DNA of 64,000 bases from Burkholderiaceae bacterium (GTDB taxonomy: Bacteria > Pseudomonadota > Gammaproteobacteria > Burkholderiales > Burkholderiaceae_C). The stretch is from NCBI GenBank assembly GCA_019751915.1, contig JAIEMS010000007.1, positions 1 through 64,000 on the forward strand. Reading direction: 5' to 3'. Positions 1 to 64,000 of the stretch are shown here, piece by piece; within the stretch, counting starts at the first letter, position 1; every line of letters starts with the position of its first letter. Position numbers and translations under genes: made by a program. The notes under the pieces were generated by a model. It was not told the DNA's origin and ran no database searches. It was given only the letters and a program-made list of their open reading frames with translations.

Positions 1-30
1 GACATCACTGGGATAGGACTTTCTGCTCAT
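1..30 (-). CDS. Start of a transposase gene (only 10 codons inside the window)
   Basis: Reading leftwards from the ATG at 30-28, the first ten residues are MSRKSYPSDV. This matches the usual opening of IS5-family DDE transposases (M-x-R-x-x-Y-P-[ST]-D). The frame runs off the left edge. No catalytic residue is visible, so the call rests on this N-terminal signature and on the adjacent IS-like terminus. Confidence 0.4.
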   Translation of the reverse strand, partial: MSRKSYPSDV

Positions 31-75
31 GTTGGACGCAAGAATAAATCAATCAGGAAAGTCCATAACACGCTC
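1..75 (-). mobile_element. End of an insertion sequence, probably IS5 family (partial)
   Basis: On the minus strand the sequence starting at 75 (GAGCGTGTTATGGACTTT) looks like the terminal inverted repeat of an IS5-family element. It is preceded by TTA (78-76), which fits the TNA target duplicated by IS1031-like members. About 45 bases further in, an ATG opens a reading frame that begins like an IS5-family transposase. The element would have inserted into the antitoxin gene at 53-190. The other end lies outside the window, so family, length and target duplication cannot be confirmed here. Confidence 0.5.
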
Positions 76-190
76 TAAGAAAAATACGCACGGCATCGGC
101 AACCGATAGCCCCATAGCAGCCAGCGCTTCGGTCGCTTGGGCCTTGGTTTTTTCATCGACACGGATGTGAAGTGTGGCGCTGTGGGGCAT
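53..190 (-). pseudogene. RelB/DinJ-family antitoxin, truncated by the insertion
   Basis: The frame starts at ATG 190 and gives 45 residues. Residues 1-38 carry the RelB/DinJ N-terminal ribbon-helix-helix signature: LHIRVDEKTK followed by ALAAMGLSVADAVRIFL. After codon 38 the similarity stops exactly where the IS-like end begins (75/76), and the frame closes at a TGA inside that element. An intact antitoxin of this family is about 80-100 residues, so the toxin-neutralising C-terminal half is lost. The cognate toxin would lie further left, outside the window. No intact partner is visible. Confidence 0.7.
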
Positions 191-230
191 GGTTGTTCTT
201 TACTTCATTCAATTTATTTTAATTTATTTT

Positions 231-260
231 AACCAAATTGTGTTACTTGTATAACCAAAT
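231..260. repeat. Direct repeat AACCAAAT in the antitoxin promoter region
   Basis: AACCAAAT occurs at 231-238 and again at 253-260, start to start 22 bases, about two turns of the helix. It lies 40-70 bases upstream of the antitoxin start (190, minus strand) in very AT-rich sequence. RelB-type antitoxins usually repress their own promoter through repeated operators, so this could be that operator. This is inference from position and spacing only. Confidence 0.3.
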
Positions 261-282
261 CTATGTCTACTACGACTTTTAA

Positions 283-480
283 TTAGCGAACGATTTTAGA
301 AATTTTCGCAAAAACTCCGGCAACAGGTGATGCTGGGCAGGAATCTAGCGGAATATGTCCACATTTTGGACATTTCTTAAAAATATCGCCTCCAACCAGT
401 GCGTCACTTATCGGGATTGTAGTTTTTCGCCACCCACAGGATGGACAAGTGTATGTCGTAGGCTTTGGACGAATAGGCAT
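283..480 (-). CDS. Small zinc-ribbon protein (65 aa), function unknown
   Basis: The 65-residue product has two CxxC knuckles, CPSCGW near residues 12-17 and CPKCGH near residues 37-42, separated by about 20 residues. This is the layout of a single rubredoxin-like zinc ribbon. A third Cys follows (DSC). There is no signal peptide or membrane segment. The ATG at 480 lies 12 bases after the stop of the small membrane-protein frame (493), so the two may be cotranscribed. Composition is AT-rich like its neighbours and unlike the GC-rich rest of the window. I do not recognise the family; nucleic-acid or protein binding is possible. Confidence 0.55.
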   Translation of the reverse strand: MPIRPKPTTYTCPSCGWRKTTIPISDALVGGDIFKKCPKCGHIPLDSCPASPVAGVFAKISKIVR

Positions 481-492
481 ATAATTATTCGG

Positions 493-732
493 CTAGTTCT
501 TTTTCTTTTTCTTTTTATTTCTTTTTAACTTCATAGATGCCTCGCCAAAACCATCTCCCTTGGCATTGAATTCCCTATCATAGCCATCGGTTATTTTAAG
601 AACAAGACTCAACCCAAGAAAAGCCACTGCTGTTATTAGGGCAATCGACATTCCTGTTGTAATAGTTAGTGCAGTTGCGCCAACAATTCCACTAACTCCA
701 CTAACACCACCAGTAAGTGGAGTTGCAGCCAA
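493..732 (-). CDS. Small membrane protein, C-terminal part of a split gene
   Basis: The annotated frame of 79 residues needs a TTG start at 732. It has a Gly-rich hydrophobic stretch, a membrane helix (about residues 27-46), a YDREF motif and a Lys-rich tail ending KKKKKKN. The reading frame is open upstream to a TAA at 783-781, and directly beyond that TAA, in the same frame, lies the 38-codon frame 781-897. The extra 16 codons (783-733) are also hydrophobic (TALVLLGASLA). The two pieces look like halves of one small membrane protein with an N-terminal cytosolic domain. It may be a nonsense-mutated pseudogene or an independently started fragment. Confidence 0.45.
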   Translation of the reverse strand: MAATPLTGGVSGVSGIVGATALTITTGMSIALITAVAFLGLSLVLKITDGYDREFNAKGDGFGEASMKLKRNKKKKKKN

Positions 733-780
733 TGATGCACCTAATAAAACTAGAGCAGTTCTAGATATTTTATTAATACC

Positions 781-897
781 TTAGACTTGGTGAATTTTTT
801 CAGCTAGATCACCTATTACAATGATGTCTTCTATTTCGTTCTTGATAGCCCGATCAAGTTCGGGTTTTGTTCTTACTTCAATAGGGTATTCGTTCAT
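781..897 (-). CDS. N-terminal part of the split small membrane protein (38 aa)
   Basis: ATG at 897, with GGA about ten bases upstream, opens a 38-codon frame. Its pattern (IEVRTKPELDRAIKNE, then DIIVIGDLAEKI) is that of a small alpha/beta domain. I have a general memory of this pattern from hypothetical proteins in which it is followed by one or two membrane helices. Here it ends at TAA 783-781 and the hydrophobic part continues in the same frame to 493. A single A-to-T change of AAA (Lys) would produce such a stop. Either the gene is inactivated or it makes a soluble short form. Function unknown. Confidence 0.5.
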   Translation of the reverse strand: MNEYPIEVRTKPELDRAIKNEIEDIIVIGDLAEKIHQV

Positions 898-946
898 TTA
901 ATAATCCATTTTTTGATATTTACTTTATTAGTTTGATGATAAAAAT

Positions 947-2500
947 TCACCGCAAAAACAACCGATAAGCCGGATTCAGCGTTTCCTCAACATACGGATA
1001 CCCCAGCGCCGCCAAAAACGCCTCTAACGCTGCACCATCCTCCGGCGGCACCTGTAACCCAACCAAAATCCGCCCATAATCAGCGCCTTGGTTGCGATAA
1101 TGAAACAGGCTAATATTCCAACTCGGCTGCATTAAACTCAAAAATTTCAACAACGCACCGGGCCGCTCTGGAAAAATAAAGCGCAGCAAGCGCTCATCCT
1201 GCGCCAGCGCCGAACGGCCACCGACCAAATGGCGCAAATGCTCTTTGGCTAAATCGTCGTGCGTTAAATCGAGCGCCTCAAAACCATGCTGACCAAAGGT
1301 TTGCGCCAGCGTTTTCGATTCACCCTTGCCCTGCGTCGTCAGTCCGACAAACACATGGGCGCGCTCCGCGTCGCTGATGCGGTAGTTAAATTCGGTCACG
1401 TTGCGCGGGCCACCGGGCAGGCCGCCAATCACTTCGCAAAAACGCCGAAAACTGCCGCGCTCCTCGGGGATGGTCACGGCCAACAGCGCCTCGCGCTCCT
1501 CGCCCACTTCGGCACGCTCGGCCACAAAGCGCAGGCGGTCAAAGTTCATGTTGGCACCGCACAAAATGGCGGCATAGGTCTCGCCCTGCGTTTGGTGCTG
1601 CTCAACATACTGTTTGATGGCCGCCACCGCCAGCGCCCCAGCAGGCTCGACGATGCTGCGGGTATCGACAAAAATGTCTTTGATGGCGGCGCAGACGGCA
1701 TCGGTATCGACGGTCATAAATTCATCGACCAAGCCGTGGGCGATGCGGAACGTCTCCTCGCCCACCAGCTTGACGGCGGTGCCATCCGAGAACAAACCGA
1801 CATCGGCCAGCGTCACGCGCTCGCCCGCCGCCACCGATTGCAGCATCGCGTCCGAATCGTTCATCTGCACGCCAATCACCTTGATCTCCGGGCGCACCGC
1901 CTTGATGTAGTTGGCAACCCCGGCAATCAGTCCGCCGCCCCCAATGGCGACAAACACGGCATCGAGCCGGGTGCTGCCCAATTTTTGCAATTGGCGCAAA
2001 ATTTCCATGGCAATCGTGCCTTGACCGGCAATCACGTCCGGATCATCAAACGGATGGACAAACGTCAGGCCCTGCTCTTGTTCCAGCTTCAGGGAGTGGG
2101 CGTAGGCATCGGAGTAGCTCTCGCCACACAGCACCACTTCGCCGCCCAAGGCTTGCACCGCGTCAATTTTGAGCTGCGGCGTGGTGGTGGGCATCACGAT
2201 CACGGCGCGCGTGCCCAGCCGCTGGGCGCTCATGGCAACGCCTTGGGCATGGTTGCCCGCTGAGGCGCAAATCACGCCGCGCTCCAATTGCGCGGGCGTG
2301 AGCTGGGCCATCTTGTTGTAAGCACCGCGCAGCTTGAAGCTGAACACGGGTTGCTGGTCTTCACGCTTGAGCAGCACGGTGTTGTGCAAGCGCCGACCCA
2401 AGTTTTTGGCCGGTTCGAGGTCGGTTTCAACCGCCACGTCGTAAACGCGCGCGGTCAAGATTTTTTTCAGGTAATCGAGGGGGGTCAGGTGCGAGGTCAT
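947..2500 (-). CDS. ilvA: Threonine ammonia-lyase (threonine deaminase), biosynthetic
   Basis: PLP enzyme that deaminates L-threonine to 2-oxobutanoate, the first committed step of isoleucine synthesis, in the cytosol. The product is 517 residues, the normal size of the long allosteric form. The PLP lysine lies in SFKLRGAYNK, SAGNHAQG is the next conserved block and the Gly-rich phosphate loop is IGGGGLIAG. Two ACT-like regulatory domains fill the C-terminal third. I chose ATG 2500 (MTSHLTPLDYL); the frame stays open for 75 more codons upstream, but that part crosses a terminator-like hairpin and is not IlvA-like. It stands alone, divergent from the OsmC gene. Feedback inhibition by isoleucine is expected from the family. 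Confidence 0.95.
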   Translation of the reverse strand: MTSHLTPLDYLKKILTARVYDVAVETDLEPAKNLGRRLHNTVLLKREDQQPVFSFKLRGAYNKMAQLTPAQLERGVICASAGNHAQGVAMSAQRLGTRAVIVMPTTTPQLKIDAVQALGGEVVLCGESYSDAYAHSLKLEQEQGLTFVHPFDDPDVIAGQGTIAMEILRQLQKLGSTRLDAVFVAIGGGGLIAGVANYIKAVRPEIKVIGVQMNDSDAMLQSVAAGERVTLADVGLFSDGTAVKLVGEETFRIAHGLVDEFMTVDTDAVCAAIKDIFVDTRSIVEPAGALAVAAIKQYVEQHQTQGETYAAILCGANMNFDRLRFVAERAEVGEEREALLAVTIPEERGSFRRFCEVIGGLPGGPRNVTEFNYRISDAERAHVFVGLTTQGKGESKTLAQTFGQHGFEALDLTHDDLAKEHLRHLVGGRSALAQDERLLRFIFPERPGALLKFLSLMQPSWNISLFHYRNQGADYGRILVGLQVPPEDGAALEAFLAALGYPYVEETLNPAYRLFLR

Positions 2501-2548
2501 CTGACCATCATAGGGGCCACGGCAGGCACCCAAAGCGACCCGAAAAGC

Positions 2549-2581
2549 AAAAAAAAGCCCCAAGCGGTGAGGCTTGGGGCT
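2549..2581 (-). terminator. Rho-independent terminator-like hairpin in the ilvA leader (possible attenuator)
   Basis: On the minus strand AGCCCCAAGC (2581-2572) can pair with GCTTGGGGCT (2565-2556) around a six-base loop, followed at once by a run of T (2557-2551). It points towards ilvA, whose start is at 2500. No gene lies upstream on this strand, so transcripts entering ilvA must pass it. A second, imperfect hairpin (GGCTGGGTTG/GCAACCAGCC) lies just upstream at about 2650-2672. This arrangement suggests transcription attenuation or a short leader RNA. No clear ATG-led leader peptide was found. Confidence 0.45.
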
Positions 2582-2795
2582 GAATCCATCCTTTGAGGAG
2601 ATGGAGGAGACAATGGTTGCAGTGGCCGTTGCGCGGTGGCAATTGCCAAGGCTGGTTGCGATCAACCCAGCCGTGCTAGCGCCTAGTTTAACCCAGTCTG
2701 CGGCAAAAATGTTGCGCCGCAACAAAATTGCCGGTTATTTTGGATAAATTCTGGGTTAGAAACCAAACCCAACAACATTGCAAGGAAGAATCGAC

Positions 2796-3245
2796 ATGGA
2801 ATGCACAGTCAGCTGGACAGGCAACGCGGGCACGCGCTCGGGCATGGGTTTTTTGGCGGAAACCGGCAGCGGCCATACTTTGATGATGGACGGCGCGCCC
2901 GATGCCGCCAACCCGGCCAACGGCGGCCAAAACTTGGCCCCACGCCCGATGGAAGCGGTACTGGCCGGTGCAGGCGGCTGCACTGCCTACGATGTGGTGC
3001 TGATTTTGAAGCGTGGCCGCCACGATGTGCGCGGTTGCAGCGTCAAGCTGACCACCGAACGCGCACAAACCGACCCCAAAGTGTTTACAACGATCCATAT
3101 GCACTTTACCGTCACGGGCAAGGGCGTTTCGGCCCCCGCCGTCGAGCGGGCCATTGCCATGAGCCACGACAAATACTGCTCGGCCAGCATCATGCTGGGC
3201 AAAACGGCGCAAATCACCACCAGCTTCGAGATGGTGGAAGCCTAA
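2796..3245 (+). CDS. OsmC/Ohr-family protein
   Basis: OsmC-like proteins are dimeric, cysteine-dependent peroxidases of the cytosol that reduce organic peroxides. The 149-residue product has both conserved cysteines, one in GAGGCTAYDV and one in KYCSASIML, with the long helix between them. Length and motifs are closest to the YhfA branch, whose substrate is less well defined than that of OsmC or Ohr. ATG 2796 was chosen because AAGGAAG lies at 2782-2788; the TTG 18 bases upstream has none. It is convergent with coq7, the stops being one base apart. Confidence 0.85.
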   Translation: MECTVSWTGNAGTRSGMGFLAETGSGHTLMMDGAPDAANPANGGQNLAPRPMEAVLAGAGGCTAYDVVLILKRGRHDVRGCSVKLTTERAQTDPKVFTTIHMHFTVTGKGVSAPAVERAIAMSHDKYCSASIMLGKTAQITTSFEMVEA

Positions 3246-3246
3246 A

Positions 3247-3864
3247 TTAGATGTAGTGCGCTGTGCCCGTCATGACCTTGGCGGCAACCTTCATCAGAGC
3301 GCGCACAGGCATGGGCAGCTCGACGGCACCGGCCTCGAGTGCGTTGGCCGCGTGGCGCTCTTCGTCGTCTTTCATGCGGGCGACGATGGCGCGCGAGGCT
3401 TCATCTTCCACCGGCAGGCGCTCCAGATGGCTTTGCAAGTGTGCCGAGACTTGGTTTTCCACCTCGACCACAAAGCCCAAACTCACCGCATCGCTGACCT
3501 TGGAGGCCATGACCCCAATGGCAAAAGCACCGGCGTACCACAGCGGATTGAGCAGGCTGGTGCGTTCACCCAGTTCTTGCAAGCGCTCGTGCGTCCACGC
3601 CAAGTGGTCGCCCTCTTCGCGCGCGGCTTGCAGCAAATGGGCGCGCAGGTTCGGGTCTTGGGTCACAGAGGCTTGGGCGGTGTAGAGCGCTTGTGCGCAC
3701 ACTTCCCCCACATGGTTGACGCGCATCAAGGCCCCCGACAGGCGTTGCTGCGCTGGGTCTAAATCGACAAACGGGCAGTGCGATGCGGGGGATTTTTCGT
3801 CCGCGCGGGGGGTGGCAAAAAGCGTTCGCAGGGCAGCGTCGGCAGCAGTCAGCAACTTGTCCAT
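3247..3864 (-). CDS. coq7: Coq7-type demethoxyubiquinone hydroxylase
   Basis: Di-iron carboxylate monooxygenase of the inner membrane face. It hydroxylates the benzoquinol ring late in ubiquinone synthesis (the step done by UbiF in E. coli). The 205-residue product has the duplicated ferritin-like ligands: E in [20 protein letters not shown], then EVENQV and [13 protein letters not shown] 3864 is preceded by TTGGAGA at a good distance. Longer in-frame upstream starts would add a Cys/Arg-rich segment foreign to the family. It ends almost against the OsmC gene, and about 365 bases separate its start from rsmH. Confidence 0.92.
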
Positions 3865-4229
3865 AGGGGTTTCTCCAAAAAAGGCAGAGGGGCGTGCAAG
3901 GCGGCAACAGCAGTGCGAAAATAATCGGATTTTCCGGCGCAAGTTGCCCAGAGCACAATTTTGCCGCTGCCCATGAACGCCCCAGCGCTCGTGGGCTTGT
4001 TATTTTTTGGGCCAAAACAAAACCTAAGTGGTTGATTTTATTGAAAGAAGCGGATGTAACAATCGGTTTGGATGTCAATTCCTGCTACAGTGCAAAACTT
4101 GCAATCGGGTGATAAAGCCTGTGTTTACCCCTCTTTTTCAGGGATTGACCCGCCACAAACCGGTTAGGCAAAAGCCACGCGGGGCACAGTGCCCGGTGTT
4201 TTTTCGGACTTTTCTTTCTGAGACGCGCA
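3865..4229. other. Intergenic region upstream of the dcw cluster; no mraZ
   Basis: These 365 bases between divergent coq7 and rsmH hold no convincing gene. The mraZ gene that opens most dcw clusters is absent, and I see no run of GTGGG repeats (MraZ box). A possible sigma-70 promoter for the plus strand is TTGATT near 4031 and TGTAAC about 17 bases on. A short hairpin GGGCA/TGCCC at 4182-4194 followed by TTTTTT lies just before rsmH and could be a weak attenuator. Confidence 0.4.
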
Positions 4230-5165
4230 GTGATCGACATGCTCCAACACACCACCGTGCTGCTCGACGAGGCAGTGGATGCTCTGCTGGGCAGCGACAG
4301 CGCCCACGGTGCGCCCCCACGCACTTGGATCGATGCCACTTTTGGTCGGGGGGGGCATTCGCGGCGGATACTCTCACGGCTGGCACCAGAAGACAGTCTG
4401 GTCGCTTTCGACAAAGACCCCGAGGCCATCACCGAAGCAGCGCGCATCCAAGATGCGCGTTTTTCGATTCGACACGAGGGTTTTCGCCATTTGGCCGACC
4501 TGCCAGCGGCCAGCGCTGCCGGGGTGCTGATGGACTTGGGCATCAGTTCGCCGCAAATCGATAGCCCCGAGCGTGGCTTTAGTTTTCGGTTTGATGGCCC
4601 GCTCGATATGCGCATGGACACCACACGCGGCCAGAGCGTAGCCCAGTGGTTGGCAGTGGCCGATGCCGGACAAATCGCCCAAGTGGTGCGCGATTACGGC
4701 GAAGAGCGCTTTGCCGGGCCAATTGGCCGGGCCATTGTCGAGCGGCGCGAGCAGCGCGGCCCCTTGAGCACCACCACCGAGTTGGCCGACTTGGTCGCGA
4801 CCGTGGTCAGAACCCGCGAAGCCGGTCAAAACCCGGCCACCCGTACCTTTCAGGCGCTGCGGATTTTTATCAACGGCGAACTCGATGAGCTAGAGCAGGC
4901 ATTGCAGGCCAGCTTGTCGGTGCTGCAACCGGGCGGACGGCTGGTGGTAATTAGCTTTCATTCGCTCGAAGACCGCATCGTTAAGCAGTTCATTGCCAAA
5001 CATGCCAAAGAGGTGTTTGACCGCCGCGCCCCGTTTGCAGCGCCGCAGCCGATGCGTTTGCGGGCGTTAGAGCGCACCAAGCCCAGCGCCGCCGAAGTTG
5101 CGGCCAACCCGCGCGCACGCAGTGCCGTGATGCGCGTGGCCGAGCGCACCGAGGTGCCCGCGTGA
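4230..5165 (+). CDS. rsmH: 16S rRNA (cytosine1402-N4)-methyltransferase RsmH (MraW)
   Basis: SAM-dependent enzyme that methylates N4 of C1402 in the ribosomal decoding centre. At 311 residues it has the normal size. The SAM motif is in [11 protein letters not shown], followed by DKDPEA, and [13 protein letters not shown] and [17 protein letters not shown] are family blocks. The GTG at 4230 or the ATG at 4239 could be the start; neither has a strong Shine-Dalgarno, and [13 protein letters not shown] fits the family either way. It is the first gene of the dcw cluster here, and its stop overlaps the ftsL start (GTGA). Confidence 0.93.
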
Positions 5166-5530
5166 GCCTTGCTGTGATGCCTGTGCACTCGCGCCGCCGC
5201 AACCTCGGTGTGGGCCGAATCAACACACTGCTGCTGCTGTGTGTGCTGGGCAGTGCCTTTTATTTGGTGCGCACCCAATACCAGTCGCGCCTGCTTTACA
5301 CCGCCCTAGACCGGGCGGTGGCCGAGGCGCGCCAGCTCGAAACCGAGCACGAGCGGCTGGAAGTCGAAAAACGCGCCCAAGCCACGCCTTTGCGCGTCGA
5401 GACCATGGCACGCGACAAGTTGTCGATGCAAACGGCCACCCCGGCCATTACCCATTACGTTGCCAATCCGGTGCCCGTTCAGTTGCCATCGCAGGGCGTT
5501 GCACCTGCGCCTGTCAAGGTCAGCCCATGA
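5162..5530 (+). CDS. ftsL: Cell division protein FtsL
   Basis: Small bitopic inner-membrane protein of the FtsQLB complex, which activates septal wall synthesis by FtsWI. The 122-residue product has a short basic N-terminus, one membrane helix ([15 protein letters not shown], about residues 22-37) and a periplasmic coiled coil rich in E/R/L. The C-terminal tail is Pro/Val-rich. FtsL is poorly conserved, so the call leans on size, topology and position between rsmH and ftsI. The GTG start at 5162 overlaps the rsmH stop by four bases and the stop overlaps ftsI in the same way. Confidence 0.9.
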
Positions 5531-7272
5531 GTCGCAGTGTTCTGTATGCGTCCAGCCCCCTGCTGGCGAGCAAAACGCCAGTTTGGCGCAGCAAATTTAT
5601 CGTTGCCCTGATTGGCTTGGGTTTTATTGGCTTGGGCACACGCGCTGCCTATGTGCAGGTGGTGGGCAATGAGTTCTTTCAGCACCAAGGCGAAGTGCGC
5701 TTTGCCCGCACGCTGGAGCTGCCCGCCAACCGGGGCAAAATTGTCGATCGCAACGGCCTGATTTTGGCTTCGAGCGTCCCGGCGGCCAGTATCTGGGCCA
5801 TCCCGGAAGACGTGGACGAAGACGAACCGGGCGTGCCAGCCAAGCTCAAAGAGCTGGCCCGCTTGATTGAGATGCCACTGGCCGAATTGCAGGCCAAACT
5901 GGCCGATGACGACAAAACCTTTGTCTGGCTCAAACGCCAGCTCGACTGGGATGTCGGCCAACAAGTGGCTGCGCTGGGCATCAAGGGCATTTACCAGCGC
6001 AAAGAATACAAGCGCCAGTACCCCGAGGGCGAATCGTCGGCCCACGTTGTCGGTTTTACCAACGTCGAAGACAAGGGCCAAGAAGGTATGGAGTTGGCCT
6101 TCAACGACCTGTTGGCAGGCAAGGCCGGTTCCCGCCGCGTCCTGAAAGACCGCATGGGCCGCGTGGTCGAGGGCATTGGCGAGGACATCTTGCCGCTGGC
6201 TGGGCGCGATATGCAGTTGTCCATCGACAGCAAGGTGCAGTTTTTTGCTTACCAAAAGCTGCGCGACCAAGTGGCTGCGCACAAAGCCAAAGCGGGCAGC
6301 GTGGTGGTGCTCGATGCCGTGACCGGCGAAGTATTGGCACTGGCCAATTACCCCAGTTACTTGCCCGACAAGCGCAAAAACCTGACCGGCGAACAACTGC
6401 GCAACCGCGCCATCACCGACACCTTTGAGCCGGGTTCGACCATGAAGCCGTTCACCATCGGACTGGCGCTCGAATCTGGGCGGGTGCGCCCCGACACCAT
6501 TGTCGATACCAACCCGGGCCGCATCACCATTACCGGATCGACCATTTCCGATACCCACAACTATGGCGTACTGACGGTCGAAGGCGTGATCCAAAAGTCC
6601 AGTAACGTCGGCACCACCAAGCTGGCCATGCAGATGCCCGCGCGCGAGATGTGGGAGACGTTTTCTGCCGCCGGTTTTGGACAAAAACCGCAAATTGGCT
6701 TTCCCGGCGCGGTCAGTGGCCGCTTGCGGCCCTACAAAACGTGGCGGCCGGTCGAGCAAGCCACCATGTCGTATGGCTACGGTTTGTCGGCCAGTTTGTT
6801 CCAGATGGCGCGTTCGTACACGGTGTTTGCCCACAACGGCGAGATCATTCCGGCCACCATGCTCAAGACTTCTGCGCCTGCGGTCGGGGTGCCGGTGTTC
6901 TCGCAGCGCACCGCCGACCAAGTTCGCAAAATGCTGCAAATGGCCGCTGGCCCCGGTGGTACCGGGCAAAAGGCGCAAACCGTTGGTTATTCGGTCGGCG
7001 GAAAGTCCGGTACCGCGCGCAAACAAATCGGTAAAAGCTACGCTGCGGGCAAATACCGGGCGTGGTTTACCGGCATGGCCCCGATTGAAAAGCCCCGCAT
7101 CATCGTGGCGGTGATGATCGACGAACCGAGCAACGGACAGGTGTACGGCGGCTTGGTGGCCGCCCCTGTGTTCAGCGAGGTGGTGCAGCAAACGCTGCGC
7201 ATGATGGGCGTGCAGCCCGATATGAACGTCAAGCCCCAAGTGGCCGCCGAACCCGTCGAGGAGTCGCTCTGA
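5527..7272 (+). CDS. ftsI: Peptidoglycan D,D-transpeptidase FtsI (PBP3)
   Basis: Class B penicillin-binding protein that cross-links peptidoglycan at the septum. The 581-residue product has an N-terminal membrane anchor (about residues 24-42), a PBP dimerisation/pedestal domain and a C-terminal transpeptidase domain. The catalytic triad of motifs is complete: S304-T-M-K307, S358-S-N360 and K493-S-G495. The ATG at 5527 overlaps the ftsL stop (ATGA); longer in-frame upstream starts lie inside ftsL and are rejected. It works with the SEDS polymerase FtsW encoded downstream. Confidence 0.96.
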   Translation: MSRSVLYASSPLLASKTPVWRSKFIVALIGLGFIGLGTRAAYVQVVGNEFFQHQGEVRFARTLELPANRGKIVDRNGLILASSVPAASIWAIPEDVDEDEPGVPAKLKELARLIEMPLAELQAKLADDDKTFVWLKRQLDWDVGQQVAALGIKGIYQRKEYKRQYPEGESSAHVVGFTNVEDKGQEGMELAFNDLLAGKAGSRRVLKDRMGRVVEGIGEDILPLAGRDMQLSIDSKVQFFAYQKLRDQVAAHKAKAGSVVVLDAVTGEVLALANYPSYLPDKRKNLTGEQLRNRAITDTFEPGSTMKPFTIGLALESGRVRPDTIVDTNPGRITITGSTISDTHNYGVLTVEGVIQKSSNVGTTKLAMQMPAREMWETFSAAGFGQKPQIGFPGAVSGRLRPYKTWRPVEQATMSYGYGLSASLFQMARSYTVFAHNGEIIPATMLKTSAPAVGVPVFSQRTADQVRKMLQMAAGPGGTGQKAQTVGYSVGGKSGTARKQIGKSYAAGKYRAWFTGMAPIEKPRIIVAVMIDEPSNGQVYGGLVAAPVFSEVVQQTLRMMGVQPDMNVKPQVAAEPVEESL

Positions 7273-8798
7273 TGCACCTGCTCAAAAATCCCTCTGACGC
7301 TGTGCAGTGGCTGCGCGCGCGCGTCACTGGCACGCTCCAAACCGACAGCCGCTTGGTTGCCCCCGGCGATGGTTTTATTGCTTGGCCCGGTGCTGCCACC
7401 GATGGCCGTGCCCATGTGGCCGATGCCTTGGCGCGTGGGGCCAGCGCTTGCTTGGTCGAGCATGCCGGGTGGGAAGCGTTCCCCTTGGCTGGCGAACACA
7501 TCGCTGCACTGGCGCACTTGAAAGCCGCCACCGGACTCATCGCTGCCCAGTGGTTTGGCACACCAACGCAGGCGCTGGATGTGGTGGCCTTTACCGGCAC
7601 CAACGGCAAAACCAGCAGCGCTTGGTGGTTGGCCGGGGCGCTGACCCAACTCCCTCATTTGCTATCAAAACAAGAGCTATCGGCGCACGCCCCGTGTGCG
7701 CTGGTAGGCACTTTGGGCATGGGAGTCGCTCCCCAGCTCGAAACCACCGGCATGACCACCCCCGACCCGGTGCGCCTGCAACGTGCCTTTGCCCAGTTTG
7801 CCGATGCCGGGGTGCGTACCTGTGCTATTGAGGCCTCGTCGATTGGTTTGGCCGAGCACCGCTTGGCAGGCACACACATCCGCGTCGGTGTTTTGACCAA
7901 CTTTACCCAAGACCACCTCGATTACCACGGCAGCATGGATGCCTACTGGCAAGCCAAAGCCGCCTTGTTTGGCTGGCCGGGCTTGCAAGCGGCGGTTATC
8001 AACATCGACGACCTGCATGGCGCAGCGCTGCACACCGCATTGGCCGATGCACCGCAAGCGCAGGGGCTGGACTTGTGGAGCGTGTCCATGTGCCAGTCGG
8101 CGCGTTTGCGGGCGCAGGACGTGGTTTTCGCCGATGCGGGCCTGTGCTTTACGGTGGTCGAGGGCGACGAATACCACCACCTGCAAACAGCGGTGATTGG
8201 CGACTACAACGTCTCTAACCTGCTGGGGGTGCTGGCGGCCATGCGCGCTTTGGGCATCCCACTGGCCGCTGCGGTGCAGGCCTGCTCCACCCTCGAACCC
8301 GTGCCGGGGCGCATGCAGCGCATCGTTGCGCCGGGCCAGCCGCTGGTGGCCGTGGACTACGCCCACACCCCCGATGCCCTCGACCAAGCCCTGCGCGCCC
8401 TGCGGCCCTTGGCCGATGCCCGGGGTGGTCAGTTGTGGTGCGTTTTTGGTTGTGGTGGCGACCGCGATGCAGGCAAGCGGCCCCAAATGGGCGCTGCCGC
8501 CCAGCACCGCGCCGATTGGGTGGTGGTGACCAGCGACAACCCGCGCAGCGAACTGCCCGAGCACATCATTCACCAAATTTTGCTGGGCACGATTGCCGGG
8601 GACACCGTTTTTGTCGAGCCTGACCGCGCTGCCGCTATCGACCAAGCACTGGCCGAGGCCGACCCTGCCGATGTGGTGCTGATTGCCGGCAAAGGACACG
8701 AAGACTACCAAGAGACAGCGGGCGTGCGCCGCCCGTTTTCTGACATGGCGCAGGCCCAAGCTGCGCTGCAACGCCGGGGAGCGAGCACATGGCAATGA
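7272..8798 (+). CDS. murE: UDP-MurNAc-L-Ala-D-Glu:meso-DAP ligase MurE
   Basis: Cytosolic Mur ligase that adds the third residue of the stem peptide using ATP. The 508-residue product has the ATP loop GTNGKT (K113) and the motif D422-N-P-R425, which in this family selects meso-diaminopimelate, as expected for a Gram-negative wall. FGCGGDRD is the conserved C-terminal domain entry. The start overlaps the ftsI stop by one base (TGATG). Residues about 129-141, directly after the P-loop helix, are encoded by AT-rich DNA resembling the interspersed repeat of this genome (see 7658-7687). Confidence 0.95.
   Translation: MHLLKNPSDAVQWLRARVTGTLQTDSRLVAPGDGFIAWPGAATDGRAHVADALARGASACLVEHAGWEAFPLAGEHIAALAHLKAATGLIAAQWFGTPTQALDVVAFTGTNGKTSSAWWLAGALTQLPHLLSKQELSAHAPCALVGTLGMGVAPQLETTGMTTPDPVRLQRAFAQFADAGVRTCAIEASSIGLAEHRLAGTHIRVGVLTNFTQDHLDYHGSMDAYWQAKAALFGWPGLQAAVINIDDLHGAALHTALADAPQAQGLDLWSVSMCQSARLRAQDVVFADAGLCFTVVEGDEYHHLQTAVIGDYNVSNLLGVLAAMRALGIPLAAAVQACSTLEPVPGRMQRIVAPGQPLVAVDYAHTPDALDQALRALRPLADARGGQLWCVFGCGGDRDAGKRPQMGAAAQHRADWVVVTSDNPRSELPEHIIHQILLGTIAGDTVFVEPDRAAAIDQALAEADPADVVLIAGKGHEDYQETAGVRRPFSDMAQAQAALQRRGASTWQ
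7658..7687 (+). repeat. Repeat-like segment inside murE
   Basis: TTTGCTATCAAAACAAGAGC followed by TATCGGCGCA matches the left arm of the interspersed repeat of this window (TTGCTAT...ATAGC-AGCGC type). It is read in frame as LLSKQELSAHA. The GCGCTAGAGGCC arm is not recognisable. It may be a degenerate copy tolerated in a surface loop. Confidence 0.4.
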
Positions 8799-10219
8799 TG
8801 ACCCTGCCACAGGTTTTGGATTGGATTCGCCAGCCCATTCCACAAGCCCACATGATCGGTCAATGCAGTGCGCCCATCCTGCGTGTGCACACCGACACCC
8901 GCACCCTACAGCCCGGTGATTTGTTTGTCGCCCTCAAGGGTGAGCGTTTTGATGCCAACGGCTTTTTAGCGCAGGCCCGCGCGGCTGGGGCAGTGGCAGC
9001 ACTGGCCCACGGTGGGCTGGCGGATGCCGGTTTGCCGGGCATCGAAGTGCCCGACACCTTGGCCGCGCTGGGCGCACTGGCCGCAGGCTGGCGTGGGCAA
9101 TTCACCCTGCCGCTGATCGGTGTCACGGGCAGCAACGGCAAAACCACGGTGACGCAGATGGTTGCGGCCATCCTGCATGCCCATGTGGGCGAGGCTGCTT
9201 TTTCCACCCAAGGCAATTTGAACAACGCCATTGGTGTGCCGCAAACCTTGCTGCGCCTGACCGCCGCGCACCGCATCGGCGTGGTCGAGTTGGGCATGAA
9301 CCACCCCGGCGAAATCGCCCTGCTGGCCCAGATTGCACAGCCCACCGTAGCGCTGGTCAACAACGCCCAGCGCGAACACCTCGAATTCATGCACACCGTG
9401 CAGGCGGTGGCGCAAGAAAACGGCTCCGTGCTGGCTGCCTTGCCCTTAGATGGCGTGGCGGTGTTTCCAGCCGGTGATGCTTACACCCCACTGTGGCGCA
9501 GTTTGGCCGGTGCGCGCCGTAGCCTGACCTTTGCCGCCCAAGGCACTGAAGCAGCTGATGTCCAAGCCACCTGCGCCGATTGGTGCCACGGAGCCTGGCA
9601 AGTCCAGATCACCACGCCGCAGGGCGCGTTCGACTGTGCGCTGCACATTGCCGGGCGGCACAACGTCAGCAATGCGCTGGCCGCTACCGCCTGTGCGCTG
9701 GCCGCTGGGGTGCCGCTGGAGTCGATTGCCCGTGGTTTGAGCGCCTTTGTGCCGGTCAAGGGGCGTTCGCGGGCGTTGTCGGTGGCGGTGGGCGAACGCG
9801 CCCTCACTGTGGTCGATGACAGCTACAACGCCAACCCCGACTCGGTGCGCGCCGCCATTGACGTGCTGGCCGCATTGCCCGGCCCGCGCCTGTTGGTGCT
9901 GGGCGATATGGGCGAGGTCGGCAACCAAGGGCCGCAGTTCCACGCCGAGGCCGGTCAACACGCCCGCGCCGCTGGCATTGAACAATTGTTTGCGCTGGGT
10001 GCGCAATCGACACACGCCGCAGCCGCCTTTGGCGGTGCGCGGCATTTCGACAACATGGCACTGCTGCAAGCGGCAGTGCGTGAGGCGCTGCCCACGGTGG
10101 GCAGCGTGCTGGTAAAAGGATCGCGATTCATGAAGATGGAACAAGTGCTGGAGGCCATCGTGCCTGCCACCTCCACAGTGCAGGAGGCATCTTGCAACGC
10201 CTTGGGTGTGCCATGCTGA
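8789..10219 (+). CDS. murF: UDP-MurNAc-tripeptide:D-Ala-D-Ala ligase MurF
   Basis: Adds D-alanyl-D-alanine to the UDP-MurNAc-tripeptide to complete the pentapeptide precursor in the cytosol. At 476 residues it is of normal length. The ATP loop is GSNGKTTV, with [19 protein letters not shown] and the C-terminal [10 protein letters not shown] motif all typical of MurF. The ATG at 8789 overlaps the last 10 bases of murE, which implies translational coupling. Its stop overlaps the mraY start region by seven bases. Confidence 0.95.
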
Positions 10220-11391
10220 TTTTGCTGGCGCAGTGGCTGCAAAGCCTGTCCTCTGAGTTTGGTTTTTTCCGGGTATTTCAGTACCTGACGTTTCGCGCCG
10301 TGATGGCCGCGCTGACGGCGCTGTTGATTGGCTTGGTGGCTGGCCCGCGCGTGATTCGGCGGCTGGCTGAACTCAAAATCGGCCAACCCATTCGCACCGA
10401 TGGCATGGAGACCCACCATGTCAAAAGCGGCACGCCCACCATGGGCGGTGTGCTGATTTTGATTGCCATTGCCGTCTCGACCTTGCTCTGGGCCGATTTG
10501 TCCAACCGCTTTGTCTGGATTGTGCTGATCGTCACGCTGGGCTTTGGTGCGATTGGCTGGGCAGACGACTGGCGCAAGGTGGTCAACAAAGACCCCAACG
10601 GGATGCCCTCGGGCGAAAAATACCTCTGGCAATCCATCATCGGCTTGCTGGCGGCGCTGTATTTGGTGTTCAGCATTTCCGAGAGCAGCAACTTCCGGGT
10701 GATGGAGCTGTTTTGGTCGTGGGTGCGCTCAGGCTTTGACGTTAATTTGCCGCCCAAGGCCGGCTTGCTGCTGCCCTTTTTCAAAGAGGTCAGCTACCCG
10801 CTGGGGGTGCTGGGCTTTGTCGTGATGACCTATTTGGTGATTGTGGGATCGAGCAATGCCGTCAATTTGACCGATGGACTCGATGGTTTGGCCATCATGC
10901 CGGTGGTGATGGTCGGCTCTTCGCTGGGCATTTTTGCTTACGTGACCGGGCACTCGGTGTATGCCAAATACCTGTTCTTGCCGCACATTTCCGGCACGGG
11001 CGAGTTGCTGATTTTTTGTTCGGCCATGACCGGAGCGGGGCTGGCGTTCTTGTGGTTTAACACCCATCCGGCCCAGGTCTTTATGGGCGATGTGGGTGCT
11101 CTGGCGTTGGGCGGGGCGCTGGGCACCATTGCCGTCATCGTGCGCCAAGAGGTGGTGCTCGCCATCATGGGCGGCATTTTTGTCGTCGAGGCGCTGTCGG
11201 TGATGCTGCAAGTGAGTTGGTTCAAGTTCACGAAAAAGCGCTATGGCGAGGGTCGGCGTTTGCTCAAAATGGCCCCGCTGCACCACCATTTTGAAAAGAC
11301 CGGCTGGAAAGAAACGCAGGTGGTGGTGCGCTTTTGGATCATCACCATGCTGCTTTGCCTGATTGGGCTGTCAACCCTGAAATTGCGATGA
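10213..11391 (+). CDS. mraY: Phospho-N-acetylmuramoyl-pentapeptide transferase MraY
   Basis: Polytopic inner-membrane enzyme that moves phospho-MurNAc-pentapeptide to undecaprenyl phosphate, forming lipid I. The 392-residue product has about ten membrane helices. It carries the conserved Asp block [37 protein letters not shown] and the APLHHHFE loop. The start was set at ATG 10213 ([10 protein letters not shown]); the TTG at 10192 would add seven residues and is unlikely. It is slightly longer than the E. coli enzyme because of a longer periplasmic loop (about residues 150-190), as I expect for betaproteobacteria. Confidence 0.95.
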
Positions 11392-12911
11392 ACACCCTGC
11401 AAGACCAGCACATCCTTATTTTGGGCTTGGGTGCCTCGGGCCTCGCGATGGCGCGCTGGTGCGTGCGCTGCGGTGCCCAAGTCACGGTGGCCGATACCCG
11501 CGCCCAGCCGCCGCAACTGGCGGTGCTGCAACAAGCGTTGCCACAGGTACGCTTTGTCGGCGGCGCTTTCAGTGCGGCCTTGGTCGAGGGGCAAAATTTG
11601 GCAGGCGTGTACCGCTCGCCGGGGTTGAGTCCTGACACCGTTGCTCCTGTATTGATAGCTGCTAGTGCAGGTGCAATCAGCGCTGGAGGCGAGTTGAGCT
11701 TGTTTTTTGCTGCTTTGCAGTCGCTGCGGGCAGCGCAGGGCTATGCGCCAGCGGTGTTGGCAATTACCGGCACCAATGGCAAAACCACCGTCACTTCGCT
11801 GACCGGCCAACTGGTCGAGCGCGCAGGCAAGAGCGTGGCGGTGGCAGGCAATATTGGCCCGACGCTGCTCGATACGCTGGCCCAGCGGCTGGACGCAGGC
11901 ACCCTGCCCGAAGTTTGGGTGCTGGAGCTGTCGAGTTTTCAGCTCGATGGGGTGGCCGGGTTCGAGCCAACGGCTGCTGCGGTGCTCAACATCACGCAAG
12001 ACCACCTCGACTGGCACGGCAGCATGGCCGCCTACGCTGGGGCCAAGGCCCGCATTTTTGGTGCCGCTGCGCTGATGGTGCTCAACCGCGAAGACCCGGC
12101 GGTCATGGCAATGTTGCCCGAGCCAACGCGGGCCAAACTGCAAAAACCACAGGTACGCGCCCACACCACCTTTGGCGGCGATATGCCCCAGCGCCCCGGC
12201 GACTTTGGCATCGAAACGGTCGGCGGCATGGCTTGGTTGGTGCGCGCCTTAGAAGCCGATGAGACCCGCAAACGCCCCCGCACTGGCGAGGCCCCCGAAG
12301 AACTGCACATCCAGCGCCTGATGCCCGCCGATGCACTGCGTATTCGGGGCCGACACAACGCCATCAATGCACTGGCAGCGCTGGCGCTAGCGCAGGCGGC
12401 TGGGTGCGCACTGGCCCCGATGCTGTACGGTCTGCGCGAGTACCGGGGCGAACCGCACCGGGTCGAACCCATCGGTCTCATCAACGGCATCGAATACTTT
12501 GACGACAGCAAAGGCACCAACGTCGGCGCAACGGTGGCAGCACTCACCGGGCTGGGAGCCGACCGGCGCGTGGTGGTCATTTTGGGCGGCGAAGGCAAGG
12601 GGCAAGATTTTTCGCCGCTGGCCGCGCCCGTGGCCCGCCATGTGCGCGCTGTGGTGCTGATCGGGCGCGATGCGCCACTGATTGCTGCCGCTTTGCGCGA
12701 TACCGGGGTGCCACTGCTGGATGCAGCCAGCTTGCCCGAGGCCGTGCAATCGGCGGCCAAGCAAGCCCGTGCCGGCGACGCGGTGCTGATGTCGCCCGCT
12801 TGCGCCAGTTTTGATATGTTCAAAGACTACGAGCACCGCGCCCGCGTGTTCTGCGAGGCGGTGCAAGCCTTGGCCGAGGCCACCGGGCAGACGCTGGAGG
12901 GTGGATTGTGA
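11388..12911 (+). CDS. murD: UDP-MurNAc-L-alanine:D-glutamate ligase MurD
   Basis: Cytosolic ligase that adds D-glutamate to UDP-MurNAc-L-Ala. The 507-residue product has an N-terminal Rossmann domain ([12 protein letters not shown]), the ATP loop [23 protein letters not shown] and [12 protein letters not shown]. It is about 70 residues longer than the E. coli enzyme. The extra length lies mainly in the central domain, with a charged insert before [19 protein letters not shown]. Start ATG 11388 overlaps the mraY stop (ATGA). Codons 86-101 use rare AT-rich codons and the DNA resembles the local interspersed repeat (see 11641-11692). Confidence 0.95.
11641..11692 (+). repeat. Repeat-like segment inside murD
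   Basis: The stretch TATTGATAGCTGCTAGTGCA and, after a short loop, CAGCGCTGGAGGC follow the order and spacing of the interspersed repeat (ATAGC-GCTAGYGC, then AGCGCTAGAGGC). It uses codons such as ATA, GTA, AGT and GGA that are scarce in the neighbouring sequence. The encoded [15 protein letters not shown] still aligns in length with the normal MurD region before GELSLF. This may therefore be partial conversion by a repeat, or chance. Confidence 0.4.
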
Positions 12912-14194
12912 TCGCCCAACGTATCAGCGGCTGGTTTCGCCGCAGCGATTCTGGCGCTTCAGCGGACGCGTCTGAGTACTCCTCGGTGCAGTCCGAGTTG
13001 GGTCTGCCAGTGCGTGCCGGTGGCATGGAATACCGCCAAACCACCTCCACCCCGGCCAGCGTTTTGGGTTTTGACCAAGCTCTGCTCTGGGTGATTTTGG
13101 CTTTGCTGGCTTGGGGCGTGGTGATGGTCTATTCGGCCTCGATTGCGCTGCCCGACAACCCGCGCTTTGGCAAGATCACCCCAACCCACTTTGTGGTGCG
13201 CCACCTGATGGGGCTGGTGATGGCGTTCGTCGCCGGGGCCATTGCCTTTCAGGTGCCGATGGCGCTGTGGGAGCGCTACGCCCGGGCCTTGTTTGTGCTG
13301 TCGCTGTTCTTGCTGGTGCTGGTGCTGGTGCCGCATGTGGGCACGGTGGTAAATGGGGCGCGGCGGTGGTTGTCGCTGGGCATCATGAACTTTCAGCCGT
13401 CCGAACTGGCCAAGTTCGCCGTGCTGATTTATGCCGCCGACTACATGGTGCGCAAGATGGAGATCAAAGAGCGCTTTTTCCGCGCCGTGCTGCCGATGGG
13501 CGCTGCCGTGGCGGTGGTCGGGGCGCTGCTGCTGGCCGAGCCAGACATGGGTGCCTTCATGGTGATTGCTGTGATTGCCATGGGCATTTTGTTTTTGGGC
13601 GGCGTGAATGCACGGATGTTCTTTTTGATCGCCTTCATCTTGGTGCTGGCATTTGCGGCGATGGTCTGGTTTTCAGACTGGCGGCGCGAGCGCATTTTTG
13701 CCTACCTCGACCCGTGGAGCGAAAAGCACACGCTGGGCAAGGGCTACCAGCTCTCACACTCGCTGATTGCCATTGGCCGGGGCGAGATTTTTGGTGTTGG
13801 ACTCGGCGGCAGTGTCGAAAAGCTGCACTGGTTGCCCGAAGCGCATACCGACTTTTTGTTGGCGGTGATTGGCGAAGAGCTGGGGCTGGTAGGCGTGGTG
13901 ATCTTGATTGGCCTGTTTTTCTGGATGACGCGGCGCATCATGCACATTGGCCGCCAAGCCATTGCCTTAGACCGGGTCTTTGCTGGCTTGGTAGCGCAGG
14001 GCGTAGCGATGTGGATGGGCTTTCAGGCCTTTATCAACATGGGCGTGAACTTGGGCGCATTGCCCACCAAGGGCCTGACCCTGCCTTTGATGAGTTTTGG
14101 TGGCTCGGCCATTTTGATGAACTTGGTGGCGCTGGCGGTGGTGCTGCGCGTCGATTACGAGAACAAACTGCTGATGCGCGGAGGCCACGCATGA
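12908..14194 (+). CDS. ftsW: SEDS-family peptidoglycan glycosyltransferase FtsW
   Basis: Septal lipid II polymerase that partners FtsI. The 428-residue product begins with a soluble N-terminal extension of about 55 residues, followed by ten membrane helices of the RodA/FtsW/SpoVE family. FQPSELAKF, the catalytic-loop region with EPDMG, and the C-terminal [24 protein letters not shown]-type block (about residues 375-400) are present. The GTG start at 12908 overlaps the murD stop (GTGA). A later ATG at 13026 is possible but would lose the coupling. Membrane protein of the divisome. Confidence 0.93.
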
Positions 14195-15258
14195 GTCGGC
14201 AAAAAACCGCTCTCATCATGGCCGGCGGCACCGGCGGCCATATCTTCCCGGGGCTGGCGGTGGCGCAAGCGCTGCGCGAGCGCGGCTGGCGCGTGCATTG
14301 GCTGGGCGCGCCGGGCAGCATGGAGTCGCGCATCGTGCCGCCGCAAGGCTTTGCCTTTGAGACCATCGACTTTTCTGGGGTACGCGGCAAGGGCGTGAAA
14401 ACGCTGGCTTTGCTGCCTTGGCGGTTGGGGCGAGCCTTTTGGCAAGTGCGCCAAGTGCTGCGGCGGGTACAACCCGACGTGGTGCTCGGCTTTGGCGGCT
14501 ACATCAGCTTTCCGGGCGGGGCGATGGCATGGCTGGCGAGCAAGCCGCTGGTGCTGCACGAGCAAAATTCGGTGCCGGGCTTGGTCAATAAAGTGCTGGC
14601 GAAGAAGGCCAGCCGGGTTTTTACCGCTTTTCCCGGTGTGTTTAGCCATGCCGAGTGGATAGGCAACCCCCTGCGGGCGGCTTTTACCGCGCAGCCGGGG
14701 CCGGTCGAGCGTTTTGCCGGGCGCACTGGCCCCTTGCGCTTGTTGGTGGTCGGCGGCAGCTTGGGCGCACGCGCCCTGAACGAAATCGTGCCGCAGGCGT
14801 TGGCCTTGCTCCCAGCCGGGCAACGGCCACAGGTGGTGCACCAAAGCGGCGCGGCGCAGATTGATGCCTTGCGCGCCCATTACGCCGCAGCCGGGGTCGA
14901 GGCTGAACTGACACCCTTTATCGACGACACCGCCAGCGCCTTTGCGCAGGCCGACCTCATCATCTGCCGCGCAGGGGCCAGCACCGTGACCGAAATTGCC
15001 GCTGTCGGTGCGGCGGCGGTTTATGTGCCGTTTCCGTCGGCAGTCGATGACCACCAAACCACCAACGCCCAGTTTTTGGTGCAAGCCGGGGCGGGGTGGT
15101 TGGTGCAACAGTCCGATTTAACGCCGCAAATGCTGGCACAAATGCTACAAAAAATGGAGCGCCCTATGTTGATGCAGCGGGCGCTAGAGGCCAAAAAGAT
15201 GCAAAAAATACACGCCACCGACGCTGTGGTCGCTGCCTGCGAGGAGCTGGCGCGATGA
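14191..15258 (+). CDS. murG: Lipid II synthase MurG (UDP-GlcNAc transferase)
   Basis: Peripheral inner-membrane GT-B glycosyltransferase that adds GlcNAc to lipid I. The 355-residue product has the N-terminal Gly loop [33 protein letters not shown] and the nucleotide-binding GASTVTEI with [11 protein letters not shown]. The ATG at 14191 overlaps the ftsW stop. The last 30 residues before [10 protein letters not shown] are encoded by DNA with a strong match to the interspersed repeat (see 15142-15197), including the signature GCGCTAGAGGCC. Confidence 0.95.
15142..15197 (+). repeat. Repeat-like segment inside the murG 3' end
   Basis: ATGCTACAAAAAATGGAGCG starts the segment and GCGGGCGCTAGAGGCCAAAA ends it, with about 20 bases between. 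This is the same two-arm layout as the intergenic copies, and the GCGCTAGAGGCC core is exact. It is read as [19 protein letters not shown], which still resembles MurG C-termini, so the repeat origin is inferred rather than shown. Confidence 0.45.
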
Positions 15259-16688
15259 AGCATGCAATCCATCACATCCACTTCGTTGGCATCGGCGGTG
15301 CAGGCATGAGCGGCATTGCCGAAGTGCTGCACAACTTGGGCTATCGCATTTCGGGTTCTGATTTGGCCGACAGCGCCACGCTGCGCCGCTTGCAGGGGCT
15401 GGGCATTACCACCTATTTGGGCCACGCAGCGGCGCACATTGCCGGTGCCAACGTCATCGTCACATCGACTGCGGTGCAAGCCCACAACCCTGAAGTGCTG
15501 GCCGCGCGCGAGAAAAAAATCCCCATCGTGCCGCGCGCCATCATGCTGGCCGAGCTGATGCGCTTCAAGCAGGGCATCGCCATTGCCGGCACCCACGGCA
15601 AAACCACCACCACCAGCCTCGTCACCAGCGTGTTGGCCGAGGCCGGGCTGGATCCAACCTTCGTCATTGGCGGGCGGCTCAACAGCGCCGGGGCCAATGC
15701 CAAGCTGGGCAGCGGCGAATACATTGTGGTCGAGGCCGATGAGTCCGATGCCTCGTTTCTGAACCTGCTGCCGGTGATGGCCGTGGTGACGAACATCGAT
15801 GCCGACCATATGGAAACCTACGGCCACGATTTTGGTCGGCTGAAAAAGGCTTTTGTCGATTTTCTGCACCGCATGCCCTTTTATGGCACCGCCATTTTGT
15901 GCGTCGATAGCCCAGCAGTGCGCGACATCTTGCCCGACGTGACCTGTCCCATCACCAGCTACGGTTTTTCTGAGGATGCCCAAGTGCGCGCTGTCAATGT
16001 GCGGGCGCAGGCCGGACAAATGCACTTTACGGTGCAGCGGCGCAACGGCATCACCCTGCCCGATTTGGAGGTGGTGCTCAATCTGGCGGGCGAGCACAAC
16101 GTGCTCAACGCGCTGTCGGCGATTGCTGTGGCGGTTGAACTGGGCATTGCCGACGATGCCGTGCTGCGCGGGCTGGCAGGCTTTAAGGGCGTGGGGCGGC
16201 GCTTTCAGCACTATGGCGACTTGCCCGCGCCCGGCGGCGGCCAATTCACCCTGATTGACGACTACGGCCATCACCCGGTCGAGATGGCCGCCACGCTGGC
16301 GGCGGCGCGGGGCGCATTTCCGGGGCGGCGCTTGGTGCTGGCATTTCAGCCGCACCGCTACAGCCGCACCCGCGACTGTTTTGAAGACTTCGTCAAAGTC
16401 ATCGGCCACGCCGACGCCGTACTGCTGACCGAGGTCTATGCCGCCGGCGAAGCCCCAGTGGTGGCCGCCGATGGCCGGTCGCTGGCACGGGCACTGCGCT
16501 TGGCCGGGCGGGTCGAGCCGTTGTTTATCGACCAGATAACCGATTTACCCCAGGCCATTGCCGACAATGCCCGCAGCGGCGACGTGCTGCTGTGCATGGG
16601 GGCGGGTTCGATTGGGGCAGTCCCGGCCAAGGTGGTTGATCTGCTACAAAATAATGAGCAACTTACGCTGGATGGACGTGCGCTATGA
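15255..16688 (+). CDS. murC: UDP-N-acetylmuramate:L-alanine ligase MurC
   Basis: First Mur ligase; it adds L-alanine to UDP-MurNAc in the cytosol. The 477-residue product has the UDP-binding loop [14 protein letters not shown], the ATP loop [20 protein letters not shown] and the C-terminal [14 protein letters not shown] 15255 overlaps the murG stop (ATGA). The last 15 codons contain a half-copy-like stretch of the interspersed repeat (16641-16678), so the C-terminal tail may have been shaped by it. Confidence 0.95.
16641..16678 (+). repeat. Repeat-like half copy at the murC 3' end
   Basis: CTGCTACAAAATAATGAGCA and then ACTTACGCTGG matches the left arm of the interspersed repeat (TTTGCTAC-AAAATAAT-AGC-ACTTRCGC). 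It is read as [11 protein letters not shown] near the end of MurC. No GCTAGAGGCC arm follows; the ddl start comes instead. Confidence 0.35.
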
Positions 16689-17698
16689 GCCAATTTGATT
16701 CAGAAATAGAACCCCAGAGCGATCTGGGCAAGGTCGCGGTGCTGATGGGCGGCTCCTCCGCTGAACGCGAGGTCTCGCTGATGTCGGGGGCTGGTGTGTT
16801 GCAGGCGCTGCGCGCACGCGGCGTGGATGCCCACGCTTTTGACCCGGCCCACAACGATCTGGCCGAACTGCACCACGGTGGTTACGACCGCTGCTTTATC
16901 GCCCTGCACGGTCGCCACGGCGAAGATGGCACGGTGCAAGGTGCGCTCGAATTGTTGGGCATTCCGTACACCGGCTCGGGCGTGATGGCATCGAGCATCG
17001 GCATGGACAAAATCATGACCAAACGCCTGTGGCGCGCTGAGGGCCTGCCCACGCCCGACTGGCGCTTGGTGGCCGATGCCGACGAAACCGTGCAGGCACT
17101 GCAAGCGCTGGGTGCGCCGATGATCGTCAAACCAGCCCGCGAAGGCTCGACCATCGGCCTGACCAAAATCACCGATGCCGCCCAGTGCGCAGCAGCCTAC
17201 GCACTGGCCTCGCGCTACGACCCCGAAGTGCTGTGCGAGCAATTCATTGAAGGTGACGAAACCACCTGCCCGGTGCTGGGCGAAGGTGATAGCGCTTATG
17301 CGCTGCCGGTGATTCGCATCGTTGCGCCCCAAGGCAACTACGACTACGAGCACAAATACTTCACCGACGACACCCAATACCACTGCCCCAGCGGCTTGCC
17401 CGAGGCAGAAGAGCGCCAGATTCAGCGCTTGGTGGTGCAGGCCTTTCGCTCGCTGGGTTGCCGAGGTTGGGCACGCGCGGACATCATGATTCGCGCCAGT
17501 GACCGCCAGCCCTTTTTGCTCGAAATCAACACCTCGCCGGGCATGACCGGGCACTCGTTGGTGCCCATGTCGGCGCGCAGCGCTGGCATCAACTATGAAG
17601 ACTTGTGCCTGCGCCTGCTCGCAGGAGCCACGCTCGATACCCCCCTGAGCGCTGCGCTCAACAACCATGCCAGCGCCGCCTCGGGAGATGCTCCATGA
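16685..17698 (+). CDS. ddlB: D-alanine:D-alanine ligase (DdlB type)
   Basis: ATP-grasp enzyme that makes the D-Ala-D-Ala dipeptide used by MurF. The 337-residue product shows [18 protein letters not shown], the [11 protein letters not shown] loop, [13 protein letters not shown] and the Mg-binding [12 protein letters not shown]. It is longer at the N-terminus than E. coli DdlB (about 306 residues) by an acidic leader. Its place between murC and ftsQ is canonical for DdlB. Start ATG 16685 overlaps the murC stop, and its own stop overlaps ftsQ. Confidence 0.94.
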
Positions 17699-18477
17699 CA
17701 GACACGCTGCCCGCGCCGCTGGACGTGCGGCTGATGAACCAGATCGCCTCGGTCTTGCTCATGGTCTGCGTCATACTGGTGTTGGCGGCAGGTGCCTGGT
17801 GGGCACTGCGCCACCCGGCGTTTTCGATTGGTCGCATCGTTGTACAGGGCGAACTGCTGCACAACAACGCCGTGACGTTGCGCGCCAATGTCGCGCCGCA
17901 ACTGACGGGCAACTTCTTCACCATCGACCTGTACGCCGCGCGCGCTGCCTTTGAACAAGTGCCTTGGGTGCGCAGCGCCCAAGTGCGCCGCGAATACCCG
18001 CGCACGCTGCAAATTGTGTTGCAAGAACACCACGCAGCGGCACACTGGGGTTCGGAGTCGGGCACCAGCTTGGTCAACACACAAGGCGAGGTTTTTGAGG
18101 CCGATAGTGGCGATGATTTGGACGGCCTGCCGCGCCTGTACGGGCCACAGGGCCAGTCAGCACAGGTGTTCCAGATGTACAGCTTGCTCAAACCCGTGTT
18201 AGAGCCTTTGGGCATGGCCCCGACCGAGCTGACTTTGTCCAACCGGGGCAGTTGGCGCATGACCGCCCGCTCTGGAGCCGTAGTAGAGCTGGGTGGTGGC
18301 ACGACCGAGGAGTTGCTACGGCGCACACAGCGCTTTGCGCACACGCTGGTACAGGTAGCAGCGCAGCATGGCCGACGACCAGACACGCTGGAGTCGGCAG
18401 ACCTGCGCCACACCGGGGGCTATGCCCTGCGCCTGCGCGGGGTCAGCACAAGTGCCATCACCGCAGCGCGCAAGTAG
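17695..18477 (+). CDS. ftsQ: Cell division protein FtsQ
   Basis: Bitopic inner-membrane divisome protein that joins FtsB and FtsL. The 260-residue product has one membrane helix (about residues 18-40), then a POTRA domain ([16 protein letters not shown] and following) and the FtsQ/DivIB beta domain with [19 protein letters not shown]. The ATG at 17695 overlaps the ddl stop; an upstream in-frame start would lie inside ddl. A 32-base gap separates it from ftsA. Confidence 0.93.
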
Positions 18478-18509
18478 GCAGCACAAGACAACACAAGGCA
18501 GACACGCAT

Positions 18510-19739
18510 ATGGCAAGAGAATACAAAGATGTGGTGGTGGGGCTAGACATTGGCACCGCCAAGATCATGGCGGTGGTGGCCGAGGTACTGCCCAATGGCG
18601 AACTCAAACTGGTAGGGCTGGGCATTGCACCCAGCAACGGACTCAAGCGCGGCGTGGTCGTCAACATTGATGCCACGGTACAAAGCATCCAACAAGCGCT
18701 GCGCGAAGCCGAATTGATGGCCGATTGCAAAATTCAGCGCGTTTTTACCGGCATCACCGGCAGCCACATTCGGGGCCTGAACTCCAGCGGCATGGTGGCG
18801 ATCAAAGACCGCGAAGTCACGCCTGCCGACGTAGCGCGGGTGGTCGAAACTGCCAAAGCCATCAACATCTCCAGCGACCAGCGCCTGCTGCTGGTCGAGC
18901 CACAAGAGTTCGTCATCGACGGTCAAGATGTCAAAGAACCCATTGGCATGAGCGGCATTCGCCTCGAAGCCAAAATACACATTGTCACGGGGGCGCAAAG
19001 CGCCGCCGAGAACATCATCAAATGTGTACGCCGCTGTGGTCTAGAGGTCGAACAACTGCTGCTCAACCCGCTGGCATCGAGCCAAGCGGTGCTCACCCAC
19101 GATGAGCGCGAGCTGGGCGTGGCGGTGGTCGATATTGGTGCTGGCACTACCGACGTGGCTATTTTTACCGGCGGAGCCATCTGCCATACGGCTGTGATTC
19201 CAGCGGCGGGCGACCTCATCACCAGCGACATTGCGATGGCGCTGCGCACGCCCACCAAAGATGCTGAAGACATCAAGGTCGAAAGCGGCTATGCCAAACA
19301 ACTGTTGGCCGACCCCGATGCACAGGTCGAGGTGCCCGGCTTGGGCGACCGCACCCCACGCATGATTAGCAAACAGGCGCTGGCCGGGGTGATTGAGCCG
19401 CGCGTTGAAGAAATTTTCACGCTGGTACAGCAAGTCATCCGCGAATCGGGCTACGAAGACGTGCTGTCTTCAGGCATCGTGCTGACAGGCGGCAGCGTCG
19501 TCATGCCCGGCATGGTGGAGCTGGGCGAAGACATTTTTCTCAAGCCCGTGCGCCGTGGCATCCCGAAATATTCCGGTGCTTTGTCCGACATGGTGGCCCA
19601 GCCGCGCGCGGCCACCGTCATGGGGTTATTGGAAGAAGCACGCTTGGCGCGCATGCGCGGTTTCAAAGTGGCACAAAAGAGTGGCTCAGTTCAGACAGCT
19701 TTTGGCCGTTTTAAGGACTTCATCGTAGGAAACTTCTAA
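18510..19739 (+). CDS. ftsA: Cell division protein FtsA
   Basis: Actin-like ATPase that tethers FtsZ to the membrane and recruits the late divisome. The 409-residue product has the phosphate-1 loop VVVGLDIGTAK, the SHS2/1C domain region with ITGSHIRGLNSSG, phosphate-2 VVDIGAGTTDVAIF and the adenosine motif VLTGGSVVMPGM. The C-terminus ends in an amphipathic membrane-binding helix (FGRFKDFIVGNF). ATG 18510 follows a weak purine-rich site. It is followed by 161 non-coding bases before ftsZ. Confidence 0.96.
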   Translation: MAREYKDVVVGLDIGTAKIMAVVAEVLPNGELKLVGLGIAPSNGLKRGVVVNIDATVQSIQQALREAELMADCKIQRVFTGITGSHIRGLNSSGMVAIKDREVTPADVARVVETAKAINISSDQRLLLVEPQEFVIDGQDVKEPIGMSGIRLEAKIHIVTGAQSAAENIIKCVRRCGLEVEQLLLNPLASSQAVLTHDERELGVAVVDIGAGTTDVAIFTGGAICHTAVIPAAGDLITSDIAMALRTPTKDAEDIKVESGYAKQLLADPDAQVEVPGLGDRTPRMISKQALAGVIEPRVEEIFTLVQQVIRESGYEDVLSSGIVLTGGSVVMPGMVELGEDIFLKPVRRGIPKYSGALSDMVAQPRAATVMGLLEEARLARMRGFKVAQKSGSVQTAFGRFKDFIVGNF

Positions 19740-19900
19740 CAAAGCCGCGAAAATAGCGGGCTAGCGAACTTTTGCATCCTCCTTGGCCCGACCGGTGGCC
19801 CCGTCGCGCCGGGGGTTAGTGTCTTTGAGATGCACCAGTTCCAAAGAATTTATTTGCCAACGCACACAACACATACTTATTTAGCGACAGGAGCGCCAGC

Positions 19901-21145
19901 ATGCCAATCGAAATCATCGACGTTGAAGCATTCAACCAGGGTACCCAGATCAAGGTGATTGGCGTGGGTGGCGGTGGCAGCAATGCCGTCGAGCACATGA
20001 TTTTGCGCCACGTACAAGGGGTGGAGTTTGTCAGTGCCAACACCGACGCACAGGCGCTGACACGCAGTTCGGCCCATCGCACCATCCAACTGGGCATCAG
20101 TGGCTTGGGCGCGGGCAGCAAACCCGACAAAGGCCGCGAAGCTGCCGAGGCCGCTATTGAGGACATCAAAAATGCCATTCAGGGCGCGCACATGCTGTTC
20201 ATTACCGCTGGCATGGGCGGAGGCACTGGCACGGGTGCAGCGCCAGTGATTGCCCGGGTTGCCAAAGAAATGGGCATCTTGACGGTGGGCGTGGTCACCA
20301 AGCCATTTGACTGGGAAGGCAAGCGCCGCATGGTCAATGCCGACGAAGGTTTGGCCGAGCTGGAGGCCAACGTCGATTCGCTGATCGTGGTGCTGAACGA
20401 AAAATTGCTCGAAGTGCTGGGCGACGACATCACCCAAGAAGAGGCATTTTCCCATGCCAACGACGTGCTGAAAAATGCCGTCGGCGGTATTGCAGAAATC
20501 ATCAACGAGTACGGTCAAGTGAACGTCGACTTTGAAGATGTCAAGACGGTGATGGGCGAGCCGGGCCGGGCCATGATGGGCACAGCCACCGCCAGCGGCC
20601 CTGACCGCGCACGCTTGGCCGCCGAGCAAGCTGTGGCCTGTCCGCTGCTCGAAGGCATCGACCTGTCGGGTTGCAAGGGCGTGCTGGTGCTAGTGACGGC
20701 AGCGCGGGGCAACCTCAAACTGGCCGAGTCACGTTTGGCCATGAGCACCATCAACGCTTACGCATCCGACAACGCCCATGTGATCTATGGCGCTGCCTAC
20801 GACGACACTCTGGGCGATGAAATCCGCGTCACGGTGGTGGCAACCGGGTTGGCCCGCCAGAATGCGCGCCGCCAGCACATTCAGGTGGTGCAAAGCAACC
20901 AGCGCACCGGCACCGACAACATGCCCTACGCCGGGCCTATGTCCAGCGCTGTGAGCAGCAACAGCATCGGCAGCGCCAGCGCCGCCACAGGTGGCGGTGG
21001 GGGCCGTGCCGATTACGCCAGCATGACGGTGCCCAGCGTCTGGCGCACCAACCGCAACCAAGCCGCTGCCAAGGTCGATGCGTTGTCGTCGGGCGGCATG
21101 GACGATTTGGACATTCCCGCCTTCCTGCGCAAGCAAGCCGATTGA
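19901..21145 (+). CDS. ftsZ: Cell division GTPase FtsZ
   Basis: Tubulin homologue that forms the Z ring. The 414-residue product has [13 protein letters not shown] at the nucleotide site, the tubulin signature [10 protein letters not shown] (about residues 106-115) and the synergy loop with [12 protein letters not shown] Gly/Ser/Ala-rich linker follows (about residues 340-370). The C-terminal peptide is [14 protein letters not shown], the binding site for FtsA and ZipA. ATG 19901 is preceded by ACAGGAG. The 19740-19900 spacer contains GC-rich inverted sequence and probably its own promoter, as is usual for ftsZ. Confidence 0.97.
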
Positions 21146-21174
21146 GGCCCTGTCCCCTCTCGCCCCCCTTTGGC

Positions 21175-22098
21175 ATGCTTGCCCAACGCACCCTCAAAAC
21201 ACTGACCCGCGCGGTGGGCGTGGGTCTGCACAGTGGTCAGCGCGTTGAGCTGACCCTGCGCCCGGCCCAGCCCGATACCGGCATCGTCTTTCGCCGTATT
21301 GACCTGCCCGAGCCGGTCGATATTGCTATTTCAGCCACGGCTGTGACCGATACGCGCATGGCCTCGACCATCTCATCGGGCAACGCCAAAGTTCACACCG
21401 TTGAACATTTGATGTCAGCTTGCGCTGGGTTGGGCATCGACAACCTGTATGTCGACATCACCGCCGAAGAAGTGCCAATTTTGGATGGTTCTTCGGCATC
21501 GTTTGTCTTTTTGCTACAAAGCGCTGGCATCGCATTGCAAAATGCACCCAAGCGCTTCATTCGCGTCAAGTGCCCGGTGCAAATCAGCCAAGGCGAGGGG
21601 CTTGCGGCCAAATGGGCCAAGCTGGAGCCTTACCACGGCTTTAAGCTGCGCTTTGAGATTGACTTTGCCCACCCTGCGGTCGATTCGACCGGCCAATGTG
21701 TCGAGTTTGATTTGGGGGCGGGCAACTACAGCCGCGACATCGCCCGGGCACGTACTTTTGGTTTTACCAAAGACGTAGAGATGATGCGGGCCAACGGCTT
21801 GGCCTTGGGCGGTGGGCTGGACAATGCCATCGTCATGGACGACTACAAGGTGCTCAACGCCGATGGCTTGCGTTATGACGACGAATTTGCCAAACACAAA
21901 ATCCTCGATGCGATGGGCGACTTGTACCTGATCGGTAAGCCGCTGTTGGCCGCCTACAGCGCCTTTCGTTCAGGCCACGCGCTGAACAACCTTCTGCTGC
22001 GTGAACTGCTGGCACAGCCCGACGCTTGGGAATTGGTCACCTTCGACAGTGCACGCCAAGCCCCCACAGGCTTTGCACAACCGGCCCGTGCTTGGTAA
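21175..22098 (+). CDS. lpxC: UDP-3-O-acyl-N-acetylglucosamine deacetylase LpxC
   Basis: Zinc amidase that commits UDP-GlcNAc to lipid A synthesis in the cytosol. The 307-residue product has [12 protein letters not shown] (first zinc His), the ligand pair in [15 protein letters not shown] and the catalytic His in [12 protein letters not shown] 21175 (MLAQRTLK) matches the family; the TTG at 21142 adds an unrelated leader and is rejected. Its place after ftsZ is typical, without secM/secA in this window. The CTACAAAGCGCTGG motif at 21513-21526 is read as conserved LpxC residues and is not counted as a repeat. Confidence 0.96.
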
Positions 22099-22133
22099 GC
22101 ACGCCACTTTGCTGATTTGATACCGGTACCGTT

Positions 22134-22310
22134 ATGTTGCTGTTTCGTTGGCTGGTCATGTTGCTGCTCTTGGCGGCAGCGGTGTGCTTTGCTTTTTACG
22201 CAGGCACGGGCAGGGTGCACTACAAGCGTTTGGGCTTTATCGTTCTCAAATGGACGCTGATTGCCGCCTCTTTGTTCTTTGCTGTACTGATTGCCGAGCG
22301 GGTGTTCTGA
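22134..22310 (+). CDS. Small two-helix membrane protein (58 aa)
   Basis: The ATG at 22134 opens 58 codons ending in TGA at 22310. The product is almost all hydrophobic, with helices at about residues 2-21 and 32-54 joined by a short basic loop (GTGRVHYKRLG). Length, codon usage and location 35 bases after lpxC support a real gene. I do not recognise a named family. The thiC promoter hexamer at 22307-22312 overlaps its stop codon. Confidence 0.6.
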   Translation: MLLFRWLVMLLLLAAAVCFAFYAGTGRVHYKRLGFIVLKWTLIAASLFFAVLIAERVF

Positions 22311-22336
22311 CAAAAATATGGCCTAACGCCTATACT
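22307..22336 (+). promoter_or_regulatory. Sigma-70 promoter for the riboswitch-thiC transcript
   Basis: CTGACA (22307-22312) and TATACT (22331-22336) are separated by 18 bases and match the -35 and -10 consensus at five and five of six positions. Transcription would start near 22343, directly at the first paired bases of the TPP riboswitch. The -35 element overlaps the stop codon of the 58-residue membrane protein. Confidence 0.6.
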
Positions 22337-22341
22337 CGCGC

Positions 22342-24444
<2,103 letters not shown>

Positions 24445-24458
24445 GCCTGCCGCTGGGG

Positions 24459-26336
24459 TTAAGCGAAGTATTTCACCAGTTCGTCCAACTCCCGGGCGGT
24501 TTGTTCTAACCGCTGGGAGGCTGCCCAAGCACCTTGGACATCTTCGCGGTTTTGTACCACCAGCCCAGCCACTTGGCTGAGTTGGCGCGCTACCTCATCG
24601 ACCGCCATCGACTGCCCGCGTGCTGCGCTGGCAACGGTTTGCACTTGGTTGCTCAAATCAATTTCGGCGGGTGTCGATGGTTTTGGTGCAGGTGCAGCTT
24701 CTGCGGCTTCGACCAAAGGCTCTGCCACAGGCGGTGCTGTGGGCGTGGTTGGGAGTGGCGCTGGCGCAGACACACCGGGGAAATCGTCGCCAAACACCCC
24801 CAGCAACTCAGCAGGCATGAGTTCAAAGGCAGGGGCGGCGTTTTCGGTGGAAGCCAAAGCAGCCGTACTGCTGCTGTCATCTTCGGTCTGAACCGCGTCC
24901 AACAGCGAATCCATATGACCGGCAATGGTCGTCATGGCAATGCGTGAGGCACTGACCGCATCGACGGTTTGGTAAATCCGGTCGTGCTGCTCGTCGGAGT
25001 GTTCGGCCAGATTCATCATCACCTTGTTCAGGTTGTTGCACTGCTTGTGAATCGATTCAGACGATTGCTGAATTTCATGGATCATCACCTTCAGGTGCAT
25101 CTGCGTCACCATCACAGCGGTCATGACGCGCCCGGGTTCACCGTAACCAGCCGGATCAATGTTGTGCGACAGGTTGCCTTCCGCAATATCTTCCAGCGCC
25201 AGCACTGCTTTTTCCAGCGGCTTGGCGGTGATGCGAAAGAAGAAAAAGCCCGCGACAATCAGCACTAAGCAGCTCAAGGCAATGCCCGCCACGGCCATTT
25301 TGAAAATCAACTCCCCACGGGCGGTGGTGTCGATCAGCTTGTCGTTGCCACGCGCTGTCAAATACGTCATCAGCATCGATGCTCGGGCATTGGCCGCTTC
25401 GTACAGGGGGTTGACTTGGTTAAAAAAGACCCGCTGGGCTTCGAGGTACTCCTCGCCCTCAATGGCTTGGCGCGCTGGCAATAAGCCTTCGTTAACGTAA
25501 CGCGTACGAGCCTTGAGATACTCCTCGGCGAGTTCTTTTTCTCTGGCATCTTTGACTTTTCCAAAGTAACCGTTCCAAATACGGTCGATCTCGTCCTTGT
25601 TTCTACCTATGACCTGCATGTGATCGTTGCCAGCGCTGTTGTTGAGCACCACATCCGAATGAAGGCCAAACTTGAAGTTCAATGCCAGCGCCACTTGTGC
25701 GCGGTTGTCGGCCATCAAAAAGTTAATGCGATCAATGGTTTGCGTTGGCACCATCTCTTCATAGTAGAGCGCTTGGATATCGGCCTTGGACAGGTTCAGG
25801 CCGGTAATACCCAAAACGCCACCGCCAATCATCAACAGGGTGACGAACAAAATCCACAGCGGAATGCCGTTTTTGATCGATAGGTGCTTTTTCCAGCCCG
25901 GAGCAAAATCTTCTTTGATAGTCTCGGGAGCCGTGACGGCGGCTTTGTAAGCAACTTCGGTCTTGGCGACCTCTTCGCGCGAGGGACAGGAACGCACCGA
26001 CATGTAGCCCGTGATTTCGCCCTTTTTCTTGATCGGCACCACCCGGGCATCGACCCAGTAATGGTCTCCATTTTTGCAGCGGTTCTTGACGATACCGCGC
26101 CAAGGCAAGCCACGTTTGAGCGTCTTCCACATGATCTCAAAGGCAATCGGCGGCATGTCCGGATGCCGGATCAAATTGTGGTTTTTGCCCACCAATTCTT
26201 CTTCCGAGTAGCCACTGATTTCGATGAAATCTTTGTTGGCAAAGGTGATGATGCCCTTGGTGTTGGTCTTGGTGACCATGTTCTTCTCGGCAGAGAAGCG
26301 CTGTTCTTGGCCGGTGACAGGTAGATTGATTTTCAT
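24459..26336 (-). CDS. Aer-like PAS receptor lacking a normal MCP signalling tip
   Basis: The 625-residue product has an N-terminal PAS domain of the Aer type (residues about 10-120; KGIITFANKDF, GKNHNLIRHPDMP, WRGIVKNRCKNG). TM1 follows at about 158-180, then a periplasmic helical domain (181-345), TM2 (346-369), HAMP (370-425) and a helix (426-482). An acidic/Ala/Pro-rich linker (483-558) comes next, and a last helix ends ELDELVKYF. The highly conserved kinase-control hairpin (the [16 protein letters not shown] class) is absent and the linker stands where it should be. It may sense redox or energy state through PAS yet cannot dock CheA/CheW in the usual way. It is convergent with thiC. Confidence 0.85.
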   Translation of the reverse strand: MKINLPVTGQEQRFSAEKNMVTKTNTKGIITFANKDFIEISGYSEEELVGKNHNLIRHPDMPPIAFEIMWKTLKRGLPWRGIVKNRCKNGDHYWVDARVVPIKKKGEITGYMSVRSCPSREEVAKTEVAYKAAVTAPETIKEDFAPGWKKHLSIKNGIPLWILFVTLLMIGGGVLGITGLNLSKADIQALYYEEMVPTQTIDRINFLMADNRAQVALALNFKFGLHSDVVLNNSAGNDHMQVIGRNKDEIDRIWNGYFGKVKDAREKELAEEYLKARTRYVNEGLLPARQAIEGEEYLEAQRVFFNQVNPLYEAANARASMLMTYLTARGNDKLIDTTARGELIFKMAVAGIALSCLVLIVAGFFFFRITAKPLEKAVLALEDIAEGNLSHNIDPAGYGEPGRVMTAVMVTQMHLKVMIHEIQQSSESIHKQCNNLNKVMMNLAEHSDEQHDRIYQTVDAVSASRIAMTTIAGHMDSLLDAVQTEDDSSSTAALASTENAAPAFELMPAELLGVFGDDFPGVSAPAPLPTTPTAPPVAEPLVEAAEAAPAPKPSTPAEIDLSNQVQTVASAARGQSMAVDEVARQLSQVAGLVVQNREDVQGAWAASQRLEQTARELDELVKYFA

Positions 26337-26423
26337 GGCGGCGATTCCCTTGGCTTCAATGGGTGAGATATGGGCAGGCGAGGGCTGGTCAGTGCCTGCG
26401 GGCTGTAGCGGTTGGATCGTTTT

Positions 26424-27566
26424 TTATTTGGCCCAAACTTGCTTGATCGAAACAACGGCGGTCAGACAGTCGGTAAACGGCACCAAACCGACAATTTCGA
26501 ACCCCGGCTGGGAGGTGTCCCGGCGCGCTGGTGTGGACAAAATCATGCCAGTTTTGCCATAGATGCTGTAAACAATCGCTGCGTCCGATTTGACGGTCGG
26601 GCTCTTGACGACCCCCACTTCGCCCGATTTCAGTCGGACGGTGGTGCCCGGCGATAGCAAGCCGACTCTGGAGATCAGAATACGGGCAATTTCGTCATCA
26701 ATTTCAGTGTCTTTTTTGAGATAAATCTCTTTCAGAGCGTTTTGTGAAAAGTGGGCCTGCGTCCGGTAAGGCCGCAATTTAGTCATGGCGCTATAGCGGT
26801 CTGCTACGGCCAAAATGCGCGCGCCCAGCGTGACTTGTTCGCCCTTGAGTCCGGCGGGGTAGCCGCTGCCATCCAAGTACTCGTGGTGACTGCGCACGGT
26901 GTCGAGCCAGACCCGGTCGGTCACGCCCGCTTGTTCTAGCAGCTCTACGCCCAACTGCGGGTGCTGGCGCATTTGCGCCAACAAATCGTCGGGTAAGAAG
27001 CCAGCGTGTTTGTCCAGCTCGGGTTGAAGGTGCATTTGGCCCAAATCGCGCGTCAGCGCGGCACACACCAGCGAGAGTCGTTGTGCTGCATCAAGACCCT
27101 TCTTTTGTGCAATCAGCTCGGTCAGCACAGCTCCCATCATCTGGTGCACCACGATGTAAGGGTTGTAGGTATCTACTGCCGGTGCAGCCAAGGCGCTGTC
27201 GATGTCCTTTTGGCAAATTGTCTGTATTTCTTGGGCAATTTTGCCAATTCGGGCTACAACGTCGATTTGTTCTGGGCTCTTGAGCGTGGTACCCAAAACG
27301 TGCTTGAGGTTCAAAATCAGCCCGCTCATGTGCTCAAATGGCGGCGGGTCTTCGTGTACGGGTGTCGGCTGAGGCTCGTCGGGGGTGTAGGGCCGAAGAT
27401 CGTTTTCGTTCTCGTCGTATTGAGCACCCCGCACCAGCAAACGCGAGATTTGATCGGGCATGTGAATGACCGAGCCACGGCGAAACAGCAAGGTACCACC
27501 CTCGCTGTAAATCGAAAAGTTGATGGGCTCGCCAAGAACGATGTCGGTATGTACTATTTTTCTCAC
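26424..27566 (-). CDS. HD-GYP domain protein with altered HD motif
   Basis: The 380-residue product has an N-terminal alpha/beta region, a Pro-rich linker and a C-terminal HD-GYP region. The GYP part is intact (SHHEYLDGSGYPAGLKG, ARILAVADRYSAM). The HD signature, normally L-H-D-I-G, reads L-T-R-D-L-G, so the metal-binding His is Arg. The family hydrolyses cyclic di-GMP; this one may bind it without efficient hydrolysis. A GTG start at 27566 was chosen because AGGAAGAGG lies just upstream; longer in-frame extensions have no such site. It lies between two receptor genes on the same strand, which fits a sensory module. Confidence 0.8.
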   Translation of the reverse strand: MRKIVHTDIVLGEPINFSIYSEGGTLLFRRGSVIHMPDQISRLLVRGAQYDENENDLRPYTPDEPQPTPVHEDPPPFEHMSGLILNLKHVLGTTLKSPEQIDVVARIGKIAQEIQTICQKDIDSALAAPAVDTYNPYIVVHQMMGAVLTELIAQKKGLDAAQRLSLVCAALTRDLGQMHLQPELDKHAGFLPDDLLAQMRQHPQLGVELLEQAGVTDRVWLDTVRSHHEYLDGSGYPAGLKGEQVTLGARILAVADRYSAMTKLRPYRTQAHFSQNALKEIYLKKDTEIDDEIARILISRVGLLSPGTTVRLKSGEVGVVKSPTVKSDAAIVYSIYGKTGMILSTPARRDTSQPGFEIVGLVPFTDCLTAVVSIKQVWAK

Positions 27567-27783
27567 CGCTGCGCCTCTTCCTGCTCGACAAAATACAGCC
27601 TTGCTGTGGCAAAAAAAATCGCTGACACCTTGGGGTATCTGCGATCTATAGTGTGCAGGGTACACCTAAAACTGACCCAATTTACGCGAGCTATCGCACC
27701 CTTTGATGCTTGTCAAAATGTTGATAGTTCCATATGCGCTGGCACCAGTGTGCACCCTATGGGTCGGGGCGATGGTGTAGTAG

Positions 27784-27812
27784 TTTTGATGCTATTAAAT
27801 AAATAGCAACCA
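27784..27812. repeat. Interspersed repeat, left arm only
   Basis: TTTTGATGCTATTAAATAAA followed by TAGCAACC is an inverted repeat (GCTATT/AATAGC) of the family seen at 34342, 42879, 45603 and 62556. The GCGCTAGAGGCC arm is missing. It lies between the HD-GYP and MCP genes. Confidence 0.5.
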
Positions 27813-27849
27813 ATCCTTGAGGAGCGAAGGCTTGGTGCCTATTTTTGGT

Positions 27850-29484
27850 TCACCCAGCGCTCAGCAGCGAGACCGGGCGGGGAACGACATCGATGGGGGC
27901 CTCGTCTTGCGCATAGGGCAAGACAAACTGGCTAATCAATCTGGCAAGTTCTTGGGCTTGGTGGTGTAGGCACTCGGAGGCGGCGGTCGATTCTTCCACC
28001 AGTGCCGAGTTTTGCTGCGTCATTTGATCGAGCTTTGCCACGGCATGGTTAATTTGGCCCAAATCTTGGTTTTGCGCCTGCGTTGCCGTGGTGATTTCCG
28101 TAATCATCTGGGCCGCGTCGTGAATCGAGGTCACGATGTCGGCCATCGTTGCACCGGCATCATTGACCAAAACCGAGCCTGCCTTGACCTGCTCGACCGA
28201 GGCACCAATCAGGCTTTTGATTTCGTGGGCCGCCGCTGCCGAGCGCGTTGCCAAGGAGCGCACCTCGCTGGCGACCACCGCAAAGCCCCGACCTTGTTCA
28301 CCGGCGCGGGCGGCTTCGACGGCAGCGTTGAGCGCCAAAATGTTGGTCTGAAAAGCAATGCCATCGATCACGCCGATGATGTCGACGATTTTGGCCGAGG
28401 ATTGCTCAATGCCCTCCATGGTAGAAACCACCCGCCCCATCACGGCACCGCCTTGTTCAGCCACCGTTGCGGCTGCAACGGCCATGGTTTGAGCGCGACT
28501 GGCAGCATTGGCCGACTGCATCACCCGGTCGGTGATTTGCTCTAGAGATGCAGCAGTTTCTTGCAGGCTGGCGGCAGTTTCTTCGGTGCGGGTTGATAAA
28601 TCGACATTGCCGGTGGCGATTTCGGACGACGCTGCCCGGATGCTTTGGGCCGAAAAGCGCACTTGCGTCACCAAACCGCGCAGAGAATCTTGCATCACCG
28701 ACAGCGACGTCAACATCAAGCCCGCCTCGTCGCGGCTGTGGCCGGTGATGTCGTGGCGCAAGTCCAGCCGCGCTACGCGGTCTGCGGTGGCACTGGCGGT
28801 GGCGATGGGGCGGCTAATGCTGCGCACCAGCCACAGCGCCAGCACAGCACCCAGTGCCAATGCCAAGGCGCTGAAGGCCAACAGACCCCAGCGGGCTTGG
28901 TTGCTTTGCTGGGTGATGGTGTGGTCATCGGCATCGATGGCGTTGCGCTGCGATTGGGTCAACTCTCCCAGCGTCGTTTGTAAAGCACCCGATGCAGGCA
29001 TAAACCTTTCGGTGTAAACCTGCTGAATGCGCGAAGTCAGCCCTGAATCGCGGGCGGCCACCAATTCGGTACGAGCGGCGGTGAAGTCTTTTTCGGCAGC
29101 GTGCACACGGCCCAAAATCTGCCGGTCGGCATCGGTCTGTAGCTGCTGCGCTACCTGGTTCATCAGGTTGTCGTAGGTTTTTTGGGTAGCGGCAATGTCA
29201 GCGCCCAAAATTTCGCCCACTTCAGGCTCAGAACTCAGCGCCACTGCTTTATAGCGCTCGGCATTGATGGCTTGGGCGCGGTAAGCGTCCGCCACCAAGC
29301 GCTCGGTGGCAACGCTTTGCCCGACCAGATGTGCTGTGGTGGCGTTGATCTGTTGCAGCGACCAAAAACCGATGGTCGAACCCATCAGGGCCAGCAAAAG
29401 CACCGCCACAAAGGCAGTCAACAGGCGTTTACCCAAGCTGCCCAAAGCAGTGGGCGTTGGGGAGGCTAATGTGGAGGTGAGCAT
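27850..29484 (-). CDS. Methyl-accepting chemotaxis protein
   Basis: Transmembrane chemoreceptor. The 544-residue product has TM1 (about 20-42), a periplasmic four-helix-bundle sensor, TM2 (about 197-222), HAMP and a full cytoplasmic signalling domain. The hairpin tip is canonical: [20 protein letters not shown] followed by [12 protein letters not shown]. Gln/Glu pairs in [16 protein letters not shown]-type helices are likely methylation sites. The ligand is unknown. The C-terminus has no CheR-tether pentapeptide. Its upstream region (29485-29757) is shared with the divergent ATP-grasp gene. Confidence 0.92.
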
Positions 29485-29621
29485 GGGGAGCTATAAGGTG
29501 GCTGTGGGGCGATGGGCCATAGGAAGGCTTTTTCGGTGCATCCACTATGCCGATGGGATGTGTACCTTTTTTGTCACTTTCGGGGTTTGTACCTATTTCT
29601 GACAAAAAACTGGGGCAGGAT

Positions 29622-29636
29622 GCACCACGATGGCAC
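29622..29636 (+). promoter_or_regulatory. NtrC-like dyad, distal site
   Basis: GCACCACGATGGCAC matches the NtrC dyad GCACCA-N3-TGGTGC at 10 of 12 informative positions. Its centre is about 109 bases upstream of the start predicted from the sigma-54 promoter at 29712, which is a normal enhancer distance. Confidence 0.5.
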
Positions 29637-29676
29637 GGACGTTTCGGGCACTGTCTGGCGCTGACCCCTGTGCCAT

Positions 29677-29691
29677 GCACCAAAACGATGC
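29677..29691 (+). promoter_or_regulatory. NtrC-like dyad, proximal site
   Basis: GCACCAAAACGATGC matches GCACCA-N3-TGGTGC at 10 of 12 informative positions. It is 55 bases (start to start) from the distal site, about five helical turns, so both would lie on the same face of the DNA. Confidence 0.5.
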
Positions 29692-29711
29692 AAGGGCTAC
29701 CCCACCAGTGT

Positions 29712-29726
29712 GGGCACAGTCCTTGC
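29712..29726 (+). promoter_or_regulatory. Sigma-54 promoter for the Anbu/ATP-grasp cluster
   Basis: GGGCAC-AGTCC-TTGC fits the RpoN consensus TGGCAC-N5-TTGC at nine of ten positions, including the essential GG and GC doublets with correct spacing. Transcription would start near 29738, twenty bases before the ATG at 29758. Together with the two NtrC-like dyads it predicts induction by nitrogen limitation. Confidence 0.6.
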
Positions 29727-29757
29727 GTAAGCCTAGGTTCTAGCCGACGGAGTTCCC

Positions 29758-31185
29758 ATGCACGCATTGACCTTACCCGCTGCGGACCATTACGACGAGA
29801 TGCTGCTCCCCAGCGGAGCCATCCGGCCGCATTACCAACCCTTTGCCAATTGGCTGCACGCGCAAACGCCGCAGGCATTGGCGAAAAAGCGCTCCGAAGC
29901 CGATTTGCTGTTCCACAAGGTCGGCATCACCTTTGCCGTTTATGGCGACGAGGCTGGTGCCGAGCGCTTGATTCCGTTTGACACCGTGCCGCGCATCGTG
30001 CCATCGGACGAATGGAAAATGCTAGAAGCGGGCTTGCGCCAGCGGGTCACGGCGCTGAACCGCTTTTTGTGGGACATCTACCATGAGCACAACATCATCA
30101 AGGCGGGGCTGATTCCAGCCGAGCAGGTGTTTGCCAACGCCCAGTACCAACCAGCGATGCAAGGCCTTGATTTGCCGCACGGTATTTACGCCCACATCAC
30201 CGGGGTCGATTTGATTCGCCACTCCGACGGCGGCTACTACGTGCTGGAAGACAACCTGCGCGTGCCCTCGGGCGTGAGCTACATGCTAGAAAACCGCAAA
30301 ATGATGATGCGGTTGTTTCCCGAGTTGTTTGCCCGCTACCCGATCGCTCCAGTGGCGCATTACCCGACCTTGCTGCTCAATACCCTGCGCCACTCCAGCG
30401 AAGTGGACAACCCCACCGTGGTGGTGCTGACACCGGGGCCGTGCAATTCGGCCTATTTTGAGCATGCGTTCTTGGCCCAGCAAATGGGGGTCGAGTTGGT
30501 CGAAGGACAAGACCTGTTTGTCAAAGACGACTACCTCTATATGCGCACCACCGTCGGGGCCAAGCGGGTCGATGTGATCTACCGGCGCATTGACGATGCC
30601 TTTTTGGATCCCCTGGCCTTCAACGCCGACTCGATGCTGGGCGTACCGGGGCTGCTGTCGGTTTACAAACAGGGCCACCTGATTTTGGCCAATGCCATTG
30701 GTACCGGCGTGGCCGACGACAAATCGATTTACCCCTATGTGCCCGACATGATTCGGTTCTACTTGAACGAAGAGCCGATTTTGCACAACGTGCCGACGTG
30801 GCAGTGCCGCAAACCCGACGACTTAGCCCATGTGCTCGAGCACATGGCCGAGTTGGTGGTTAAAGAAGTGCACGGCGCTGGTGGCTACGGTATGTTGGTC
30901 GGGCCTGCATCAACGGCGGCGGAAGTTGAGGATTTTAAAGAACGGGTGCGGGCCAACCCGAGCAACTACATTGCCCAACCGACGCTGTGCCTGTCGAGTT
31001 GCCCGACCTTTGTCGAGAGTGGCATTGCGCCGCGCCACATCGACCTGCGCCCCTTTGTGCTCAGTGGCCGCGAGGTCTCGATGGTCGCTGGTGGCCTGAC
31101 GCGTGTGGCCTTAAAGCAAGGCTCACTGGTGGTTAATTCGTCCCAAGGTGGTGGCACCAAGGACACTTGGATTCTGGAGTCCTGA
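29758..31185 (+). CDS. Circularly permuted ATP-grasp protein (predicted peptide ligase)
   Basis: The 475-residue product belongs to the circularly permuted ATP-grasp family (formerly DUF404/DUF407). These are predicted amidoligases that join amino acids or peptides using ATP. Blocks seen are TFAVYGDEAGAERLIPFD, VTALNRFLWDIYHE, YYVLEDNLRVPSGVSYMLEN, VVKEVHGAGGYGMLVGP and DLRPFVLSGREVSMVAGGLT with the ending SQGGGTKDTWIL. ATG 29758 follows GGAG. It leads a four-gene set with alpha-E, transglutaminase and Anbu genes, and the alpha-E start follows one base after its stop. The biochemical product is not established for this family as far as I know. Confidence 0.9.
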   Translation: MHALTLPAADHYDEMLLPSGAIRPHYQPFANWLHAQTPQALAKKRSEADLLFHKVGITFAVYGDEAGAERLIPFDTVPRIVPSDEWKMLEAGLRQRVTALNRFLWDIYHEHNIIKAGLIPAEQVFANAQYQPAMQGLDLPHGIYAHITGVDLIRHSDGGYYVLEDNLRVPSGVSYMLENRKMMMRLFPELFARYPIAPVAHYPTLLLNTLRHSSEVDNPTVVVLTPGPCNSAYFEHAFLAQQMGVELVEGQDLFVKDDYLYMRTTVGAKRVDVIYRRIDDAFLDPLAFNADSMLGVPGLLSVYKQGHLILANAIGTGVADDKSIYPYVPDMIRFYLNEEPILHNVPTWQCRKPDDLAHVLEHMAELVVKEVHGAGGYGMLVGPASTAAEVEDFKERVRANPSNYIAQPTLCLSSCPTFVESGIAPRHIDLRPFVLSGREVSMVAGGLTRVALKQGSLVVNSSQGGGTKDTWILES

Positions 31186-31186
31186 G

Positions 31187-32155
31187 ATGCTGTCACGTAC
31201 TGCTGCCCAACTCTTCTGGATGAGCCGCTACCTTGAGCGCGCTGAAAATCTGGTGCGCATGCTCGATGTGACGCACTCGCTGTCGCTGTTGCCCCAGTCG
31301 CGCGGTGCCATGACCGAGTTTGCCGCGCCGCTGGCCGTCACGGGTACGCTCGATCCGTACATCGCCCAGCACCGCAAGCTCGATGGCGAGGCGCTGTTTC
31401 ATTACATGGCGCTGGATTTAGAAAACCCGGCCTCGGTGCTGTCGTGCCTGAAATTGGCCCGCGAAAACGCCCACGCCGTGCGCGGCAAGATTACCGCTGA
31501 GATGTGGGAAGCCATCAATGCCAGTTGGCTCGAAGCGCGTGAAATGCCCAAGCGCGGCATTACCGATGTATCGGGCTTTTTCGACTGGATCAAAGAGCGC
31601 TCGCACCTGTTTCGCGGGGCCACCTATGGCACTTTGCAGCGCAACGATGCCTATTGCTTTATCCGTTTGGGTACTTTTATTGAGCGCGCTGACAACACCG
31701 CGCGGCTGCTGGATGTGAAGTCGCAATTGATCGAACCCGCCGTAGCGGGCTTGGTGCCCGTCAATGTGCCGCAAGAAAGCGCCCCCGAGTTTTACGCTTG
31801 GAGTGCGCTGCTGCGTTCGCTGTCGGCCTTTGAGGCCTACCACGAGGTGTACCGCGATGCCTTGGACGGCAGGCGCGTGACAGAACTGTTGATTTTGCGC
31901 CCCGATGTGCCGCGCAGCCTGCGCGCCTGCTGCGACGAAATTCGCACCATCTTGCCGCAAATCGAATCGTTGCCCGGCTCCTGCGATGCGGGCCGCGAGG
32001 TCAAGCTGCTGGCAGGTAAGCTGGCGTTGCAACTCGAATATGGTGCCGTCGATGAAATTCTGGACGCTGGCGTACACCGCTGGCTGACCGAGTTTTTGGC
32101 CCAGTCTGCACGCTTGGGGGATGCTATTGGCAAGGCTTACCTCGAAGCCAATTAG
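31187..32155 (+). CDS. Alpha-E domain protein (DUF403)
   Basis: The 322-residue all-helical product starts MLSRTAAQLFWMSRYLERAENLVRM-like (about residues 1-25), the diagnostic opening of alpha-E proteins with its acidic E-R-A-E motif. It then has FIRLGTFIERADNTARLLD. Alpha-E proteins are almost always encoded next to circularly permuted ATP-grasp genes and are proposed partners in the same peptide-forming pathway; no activity is proven. The start lies one base after the ATP-grasp stop (TGAG-ATG). Confidence 0.9.
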   Translation: MLSRTAAQLFWMSRYLERAENLVRMLDVTHSLSLLPQSRGAMTEFAAPLAVTGTLDPYIAQHRKLDGEALFHYMALDLENPASVLSCLKLARENAHAVRGKITAEMWEAINASWLEAREMPKRGITDVSGFFDWIKERSHLFRGATYGTLQRNDAYCFIRLGTFIERADNTARLLDVKSQLIEPAVAGLVPVNVPQESAPEFYAWSALLRSLSAFEAYHEVYRDALDGRRVTELLILRPDVPRSLRACCDEIRTILPQIESLPGSCDAGREVKLLAGKLALQLEYGAVDEILDAGVHRWLTEFLAQSARLGDAIGKAYLEAN

Positions 32156-32188
32156 CCCTATTTTTTCACGCCCCGCAAGGAGAACACC

Positions 32189-32998
32189 ATGCACTTGGTC
32201 ATCGCTCACGAGACTGTTTATCGCTATGACAGGCTGGTCAAGCGCAGTACGCAGTACCTGCGACTGACACCGCGCCCCGGTCACGGGCTGAAAGTGCTGT
32301 CTTGGCAATTGACGCTGCCCGCACCCGCATCGCGTTGCTTGGATGCCTACGGCAACATCATGCATGTGCTCACGCTGGACAAGCCCGTCAGCGAAATTCA
32401 CCTGATTGCCCGTGGCGAGGTGGAAACCGACGACACCCCCCCGACCCCCGACCCCGAAGACGATCTGCCCGCCGAGCTGTTTTTGCGTGACTCGCCATTG
32501 ACGCGTGCCGATGCCGCACTGCGCGAGTTTGCCCAAGGCCATGCGGTGGCGGTAGCGCTAGACCCCTTGGCGGGGCTGTTGCAAATGATGCAGGCCTTGG
32601 TGATGGTGATGCACTACACCCCCGGCACCACCGATGCGGCCACGCCAGCGGCGCAGGCTTTTGCCAGCGGTCACGGTGTTTGCCAAGACCATGCACAGGT
32701 TTTTGCCACCTGTGCGCGCTTGCTGGGCCTGCCTGCGCGCTACGTCAGCGGCTATTTGGCGGCAGACACTGAACACGTTGCCAGCCACGCGTGGGCCGAG
32801 GTGCGCTTGCCCCAAGGTTGGTTGGGTTTTGATGTCTCCAACCAGTGTTTGGCCGATGGCCGCTACGTCCGGCTGGCAATAGGTGCCGACTATGCCGATG
32901 CTTGCCCGGTGCGCGGTATGCGCTTGGGCGGAGGGGTCGAGCAACTGCACACTGCGGTGCAAGTGAGTCTGGGTGAAAAGCCACCCGATGAGCAATAA
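32189..32998 (+). CDS. Transglutaminase-like cysteine protease
   Basis: The 269-residue product has an N-terminal bacterial transglutaminase-like beta domain (YRYDRLVKRSTQYLRLTPR) and a core domain with the papain-like triad C165 (GHGVCQDHAQ), H200 (ASHAWAEV) and D215 (GFDVSN). There is no signal peptide, so it acts in the cytosol. In gene clusters of this type it is predicted to cleave or transfer the peptide or isopeptide made by the ATP-grasp enzyme. AAGGAGA precedes the ATG at 32189. Confidence 0.9.
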   Translation: MHLVIAHETVYRYDRLVKRSTQYLRLTPRPGHGLKVLSWQLTLPAPASRCLDAYGNIMHVLTLDKPVSEIHLIARGEVETDDTPPTPDPEDDLPAELFLRDSPLTRADAALREFAQGHAVAVALDPLAGLLQMMQALVMVMHYTPGTTDAATPAAQAFASGHGVCQDHAQVFATCARLLGLPARYVSGYLAADTEHVASHAWAEVRLPQGWLGFDVSNQCLADGRYVRLAIGADYADACPVRGMRLGGGVEQLHTAVQVSLGEKPPDEQ

Positions 32999-33046
32999 GC
33001 ACCGCAGGGGATAATTCCGCCGATTCAATGCGCTTTTTTTCTCACC

Positions 33047-33790
33047 ATGACCTACTGTGTTGCCATGCGGCTGGATGCCGGCCTGCTGTTTGCCTCGGAC
33101 TCGCGTACCAACGCTGGTGTCGATCACATCGCCACCTTTCGCAAAATGAGCCTCTTTGAGGTGCCCGGCGAGCGCCTGATTGTGCTGCTCAGTGCGGGCA
33201 ACCTTGCCACGACCCAAAGCGTTGTCAGCTTGCTGCGCCAGCGCTTGGCGCACAAAGGGGTGCCCGAGGGCGAGCACCTGAACAATCGGGCCTCGATGTA
33301 CGACGTGGCCGAACTGGTGGGCCGCACGGTCAAAGAAATCGTCGCCCGCGATGCCAATGCCCAAAGTTTGGGGCAGGGCGTTGATTTTGGTGGCAATTTT
33401 TTGGTCGGTGGACAAATTCGCGGCGAGGAGCCGCGCCTGTTCCATGTCTATGCCCAAGGCAACTTCATCGAAGCCTGCGACGACACGCCGTATTTCCAGA
33501 TTGGCGAATCCAAATACGGCAAGCCGATCATCGACCGGGTCATTCGCAACAACACTTCGCTGAAAGAGGCGGCCAAATGCACGTTGATCTCGTTTGATTC
33601 GACGATTCGCAGCAACCTCTCGGTCGGCTTGCCGATTGATATGTTGCTGTACCGCGCCGGCTCTTTTGCCAAGGCTGAACCCCACCGCATCGGTGCCGAT
33701 GACCCTTACTTCACCAAGCTCAGTCGCGGCTGGGGCGAGGGGCTGCGGCGCACCTTTTCTAAGCTGCCCGACGAGGACTGGTTTCGTTAA
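33047..33790 (+). CDS. Anbu / BPH proteasome-homologue peptidase
   Basis: The 247-residue product is an Ntn-hydrolase of the Anbu family (ancestral beta subunit, also called betaproteobacterial proteasome homologue). The presumed nucleophile is Thr2, exposed after removal of Met1. MTYCVAMRLDAGLLFASDSR with its RTNAGVD continuation resembles a proteasome beta subunit, and the FGGNFLVGGQ block is typical. Known members form open helical or ring assemblies rather than closed barrels. It ends the ATP-grasp/alpha-E/transglutaminase set, 48 bases after the transglutaminase stop. No ATPase partner is nearby. It is convergent with ruvC, three bases apart. Confidence 0.92.
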   Translation: MTYCVAMRLDAGLLFASDSRTNAGVDHIATFRKMSLFEVPGERLIVLLSAGNLATTQSVVSLLRQRLAHKGVPEGEHLNNRASMYDVAELVGRTVKEIVARDANAQSLGQGVDFGGNFLVGGQIRGEEPRLFHVYAQGNFIEACDDTPYFQIGESKYGKPIIDRVIRNNTSLKEAAKCTLISFDSTIRSNLSVGLPIDMLLYRAGSFAKAEPHRIGADDPYFTKLSRGWGEGLRRTFSKLPDEDWFR

Positions 33791-33793
33791 AGT

Positions 33794-34342
33794 TCAGTAA
33801 CTGCGGCCGCTTTTGTACATGGCGTGCTGGCGGCGTTGCAGCGGCGAGGCCTGGCCCAACCGCGCCATGGCATGGCCGGCATGGGCATGGGTGATGGCCA
33901 TGCCCAGCGCATCGGCGGCATCGGGGCCGGGCAAGCCCGGCAGGTTGAGCAGGCGGCGCACCATCTCTTGCACTTGGTTTTTGGCCGCTCGGCCATGACC
34001 GACGATGGCTTTTTTCATTTGCAGTGCGGTGTATTCGGCCACCGGCAAATCGCGTGACACCAGCGCCGTAATACACGCCCCGCGCGCTTGGCCCAGCAGC
34101 AGGGTCGATTGCGGATTGACGTTGACAAAAACGATCTCCACCGTTGCCACCGTCGGCTGGTAGCGCGTGACGACCTCGTTGATGCCATCAAACAGCACCT
34201 TGAGCCGCCCGGGCAGGTCGCCCAGCGCCAGCGCCGTGGTGCGAATGGTGCCGCTGGCAACGTAGGTCAGCGCTTGGCCTTGCACGTCGATAACGCCAAA
34301 GCCGGTGGTTTGCAGACCGGGGTCAATTCCGAGGATTCGCAT
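33794..34342 (-). CDS. ruvC: Crossover junction endodeoxyribonuclease RuvC
   Basis: Homodimeric nuclease that resolves Holliday junctions at the end of homologous recombination. The 182-residue product begins [16 protein letters not shown], with catalytic D7; the acidic [23 protein letters not shown] and the Asp pair in [15 protein letters not shown] complete the active site. Neither ruvA nor ruvB is adjacent here. The ATG at 34342 abuts a copy of the interspersed repeat. Confidence 0.95.
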
Positions 34343-34398
34343 TGCTACTTTATAGATAGCAACTCATGCTTACAGCACAAGCGCTAGAGGCCATTTTG
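34342..34398. repeat. Interspersed repeat, full-length intergenic copy
   Basis: TTGCTACTTTATAGATAGCA starts it and CACAAGCGCTAGAGGCCATT ends it, about 57 bases in all. GCTA-CTTTATAGA-TAGC can pair, and the right arm carries the exact GCGCTAGAGGCC core. It lies between ruvC and mtgA. It is the clearest reference copy in the window. Confidence 0.7.
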
Positions 34399-34401
34399 GT
34401 A

Positions 34402-34430
34402 TGAAAAAAAGCCCCAAGAGGCCCCCGCAC
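34402..34430 (-). terminator. Probable terminator downstream of mtgA
   Basis: On the minus strand GCCTC and GGGGC can pair just before seven T residues (34412-34406), 15-40 bases after the mtgA stop (34445). The loop is short and the stem weak, so the assignment rests mainly on the T run and position. Confidence 0.35.
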
Positions 34431-34444
34431 CCGAGGTTGAATGT

Positions 34445-35167
34445 TTACGGCAACCCAGCGTTGCCCATGCGCGCCATGATGGTGCGTGTGCGCCCAGACA
34501 GGTAAGCCGACCCCGGTGTTTTCTCGAAGCGTTTGGGCGCTGGCAGCATCACGGCCAAGCGCGCGGCCTCGTGCGGTGCCAAACGGGCGGCAGTCTTGCC
34601 AAAGTAGCGTTGGGCCGCAGCTTCTGCGCCAAAGATGCCTTCGCCCCACTCGACATGGTTGAGGTAAATTTCCAGAATGCGTTGCTTGCTCAAGAGCTTT
34701 TCCAGGGCCAGTGTCAGGATGAATTCTTGCCCCTTGCGCAGCATGGTGCGCTCGCCCGAGAGCAGCAAGTTCTTGGCAAGTTGCTGGGTGATGGTCGAAC
34801 CGCCGACGATTTTCGGCGCTTTTGCAGCCTTGCTGGATTTTTCGGCGGCCAAGGCTTCGGCACGGGCGTTTTTCTCCCACGCCTTCTCGATGGCGTTCCA
34901 CTCGATGCCATCGTGGTTGACAAAGCCGTCGTCCTCTGAGGCAATCACCGCGCGCTTGAGGTGCTCGGAGATTTGCGCGTAGGGCACCCACTGTTGCCGC
35001 CAGTGCAACGCCTTCCGCTCAGACAACTGCGCCCACATCTCAGAGCGCTCGACGCTGGTCGATTCTGGTGTCAGCACGGCCATCAGGGCAATTTTGCCGA
35101 CAAAGAAAATTTGCAGCGCGACGACCGCACACGCCACCAACATCAGCCAACGCCACAAAGCCCGCAT
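34445..35167 (-). CDS. mtgA: Monofunctional peptidoglycan glycosyltransferase MtgA
   Basis: GT51-family enzyme that polymerises lipid II glycan strands in the periplasm, anchored by an N-terminal helix. The 240-residue product has the GT51 motifs EDDGFVNHDGIEW, GGSTITQQLAKNLLLSGERT, RKGQE and EIYLNHVEWG. It lacks any transpeptidase domain. ATG 35167 (MRALWRWLM) gives the family length and avoids a 35-base overlap with aroE; ATG 35218 is the alternative. It is the last gene of the minus-strand run RNase II-TonB-like-aroE-mtgA. Confidence 0.93.
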   Translation of the reverse strand: MRALWRWLMLVACAVVALQIFFVGKIALMAVLTPESTSVERSEMWAQLSERKALHWRQQWVPYAQISEHLKRAVIASEDDGFVNHDGIEWNAIEKAWEKNARAEALAAEKSSKAAKAPKIVGGSTITQQLAKNLLLSGERTMLRKGQEFILTLALEKLLSKQRILEIYLNHVEWGEGIFGAEAAAQRYFGKTAARLAPHEAARLAVMLPAPKRFEKTPGSAYLSGRTRTIMARMGNAGLP

Positions 35168-35183
35168 CCAAACAGACGGGAAG

Positions 35184-36053
35184 TTAAAGTTTCGCAGGGG
35201 CGGGGGCGGCCGGGGCATCCATCAGCGAGCGCAGCTCTGCCAACACCTGCGCCCCCGGTGGGCGCACACCACGCCAGAGCGCAAAGGCCTCGGCGGCTTG
35301 CTCGACCAGCATGCCCAGCCCGTCGCGGGCCTGCGCGCCATGCTGACCAGCCCACTCCAAAAAGCCCTGCGCGGCAGGGCCATACATCATGTCGTAGGCC
35401 AAGCTGCCGGGGCGCAACACACTGGCAGGCACTGGCACGGCATCACCGGCCAAACTGCTGGCGCTGGCGTTGATGACGAGATCAAAATCGGCATCTAGCG
35501 CTTGTGTAGACTGGGCCAGTAGCTCTGTTTTTTGTAGCGCGGCAATAGGCGCATGGGCCTGCACCAGCGCCTGTGCGCGGGCCAATGTGCGGTTGGCAAC
35601 CACGACCCGGCGTGGCCCGGCTTGCAGCAATGGCCCCAATGCGCCAGCGGCAGCGCCGCCTGCACCCACCACCAGCACATCGCGCCCAGCCAGCGTCAGG
35701 CCTGCGTTGCGGGTCAAATCGGCGACCAGCCCTAAACCATCGGTGTTGTCGGCGGTAATGCCATCGGCGGTAAAAATCAGGGTATTGGCCGCGCCCGCCA
35801 GTTGCACCCGCTCACTACAGCGGCTGGCCGCTTGCGCCGCTTGCAGCTTGAACGGCACCGTAATGTTGCAGCCGCGCCCGCCTGCGCTGGCAAACTCGCG
35901 CAGCGCTTGGGTAAAGCCATCGAGCGCCACCCAGCGGCGTTCATAGACCAGCGCTTGTCCGGTCAATTCGGCAAAGCGGGCATGGATCCACGGCGAACGG
36001 CTGTGTTCAACCGGGTTGCCCATGACGCAGTAGAGATCGGCAGCAAAACTCAT
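35184..36053 (-). CDS. aroE: Shikimate dehydrogenase AroE
   Basis: NADPH-dependent reduction of 3-dehydroshikimate to shikimate in aromatic amino acid synthesis. The 289-residue product has the substrate site NPVEHSRSPWIHARF, NITVPFK, ADNTDGLG, the cofactor loop VVGAGGAAAG with NRT, and MMYGP. The start overlaps the stop of the TonB-like gene (ATGA). A loop at about residues 172-190 (ALQKTELLAQSTQALDADF) is encoded by DNA that closely matches the repeat copy next to trpC (see 35482-35540). Confidence 0.95.
   Translation of the reverse strand: MSFAADLYCVMGNPVEHSRSPWIHARFAELTGQALVYERRWVALDGFTQALREFASAGGRGCNITVPFKLQAAQAASRCSERVQLAGAANTLIFTADGITADNTDGLGLVADLTRNAGLTLAGRDVLVVGAGGAAAGALGPLLQAGPRRVVVANRTLARAQALVQAHAPIAALQKTELLAQSTQALDADFDLVINASASSLAGDAVPVPASVLRPGSLAYDMMYGPAAQGFLEWAGQHGAQARDGLGMLVEQAAEAFALWRGVRPPGAQVLAELRSLMDAPAAPAPAKL
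35482..35540. repeat. Repeat-like segment inside aroE
   Basis: On the minus strand GCTACAAAAAACAGAGCTAC and later CTACACAAGCGCTAGATGCC follow the layout of the intergenic copy at 62556-62604. The two share CAAAAAACAGAGC and CACAAGCGCTAGA in the same order. It is read in frame as a loop of AroE that is variable in the family. Confidence 0.55.
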
Positions 36054-36910
36054 TGGACGCTGGTTTCCAGGGTCTGTTCGCGCGTGAACTTAAAGCGCGA
36101 GACCACGGCAATTTGATCGGCTTTGCGGTGCATGGCCTCGCCAAAGGGGGCAAATGGGCCAGCAGCACGGGCAATAGCCTCAGCGCGCCGGTCCAGCAAG
36201 CGGTTGCCTGAACCTTGCGCGATTTCGGTGTCCAGCACCCGGCCATCAAAGTTGATGGTGACGATCATGGTCAGCTCGCCGTAGATTTTTTTGCCGTTTT
36301 GCTCTGGAAAATTCTCAGTGCCCTTGTCTTCCACTTTGCGGCGCAAGGCATCGTAGTAAACGGCGTAGACCTCCTCGCGCGTGGCAGGGCTGATGTAGCG
36401 CTTTTTCGGGCGGGCGTTCTCTTCGCTGATGCGTTTTTCGATCTCGGCCAGCAGCTTGACCAGTTGGCGGCGGCGGTCTTCTTGTGCTGCTTGCCCAGCA
36501 TTTTGGCTGGCCGGGCGCGGCTGGTCGGGTGGCAAAGCAGCCAGCTCTTTGCGCAAATCTGTCAGTAGCTGCATTTGCTGTGCTTGCAAGACATCCATTT
36601 GGCGCTGGGCTTCTTCGTAATCGTCACCGACCTTGGTCAGGGCCGAGTACGGCAGCGGGCTGGTGGCCCGGCCCTGAGCAGCCTCGCCACCACCGGCCAG
36701 TGCGTGCTGGGCGATCGCCAAGGCTTTATCAGGGGTTTCGTCAGATTGGGCATTGACCAAAATGACTTCCAGCGGCGTGTCTTGGAAGATGCGATTGAAC
36801 CCTTCCGGGTTAACAAAGCGCACCGACAACGGCACGACGTGCAGCGCAAAAGAGACGAGCAGCATCCATTGCAGGGTGCTGATAGGCTGGATCAAAGTTA
36901 GGTTTTTCAC
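36050..36910 (-). CDS. TonB-like C-terminal domain protein
   Basis: The 286-residue product has one N-terminal membrane helix (about residues 12-28), an acidic/Gln-rich periplasmic coiled region and a C-terminal TonB-type domain (YAVYYDALRRKVEDKGTENFP, then IYGELTMIVTINFDGRVLDTEI). It lacks the long Pro-Lys repeats of classical TonB, and no exbB/exbD is adjacent. It may be an energy transducer or a structural envelope protein. The GTG start overlaps the stop of the RNase gene and its stop overlaps aroE, so the three are tightly coupled. Confidence 0.75.
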   Translation of the reverse strand: MKNLTLIQPISTLQWMLLVSFALHVVPLSVRFVNPEGFNRIFQDTPLEVILVNAQSDETPDKALAIAQHALAGGGEAAQGRATSPLPYSALTKVGDDYEEAQRQMDVLQAQQMQLLTDLRKELAALPPDQPRPASQNAGQAAQEDRRRQLVKLLAEIEKRISEENARPKKRYISPATREEVYAVYYDALRRKVEDKGTENFPEQNGKKIYGELTMIVTINFDGRVLDTEIAQGSGNRLLDRRAEAIARAAGPFAPFGEAMHRKADQIAVVSRFKFTREQTLETSVQ

Positions 36911-39012
36911 GGAACCAGATTATCGGCGCTGGGCGCGTTGGGTGCAGCATTTTCTGTACCGGCATCGCTGACATCGACAGCAATCGAGATCGGGCCGGCT
37001 GCGGCATCATCGTCTTCGTCGTCGTTGCCCGCATCCGTGGCGGGGCCATCATCGAGCGGGGTATCGAGCCGTTCGAGCACCGTGCCGTGCAGGTCGAGGG
37101 TGATGTCGTTGATATCGCCCAGTTTGACCCGCAGACGTGCGCCGCGCGGCAAGTTTTGCGCCCCCAGCACCGGAAACACCAACGGTAGCGTGTCGGCACG
37201 CACCAAAAAGCTGCCGCCCGGCCCTTCTTTGAACACCGTGGCTTCGAGTTCGGTAATGGCGTTTTGCTCTAGGTACTTGAGCGTCCAGAAGCGCTCCATG
37301 CCCGACTGGTAACTGTTGTAGGCACCGTAGGCGGCATCAAAACTGCTGATGACCGAGTACAACTCGGCATCCTTGGGCTTGAACGGCGCTGCCAAGGCCG
37401 CCGTTTTGCCGTGGCGCGCGCAGGCGATGATTTGCCACTGATTGACCAAATCGACATAGCGGCGCAGCGGCGAAGTCGCCCACGCGTAGCTTTTGACACC
37501 GATGCCCGCGTGCGGCAGCGCCTTGGTGCCCATGCGCACCTTAACGCCCGGGGCCATGCTGGCTTGGCTGCGGTAAATGCCGGGCACGCCCAGTTCGGCC
37601 ATCCAGCTACCCCACGTGCTGTTGGCGACGATAGCGGCCTCGGCCACAATCAAATCCAGCGGCGCACCGCGCTGGCGGGTGGTGATTTGCACCTGCTCGC
37701 TGCCGTTGGGCACCGCGCCATCGTTGCCGACCAAGCGAAAGTTGTAATCGGGCCGGTTGAAGTTTTCAGGCTTGCCGCGCACCACTTCGCGCTGGGCCTT
37801 GAGGCTCTTGGCAAGGCGGTGCAAAAAGGATAGCTGCTCACGCAGGTCTAGCAAGGGCTGCGGTGTATTTTCGACCTCAATGGTCGGGTCAGAGAGCCAA
37901 TTCTCGGTAACGATGTGATCGAGCTTGTCGTGGCGCAAATTGACGGCCACGGGCACGCGCTCGAGTTTGGTCTCGGTGCCGGTGATTTCGAGCGTGGCTT
38001 CGTTGATGGTCACGTACAGCGACACCGCTGGGTTGGCACGGCCTTCGTCCAAGGTGTAAATTTGCACGACCTCGTCGGGCAGCATCGTGACCTTGTAGCC
38101 CGGCATATACACCGTCGAGAGCCGGTTGCGCCCGATGTGGTCTAGCGGCGTGCCCGGCACAATCGCCAACCCCGGTGCGGCAATGTGGATGCCCAGCACC
38201 ACGGTGCCGCTGCCCAAGCCTTGCACCGACAGGGCATCGTCGATTTCGGTGGTTTGCGAATCGTCAATCGAATAGGCCTGCACGGGGGCCAGTGGCAAAT
38301 CTTCGGGTGGTTGGGGCGCTTGCACAGCGGCAAACCCGGTGCCCTTGGGAAAGTTATCAAACAAAAAGCGCTGCCAATGGAACTGGTAAGCCGAATCAAT
38401 GGCCCCGGCTTTTTGCAGCAAATCCAGCGGCGCGGTGTGCGTAGCGCGGCTGGCCTCGACCACGGCCTTGTATTCGGCGGCGTTTTTGTCGGGCTTGAAC
38501 AAAATTTTGTAGAGCTGCTCACGGATCGGCTGCGGGCATTCGCCTTGGCCCAGTGCCTGCGCCCATTCGCCAATTTGCTCTAGCACGCGCTGCTTTTTCT
38601 CGATTGCTGCCAGCGCCTGCTGCACGATTTCAGCGGGTGCTTTTTTGAACCGCCCTTTACCTGCGCGGCGAAAGTAATGCGGGGCTTCGTACATCCGCAG
38701 CAACGCGCTAGCCTGCTGCACCAGCGTGGCGTTGTCCGAAAAATAATCACGGGCCAAATCAGCAAAGCCAAACTCGTCTTCGGGGGCAAATTCCCAAGCC
38801 AGTTCTAGCTCAATGCTTTGCGCGACGGCCTGTGCCTGCGCCATCAGCTCGGCTGGGGCGGGCTTGTCAAATTTGAGCAGGATATGGGCGGCTTTGACTT
38901 TGACCCGTTTTCCCGATTCAAGCTCGATTTGTGCCGACGTGTCGGCTTCAGAGAGGATGCGGCCGGCCAGGAATTTGCCGGATTCTTCAAACAGTGCGTG
39001 CATGGTTGGCAT
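36907..39012 (-). CDS. RNase II/RNase R-family 3'-5' exoribonuclease
   Basis: The 701-residue product has the RNB catalytic domain: DSQTTEIDDALSV with the metal-binding acidic residues, GIHIAAPGLAIVPGTPLD, MLPDEVVQIYTLDEG and the later SPLRRYVDLVNQWQI. An N-terminal region of about 250 residues differs from the paired cold-shock domains of RNase R, and the C-terminal S1-like part is short, ending in an acidic Asp/Ala-rich tail. It degrades RNA processively. I leave the symbol blank because rnb and rnr cannot be told apart from this alone. It is the first gene of the run leading to mtgA. Confidence 0.88.
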   Translation of the reverse strand: MPTMHALFEESGKFLAGRILSEADTSAQIELESGKRVKVKAAHILLKFDKPAPAELMAQAQAVAQSIELELAWEFAPEDEFGFADLARDYFSDNATLVQQASALLRMYEAPHYFRRAGKGRFKKAPAEIVQQALAAIEKKQRVLEQIGEWAQALGQGECPQPIREQLYKILFKPDKNAAEYKAVVEASRATHTAPLDLLQKAGAIDSAYQFHWQRFLFDNFPKGTGFAAVQAPQPPEDLPLAPVQAYSIDDSQTTEIDDALSVQGLGSGTVVLGIHIAAPGLAIVPGTPLDHIGRNRLSTVYMPGYKVTMLPDEVVQIYTLDEGRANPAVSLYVTINEATLEITGTETKLERVPVAVNLRHDKLDHIVTENWLSDPTIEVENTPQPLLDLREQLSFLHRLAKSLKAQREVVRGKPENFNRPDYNFRLVGNDGAVPNGSEQVQITTRQRGAPLDLIVAEAAIVANSTWGSWMAELGVPGIYRSQASMAPGVKVRMGTKALPHAGIGVKSYAWATSPLRRYVDLVNQWQIIACARHGKTAALAAPFKPKDAELYSVISSFDAAYGAYNSYQSGMERFWTLKYLEQNAITELEATVFKEGPGGSFLVRADTLPLVFPVLGAQNLPRGARLRVKLGDINDITLDLHGTVLERLDTPLDDGPATDAGNDDEDDDAAAGPISIAVDVSDAGTENAAPNAPSADNLVP

Positions 39013-39032
39013 TGTCCCATGAGGCAGCGCCG

Positions 39033-39617
39033 TCAGACCAACTGTAAGAACTCCACGATAGCCTCGATATGGTCTGGAAAATCGCTCAAGGCGTGGTCGC
39101 CGCCATCGAGCAAGTGCAATTGGGCCTGCGGGTAGCGGGCCACCATTTCACGCCAATCGAGCACCTCATCGCCTTGGGCGACGATGGCCATTTGGTTGTT
39201 GGCAGGCGGGTGCTCTCTGACATCTAGGGCGTTCAATTCACCAATAAAGCAGGGGTCAAAATAAAACCGTTCGGCTTCATTGTGCCAAGCGGTTTGCTCG
39301 CCAATGTAGCGCTCCAGATCGCGCGCCGGATGGACGGCAGGGTTCAGCAGCACGGCTGGGCAGCCGGTCTGCTGCGCGACCCAACTGGCATAAAACCCCC
39401 CTAGCGAGGAGCCAACCACCGCCATCTGGCTGTGCGGCCAGTCGGCAATCCCTTGGGCGACCAGCGCCATCGCTGCGTGCGGTGAAGGCGGCAGTTGCGG
39501 GCACCACCAGTGCACCCCGGGATGCTGGCTGGCAACACGCTGGGCCATCAGGCGCGCTTTGGCCGATTGGGGCGAGGAGCGAAAGCCGTGCAGGTAAAGC
39601 AAGTGGGTGGTGGGCAT
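39033..39617 (-). CDS. YqiA/UPF0227-type alpha/beta-hydrolase (esterase)
   Basis: Small cytosolic esterase-like protein of 194 residues. It starts with the oxyanion motif LLYLHGFRSSPQSAKA. It has the nucleophile elbow VVGSSLGGFYA (S71), an acid at D150/D154 (QGDEVLDW) and H175 (GGDHALSDF). E. coli YqiA has short-chain esterase activity; the natural substrate is unknown. It is divergent from rodA, and its stop is 20 bases beyond the RNase start. Confidence 0.88.
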   Translation of the reverse strand: MPTTHLLYLHGFRSSPQSAKARLMAQRVASQHPGVHWWCPQLPPSPHAAMALVAQGIADWPHSQMAVVGSSLGGFYASWVAQQTGCPAVLLNPAVHPARDLERYIGEQTAWHNEAERFYFDPCFIGELNALDVREHPPANNQMAIVAQGDEVLDWREMVARYPQAQLHLLDGGDHALSDFPDHIEAIVEFLQLV

Positions 39618-39688
39618 GGGGCGGCAACAAAAAGTGGCGATGAGAAGGGGTATCTGCGCCCGATTGTGCCGCGTCCGATAATTGCGCT

Positions 39689-40864
39689 ATGGGAACTCCT
39701 TTTGACAAACCTTCGCTGCTGCAACGTCTTTTGCCGTTGTTTCGCGGTTTCGATGGCTGGCTGGTTTTGGTGGTCATATTGCTGGCCGCTGTGGGCTTAG
39801 TGGCAATGTATTCGGCGGGCTACGACCACGGCACCCGCTTTATTGACCATGCCCGCAACATGCTGCTGGCGGCTGGGCTGTTGTTCGTGGTGGCACAACT
39901 ACCACCGCAGCGGTTGTTGGTGGCGGCTGTGCCGCTGTATGCGCTGGGGGTGGCTTTGCTGATGGCCGTGGCCTTGTTCGGCATTACCAAGAAAGGGGCA
40001 CAGCGCTGGATTGATTTGGGTGTGGTGATCCAGCCCAGCGAAATTTTAAAAATTGCCATGCCGCTGATGCTGGCGTGGTGGTTCCAAAAGCGCGAGGGCC
40101 AATTGCGTCCACTGGACTTTGCGGTGGCGGGCTCTTTGTTGGCAGTGCCGGTCGGACTCATCATGAAGCAGCCTGATTTGGGCACTGCGCTCCTGGTGCT
40201 GGCCGCAGGGCTTTCGGTGATTTTGTTTGCTGGTTTGCCGTGGAAATTTGTCGTACCCCCGATGCTGCTGGGGCTGGTAGGTATAGCGCTGATCGTCAGT
40301 TTTGAACCCGAACTGTGTGCCAATGGGGTGCGCTGGCCGGTGCTGCACGACTACCAGCAGCAGCGTATCTGCACGTTGCTCGATCCGACGCGCGACCCCT
40401 TGGGCAAGGGGTTTCACATTATTCAGGGGATGATCGCCATTGGGTCTGGCGGGATGTTTGGCAAAGGCTTTATGGCGGGCACCCAGACCCATCTGGAGTT
40501 CATCCCCGAGCGCACCACCGACTTCATTTTTGCCGCCTTCTCTGAAGAATTTGGCTTGCTGGGCAACCTGTACTTGATCGTTTGTTTTCTGTGTTTAGTC
40601 TGGCGGGGTTTGGCCATTGCGATGGGGGCTACGACATTGTTTGGCCGCTTGATGGCAGGGGCCGTATCCATGATCTTTTTTACCTATGCCTTTGTGAACA
40701 TGGGCATGGTCAGTGGCATGTTGCCGGTGGTGGGCGTGCCGTTGCCCTTTGTCAGTTATGGTGGCACCGCCATGGTCACTTTGGGGTTGGCATTGGGCAT
40801 TTTGATGTCGGTAGCGCGGGCGCAGCGCCAACCACCGCCGCCGGTGCAGCCGGTACAGATTTAA
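39689..40864 (+). CDS. rodA: SEDS-family peptidoglycan polymerase RodA
   Basis: Lipid II polymerase of the elongasome, partner of PBP2, in the inner membrane. The 391-residue product has about ten helices. Family blocks are AMYSAGYDHGTRF, GAQRWIDLGVVIQPSEILK, the catalytic-loop KQPDLGTALLVL and the C-terminal GMLPVVGVPLPFVSYGGTAM. It is a paralogue of the FtsW at 12908-14194. It has no mreBCD or pbp2 next to it in the window, although rodA usually follows them; the divergent neighbour is the esterase gene. Confidence 0.94.
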   Translation: MGTPFDKPSLLQRLLPLFRGFDGWLVLVVILLAAVGLVAMYSAGYDHGTRFIDHARNMLLAAGLLFVVAQLPPQRLLVAAVPLYALGVALLMAVALFGITKKGAQRWIDLGVVIQPSEILKIAMPLMLAWWFQKREGQLRPLDFAVAGSLLAVPVGLIMKQPDLGTALLVLAAGLSVILFAGLPWKFVVPPMLLGLVGIALIVSFEPELCANGVRWPVLHDYQQQRICTLLDPTRDPLGKGFHIIQGMIAIGSGGMFGKGFMAGTQTHLEFIPERTTDFIFAAFSEEFGLLGNLYLIVCFLCLVWRGLAIAMGATTLFGRLMAGAVSMIFFTYAFVNMGMVSGMLPVVGVPLPFVSYGGTAMVTLGLALGILMSVARAQRQPPPPVQPVQI

Positions 40865-40877
40865 AAAGGCACACCCC

Positions 40878-41642
40878 ATGCCCCACACTGCCCCCCGCAA
40901 CACCGATCACGCTGGCAACCGTTTGCGCATTGCCACCTACAACATCCACAAAGGCGTGCAGGGCATTGGGCCTGTGCGCCGATTGGAAATCCACAACCTT
41001 GCTCTGGCGATGGAGCAACTCCATGCCGACATCATTTGTCTGCAAGAAGTGCGCAAACTCAACCGGCGTGAACAAACGTACTTTGAACAGTGGCCCGATG
41101 TACCGCAGGCCGATTTTTTGGCCCCGGCGGGTTATGAAGCTGTCTACCGCACCAACGCCTTCACCCGCCACGGCGAACACGGCAACGCCTTACTGACACG
41201 CTGGCCGGTACTGGGACACCAGCACGAAGATATTTCCGACCATCGCTTTGAGCAGCGCGGGCTGCTGCACGTTGAAATCAGCTTTCAGGGTCGCGCCGTG
41301 CATGCCATCGTTGTGCATTTGGGGCTGATTCCGGGCAGCCGCTTGCGCCAAGTGCAACGCCTGCGTGCCTTCATCGAACGCGAAGTGCCTTCCGATGCCC
41401 CGCTGGTGCTGGCCGGTGACTTCAACGACTGGGGCCAGCAGGTCAAGCGCGCGCTGGCCCTATCGGGCTTGATCGAGTTCGAGGCCGAACGCGCCTTTAC
41501 TTACCCGGCGCGGCTCCCCATCGTCCAGCTTGACCACATTTATGTGCGCGGTTTGCAACCACTGGGGCTGCACGTGCCGCGTGGACGCATGTGGTGGCGC
41601 ATGTCCGACCACTTGCCGTTGATTGCTGAGTTTGCTTTCTGA
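40878..41642 (+). CDS. Endonuclease/exonuclease/phosphatase-family protein (YbhP-like)
   Basis: The 254-residue product has the EEP fold motifs: IATYNIHKGVQG, IICLQEVRKLN (metal Glu), HGEHGNALLTRWPV, VVHLGLIPGSRLRQV, LAGDFNDW and the final MSDHLPLIAEF. There is no signal peptide. Substrate could be DNA, a phosphoinositide-like lipid headgroup or another phosphodiester. It lies nine bases before clsB, the same pairing as ybhP-clsB in E. coli, which suggests a phospholipid-related job. Confidence 0.85.
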   Translation: MPHTAPRNTDHAGNRLRIATYNIHKGVQGIGPVRRLEIHNLALAMEQLHADIICLQEVRKLNRREQTYFEQWPDVPQADFLAPAGYEAVYRTNAFTRHGEHGNALLTRWPVLGHQHEDISDHRFEQRGLLHVEISFQGRAVHAIVVHLGLIPGSRLRQVQRLRAFIEREVPSDAPLVLAGDFNDWGQQVKRALALSGLIEFEAERAFTYPARLPIVQLDHIYVRGLQPLGLHVPRGRMWWRMSDHLPLIAEFAF

Positions 41643-41650
41643 GGAAACGC

Positions 41651-42865
41651 ATGCAGCCGAGTTCTGATGTGGGTGCTGGTCACTGCATTCATTTGTTGCA
41701 AGGTGCCGTGGAATTGTTTGCAGCGCTGGTGCAGGCGATGGACAGCGCCCGCACCGACATCCAATTAGAAACGTATATTTTTAACTTTACCGCTGCTGGT
41801 AGCACCGTGGCCCAAGCACTGGTGCGTGCAGCCCAGCGCGGCGTGCGGGTGCGGGTGGTGGTCGATGGCGTGGGGACGGGGCCACTGCCCCCGGCATGGC
41901 AAGAAAATTTTTCAGCAGCCGGGGTGCAATACCAAATCTATGCCCCGCTGGGGCCACTGGGTTTGCTGATTCCCAGTCGCTGGCGCAGGCTGCACCGCAA
42001 GCTGTGCGTGGTGGACAGGACGGTGCTCTTTTGCGGTGGCATCAACATATTGGACGATTATTACGACCCGCACCACGGCACGCTGCAAGCGCCGCGCTTT
42101 GATTTTGCGGTGCAGGCCAGCGGCAGTTTGGTCACCCAAGCCAGCGACGTGATGGAAAAACTCTGGCAGCGCATGCAAGCCGTGCGCGATGTACGCCAGC
42201 ACCGCTTGCCCGCAGCGGTGCGTGCGCTGCGCGCGGCACACGCTGCGCGCCATCAGCCGTTGCCCCAGACCGGGGCCGTGGTGCGCGCAGCACTGGTGCT
42301 GCGCGACAACCTGCGCAACCGTACCCGGATTGAAAAAGCCTACCTGCGGGCCATTGGTATGGCCCGCGACGAAATCATCATCGCGAACGCCTACTTTATG
42401 CCCGGGCGTAAGCTGCGCTTGGCATTGGTACGGGCCGCCCAGCGCGGTGTGCGCGTCCAACTGCTGCTGCAAGGACGTTATGAACACTTTATGCAGTACC
42501 ACGCAGCACGGCCCATTTACGGCATTTTGTTGGCCGCAGGGGTCGAGATTTACGAATACGCTCCGAGCTTCCTGCACGCGAAGGTGGCCGTGATCGATGG
42601 ACGGGGCCAGCGGCCTTGGGCCACGGTCGGCTCGTCCAATTTAGACCCACTGTCGTTGCTACTGGCCCACGAAGCCAATGTCGTGATTGAAGACGCTGCC
42701 TTTGCCCAGCAATTGCGCCAGCGATTGGTAGATGCCATGCAACACGCCGGTTCGGCACTCGACCGCCAGCGCTACGCCCAACGCCCTTGGCGCACGCGCG
42801 TACTCGACCGCATTGCCTTTGGACTCATGCGCGCAGCCCTGTGGCTGACGGGCAAAAGGTACTAA
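41651..42865 (+). CDS. clsB: Cardiolipin synthase ClsB-type (phospholipase D family)
   Basis: Makes cardiolipin by phosphatidyl transfer to phosphatidylglycerol. The 404-residue product has two HKD motifs: H115-x-K117-x4-D122 (LHRKLCVVD) and H309-x-K311-x4-D316 (LHAKVAVID), each followed by the Gly/Ser-Asn motif (GGIN and GSSNLD). There is no N-terminal pair of membrane helices, unlike ClsA, which fits ClsB. AGGAAACGC precedes ATG 41651. It is probably cotranscribed with the upstream hydrolase gene. Confidence 0.9.
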   Translation: MQPSSDVGAGHCIHLLQGAVELFAALVQAMDSARTDIQLETYIFNFTAAGSTVAQALVRAAQRGVRVRVVVDGVGTGPLPPAWQENFSAAGVQYQIYAPLGPLGLLIPSRWRRLHRKLCVVDRTVLFCGGINILDDYYDPHHGTLQAPRFDFAVQASGSLVTQASDVMEKLWQRMQAVRDVRQHRLPAAVRALRAAHAARHQPLPQTGAVVRAALVLRDNLRNRTRIEKAYLRAIGMARDEIIIANAYFMPGRKLRLALVRAAQRGVRVQLLLQGRYEHFMQYHAARPIYGILLAAGVEIYEYAPSFLHAKVAVIDGRGQRPWATVGSSNLDPLSLLLAHEANVVIEDAAFAQQLRQRLVDAMQHAGSALDRQRYAQRPWRTRVLDRIAFGLMRAALWLTGKRY

Positions 42866-42878
42866 CAAAGCACACCAC

Positions 42879-42934
42879 AGTTGCTATATTTATAATAGCT
42901 TTTAGTGCTTTGTGGTGGCCCGTCAGAGGGCCAA
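42879..42934. repeat. Interspersed repeat, intergenic copy
   Basis: AGTTGCTATATTTATAATAG then CTTTTAGTGCTT, and after a GC-rich loop GTCAGAGGGCCAAA. The left arm pairs as GCTAT/ATAGC. The right arm is a variant of the GCTAGAGGCCAAA core. It sits between clsB and folE, 45 bases before the folE start. Confidence 0.6.
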
Positions 42935-42979
42935 ACCCTTTCAAAAATGGGGTGGAACGTTCGCTGGTACGATGGCCGC

Positions 42980-43705
42980 ATGTTCAGACAACTGGCCGCC
43001 GAAATGAACCCAGACACCCCAGACGAAGGCACCCCAGTCTCCGTCAAAATCCGCGAGCGGCTCGCAAGCGCCCGCAAGCGCTTTCATGCCAACGACAACA
43101 TCGCTGAATTCATCGAGCCCGGCGAGCTTGAGCTGCTGCTTGATGAAGTCGAAGTCAAAATGCAAGGCGTGCTCGATAGCTTGGTCATCAACACCGAAAG
43201 CGACCACAACACCCACAGCACCGCCCGGCGCGTGGCCAAGATGTACCTCAACGAGGTCTTTAAGGGACGCTACGTGGCGCAGCCACCTATCACCGAGTTC
43301 CCCAATGCCGAACACCTCAACGAGCTGATGATCGTCGGCCCGCTCACCGTGCGCAGCGCTTGCAGCCACCATTTTTGCCCGGTCATTGGCAAAATTTGGA
43401 TCGGTGTGATGCCCAACGAGCACACCAATGTGATCGGGTTGTCCAAGTACGCGCGGTTGGTGGACTGGATCATGGGCCGACCCCAAATTCAAGAAGAAGC
43501 CGTGGTGCAACTGGCCGATCTGATTATGGAAAAAACCCAGCCCGACGGTTTGGCCATCGTGATGGAGGCCAGCCACTTTTGTATGTCGTGGCGCGGTGTG
43601 CGCGAGATGGACAGCAAAATGATCAACTCGGTCATGCGCGGTGTGTTCCTCAAGGATTCTGCCTTGCGCCGTGAATTTTTGTCCCTCATTCCCGGAAAGA
43701 ACTGA
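42980..43705 (+). CDS. folE: GTP cyclohydrolase I FolE
   Basis: Zinc enzyme that opens GTP to 7,8-dihydroneopterin triphosphate, the first step to tetrahydrofolate. The 241-residue product has VKMQGVLDSLVI, DHNTHSTARRVAKMYLNEVF, the zinc/catalytic CSHHFCPVIGKIWIG and SHFCMSWRGVREM with the third ligand. ATG 42980 (MFRQLAAEM) was chosen; the longer frame from 42905 reads through the repeat, and a start at 43004 is also possible. Its stop is two bases before the BLUF gene. Confidence 0.93.
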   Translation: MFRQLAAEMNPDTPDEGTPVSVKIRERLASARKRFHANDNIAEFIEPGELELLLDEVEVKMQGVLDSLVINTESDHNTHSTARRVAKMYLNEVFKGRYVAQPPITEFPNAEHLNELMIVGPLTVRSACSHHFCPVIGKIWIGVMPNEHTNVIGLSKYARLVDWIMGRPQIQEEAVVQLADLIMEKTQPDGLAIVMEASHFCMSWRGVREMDSKMINSVMRGVFLKDSALRREFLSLIPGKN

Positions 43706-43707
43706 CC

Positions 43708-44130
43708 ATGTTGGTACGCCTGCTTTATGCCAGCCGTGTGGTGGACGATTCACCTGCGGCTATCGAAGACATTCTGGCCCAGTCGCGCCAGCACAATCCA
43801 GGCTGCGGAATCACCGGCATTTTGTGCTACGGCGGCGGCATTTTTTTGCAAGCCATTGAGGGCGGGCGCTCGGCAGTGAACGCGCTGTACGGCCAAATTT
43901 TGCACGATGCACGCCATGAAGATGTCCAGTTGCTGCACTACGAAGAAATTGCCGAACGCCGCTTTGGCGGCTGGACGATGGGGCAGGTGAATTTGTCCAA
44001 AATTAACCACTCGATTTTGCTCAAATACTCTGAAACCCCCGAGCTTGATCCTTACGCTGTTTCGGGCAAAGTATCGCTGGCGTTGCTGGAAGAACTGATG
44101 GCAACGGCCTCGATCATGGGTCGGGCTTGA
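43708..44130 (+). CDS. BLUF-domain blue-light sensor
   Basis: Short 140-residue BLUF protein that binds FAD and responds to blue light. The key residues are present at the right spacing: Tyr7 (LLYAS), Asn30 (QHNPGCGITG), Gln48 (FLQAIEG) and the W89-x-M91 pair (FGGWTMG). There is no attached output domain, so it must act on a separate partner through its C-terminal helices (about 100-140). It starts two bases after folE, so the two are probably cotranscribed; a functional link between them is not known to me. Confidence 0.92.
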   Translation: MLVRLLYASRVVDDSPAAIEDILAQSRQHNPGCGITGILCYGGGIFLQAIEGGRSAVNALYGQILHDARHEDVQLLHYEEIAERRFGGWTMGQVNLSKINHSILLKYSETPELDPYAVSGKVSLALLEELMATASIMGRA

Positions 44131-44148
44131 GCATTTTTGTTGCAGCCT

Positions 44149-44358
44149 ATGACCCGCACGATGCTGTTTTGCTGCTCGGTGGCGCTGGTGTGCAGTGCAG
44201 CTTTGGCTGCACCGGCACCGTGGTACTTTTGGCGCAGCAAAATCGATGGGGCCAGAGTCTGCGCCCAAACCTCACCCGGCACGGGTTGGCAAGCCGAGAG
44301 TGTTGCGTTTGATGGCCCCAGTTGCCAGTCGCGCCGCCGTGCAGTGCCCGCGCAATGA
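44149..44358 (+). CDS. Small exported protein (69 aa)
   Basis: The 69-residue product has a clear signal peptide (LFCCSVALVCSAALA, cleavage near APAP). The short mature part starts with APWYFWRSKIDG and has two Cys residues (VCAQTSPGTGW and PSCQSRR) that could form a disulphide. I believe similar small proteins occur in related genomes but know no function. ATG 44149 lies 18 bases after the BLUF stop; three longer in-frame starts would spoil the signal sequence. Confidence 0.55.
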   Translation: MTRTMLFCCSVALVCSAALAAPAPWYFWRSKIDGARVCAQTSPGTGWQAESVAFDGPSCQSRRRAVPAQ

Positions 44359-44370
44359 ATACGCGGGCGT

Positions 44371-44979
44371 TCACTCGCCCTGAATGAGTGCCAAGTAGGC
44401 GCTGCGGGTTTGCGGTGATACCGAGGCTATCAATTGTTCGTGGGGCGTTTGGTGCCGGGCCAGCATACGGGCCGAGGCCACCATACGGGACTTGCAAAAC
44501 CAATGGCAGCTGTGTTGCATCAAAAACAACTCGGCAGACATGGTGAAGGCCCGGTCGCGGGGTGAAATGTCACTGCCCCGATCCGCCGCATTGGCAATGC
44601 CACGCGCATGAATGACCAGCATTTTTCGCATATCGAACGTCGCAGCCGGAAACAGCGTTGCAGCCAAAGGAATGGGCAACAGGAAACGGCTGACACAGGT
44701 ATCGGCCTGCGCTTCTTTGGCAAATTCGGCGGCAAATTTCCTAAACTGCTCGCACAGTTGCGCTTCGGTGGTGTGCAATAACTGCCAGATTTGTTCGCTA
44801 CGCTCGGGGGTACTCTCGCCCAGAGCACGCAAATAGCCCTCGGTCAGGGCCTCCATCAGCTTTTCAATCTGGTAGTGGTGCAGGTGGGTTGCCAGCAACA
44901 CGATATGCTTGCGCTGTTGTCGGGCGTTCAGGATGTAGGCACCTGCAGTCAACAGCAAAGCGAGGGTCAAAATATCCAC
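44371..44979 (-). CDS. Membrane-anchored protein of unknown function
   Basis: The 202-residue product begins with one hydrophobic helix (ILTLALLLTAGAYIL, about residues 3-17) and continues as a mostly helical, His/Gln/Glu-rich cytosolic part (HIVLLATHLHHYQIEKLMEAL). No catalytic motif is evident. Start GTG 44979 was chosen because AGGA lies seven bases before it; TTG 44985 is the alternative. It is convergent with the small exported protein. Codon use is like its neighbours, so it is probably a real gene. Confidence 0.6.
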   Translation of the reverse strand: MDILTLALLLTAGAYILNARQQRKHIVLLATHLHHYQIEKLMEALTEGYLRALGESTPERSEQIWQLLHTTEAQLCEQFRKFAAEFAKEAQADTCVSRFLLPIPLAATLFPAATFDMRKMLVIHARGIANAADRGSDISPRDRAFTMSAELFLMQHSCHWFCKSRMVASARMLARHQTPHEQLIASVSPQTRSAYLALIQGE

Positions 44980-45595
<616 letters not shown>

Positions 45596-45602
45596 TTTTG
45601 AG

Positions 45603-45662
45603 GCATTTTCGGCCTCTAGCCCTTGCACCGCTAAGGTTTATAGCTATAAAAATAATAGCTTT
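45603..45662. repeat. Interspersed repeat, intergenic copy (reverse orientation)
   Basis: On the minus strand it begins AAAGCTATTATTTTTATAGC and ends AGGGCTAGAGGCCGAAAA, with TAGCGGTGC between. The left arm pairs GCTAT/ATAGC and the right arm keeps the GCTAGAGGCC core. It fills the gap between the ferredoxin stop and the pth stop, which overlaps its edge. Confidence 0.65.
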
Positions 45663-46272
45663 ATGCCACAACATCAGGCCGTGGTGGTTTCGGGCGGGGC
45701 GGCTTGGTGGTGTGGATCAGCAGCGTTGCTTTGTCCATCTCACCGGCCAGTAGCGCAGGCCATGCTTTGAGAGAGTGGGCAATGCTGTCTTCCATCAGCG
45801 TGCGTTGTTCGGGGGCCGGTTTTTTCAGAACCCAGTTTGCCACGTCAGATTTGACACCCGGATGCCCAATACCAATGCGCAAACGCCAGTAGTCGGGCGA
45901 ACCCAGTTGGGCATGGATATCGCGCAGGCCGTTGTGCCCTGCATGGCTACCACCACGCTTGAGTTTGACTTGGCCAGGATCCATGTCCAGTTCGTCGTGA
46001 ACGACCAAAACCTCCTCGGGGACGATTTTGAAAAACCGTGCCAGCGCTGCGACCGACTTGCCTGACAGATTCATGAAAGTCTGCGGCTGCAACAACCACA
46101 CGGGCTGACCATGCACCACCGCCCGCGCCGCAAGGCCCCAGTAGCTGCGCTCTGGCTGAAGTGTCACTTTGAGTTCGCGGGCCAACGCATCAATCCACCA
46201 AAAACCTGCGTTGTGGCGAGTGGCCTCGTAATCTGGCCCAGGATTGCCCAAGCCCACCAACAGTTTAATCAT
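45661..46272 (-). CDS. pth: Peptidyl-tRNA hydrolase
   Basis: Releases tRNA from peptidyl-tRNAs that drop off the ribosome. The 203-residue product has [19 protein letters not shown] with N10 and catalytic H20, [20 protein letters not shown] and [13 protein letters not shown]. The C-terminal 15 residues are a Lys/Pro-rich tail. It follows rplY on the same strand, a common pairing, with a hairpin between them. Confidence 0.95.
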
Positions 46273-46298
46273 TCAGTGCCTTTGCAGCATAAAAGCCA

Positions 46299-46321
46299 AC
46301 GGCCCACACAAGGTGGGCCGT
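46299..46321 (-). terminator. Hairpin terminator after rplY
   Basis: ACGGCCCAC (46299-46307) and GTGGGCCGT (46313-46321) form a perfect nine-pair stem with a five-base loop. On the minus strand it is followed by TGGCTTTTAT. It lies 40-60 bases after the rplY stop and before pth, so it may reduce rather than stop readthrough. Confidence 0.6.
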
Positions 46322-46362
46322 TCGGTGCCAGTGTAGCCGCAAGCGGCTACTTACAAGCCTGA

Positions 46363-46986
46363 TTACTTCTTCTTGCCCTTGCCCTTGGCAGGAGCGGCCT
46401 CAACCGCAGCGACCTCGACCACAACCACTGGGGCCACCACAGCGACCACCACGGGGTTCTTGTCGCTACCGTGCGTGACCAGAGTTGCGCCCTTGGGCAA
46501 CGCCACGTCTTGCAGGTGCAGCGAAGTGCCCTTCTTGATACCGCTCAGATCGACGGTAATGAACTCTGGCAGATCCGAAGGCATGCACGAAACGTTGATT
46601 TCGTTCATGACGTGGTTGACTGTGCACTTGTCGGCCTTGACCGCTGGCGACTCTTCAGCACCGACGAAGTGCAATGGCACCTTCAAGTGCAGCTTGGTCT
46701 TATCGTCCACGCGCTGGAAATCGATATGCAACACTTGTTGCTTGTAAGGATGGTATTGCACATCGCGCAGCACCACTTTGCTGACGGTGCCAGCCACGTC
46801 CATCTCCAGCACGCTGGAGTGGAACGCTTCCTTCTTCAGAGCGTGCCACAGAGTGTTGTGGTCAAGCTCAATAGTTTGGGCTTCAGTTGCACCACCGTAG
46901 ATGATGCCGGGTGCACGACCCGAATTACGCAGACGGCGGCTCGCACCCGTACCTTGCTTGGCGCGCTCAAAAGCGACGATGTTCAT
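46363..46986 (-). CDS. rplY: 50S ribosomal protein L25, CTC form
   Basis: Binds 5S rRNA on the large subunit. The 207-residue product has the N-terminal L25 domain ([26 protein letters not shown]) and the extra C-terminal TL5/CTC beta domain. It ends in a Val/Ala-rich stretch and a Lys tail (KGKGKKK). ATG 46986 is preceded by CGGAGAATT. It lies between prs and pth in the usual proteobacterial order. Confidence 0.95.
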
Positions 46987-47096
46987 AAGAAATTCTCCGT
47001 GGGAAGCGCACCGCGACCAGTGTCACTTTCGGTTGTCTAGATGGGCACGTGCAAACGCAGTGCCCGGCTTTTTGCTCCGACTGAGAACAAATCGTC

Positions 47097-48053
47097 TTAG
47101 TCAGAGAACAAACTCATCACCGAATCACCGTTGGCAATGCGCTGGATCGTTTCAGCGATCAGCGGAGCCACCGACAATTGGCGAATTTTGGTGCAGCCTT
47201 GGGCAGATTCGCTCAAGGGGATGGTGTTGGTCACAACCACTTCATCAAGGGCAGAGCCCGTGATACGGTCAATGGCGGGGCCAGAGAAAATCGGGTGTGT
47301 GCAATAGGCATAAACCTTCTTGGCACCACGGGTCTTGAGCACCTCGGCTGCCTTGACCAGCGTACCTGCGGTATCGATCATGTCGTCCATGATGACGCAG
47401 TTGCGGCCTTCGATTTCACCAATCACATGCATCACCTCAGACACATTGGCCTTGGGGCGACGCTTGTCGATAATCGCCAAATCGCAGCCCAATTGCTTGG
47501 CCAGCGCACGGGCGCGCACCACACCACCAACGTCTGGCGATACAACGATCAGGTCTTCGTATTCTTTTTGGCGCAAATCACCCAGCAACACAGGCGATGC
47601 GTAGATGTTGTCGACCGGAATATCGAAAAAGCCCTGAATTTGGTCTGCGTGCAAATCCATGGTCAGCACCCGGGCCACGCCCACGGCTTGCAGCATATCT
47701 GCAACCACTTTGGCAGTAATTGGCACACGGCTAGAGCGCGGACGGCGGTCTTGGCGGGCATAACCGAAATAGGGAATGACGGCACTGATACGTTCAGCCG
47801 AGGCGCGTTTGAGCGCATCGACCATGATCAGCAATTCCATCAAATTGTCGTTCGTAGGCGCACAAGTCGATTGCACAACGAAGACATCGCGCGCACGAAC
47901 GTTTTGTTTAATTTCGACGGTAACTTCACCGTCAGAGAATCGGCCCACATCGGCAGCACCTAAAGTGGTTCCAAGGTGCCTGGCAATATCAGCCGCCATA
48001 CCAGGATTGGCATTGCCGGTGAAAACCATGAAGTCGGGTTGGTTGGCTTGCAT
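47097..48053 (-). CDS. prs: Ribose-phosphate pyrophosphokinase
   Basis: Makes PRPP from ribose 5-phosphate and ATP for purine, pyrimidine, NAD, His and Trp synthesis. The 318-residue product has [42 protein letters not shown] and the PRPP-binding [14 protein letters not shown]. It belongs to the bacterial class I enzymes, which need phosphate and are inhibited by ADP. It lies between tRNA-Gln and rplY. Confidence 0.96.
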
Positions 48054-48099
48054 GAGCGTCCCAGCAGTCTGAAATTAATGCCTGTACGCGGCAAATATT

Positions 48100-48176
48100 T
48101 GGCAGGGGAAGAAGGATTCGAACCTTCGCATGCCGGAATCAAAATCCGGTGCCTTAACCAGCTTGGCGACTCCCCT
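48100..48176 (-). tRNA. tRNA-Gln (anticodon UUG)
   Basis: Read on the minus strand from 48176, 77 bases fold as a complete cloverleaf. The acceptor is AGGGGAG/TTCCCCT, the D arm is GCCAAGCTGGTTAAGGC and the anticodon arm CCGGA-TTTTGAT-TCCGG has anticodon TTG. The T arm is GAAGG-TTCGAAT-CCTTC and CCA is encoded. Its place between ispE and prs is typical of betaproteobacteria. Confidence 0.95.
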
Positions 48177-48221
48177 ACACAGGTTGATTGCCGTAGGGCA
48201 ACCGACCTTTAACTTTTTACC

Positions 48222-49067
48222 TCAGATCCAACCTGCCAGAGGATGAACCATTAGGTTTTTACATACCTTGATTTCCCATGCACTAGGAGCACTAGAAAAA
48301 TCTATCGCATGCGAAGCGCGTGCAAAAACAGCGCTTCCAGAGCCGGTCATTCTACCACTAAATCCTTGCAAATCCAGCCATTCGATGGCTTTTTTTACTT
48401 CAGGACAGAGCGCTTGAGCAACACTCTGCAAGTCGTTACGACCAAAGTCATAATGCTCTGCAGCGAAGCCTGCGATTGTAGCATTGCTTGAGTCACGTTT
48501 CAGCATCGGGGATGAAAAAATTTGTTTTGTGTCCAAACCTGCCTCGGGTTTGATGACAGCAAAGTGGGCCGATGGCAGCGCATACGCTTTTTCCAGAGGG
48601 GTTATTTTTTCACCAATACCCTCAACCCAAGCATTGTGCCCACACAAGAAAAAGGGCACGTCAGCACCCAATGCCAAGCCAATCTGACTCAATGCAGGGC
48701 GGTCAAGGCCCAAGCGCCACAAACGATTCAAGGCCAGCAGTGCGCTAGCGGCATCCGAGGAGCCTCCACCCATCCCCGCTTGTGTCGGAATGCGTTTGAG
48801 AACACCAATGTGTGCGCCCAAATTGCATCCCGTGGCAGTCTGTAACGCCCGTGCAGCACGAACAATCAAATCCTCATCGGGCAGTGCACTACCCAAATCT
48901 TCCCGAGACACCACACCATCGCGGCGCAACGAAAAATGCAGGGTGTCGCACCAATCAATCAACATAAAAACCGACTGCAGTAGATGGTAACCATCGGGCC
49001 TGCGTCCGGTGATGTGCAAAAACAGGTTCAGTTTGGCTGGTGCAGGAACGTCGTAGAGGGATTGCAT
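48222..49067 (-). CDS. ispE: 4-diphosphocytidyl-2-C-methyl-D-erythritol kinase
   Basis: GHMP kinase of the non-mevalonate isoprenoid pathway. The 281-residue product has the opening APAKLNLFLHITGRRPDGYH, the ATP loop PTQAGMGGGSSDAAS and a late Gly motif in FSGRMTGSGSAVF. ATG 49067 (MQSLYDVPAPAKLN) was chosen; 34 residues of upstream open frame lie over the lolB end and do not fit the family. It follows lolB by 10 bases. Confidence 0.95.
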   Translation of the reverse strand: MQSLYDVPAPAKLNLFLHITGRRPDGYHLLQSVFMLIDWCDTLHFSLRRDGVVSREDLGSALPDEDLIVRAARALQTATGCNLGAHIGVLKRIPTQAGMGGGSSDAASALLALNRLWRLGLDRPALSQIGLALGADVPFFLCGHNAWVEGIGEKITPLEKAYALPSAHFAVIKPEAGLDTKQIFSSPMLKRDSSNATIAGFAAEHYDFGRNDLQSVAQALCPEVKKAIEWLDLQGFSGRMTGSGSAVFARASHAIDFSSAPSAWEIKVCKNLMVHPLAGWI

Positions 49068-49077
49068 AGCGTTTTTC

Positions 49078-49617
49078 TCAGCGCTCCAACATGATGCGCA
49101 GCGTAGCCTGAGGTGCAGGGGTTTGGCGCAAAGCGACGATACGGCCTTGCTCGACTGAGCTGAGGTCAACCTGCCAGCCCGCTACAGCCGTATGCAGGCC
49201 AGTCAGCCAATCGAACAATGCCGCAACCGGAATGACGCTTCCCGTTGCTTGTTGCAGCAGATCATCCAACGACGAAGATACTTGTACTTCGCTACTGGTC
49301 TCGATTTGTGCTTGGCCGGGCATCCAGTTGATTTGGGCCAGTGTGCTACCCAATGGACTCAATAGTTTGAGTTGCCCGTGCTCCCGATTGCCGTGCAATT
49401 CAAAAGCAGCTGTGAAGGATCGGGATGATTCACCATCGACTTGCAAAGCCATCCGCCCGGCCCAATCGGTGCGAAATTCCAGTTGCGATGCTGGCAACTG
49501 AGGTGGTTGGGCACAGCCACTCAAGAAAAGAACCAGCATGAGCAATACCGCATGCCACGGCACCGACAAGGCAATTACACCGCTGCCACGCTCCAACGCT
49601 TTACCCAAAAAAGTCAA
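49078..49617 (-). CDS. lolB: Outer-membrane lipoprotein LolB
   Basis: Outer-membrane acceptor that receives lipoproteins from LolA. The product is up to 179 residues with a hydrophobic signal (AVLLMLVLFL) and lipobox L-S-G-C. The mature part has the LolB pattern FRTDWAGRMALQV, AAFELHGNREHGQLKLLSPLG and GWQVDL. The start is uncertain: TTG 49617 overlaps the TPR stop by four bases (TTGA) and implies coupling, while GTG 49563 would give a shorter, more normal signal peptide. The order TPR-lolB-ispE is typical in related bacteria. Confidence 0.88.
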   Translation of the reverse strand: MTFLGKALERGSGVIALSVPWHAVLLMLVLFLSGCAQPPQLPASQLEFRTDWAGRMALQVDGESSRSFTAAFELHGNREHGQLKLLSPLGSTLAQINWMPGQAQIETSSEVQVSSSLDDLLQQATGSVIPVAALFDWLTGLHTAVAGWQVDLSSVEQGRIVALRQTPAPQATLRIMLER

Positions 49618-51386
49618 AATTTGACCCCTAAACGACGCAAGGTCTCTTGTAAGGTCTCATTCGTGGGTTTGAGCAACAAGCCCTGCTTCCAAACAGCTTC
49701 GGCTTCTTCACGGTTACCCACACTCCAAAGTACCTCACCCAAATGGGCGGCAATTTCAGCATCGGGCCTGGCCTTGAATGCCGAGTCCAACAGGTGCAAT
49801 GCTGCTGCATGGTTACCCAGCCGAAACTCAACCCAGCCCAAACTGTCTGTAATGAAAGGATCACCGGGAGCATGGCGCAACGCGGCTTCAATCAGTAGCT
49901 TGGCCTCAGCAAGACGAATACCACGCTCAGCCAGCGAATAACCAAGAGCATTGTGTGCCTGATAAAAACCGGGCTGGCGGGCAATGATGTCTCGAAGTAA
50001 CTGCTCCATCACATCAAGCAACCCAGCCTTTTCAGCCAACATGGCCTGCTCATAAACCAACTCGTTATCAGTAGGTGCCTGCTCGACGATACGCCCCTGC
50101 AACTCATAGGCTTGACGGTATGCTTGTGCATCGCGCAGCAATTGCACCTCGGCCTGCAACTTGCGTCGCTCTTGGCTGGGTGTTAGTGCAGACTGCGCCC
50201 GAATCAACGCACGCGCCTGCTCCAGCTGACCCTGCCGCGCCAGCAAACCTGCACGCTGCACTTGTGCCTCGAACACATCTTCGGGGTTCTGAATACGGTT
50301 TAACCAACCTTCTGCACCGACGTAGTTGCTGCGCTTTTCGGCGATCTGCGCTAACAAAAAGTAAGCCTGTGTCAGCCCAGATACATCGCCAGCACCTTGC
50401 GTTTTAGCTAAATCAGCCAACGTCAAAAAACGTTGCAACGAGGCTTCAGCCTCCAAGAGCTGCTCGTTTTGTACCTGTAGTGCGCCCTGTAACAGCCATG
50501 CTTGGGCAACATGGGGCTTTTCTTGGATCACTCTCTGTAGCTGCTGCTGCGCTTCCGAATTGCGCTGTAATTGCAGCAAAACGCGTGCGTAGGCTAAGCG
50601 CTGCTCGGGCGTAGCTTGGCTATCAAAATATGTTTGGGCTACTGGGAGGGCACCAATCTCGCCACGCTCTAGTAACTCAAGTGCGAGCAGCGCTGCGCCT
50701 TCATTGTGCGGTGCAGCCTCTTGTGCATACTGAGCCGCCATAAGCGCAGATTTCTTTTTGTCTGCTAACAAACGCATTCGCCCCACTGCTACCCATGCAT
50801 CAGCACTGCTCGCCGGAGCCGAGAGCCTCTGGGCTAGTGCCCGCTCTACGACCGAAGCTGCGAGCGCTTTATCACTGACATGGCGGTACATCGTTGGCAA
50901 CGCCAAAAGTACCGCCGTTTGGGTCTGTTGCGGATCATGTGCCAGCTCTTGCGCCAAAGGGGCTGCAGTTTCGCCCACACGGTTGAGGGCAATCAAAATT
51001 TGCAGCAAGTACCTGTTGGCTTCGCGTGAACGCGGCCATGCCTCTTTCCACGCTTGAACAGCGATCAGGGCCGAGTCGCCAGCGCGCGCCTGCAAAGCAA
51101 TATCTGCTGCCCGTTGGTAAATTTTTTCATCCTTACTGCGCCGCGCTGCTTCTAAGATCAAAGCAAAACCAGCTGCTTGATCTCCAACGTTGGTCGCCAT
51201 TTCTCCAAGCAAAATGTCGTAAAAAATCTCGGCATCTAGCGCGGCCCCAGACAGCGGAGAACCTTGACTGTTGTCAGTGTGTTTGATCTTTGCAACCTTT
51301 GCTGGGGCAGACCAAGCTAGGTTGGCACTGGTCAACAAACTGGCAGCGAGGACAGTTACCAAAAAACGATGAATAAAAACCATCAA
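49614..51386 (-). CDS. Exported TPR-repeat protein
   Basis: The 590-residue product starts with a signal peptide ([21 protein letters not shown]), so it acts in the periplasm or on the outer membrane. The rest is helical tetratricopeptide repeats, clearest in the C-terminal half ([59 protein letters not shown]). Proteins of this type next to lolB are common in betaproteobacteria, but I know of no proven function; an envelope scaffold role is likely. Codon use is somewhat less GC-rich than the dcw genes. Confidence 0.85.
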
Positions 51387-51430
51387 ACCATAATAATCGA
51401 TGCCTATACACCTGTTTAAATCCCTGTTTT

Positions 51431-52246
51431 ATGCCTGAACTTCCAGAGGTTGAAGTCACCCGTCGCAGCTTTGCTGACGCGATTGCCGGAGCAAAAATTC
51501 TGGCGGTCAGAGTAGGTAAGCCTTTGCGCTGGCCATTCGGAGGCGATCCAGACGAGCTTGTGGGCCAGATCGTCACCACCGTGCGAAGACGGGGCAAGTA
51601 TTTGTTGCTCGATACCGACCAAGGCCTTTTGTTGCTGCACTTGGGTATGTCGGGCAGCTTGCGCTTTGCCACCACGCTGCCCCCAGCAGGGGCGCACGAC
51701 CACTTTGAATTGGTTACGACACTCGGAATTTTGCGTCTGAACGATCCACGCCGTTTTGGTGCTGCGGTGTATGTTCACGGTGAACAAGACCCGGTAGCAA
51801 AAAAATTGTTGGGGCATCTGGGCATGGAGCCGCTGTCAGATGAATTTGTTTTTCAAACCTTCTGCGCCGGACTCAAGGCCAGCCGCTCATCGATTAAACA
51901 AGTACTGTTGAATGGACGTTTAGTCGTTGGGGTCGGCAATATTTATGCTTCAGAGGCCCTATTTTTGGCAGGCATCCTTCCCACCACCACCGCTGCCTCC
52001 ATCAGTACAACGCGCGCGCGGCAGTTGTACGAAGCTGTCCAGCAGGTGCTAAATGCAGCGGTGCAATCGGGCGGCAGTACCCTGCGTAACTTCAGCAGTG
52101 CCGATGGCAGTGCCGGACACTTTCAGCAACAAACCAAAGTGTATGGCCGCGAGGCGGCGCCCTGTCATACTTGCGCTACGCTGGTGTGCATGGTGCGCCA
52201 AGGACAGCGCAGCAGTTATTACTGCCCTTGCTGCCAGCAACCTTAA
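51431..52246 (+). CDS. mutM: Formamidopyrimidine-DNA glycosylase MutM (Fpg)
   Basis: Base-excision enzyme that removes 8-oxoguanine paired with C and cuts the abasic site. The 271-residue product has the required N-terminus MPELPEVEV with catalytic P2 and E3, the conserved Lys in RRRGKYLLL, the helix-two-turn-helix [13 protein letters not shown] and a C-terminal zinc finger with four Cys ([11 protein letters not shown] is not the finger as a whole; the ligands are in CHTC and CPCC). It leads a run with a dynamin-like gene and mutY. Confidence 0.95.
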
Positions 52247-52341
52247 CGGGAAAGACCCATGCAGTGCACTGTGGGCAAACGGTCAACTCCATAATTTGGG
52301 CCCTCTGTTTAGCGCCCAACGTCTTGATTTTTGGGAGCAAA

Positions 52342-54318
52342 GTGGGATTCTCATTCAACGCTCAGTTTGAGCAGCATGGAACTTGGCGGCGTGCATTTGC
52401 CCAAGAGTTGAAGCAGTTGACACAGTGGATGGATTCCCATGAACTTATGGATGCAGCCGTTCAAGAGCGACTGCAAAGGCTGGAAAATCAAATCCGCTCT
52501 GACAAGATTATGGTGGCCTTCGTGGCCGAGTTCTCTCGCGGCAAATCGGAGCTGATAAACGCCATTTTCTTTGCCGATTACGGTCGTCGGATCATGCCAG
52601 CAAGCCCAGGACGCACCACCATGTGCCCCACTGAACTGGGTTATGACAGTACGCTGCCTGCATGTTTGCGTCTCTTGCCCATTGAAACGCGGCTACAACC
52701 GCATGGACTGGCAGAGTGGCGCCTTAAACGCGATAGTTGGGTAAATGTGGCGCTTGATGTTCACAGTGCAGACCAGATTGCCAATGCGCTTGAGAAAGTA
52801 GCCCAAGTACGCAAAGTGAGTATCCAAGAGGCGCGGGCATTGGGGTTTTGGCACGATGAACTCCCTGATGAAAATCCAGCGCCAGATACACAAGGACTCG
52901 TTGAGGTACCTCTGTGGCGTCATGCACTCATCAACATGCCACACCCATTGCTCAAGGAGGGCCTGGTCATTCTGGACACACCAGGGCTTAACGCTGTGGG
53001 CGCTGAACCAGAATTGACCGTCAACCTTATCCCACAAGCCCAAGCCATTGTTTTCATTTTGGCGGCAGATGCTGGGGTGACGCGCTCTGATTTGTCAATT
53101 TGGCGTGAACATCTAGAGACAACGCAGGGCAGCACCGAGTCACGCTTAGTGGTATTAAACAAAATCGATGCACTGTGGGACACCCTCAGTGCTCCCGAAC
53201 AAGTACAAGAGCAGTTACGGCGGCAATGCGCTACTTCTGCAGAAATGCTTGGAGTGCGCTTGGATCAGGTGATTCCGGTATCGGCGCAAAAGGGTTTGGT
53301 CGCCAAAATTACCCATGACGATGCGCTGTTGCAAGCCAGTGGCCTGCCCGCATTGGAGAATGCACTGGCCCAAGGCATCATGGGGCGGCGACAAACCATT
53401 TTGCGGGCCGCAATGGCATCGGGTGTTGCCGGTTTGACAGCAGAGACCTCGCGTGTGTTCAATATTCGTCGCCGTGATTTAGATGACCAGATGCACGAGC
53501 TGCACAGCTTGCGCGGCAAGAATGCATCGGTCATTGAATCCATGCGTGACCGGATTGAACATGAGCAAAAGGAGTTTGACTTTAGCGCAGCCAAAATTCA
53601 GGCAATTCGGGCCGTACACCTCAAAATGTTGAGTGATGTGTTTGAACAGCTCGGTGCCAAGGCCCTGAAAGAAAAACTTTCAACCTTGGTAAATGCTCTG
53701 CAACAAAAAGGTATCAAGTTCGGTGTACGCAAGCAGTATGCGGATGCTTTTGACCGACTGCGCGCTACTTTGGACACATCCCAGATTGCGGCTACCGAAA
53801 TCCAAGTCATGCTGGAGGGGACGTTCAGGCAACTCAATGCAGATTTTGGGTTCTCTTTGCAAGTTCCTGCAGCGCCATCGTTAGAGCCATTTGCCACAGA
53901 CCTAGGGCGTATAGAGCAAGGGCACTTGCAATACTTAAGTGTCGGTAACGTATTAAAGTTGGCACGCCCTGAATTTTCTGATCGTTTAGTGCGCGCCTTA
54001 TTTATGCGTGTTCGCGCTGTGTTTGAGTCTGCTGCCAACGACCTCGAACTTTGGAGCAAATCAGCCACGGCCCAACTCGATGCCCAATTGCTCGAACGCC
54101 GTCGCAGCTTCACGCGCCGGATCGAAGCCGTAGATCGCATTCAAAAAGCCGCCAGTGGACTGGTGGAGCGCATCTCAGAAATCGAAGAAAGTGAAGTCGA
54201 ATTGGCGCAAATGCAAGCGCGACTTCAAAGTCATACCGGACGTTTAATGGCGTTATTAAAAGACTCAACGCTCGAATCGAAAGCAACTGCTTCGATGTCC
54301 AGCTCCATTCCCGCATGA
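52342..54318 (+). CDS. Dynamin-like GTPase
   Basis: The product is about 658 residues with a G domain: P-loop AEFSRGKS (about 62-69), switch T93 (RTTMCPTEL), DTPG (212-215) and NKID (273-276). Long helices follow (about 330-640), in the manner of bacterial dynamin-like proteins that remodel or survey membranes. There is no signal or clear membrane helix. GTG 52342 was chosen because GGGAG is just upstream and the sequence then reads into FEQHGTWRR; in-frame starts before it overlap mutM. It overlaps mutY by four bases, so it is coupled to two DNA-repair genes. Its cellular job is unknown. Confidence 0.82.
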   Translation: MGFSFNAQFEQHGTWRRAFAQELKQLTQWMDSHELMDAAVQERLQRLENQIRSDKIMVAFVAEFSRGKSELINAIFFADYGRRIMPASPGRTTMCPTELGYDSTLPACLRLLPIETRLQPHGLAEWRLKRDSWVNVALDVHSADQIANALEKVAQVRKVSIQEARALGFWHDELPDENPAPDTQGLVEVPLWRHALINMPHPLLKEGLVILDTPGLNAVGAEPELTVNLIPQAQAIVFILAADAGVTRSDLSIWREHLETTQGSTESRLVVLNKIDALWDTLSAPEQVQEQLRRQCATSAEMLGVRLDQVIPVSAQKGLVAKITHDDALLQASGLPALENALAQGIMGRRQTILRAAMASGVAGLTAETSRVFNIRRRDLDDQMHELHSLRGKNASVIESMRDRIEHEQKEFDFSAAKIQAIRAVHLKMLSDVFEQLGAKALKEKLSTLVNALQQKGIKFGVRKQYADAFDRLRATLDTSQIAATEIQVMLEGTFRQLNADFGFSLQVPAAPSLEPFATDLGRIEQGHLQYLSVGNVLKLARPEFSDRLVRALFMRVRAVFESAANDLELWSKSATAQLDAQLLERRRSFTRRIEAVDRIQKAASGLVERISEIEESEVELAQMQARLQSHTGRLMALLKDSTLESKATASMSSSIPA

Positions 54319-55370
54319 GAACCACCTTACCCACGCTATCGGAGCAAGTGGTTCACTGGCAAGTGCAGCATGGTCGCCATAGTCTGCCATGGCAACAAAC
54401 GCGAGACCCCTACCGTGTGTGGTTGTCCGAGGTCATGCTCCAGCAAACCCAAGTCACGACAGTGCTCGACTATTACCGACGGTTCTTGTTGCGTTTTCCG
54501 GATGTGGTGGCACTGGCACAGGCCTGTGAAGACGATGTTTTGGCGCTGTGGAGCGGACTGGGCTACTACAGCCGCGCATGCAACTTGCACCGCTGTGCCC
54601 GGATGGTTGTAGAAAAACACAACGGCAGCTTTCCACCATCAGCTCAAGCGCTGGCTATGTTGCCCGGTATTGGGCGATCAACGGCTGCCGCCATAGCCGC
54701 TTTTTGTTTTTCTGAGCGGGTTGCGATTCTGGATGCCAACGTGCGGCGCGTACTCACACGGTGGCTTGGTTTTGATGCTGATTTGTCTGTAGCAGCCCAC
54801 GAGCGAATGCTATGGAACCAGGCGCAGGCACTGTTGCCCCATGACGATCTGGAACAAGCTATGCCGCGTTATACGCAGGGCCTGATGGACATAGGAGCTA
54901 CCATCTGTTTGCCACGTAAACCCGCCTGTGGGCAATGCCCGATTCGCCTACAGTGTGTCGCATTGCGGCAAGAAGCGCCCGAACGCTATCCGGTGAAAAC
55001 CCGCAAGTTGGTACGCAAAGCAGCAGCTTGGTGGCTGCTGTTGCTACGAGATGACCGAGGACGCATACATCTGCACAAACGTCCATCATCTGGCATTTGG
55101 GCCGGATTGCATTGCCTGCCGGTTTTCTCGGAGCACGCTGAATTGGTTCAGTATTTGGCAGCATTTGGCGCTGCGCAAATAACCGAGTTGCCGTCCTTTA
55201 CCCATGTCCTGACACACCGAGATTTGCACCTGCACCCCATTGCCGTGCAAGTATCCGGCGCATTCGGTCTCGATACCCCCCGTGGCTGGTTTGGTAGCGA
55301 CCAATGGCAACACATGGGGCTACCAGCCCCCGTGCGCAAACTGCTAGAGCAGCATTCGGTAAGTTTGTGA
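54315..55370 (+). CDS. mutY: Adenine DNA glycosylase MutY
   Basis: Removes adenine mispaired with 8-oxoguanine, completing the GO repair system with MutM. The 351-residue product has catalytic E39 (WLSEVMLQQT), the helix-hairpin-helix LPGIGRSTA, D140 (ILDANVRRV) and the 4Fe-4S ligands C198, C205, C208 and C214. A C-terminal NUDIX-like domain recognises 8-oxoG. ATG 54315 overlaps the GTPase stop (ATGA). It is convergent with rapZ, four bases apart. Confidence 0.95.
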   Translation: MRTTLPTLSEQVVHWQVQHGRHSLPWQQTRDPYRVWLSEVMLQQTQVTTVLDYYRRFLLRFPDVVALAQACEDDVLALWSGLGYYSRACNLHRCARMVVEKHNGSFPPSAQALAMLPGIGRSTAAAIAAFCFSERVAILDANVRRVLTRWLGFDADLSVAAHERMLWNQAQALLPHDDLEQAMPRYTQGLMDIGATICLPRKPACGQCPIRLQCVALRQEAPERYPVKTRKLVRKAAAWWLLLLRDDRGRIHLHKRPSSGIWAGLHCLPVFSEHAELVQYLAAFGAAQITELPSFTHVLTHRDLHLHPIAVQVSGAFGLDTPRGWFGSDQWQHMGLPAPVRKLLEQHSVSL

Positions 55371-55374
55371 AAAT

Positions 55375-56238
55375 TTAGGTGCCATCCAACTCACGGTGAC
55401 GCCGCAGCGTCATCCATTGGCTGCTGAAAGTTTCCACCAGACGCTCTACAAGGTAGACTGACCGATGTTGGCCCCCGGTGCAGCCAATAGCAACCGTGAC
55501 ATAGCTACGGTGATTGCCAGCCAGCACAGTCAGCCAGTGACTTAAAAATTGCTCTATATGGCTGCGCATTTGGGCCACTTCGGATTGGTGGCTTAAATAC
55601 TCGACTACTGGCGCATCTAAGCCCGTCAGACTTTTAAGGCCCGGCTCGTAGTGTGGATTGGGCAGCATGCGGACATCAAAAACATAGTCGGCATCGACCG
55701 GAATCCCGCGTTTGAAAGCAAACGACTGGAACACCAATGTGAGTTGATTGGGCACTGCCGACATCAACCCCTTCACGTAGCTCTGTAGCTGGGATGCCCG
55801 AATGGTGCTGGTGTCAATCACATGGGCCTGTTCACGCAGATCGGCCAATAACTCACGCTCCAACTCGATCACTTGAACAAGGGCACGACGACCATCCTTG
55901 AGTTCATCGTGCGACAACGGATGACGCCGCCGCGTTTCAGAAAATCTTCGCACCAAAGTTTCTGTGGTTGCATCCAGAAACAGCGAATGCACAACAACGC
56001 CCTGATCGCGTAAGTGCGCCAATTGTTGTGGCACTTGGGGCAGCGAGGTCGCGCTGCGCACGTCCATCGCAATTGCCAAACGGTGACCGTGGTGACGATG
56101 CTCTAGAGAGACAAACGGCAATAGCAATTCGGGCGGTAAATTGTCGACGCAGTAGTAACCAGCATCCTCTAGTGCCCGAAGAGCGACGGATTTCCCGGAG
56201 CCTGACATGCCGGTAATGAGTGCAATCTCTAGTGTCAT
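55375..56238 (-). CDS. rapZ: RNase adapter / P-loop protein RapZ
   Basis: The 287-residue product has the Walker A loop TGMSGSGKS (about residues 9-17), [12 protein letters not shown] and the C-terminal block with [15 protein letters not shown]. In E. coli RapZ binds GlmZ/GlmY RNAs and directs RNase E to control glucosamine-6-phosphate synthase, coupling to cell-wall precursor supply. Outside the enterics the family is widespread and its RNA partners are less clear. The start overlaps the recN stop by four bases. Confidence 0.92.
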
Positions 56239-57908
56239 GAAAATTCTCCAGACAGCACCCGTGGGGGCGTGGTGAGCATCTCACGCGCATGTGCCAAGGT
56301 GGCCTTGGACAATTGTTGCCCGCCCAGCATGCGCGCAATTTCGGAAACACGCTGTTCATCTTGCACTGCTTGCACTGTGCTGTACGCCCCCATGATTCCG
56401 CTGTCTTTCGATACAACAAGGTGCTGATCTGCTTGCGCTGCTACCTGCGGTAGATGGGTAACGGCCAGCACCTGTCGATCTCTGCCAAGTTGCTTCATGA
56501 GCTTTCCTACCGACTCTGCAACAGCCCCACCCACTCCGGAGTCCACTTCATCAAAAATCAGTGTCGAAGCAGCGCCAAGTGCGCTGGTTGTCACGGCAAT
56601 GGCCAAGGAAATACGCGACAGCTCGCCACCAGAAGCAATTTTATGAATGGCTCTAGGGGTTGCATCTGGATGCGCTGCAATCAAGAACGTTACCTCATCC
56701 ACACCGTGGGGGCCGGGAGAAGCACTCACGGCAATGGAGACGGCAAATTTGCCACCATGCATACCCAGTACCTGCATGGCTTGGGTGATAGCCTCTGACA
56801 GCCGAGGCGCAGCTTGGGTGCGGGCCAACGTGACTTGGCGTGCAGCATCGCCAAACTTTTGTGCCTTTTCTTGCTCGGCGGCCTCAAGGCGAACCACATC
56901 GGCGCTTGCATCCAATTGCTCCAATTGCTCTTTCCAGGCCCGAAGGAGCGCTGGCAACTCCGCAGGTGTGCGCTTGTACCGACGGGCCAGAGTCATCCAT
57001 AAGGAAACCCGGGCATCCAGTTCTTCTAGGGTTTGCGGATCCAAATCAACATGCCGAAGATAGGCATGCAGGGAGCGCACCACCTCTTGGGCTTGTGCCA
57101 AACTCGATGCCAAAGCATCTTTCAGCTCTTTGAATTCGGGTTCTAGATGCTCTCGTTCTTGCAAAAGCTCCTGCGCTCGGGCAATACCGCAAAGTGCGCT
57201 CGACTCTTCAGCATCTAGCAAATAGAGTGCATTTTGTGCTGTATCCATGAGCGACTGGGCATGCGTCAAGCGCGTGTGGCGGGCATTCAAATCTTCCCAT
57301 TCGTCGTCTGCCGGGGCCAATTTTTCTACTTCGGTAATTTGCCATTGCAGGCGCTCCCGGTCACGCTGCCAATGTTCTTGTGCTGCTCGGGCTTGCTCCA
57401 GCGCTTTTTGGGCCGCACGCCACTGCTCCCAGCAAGCCGATAAGGAGTGAGTAGAAACGCCGGCATAAGCATCTAAGAGACCTCGTACAGCATCGGGTCG
57501 GGTCAGACTTTGCCACGCATGCTGACCATGAATATCGAGCAGGTGCTCGCCCACAGTACGCAATTGGGTCGCAGTGGCGGGTATGCCATTGATCCAAGCA
57601 CGGCTCTTGCCTTGAATGTCAACAGTCCGGCGTAACAACAGCCAGTCTTCGTGTGCAAAGCCAGCTTCATCAAGCCAAGGTCGAAGAACAGCAGGGCAGT
57701 CGAAAGCGGCAGAGACATCGGTGCGCTGGGCACCTTCGCGCACTAGACCTGCATCAGAACGGGCACCCAACGCAAGCTGCAAGGCATCAATCAGAATCGA
57801 TTTACCCGCACCTGTTTCTCCCGTCAGCGCGGTAAAACCCGAAGAAAACTCCAAATCGAGTTCATGAACAATCACAAAATCACGCAGCGTGATGCTCTTG
57901 AGGGGCAT
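56235..57908 (-). CDS. recN: DNA repair protein RecN
   Basis: SMC-like ATPase for double-strand break repair. The 557-residue product has the Walker A loop GETGAGKS near residues 30-37, a long central coiled coil, the ABC-type signature region [14 protein letters not shown] and Walker B in [15 protein letters not shown] 57908 was chosen: AAGGAGG sits nine bases before it, whereas the TTG at 57914 is only three bases from that site. I did not find a clear LexA box in the upstream sequence, which is nadK coding DNA. Confidence 0.94.
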
Positions 57909-57910
57909 GT

Positions 57911-58807
57911 TCAAGAGCCTCCTTCATTCCAGCGCAATTTTTTGCGCAAAGTGTCGAAATAGCTCCAGCCGCAAGGATGGAGAAAGCGCACGCAATACTC
58001 GGCACGTCTGACCAAAATACGATCCCCATGCAGCAGCGAGGCCAGCGACTGCATATCAAAACTGGCACTGGCATCGCGGCCACTGACAATCTCAATCGCT
58101 ATCTCGGTGGTGTCGGCCAGCACAATGGGCCGGTTAGACAAAGTATGCGGCGCAATGGGCACCAGCACCCACCCGGGGATAGAAGGATGAAGCATCGGCC
58201 CACCTGCCGACAGTGCGTAAGCGGTTGAACCCGTCGGGGAGGCAATGATGAGTCCATCGGCACGTTGGTTGGCAACAAAATGGCCGTCCACTTCCACCCG
58301 CAACTCGACCATGCCCGATGTGGCACCCCGATTCACCACCACGTCGTTCATGGCAAACGCATCAAAAACACAAACGCCGTCGCGCAATACACGGGCATGC
58401 ATCAACGGGCGGTGATCCTCCTCAAAATGACCGTGAAGCATCGGGGTGAGCTTGGTCTCGTAGTTAATCAAGGGGATGTCTGTGACAAATCCGAGTCGCC
58501 CTTGGTTGATGCCAATCAAAGGCAGACCGTAGCGGGCTAGTTGCCGACCAATACTCAACATCGTGCCGTCCCCACCGACCACCAATCCAAGGTCGCACTG
58601 TTCGCCAATACCATCGGCTTCAAGGGCTTGGTACTGGGTCAGTCCTGTGTGAATTGCAGTTTGTGCCTCCAACGCTACGGTGCAGCCTTGATCGACAAGA
58701 AATTGTGCAATTCCTTCAAGATCCTTGCGGACATTCTCCGCCATAGCCCCAGACACAGGACTCTGGTATTTGCCAACGAGGGCAACATGTTGAAAACAGG
58801 GCTTCAT
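57911..58807 (-). CDS. nadK: NAD kinase
   Basis: Phosphorylates NAD to NADP. The 298-residue product has the GGDGT motif at residues 78-82 (D80), [16 protein letters not shown] and [18 protein letters not shown] 58807 ([12 protein letters not shown]) fits the family; the open frame reaches 50 codons further, into the hrcA region. It is divergent from hrcA with only 29 bases between the start codons, and it precedes recN with a two-base gap. Confidence 0.95.
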
Positions 58808-58836
58808 GCTCGAAATTACATCATTAAAATGATTGC

Positions 58837-59841
58837 ATGCTCGATGACCGTGCCAAGTTATTGCTGAAAGCGCTGGTTGAGCGCTACATTGAAGACGGGG
58901 AACCCGTCGGCTCCAGAACTCTGTCACGCGCTTCCGGTTTGGAGCTTTCGCCCGCAACCATCCGCAATGTCATGGCCGATTTGGAGGTGCTGGGGCTGAT
59001 TGCAAGCCCGCACACGTCATCGGGGCGTATCCCAACGGCCAAGGGCTATCGGCTTTTTGTCGACACCATGCTAACGGCTAACCGTGGGCAGCTCTCGCCC
59101 CCATTGTTAGCACCAGACCAACCCCAAAAAGTCATCGTTCACGCCGCCCAGTTGCTGTCGAATTTATCGCAGTTTGTCGGGGTCGTCATGGCACCCAGAC
59201 GCACCTCGATCTTTCGACATATCGAGTTCTTGCGTCTTTCAGAAAAACGCTTTCTGGTGATTATTGTTTCGCCTGAAGGTGATGTGCAAAACCGCGTCAT
59301 TTTTTCGGAAACTGACTTCAATCAAGCCCAGTTGGTTGAGGTAGCTCACTTTTTAAACTCCCATTACGCAGGCATGGCGATGGAGCAGGTTCGCGAACGC
59401 TTAGCAACAGAGGTCGATAGCCTTCGCGGCGAAATTGCCACCTTGATGTTGGCTGCAGTGAATGTTAGCTCGGAGGCTCTGGAGCAAGCACAGGACGATG
59501 TGGTGATTTCTGGAGAACGCAATCTGCTCTCGGTGAGCGATTTTTCTAAAAATATGGGCAACCTGCGTCGGGCCTTCGATTTGTTTGAGCAAAAGACACA
59601 AATTTTGCGGCTGCTCGATATTTCCAGTCAGGCAGAAGGTGTGCGCATCTATATTGGAGGCGAAAGCCAAGTCGTGCCTTTTGAAGAGCTTTCGGTGGTC
59701 AGTGCGCCCTATGAGGTTGATGGTCAAGTGGTTGGTACGTTGGGAGTCATTGGCCCCACCAGAATGCCTTACAACCGAATGATCCAAATTGTCGATATCA
59801 CCTCGAAACTGGTTTCAAATGCGTTAAGCCACCACAGGTAA
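58837..59841 (+). CDS. hrcA: Heat-inducible transcription repressor HrcA
   Basis: Repressor of groE and dnaK-type heat-shock operons; it binds CIRCE elements with help from GroEL. The 334-residue product has an N-terminal winged helix ([20 protein letters not shown] followed by [11 protein letters not shown]), the HrcA GAF-like middle domain and the C-terminal block [17 protein letters not shown] 58837 follows an AT-rich spacer shared with nadK. No CIRCE element is visible in front of it, so it is probably not self-controlled by that route. Confidence 0.95.
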
Positions 59842-59883
59842 AGCCTTTACAATCGTCCTCTTGCGGCTTTGATCGCACAGCGT

Positions 59884-59960
59884 GGGGCGTTAGCTCAGTT
59901 GGTTAGAGCAGAGGACTCATAATCCTTTGGTCGACAGTTCAAGTCTGTCACGCCCTACCA
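59884..59960 (+). tRNA. tRNA with CAU anticodon, probably tRNA-Ile2
   Basis: The 77 bases fold as a full cloverleaf: acceptor GGGGCGT/ACGCCCT, D arm GCTCAGTTGGTTAGAGC, anticodon arm GAGGA-CTCATAA-TCCTT and T arm GACAG/CTGTC, with CCA encoded. The anticodon is CAT. The TTTGGTCG...TTCAAGTC variable-loop and T-arm pattern is closer to tRNA-Ile2 (lysidine-modified by TilS) than to elongator Met. The distinction is not certain from sequence by eye. Confidence 0.85.
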
Positions 59961-59970
59961 TGGCACACCA

Positions 59971-60005
59971 AAAGGCCTTGCTACTGAATAAGTAGCAAGG
60001 CCTTT
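59971..60005 (+). terminator. Terminator of the tRNA gene
   Basis: AAAGGCCTTGCTACT (59971-59985) and AGTAGCAAGGCCTTT (59991-60005) form a perfect 15-pair stem with a five-base loop. It lies ten bases after the tRNA CCA. The A and T ends make it work on either strand. Confidence 0.85.
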
Positions 60006-60030
60006 CTAGTTATCGCGCCCCGAAAGAACA

Positions 60031-60066
60031 AAAAAAAAAGGAACGTGTTGAACACGCTCCCTTTTT
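60031..60066. terminator. Bidirectional terminator, mainly for the small Cys protein gene
   Basis: AAAAAGGAACGTGTTG pairs with AACACGCTCCCTTTTT around a short loop, with a poly-A run on the left that becomes poly-T on the minus strand. It lies 40 bases after the stop of the minus-strand gene at 60106-60372. Confidence 0.75.
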
Positions 60067-60105
60067 GCTGGATGCCTGCCATGCGCTACCAAGAGCACAT
60101 TGAAC

Positions 60106-60372
60106 TTATTTCCAACCCGATTCGCGTTCGCAGGCTTTCATGGCCGATGGGTTGGCCTTTTCCCATTGGCTGATGGAGCGTGTTTCGTTTTCGTCCATCT
60201 TGTCGTTCATGCACTCGCAGTACTTGCGAACGACACCAGCCTTAGCGCCTTCGTCTTTGTTGTCGCGCACGCACTGAGCGACCCATTTTTTATCGTCCGA
60301 CGACTGGGCTATCGCCGAGGTACCTGCAACCATAGCCGCAACAACCAACAATCCGGTGATGATTTTTTTCAT
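60106..60372 (-). CDS. Small exported Cys-containing protein (88 aa)
   Basis: The 88-residue product starts with a signal peptide (MKKIITGLLVVAAMVAGTSA, cleaved near AIAQ). The mature part of about 65 residues is charged and helical with four Cys (QCVRD, YCECMND, ACERESGW), which suggests two disulphides in the periplasm. The ATG at 60372 is preceded by GAAGGA; a longer frame upstream destroys the signal. A strong terminator follows. It is a single-gene unit. I do not know a function. Confidence 0.75.
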   Translation of the reverse strand: MKKIITGLLVVAAMVAGTSAIAQSSDDKKWVAQCVRDNKDEGAKAGVVRKYCECMNDKMDENETRSISQWEKANPSAMKACERESGWK

Positions 60373-60501
60373 GGGGTAATCCTTCAATGTCAATGTTTCA
60401 ATCTGCGCCTCTGAGGAGGTGACGTTGGAAGAGGTCACCCCTCTCCCAAGCGAATTCTATTCCCCTCAAAAGGAAGATTTCAGAGCAGATTTGGTTTTAA
60501 A

Positions 60502-61701
60502 TCAAAGCCCCAATTGCTGCGATACAAAATCGGCATCTTTGTCCCCCCGGCCCGAGAGATTGACCAAAATGGTTTGCTCAGGACGCATGGTTTTGGCTAC
60601 CTTCATGGCGTAGGCCACAGCATGGGCACTTTCGAGCGCAGGGATGATGCCCTCGGTGCGCGACAGCACCATGAAGGCATCTAGGCACTCATCGTCGGTG
60701 ATGGACTCGTAGCAGGCCCGGCCAATGTCTTTGAGGTAGCAGTGCTGCGGGCCAACACCGGGGTAATCCAGCCCCGAGGCAATCGAATACACCGGCAGCG
60801 GCTCGCCCTGCGCATCTTGCAACGTGTAGCAAGCAAAACCGTGGATGGCCCCCTTGGTACCACGCGCCATCGTAGCTGCGTGATCGGGCGTGTCCAGCCC
60901 TCGGCCCGCAGGCTCTACGCCCACCAGTTGCACGGACTCATCGGGTAAAAACTCGGTGAAGATACCCATTGCGTTGGAGCCACCGCCCACGCAGGCCACC
61001 ACCACGTCGGGCAGGCGACCATGCTGGGCCAAGCACTGCGCGCGCGCTTCGCGCCCGACAATGCTCTGGAAGTCGCGCACCATCTTTGGAAATGGGTGTG
61101 GCCCGACCACGGAGCCGATGGCGTAGAAAAAATTGACCGGGTCTTTCAGGTACTCTTCAAACGCGCTATCGACCGCATCCTTGAGCGTGCGGGTGCCGCG
61201 TGTCACGGGCACCAGCTTGCAGCCCAAAATTTTCATTTTGGTGACGTTGGGATGCTCCTTGGCGATGTCGATCTCGCCCATGTGGATTTCGCACTCAATG
61301 CCTACCAACGCACAGGCTGAGGCCAATGCCACGCCATGCTGGCCTGCCCCGGTTTCGGCCAGCACCTTGGTTTTGCCCATGTGCTTTGCCAACAGCGCCT
61401 CGCCCAAACAGTGGTTGATTTTGTGGGCACCGGTGTGGTTGAGGTCTTCGCGCTTGAGCACAATGCGTGCGCCACCTTGGCGCTGCGACAACCGCTTGGC
61501 ATGAAAAATCGGGCTGGGACGGCCCACATAGTGGGCATACAACTCGGCCAACTCGTCCTGAAAAGCCGCCGTTTGGCGCACTTGGTCGTAGGCGGTATTG
61601 ATGTCGTCCATCACGGCCTTGAGTTCTGGCGGAATGAGCTGGCCGCCATACTCGCCAAAGTAGCCTTGGCTATCGGGCATGTCCAAAAAAGTGCGCTCCA
61701 T
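60502..61701 (-). CDS. trpB: Tryptophan synthase beta chain
   Basis: PLP enzyme that joins indole and serine to tryptophan. The 399-residue product has the PLP lysine in HTGAHKIN, the catalytic Glu in [10 protein letters not shown], the phosphate loop [10 protein letters not shown] and the SGRGDKD end. It differs from common TrpB in several conserved places ([12 protein letters not shown] at the N-terminus, [16 protein letters not shown] in the middle). No trpA or trpF is in the window, although trpB normally pairs with them. It follows ung on the same strand. It may be a second, stand-alone TrpB. Confidence 0.9.
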
Positions 61702-61752
61702 AGGTGTCTCCTAAAGGGGTTGAAAAATGCAAGCGCGCATTGTCACCTTTGT

Positions 61753-62511
61753 TTAGACACTATTTGCGCTGTCTTTTTGCTGCTGTGCCAGCCGAAATGC
61801 CCGTGCTTGTCCAAAGTGGCCGCAGCCAATAAACGGCAGTGGCGGACGCAGCGCCGACAGCGGCGATGGATGGTTGGCGCACAGCACCAAGTGACCCCGG
61901 TCGGTTGGAATGATCGCCCGCTTGCTTTGTGCGTGTGCGCCCCAGAGCATGAATACCACGGGCCTTGGCCCGTGTGCGACGTGGCCAATGATGGCATCGG
62001 TCAGCAACTCCCAGCCTTTACCAGCATGGCTGGCGGCTTGGCCTTCCTCAACACTCAAGCAGGTGTTGAGCAGCAGCACACCGTTTTCGGCCCACTTGAC
62101 CAAGCTGCCGCCGGGGTACGGAAAACTCGGCGCGGGTGTCCCCAAGTCGCGTTGCAATTCTTTGAAAATATTGTGCAGCGACGGCGGCAGCGCCACCCCC
62201 GGTGCCACAGAAAACGCCAGTCCCTCGCCCTGACCGCGCCCGTGGTAGGGGTCTTGGCCGAGAATGACCACGCGCACCGCCTGCGGCGGTGTCAGCTCCA
62301 GCGCCCGCAGCGGCTGCGGCGGAAAAATGGTGGCTCCAGCATCCAAGCGCGCTTGCAAAAAAGCGCACAGCTTTTGCCCGGTGGGGCTGGCAAAAAAATC
62401 CGCTACCAACGGTTGCCACAGCGGTGCCACCGGCCAGTCGGCTGGTGTGGCGCTCAGGAGCTGGCTGGCTGGGCTGGGTAGGGGTGCGTTGGTGTGGGGC
62501 AAGTCGTGCAT
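61753..62511 (-). CDS. ung: Uracil-DNA glycosylase
   Basis: Removes uracil from DNA. The 252-residue product has the catalytic water-activating motif GQDPYHG, LLNTCLSVEEG and HPSPLSALRPP with the second catalytic His. ATG 62511 follows AAGG; the TTG at 62520 is less likely. The N-terminal 35 residues are Pro/Ala-rich. It lies between trpC and trpB on the same strand, so a repair gene sits in a tryptophan gene run. The trpD-trpC-ung order is one I associate with this family of bacteria. Confidence 0.95.
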   Translation of the reverse strand: MHDLPHTNAPLPSPASQLLSATPADWPVAPLWQPLVADFFASPTGQKLCAFLQARLDAGATIFPPQPLRALELTPPQAVRVVILGQDPYHGRGQGEGLAFSVAPGVALPPSLHNIFKELQRDLGTPAPSFPYPGGSLVKWAENGVLLLNTCLSVEEGQAASHAGKGWELLTDAIIGHVAHGPRPVVFMLWGAHAQSKRAIIPTDRGHLVLCANHPSPLSALRPPLPFIGCGHFGQARAFRLAQQQKDSANSV

Positions 62512-62555
62512 GGGGAACAAGGCCTTGGAGGCGCTATTTTTCAGAAACTTGCATC

Positions 62556-62604
62556 CAATAGCCTTCTAGCGCTTGTGCAGCAAGCTTTTATTGCTCTGTT
62601 TTTT
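62556..62604. repeat. Interspersed repeat, intergenic copy (reverse orientation)
   Basis: On the minus strand it reads CAAAAAACAGAGCAATAAAA, then GCTTGCTGCACAAGCGCTAG and AAGGC. It shares CAAAAAACAGAGC and CACAAGCGCTAGA with the segment inside aroE. It lies between the trpC stop and ung. Confidence 0.6.
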
Positions 62605-62609
62605 GACAA

Positions 62610-63410
62610 TCAAGCAAACAACTGCGCCAGCGCCAGTCCCGGCTCGGGCGCGCGCATGAAGGCTTCACCGACCAAAAAGGCATTCACCCCGGCATCGCGC
62701 ATCGTCTTGACATCGGCCCCGGTCAAAATGCCCGACTCTGTCACCAGCAAGCGCTCAGGCGGCACGCGCTTTTGTAGCTCCAGCGTGGTTTGCAGACTGA
62801 CCTCGAACGTGCGCAGGTTGCGGTTGTTGATGCCCAGCAGCGGCGTTTTCAGCTTCAGAGCACGCTCCAGCTCCGCGCCATCGTGTACCTCGACCAGTAC
62901 CGCCATGTCCAAGCTGCGGGCAATGGCTTCAAAGTCGGCCATCTGGGCATCGTCAAGGCAAGCGGCAATCAGCAAAATGGCATCGGCCCCCATGGCCCGC
63001 GACTCATAAACTTGGTAGGGGTCGATCAAAAAGTCCTTGCGCAGCACCGGCAACTGGCAACTGGCCCGCGCTTGCTTGAGGTAATCGACTTGGCCCTGAA
63101 AGAACTCTTTGTCGGTCAGCACCGACAAGCAAGCAGCACTGATGCTGCCGTCGCCTTCGGCGTAGCTTTGGGCAATATCGGCCGGTTCAAAATCTTCGCG
63201 GATCACGCCCTTGCTGGGGCTGGCCTTTTTAATCTCGGCAATCACTGCGGCTTGGCCCAGAGCGATTTTGCCGCGCAGGGCACCGACAAAATCGCGCGTC
63301 AGCACCCGGCTTTCGGCATCGGCGCGCATAGCCGTCAGAGACTTGCGTTTTTGCGCCGCAGCGACTTCCTGCACCTTCACGTCGCAGATTTTTTTCAGAA
63401 TGTCGGACAC
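62610..63410 (-). CDS. trpC: Indole-3-glycerol phosphate synthase
   Basis: TIM-barrel enzyme of tryptophan synthesis. The 266-residue product has [17 protein letters not shown] with the catalytic Lys, [26 protein letters not shown] (split here: LRKDFLID and then [10 protein letters not shown]), LLGINNRNL and TESGI. The GTG start at 63410 is preceded by AAGGA at seven bases; the longer frame reads into Pro/His-rich sequence. It carries no fused PRAI (TrpF) domain. Confidence 0.95.
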
Positions 63411-63471
63411 AGTTTTTCCTTGTAGTAATGGGGGCGTAGCGCACTTTGTGCAGCGATGGTGCACAGTTGCA

Positions 63472-63657
63472 TCAAGTCGGCGGCGGCGGCGGTGGTGGTG
63501 ACACAGGCGTATCGGTGGCCTTGGTAGTGGGTTCGGCAGGTGGCTGCTGGAGCACTTTGATGAAGAGGCGGTGCATGACCACACCGACCACGATCGAAAT
63601 GGCCGTCACGCCCAGGGCAATCCAAGTGCCCGAGTCGGTCCAAAGGGTCGAGGCCAT
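63472..63657 (-). CDS. Small single-span membrane protein with poly-Pro tail (61 aa)
   Basis: The 61-residue product has one membrane helix ([19 protein letters not shown], about residues 11-29) and a short tail ending in seven prolines and Thr. It starts on the trpD stop (TGATG, one-base overlap) and ends 61 bases before trpC, so it is probably translated as part of the trp operon. I do not recognise a function. Poly-Pro suggests EF-P dependence of its translation. Confidence 0.55.
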
Positions 63658-64000
63658 CAGATGCCTGCCAGCGCGTGGGTGCGCGTGACCAGTTGGGCCA
63701 ACTTGTCTTGGGCTGCGCCGCTGTCGATGGCTTGGCGCGCCCGCACCAGCCCTTGGGCAATGCTATCGACCACATTGGCGGCATACAGCGCAGCCCCGGC
63801 ATTGAGGCACACGATGTCGCGCGCTGGGCCGAGCTTGCCTGCCAGCACATCGAGCACCACAGCCTGCGACTGCTCGGGGTTTTCGACCCGCAATTGGCGC
63901 GTGCTGACCATCGGCAAACCAAAGTCTTCGGGATGGATTTCGTATTCGCGGATAGCGCCGTCCTTGAGTTCGCCCACCAGCGTGGTGGCACCCAAGCTGA
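63657..64000 (-). CDS. trpD: Anthranilate phosphoribosyltransferase, C-terminal part
   Basis: Only the last 114 codons or so are inside the window; the gene continues beyond the right edge. The visible part reads GATTLVGELKDG, IHPEDFGLP, LNAGAALYAANVV and the closing helices of TrpD, which transfers phosphoribosyl to anthranilate. Its stop overlaps the start of the small membrane protein by one base. Confidence 0.93.
   Translation of the reverse strand, partial: SLGATTLVGELKDGAIREYEIHPEDFGLPMVSTRQLRVENPEQSQAVVLDVLAGKLGPARDIVCLNAGAALYAANVVDSIAQGLVRARQAIDSGAAQDKLAQLVTRTHALAGI

Follow-up and report, generated by a model that had tools for sequence, protein, structure and literature searches.

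A well-preserved Anbu operon in a Burkholderiaceae bacterium, with a possible nitrogen-controlled amide ligase pair at its core

The window analyzed here, a stretch of 64,000 nucleotides (64 kb) from a Burkholderiaceae bacterium, contains a genuine four-gene set, confirmed far beyond chance, that is almost certainly a well-preserved copy of the published Anbu operon. Among related genomes, two of its products, an ATP-grasp protein and an alpha-E protein, look like a core pair, with Anbu as an optional add-on, sometimes encoded elsewhere. Nitrogen control of the operon is highly probable, judging by sequence conservation together with published expression in relatives. An overall reading, in which NtrC switches on a two-protein amide ligase accompanied by two amide hydrolases, is a serious possibility whose chances we put slightly below even.

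The four genes lie on one strand in the order that defines the Anbu operon:
29758..31185, plus strand, predicted amide ligase of catalytic type, a circularly permuted ATP-grasp protein (475 aa; PF14403, 5.9e-166)
31187..32155, plus strand, alpha-E protein (322 aa from the ATG at 31187; PF04168, 4.5e-90)
32189..32998, plus strand, predicted transglutaminase-like cysteine hydrolase/acyltransferase (269 aa; PF08379, PF01841)
33047..33790, plus strand, Anbu of the Anbu-1 type, a proteasome-like Ntn hydrolase (247 aa; PDB Anbu 5nyw, 8.4e-95)

The alpha-E frame in the ORF list begins at an upstream GTG; the ATG at 31187 was taken here. Intergenic gaps are, in order, 1, 33 and 48 bases, and both the ORF list and Pfam bore out the description, in the first-pass annotation, of four consecutive plus-strand genes spaced in this way. 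Its assignment of the proteins to the ATP-grasp, alpha-E, transglutaminase and Anbu families likewise held, by Pfam and PDB matches. The flanking genes are unrelated to the cluster, with a divergent MCP gene and an HD-domain protein upstream (Pfam) and a convergent ruvC downstream (ORF list, Pfam). None of the four proteins matched a PADLOC anti-phage model at E 0.01, and a defense-system identity was dropped on this ground. Of the 80 named loci, 11 from near-identical Pseudomonas were excluded, and among the neighbors of the other 69 no conserved fifth partner was found. The commonest other neighbor cluster was a ComEC-like competence gene located upstream (17 of 69 loci), in a ranking that sets aside the four families, TG-DUF2126 (15 loci) and the frames antisense to them. 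The recurring neighbor clusters are annotated in part only. A large mixed cluster, found at 18 loci and on both strands, has a representative without Pfam match.

The ATP-grasp protein matches PF14403 with 552 bits (cut-off 32), which places it in the circularly permuted ATP-grasp type 2 family, and its solved homologue 3n6x aligns with residues 11-474. Alignments agreed with the motifs first described, namely the ATP-grasp motif VVKEVHGAGGYG at residues 367-378, the transglutaminase triad C165/H200/D215 and Thr2 of Anbu. E164, N166, K369 and the GGYG loop are present and conserved; we take their roles toward Mg and ATP to be those of the corresponding residues in GspS. An ATP-grasp site devoid of Mg/ATP residues had been named beforehand as an argument against the ligase; on alignment these residues are in place, and the active site appears intact. 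Phosphate release from ATP has been published for the ATP-grasp protein of Y. bercovieri (PMC6376114). The closest folds, computed on a fused type-B protein and not on the window's own, are glutathione synthetase, YgiC and glutathionylspermidine synthetase, enzymes that act on small molecules and peptides. Compared by profile with E. coli GspS and YgiC, the ATP-grasp family gave an hhalign probability of 0.2%, and beyond 3n6x the PDB returned just two weak matches, with E above 0.5, to unrelated chains. A relation to GspS or YgiC at the level of sequence profiles was rejected, and it appears by fold alone. In the sister ATP-grasp/alpha-E fusion (type B), the metal and ATP residues are lost.

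The alpha-E protein matches PF04168 with 303 bits and carries the ER motif of that family. Profile comparison revealed that it is an internal tandem duplication: each of its two repeats bears an ER motif, the first at residues 17-18 and the second at 166-167; E17 and R18 are invariant across 67 sequences. Its AlphaFold2 model has a pLDDT of 90, and a sequence search of the PDB up to E 1 found no solved relative. The transglutaminase-like protein matches PF08379 and PF01841 with about 70 bits each, and in the PDB 3isr at 1e-8 and, weakly, 6g49. Its triad is kept in 45 of 46 closer relatives and in all 23 more distant ones. Anbu matches PF00227 with 31.7 bits (cut-off 22.4), and its PDB matches are five distinct sequences, all Anbu and one of them designed (E 8e-95 to 3e-79), with 5nyw the best. 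Counting the Met, the window protein has T2, D18 and K33, at the positions of the catalytic Thr1, Asp17 and Lys32/33 (numbering of PMC6376114); its N-terminal residue is Thr once Met is removed. The S1 pocket aligns as T21, F31, S49, L53 and T56. The Anbu-1 pocket is T20-F30-T48-L52-S55, and that of Anbu-2 is basic (PMC5666114). The pocket is close to that of Anbu-1, and by this likeness the window protein is assigned to Anbu-1, not Anbu-2.

To assess how far these genes belong together, we analyzed a phylum sample of 299 genomes, drawn evenly and at least 95% complete. PF14403 was found above its cut-off in 172 genomes and PF04168 in 172, the two lists being identical; three further ATP-grasp matches were weak (G048, G080, G167). 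Anbu was found in 121 of the 299 genomes, the window's included, and of the 172 that carry the ATP-grasp/alpha-E pair, 53 had no match to the window's Anbu, a query that may miss distant Anbu. The other 120 Anbu genomes hold 121 Anbu copies. Among the matches listed, at least 97 of these lie within 6 kb of alpha-E, and two more (G081, G135) have ATP-grasp within 3 kb. Twenty doubtful regions were searched individually: in three (G069, G085, G095) ATP-grasp genes lie near Anbu, and 17 copies in 16 genomes have no ATP-grasp or alpha-E within about 6.5 kb, four of these latter regions ending on one side at a contig end. Two genomes (G153, G289) have Anbu and neither ATP-grasp nor alpha-E anywhere, which gives 102 copies near, 17 apart and 2 alone. 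With relatedness ignored, alpha-E is present in 119 of the 121 Anbu genomes (Fisher 4e-38) and in 16 of the 18 that have no partner near Anbu (Fisher 1e-6). The window's family is represented in the sample by nine other genomes, and Anbu stands apart in every one. The named loci that extend at least 3 kb downstream number 69; Anbu is found there in 30 of them and a transglutaminase in 50. One Anbu gene outside the operon, at locus L049, has a fused type-B gene about 4 kb away. ATP-grasp and alpha-E come out as a constant pair, with Anbu optional and sometimes unlinked. The view of the cluster as one four-gene unit is too strong, Anbu being dispensable and at times encoded elsewhere.

Two elements upstream of the ATP-grasp gene point to nitrogen control:
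29676..29692, plus strand, NtrC-like dyad TGCACC-N5-GATGCA, one mismatch to TGCACC-N5-GGTGCA
29712..29727, plus strand, putative sigma-54 type -24/-12 element GGGCACAGTCCTTGCG (GG-N10-GC), 2 mismatches, conserved across loci

The dyad is the sole one-mismatch match in the 64 kb, where 12 matches with up to two mismatches stand against 8.2 expected; a motif with a 6-base spacer gave nothing above chance, and the 5-base spacer was used. Taken alone, the window's sigma-54 element, at about -46 from the ATP-grasp ATG, is not significant, its counts being at or below those of shuffles. It gains significance from its conservation in relatives, the close ones having it at the same -46 with one mismatch (G001) or none (G006). 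We surveyed, in 76 regions of Beta- and Gammaproteobacteria, the 300 bases before the gene, its first 30 bases being included for relatives. One region is the window's and 75 come from the 80 named loci; five loci were left out for lack of the gene start or of the full 300 bases. One or no mismatch was found in 44 of the 76 (0.1 in shuffles; 0.3% of 3,000 random stretches from the same loci), and two or fewer in 62 (0.9; 2.7%), with 14 regions at three or more. Pseudomonas contributes 18 non-independent regions; when these are taken out by hand, one or no mismatch is still seen in 28 of the remaining 58. In a few regions the best match is located beyond -170, so that not every match is a promoter. 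At up to two mismatches, NtrC-like sites occur in 29 of the 76 regions, versus 1.7 in shuffles. Among 25 further relatives, 17 have a sigma-54 element with one or no mismatch. Outside the window's class, 7 of 20 genomes have one with two or fewer mismatches (0.7 expected), and the NtrC-like motif is not enriched in these 20. The window's own genome encodes NtrC. Among 23 loci with Anbu outside the operon, mostly of the window's family, T2 and D18 are kept in all, and a sigma-54 element at up to two mismatches was found in just 2. The element accompanies the ligase pair and is rare before lone Anbu, which suggests that the nitrogen switch belongs to the pair.

Published expression in relatives agrees with this control. 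In B. cenocepacia, genes I35_5080-5083 are under NtrC and encode, like the window, ATP-grasp (DUF404/407), alpha-E (DUF403) and transglutaminase, whereas the fourth product is a large transglutaminase-domain protein in place of Anbu; in an ntrC mutant the values are -8.2 for ATP-grasp, -9.4 for alpha-E, -9.4 for the transglutaminase and -6.0 for the large one (PMC5491218). P. putida PP_2685-PP_2688 encode the families of the window (Anbu, transglutaminase, PP_2687, which by its place is probably alpha-E, and ATP-grasp) and are induced by nitrogen limitation. The values reported are 14.7 for ATP-grasp, 11.0 for PP_2687, 12.6 for the transglutaminase and 1.12 for Anbu in the wild type, and the same paper refers to previous work that found PP_2685 induced (PMC7801951). 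Promoter measurements gave 3.7-fold induction for PP_2688 and a constitutive, nitrogen-independent promoter before the Anbu gene PP_2685, despite which PP_2685 mRNA increased on nitrate (PMC8050072). Independent promoters for the four genes had been proposed as evidence against a common system, and in P. putida this applies to Anbu alone. In an rpoN mutant the P. putida genes are still induced, as are urtA-D (PMC7801951, Table 2), which fits poorly with strict sigma-54 dependence. Sigma-54 control of Anbu is in print, since a 2025 survey has COG3484 (Anbu) among its sigma-54-linked groups; the COGs of ATP-grasp and alpha-E are absent from the matched passage (PMC12316311). An association of DUF403/404/407 and the transglutaminase N domain with urea metabolism is reported from marine metagenomes (PMC3597751).

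The ancestry of the window's cluster is not that of most genus-mates' clusters. An ATP-grasp tree built from 48 chosen rows places the window, G001 and G006 with Roseateles, Rubrivivax, PBB2 and G032, and this group next joins Pseudomonas, Enterobacterales and Aquitalea (100/97). The genus-mates included, G003, G004, G011 and G022, group with Acidovorax and other Comamonadaceae (100/99 together with Acidovorax). By identity, Anbu splits in the same way, with 91-92% to the window's protein in two of 16 genus-mates and about 50-53% in the other 14. The window's genome, G001, G006 and G032 each have one ATP-grasp and one Anbu, and the separate loci usual in the family were not found in these four. 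The pattern resembles the replacement of both loci at once by an operon acquired horizontally; such an event would in turn point to a functional link between the genes.

In the reading we prefer, a sigma-54/NtrC promoter would read the Anbu operon and so turn it on when nitrogen is limiting. The ATP-grasp and alpha-E proteins would act as one amide ligase, given their complete co-occurrence, their adjacency and their natural fusions. Judging by its fold and conserved residues, this ligase would work like glutathione synthetase, YgiC and glutathionylspermidine synthetase, activating a carboxylate, that of a small acid or peptide, as an acyl phosphate and joining it to an amine. Two enzymes, the transglutaminase-like one with its Cys-His-Asp triad and Anbu with its N-terminal Thr, would hydrolyze or transfer the amide, so that the operon would form a make-and-break cycle for a nitrogen-stress conjugate, with Anbu as an optional hydrolase that may come from another locus. 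Small-molecule amide chemistry has an even chance of being correct. A narrower version, with alpha-E as obligate second ligase subunit and Anbu as an Ntn amidase of a nitrogen-limitation metabolite and not a protease, is somewhat unlikely; in it, alpha-E may have a carrier, acceptor-binding or regulatory role. Against the whole reading stand the Y. bercovieri experiments, in which a pull-down of the operon proteins gave no complex and no Anbu peptidase activity was found (PMC6376114), the case made by Fuchs et al. for protein degradation, the rpoN result, the profile gap to known ligases along with a fold match obtained on the fused protein, the class-limited NtrC motif and the 14 upstream regions with at least three mismatches to the sigma-54 consensus.

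It is less probable that ATP-grasp and alpha-E put a peptide or amino acid on proteins, the transglutaminase edits, and Anbu degrades the tagged proteins, recycling their amino acids when nitrogen is scarce, as in the Pup-proteasome system; we consider this unlikely. Anbu, proposed as a proteasome ancestor, is homologous to 20S/HslV and has Thr1, Asp17 and Lys in place. Fuchs et al., who presented an open-ring structure, prefer protein degradation because the proteasome inhibitors epoxomicin and MG132 bind Thr1 of P. aeruginosa Anbu (PMC5666114). Nitrogen control and TG-DUF2126, a 'putative amidoligase' present at sister loci, are also in its favor. The core genomes without an Anbu match (distant Anbu may be missed), the rarity of the sigma-54 promoter before Anbu outside the operon and the small-molecule or peptide enzymes among the nearest ligase folds argue against it. 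As published, Anbu is inactive on standard substrates (PMC6376114, PMC5666114) and has no known AAA partner (PMC5666114); no AAA unfoldase was found among the Pfam-scanned genes adjoining the window's cluster. An improbable account of another kind sees in Anbu an ATP-independent protease that clears damaged or surplus protein, and gives its three neighbors an unrelated role in nitrogen scavenging. In its favor are the many genomes of the window's family that encode Anbu away from its partners, the two genomes with Anbu alone and the constitutive P. putida promoter (PMC8050072). Against it are the presence of alpha-E in 16 of the 18 genomes with Anbu apart or partnerless nearby and, in the window's lineage, a core and an Anbu that both differ in descent from those of most genus-mates. 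That the ligase makes a nitrogen-rich storage polymer for later breakdown is very improbable: ATP-grasp ligases make storage polymers in other systems and two hydrolases are encoded beside this one, but induction at nitrogen shortage in relatives has the wrong sign for building a nitrogen store.

If the ligase pair is the constant, nitrogen-controlled core, the place to begin is the ligase product under nitrogen limitation, not protein substrates of Anbu. Genomes with the core and no Anbu, or with Anbu elsewhere, provide natural controls.

Among known systems, the glutathionylspermidine and trypanothione synthetase/amidases have the ligase fold of the ATP-grasp protein and unite ligase and amidase in one protein. 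Unlike the Anbu operon, they have neither alpha-E nor an Ntn hydrolase, their amidase is of a different kind, and the sequence similarity of the GspS ligase to the ATP-grasp protein is undetectable. For the YgiC/YjfC peptide-spermidine ligases, also counted among the closest known systems, we know of no alpha-E partner. The nearest relation is the Anbu operon itself, for which structures, unsuccessful activity assays and expression that depends on nitrogen are already in print (PMC6376114 of 2017, PMC5666114). The first-pass annotation had named the cluster as its best candidate for an undescribed system; the same families, in the same order and on one strand, are described by Iyer et al. 2009 (cited in PMC6376114) and Fuchs 2017 (PMC5666114), and nothing essential in the window differs from that operon. 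The annotation's general idea of a ligase pair that makes and hydrolases that process was upheld. A report of the operon's product or physiological substrate was not found among the matches listed in the literature searched, largely without subscription journals. New or sharpened here, relative to the published Anbu operon and besides the residue loss in the sister fusion, the ligase fold and the distinct ancestry, are the promoter survey, the optional nature of Anbu and the alpha-E repeat.

The ATP-grasp gene that opens the Anbu cluster of the window shares its upstream intergenic region with a divergently oriented chemotaxis gene:

window 27850-29484, minus strand: methyl-accepting chemotaxis gene

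The starts of the two genes are separated by 273 bases, and NtrC/sigma-54-like elements sit in this common region. At L181, a locus on a Hyphomicrobiales contig (884-4802), genes for ATP-grasp, alpha-E and the transglutaminase-like protein are found with Anbu divergent from them; a search of this locus for a close sigma-54 match found none. At L151, a single ATP-grasp/alpha-E pair is flanked on either side by a distinct Anbu gene (2039-2758 and 5486-6199), the two sharing 42% and 55% identity with the window's Anbu.

Anbu was also detected in two genomes of the phylum draw that carry neither ATP-grasp nor alpha-E:

G153 C88:6050-6775: Anbu
G289 C3:571257-571982: Anbu

Within the relatives set, G013, a 100% complete genome of the window's genus, has Anbu and no match to the ATP-grasp profile PF14403, while G002 and G005 have a PF14403 match and no Anbu.

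Among the 69 surveyed loci, seven carry the following gene or its like, identified by Pfam:

L196:4071-6236, minus strand: TgpA-type membrane transglutaminase gene

Such genes are often accompanied by a MoxR AAA ATPase. In several Comamonadaceae loci, a TgpA-type gene lies some kb downstream of the ATP-grasp/alpha-E pair.

Seven loci carry a second, fused open reading frame:

L145, L149, L155, L174, L180, L190, L191: fused ATP-grasp/alpha-E

All seven encoded proteins have lost the Mg and ATP residues. At L190, the fused gene adjoins a TG-DUF2126 gene (putative amidoligase). The fused protein is likely a pseudo-enzyme retained close to a predicted active ligase.
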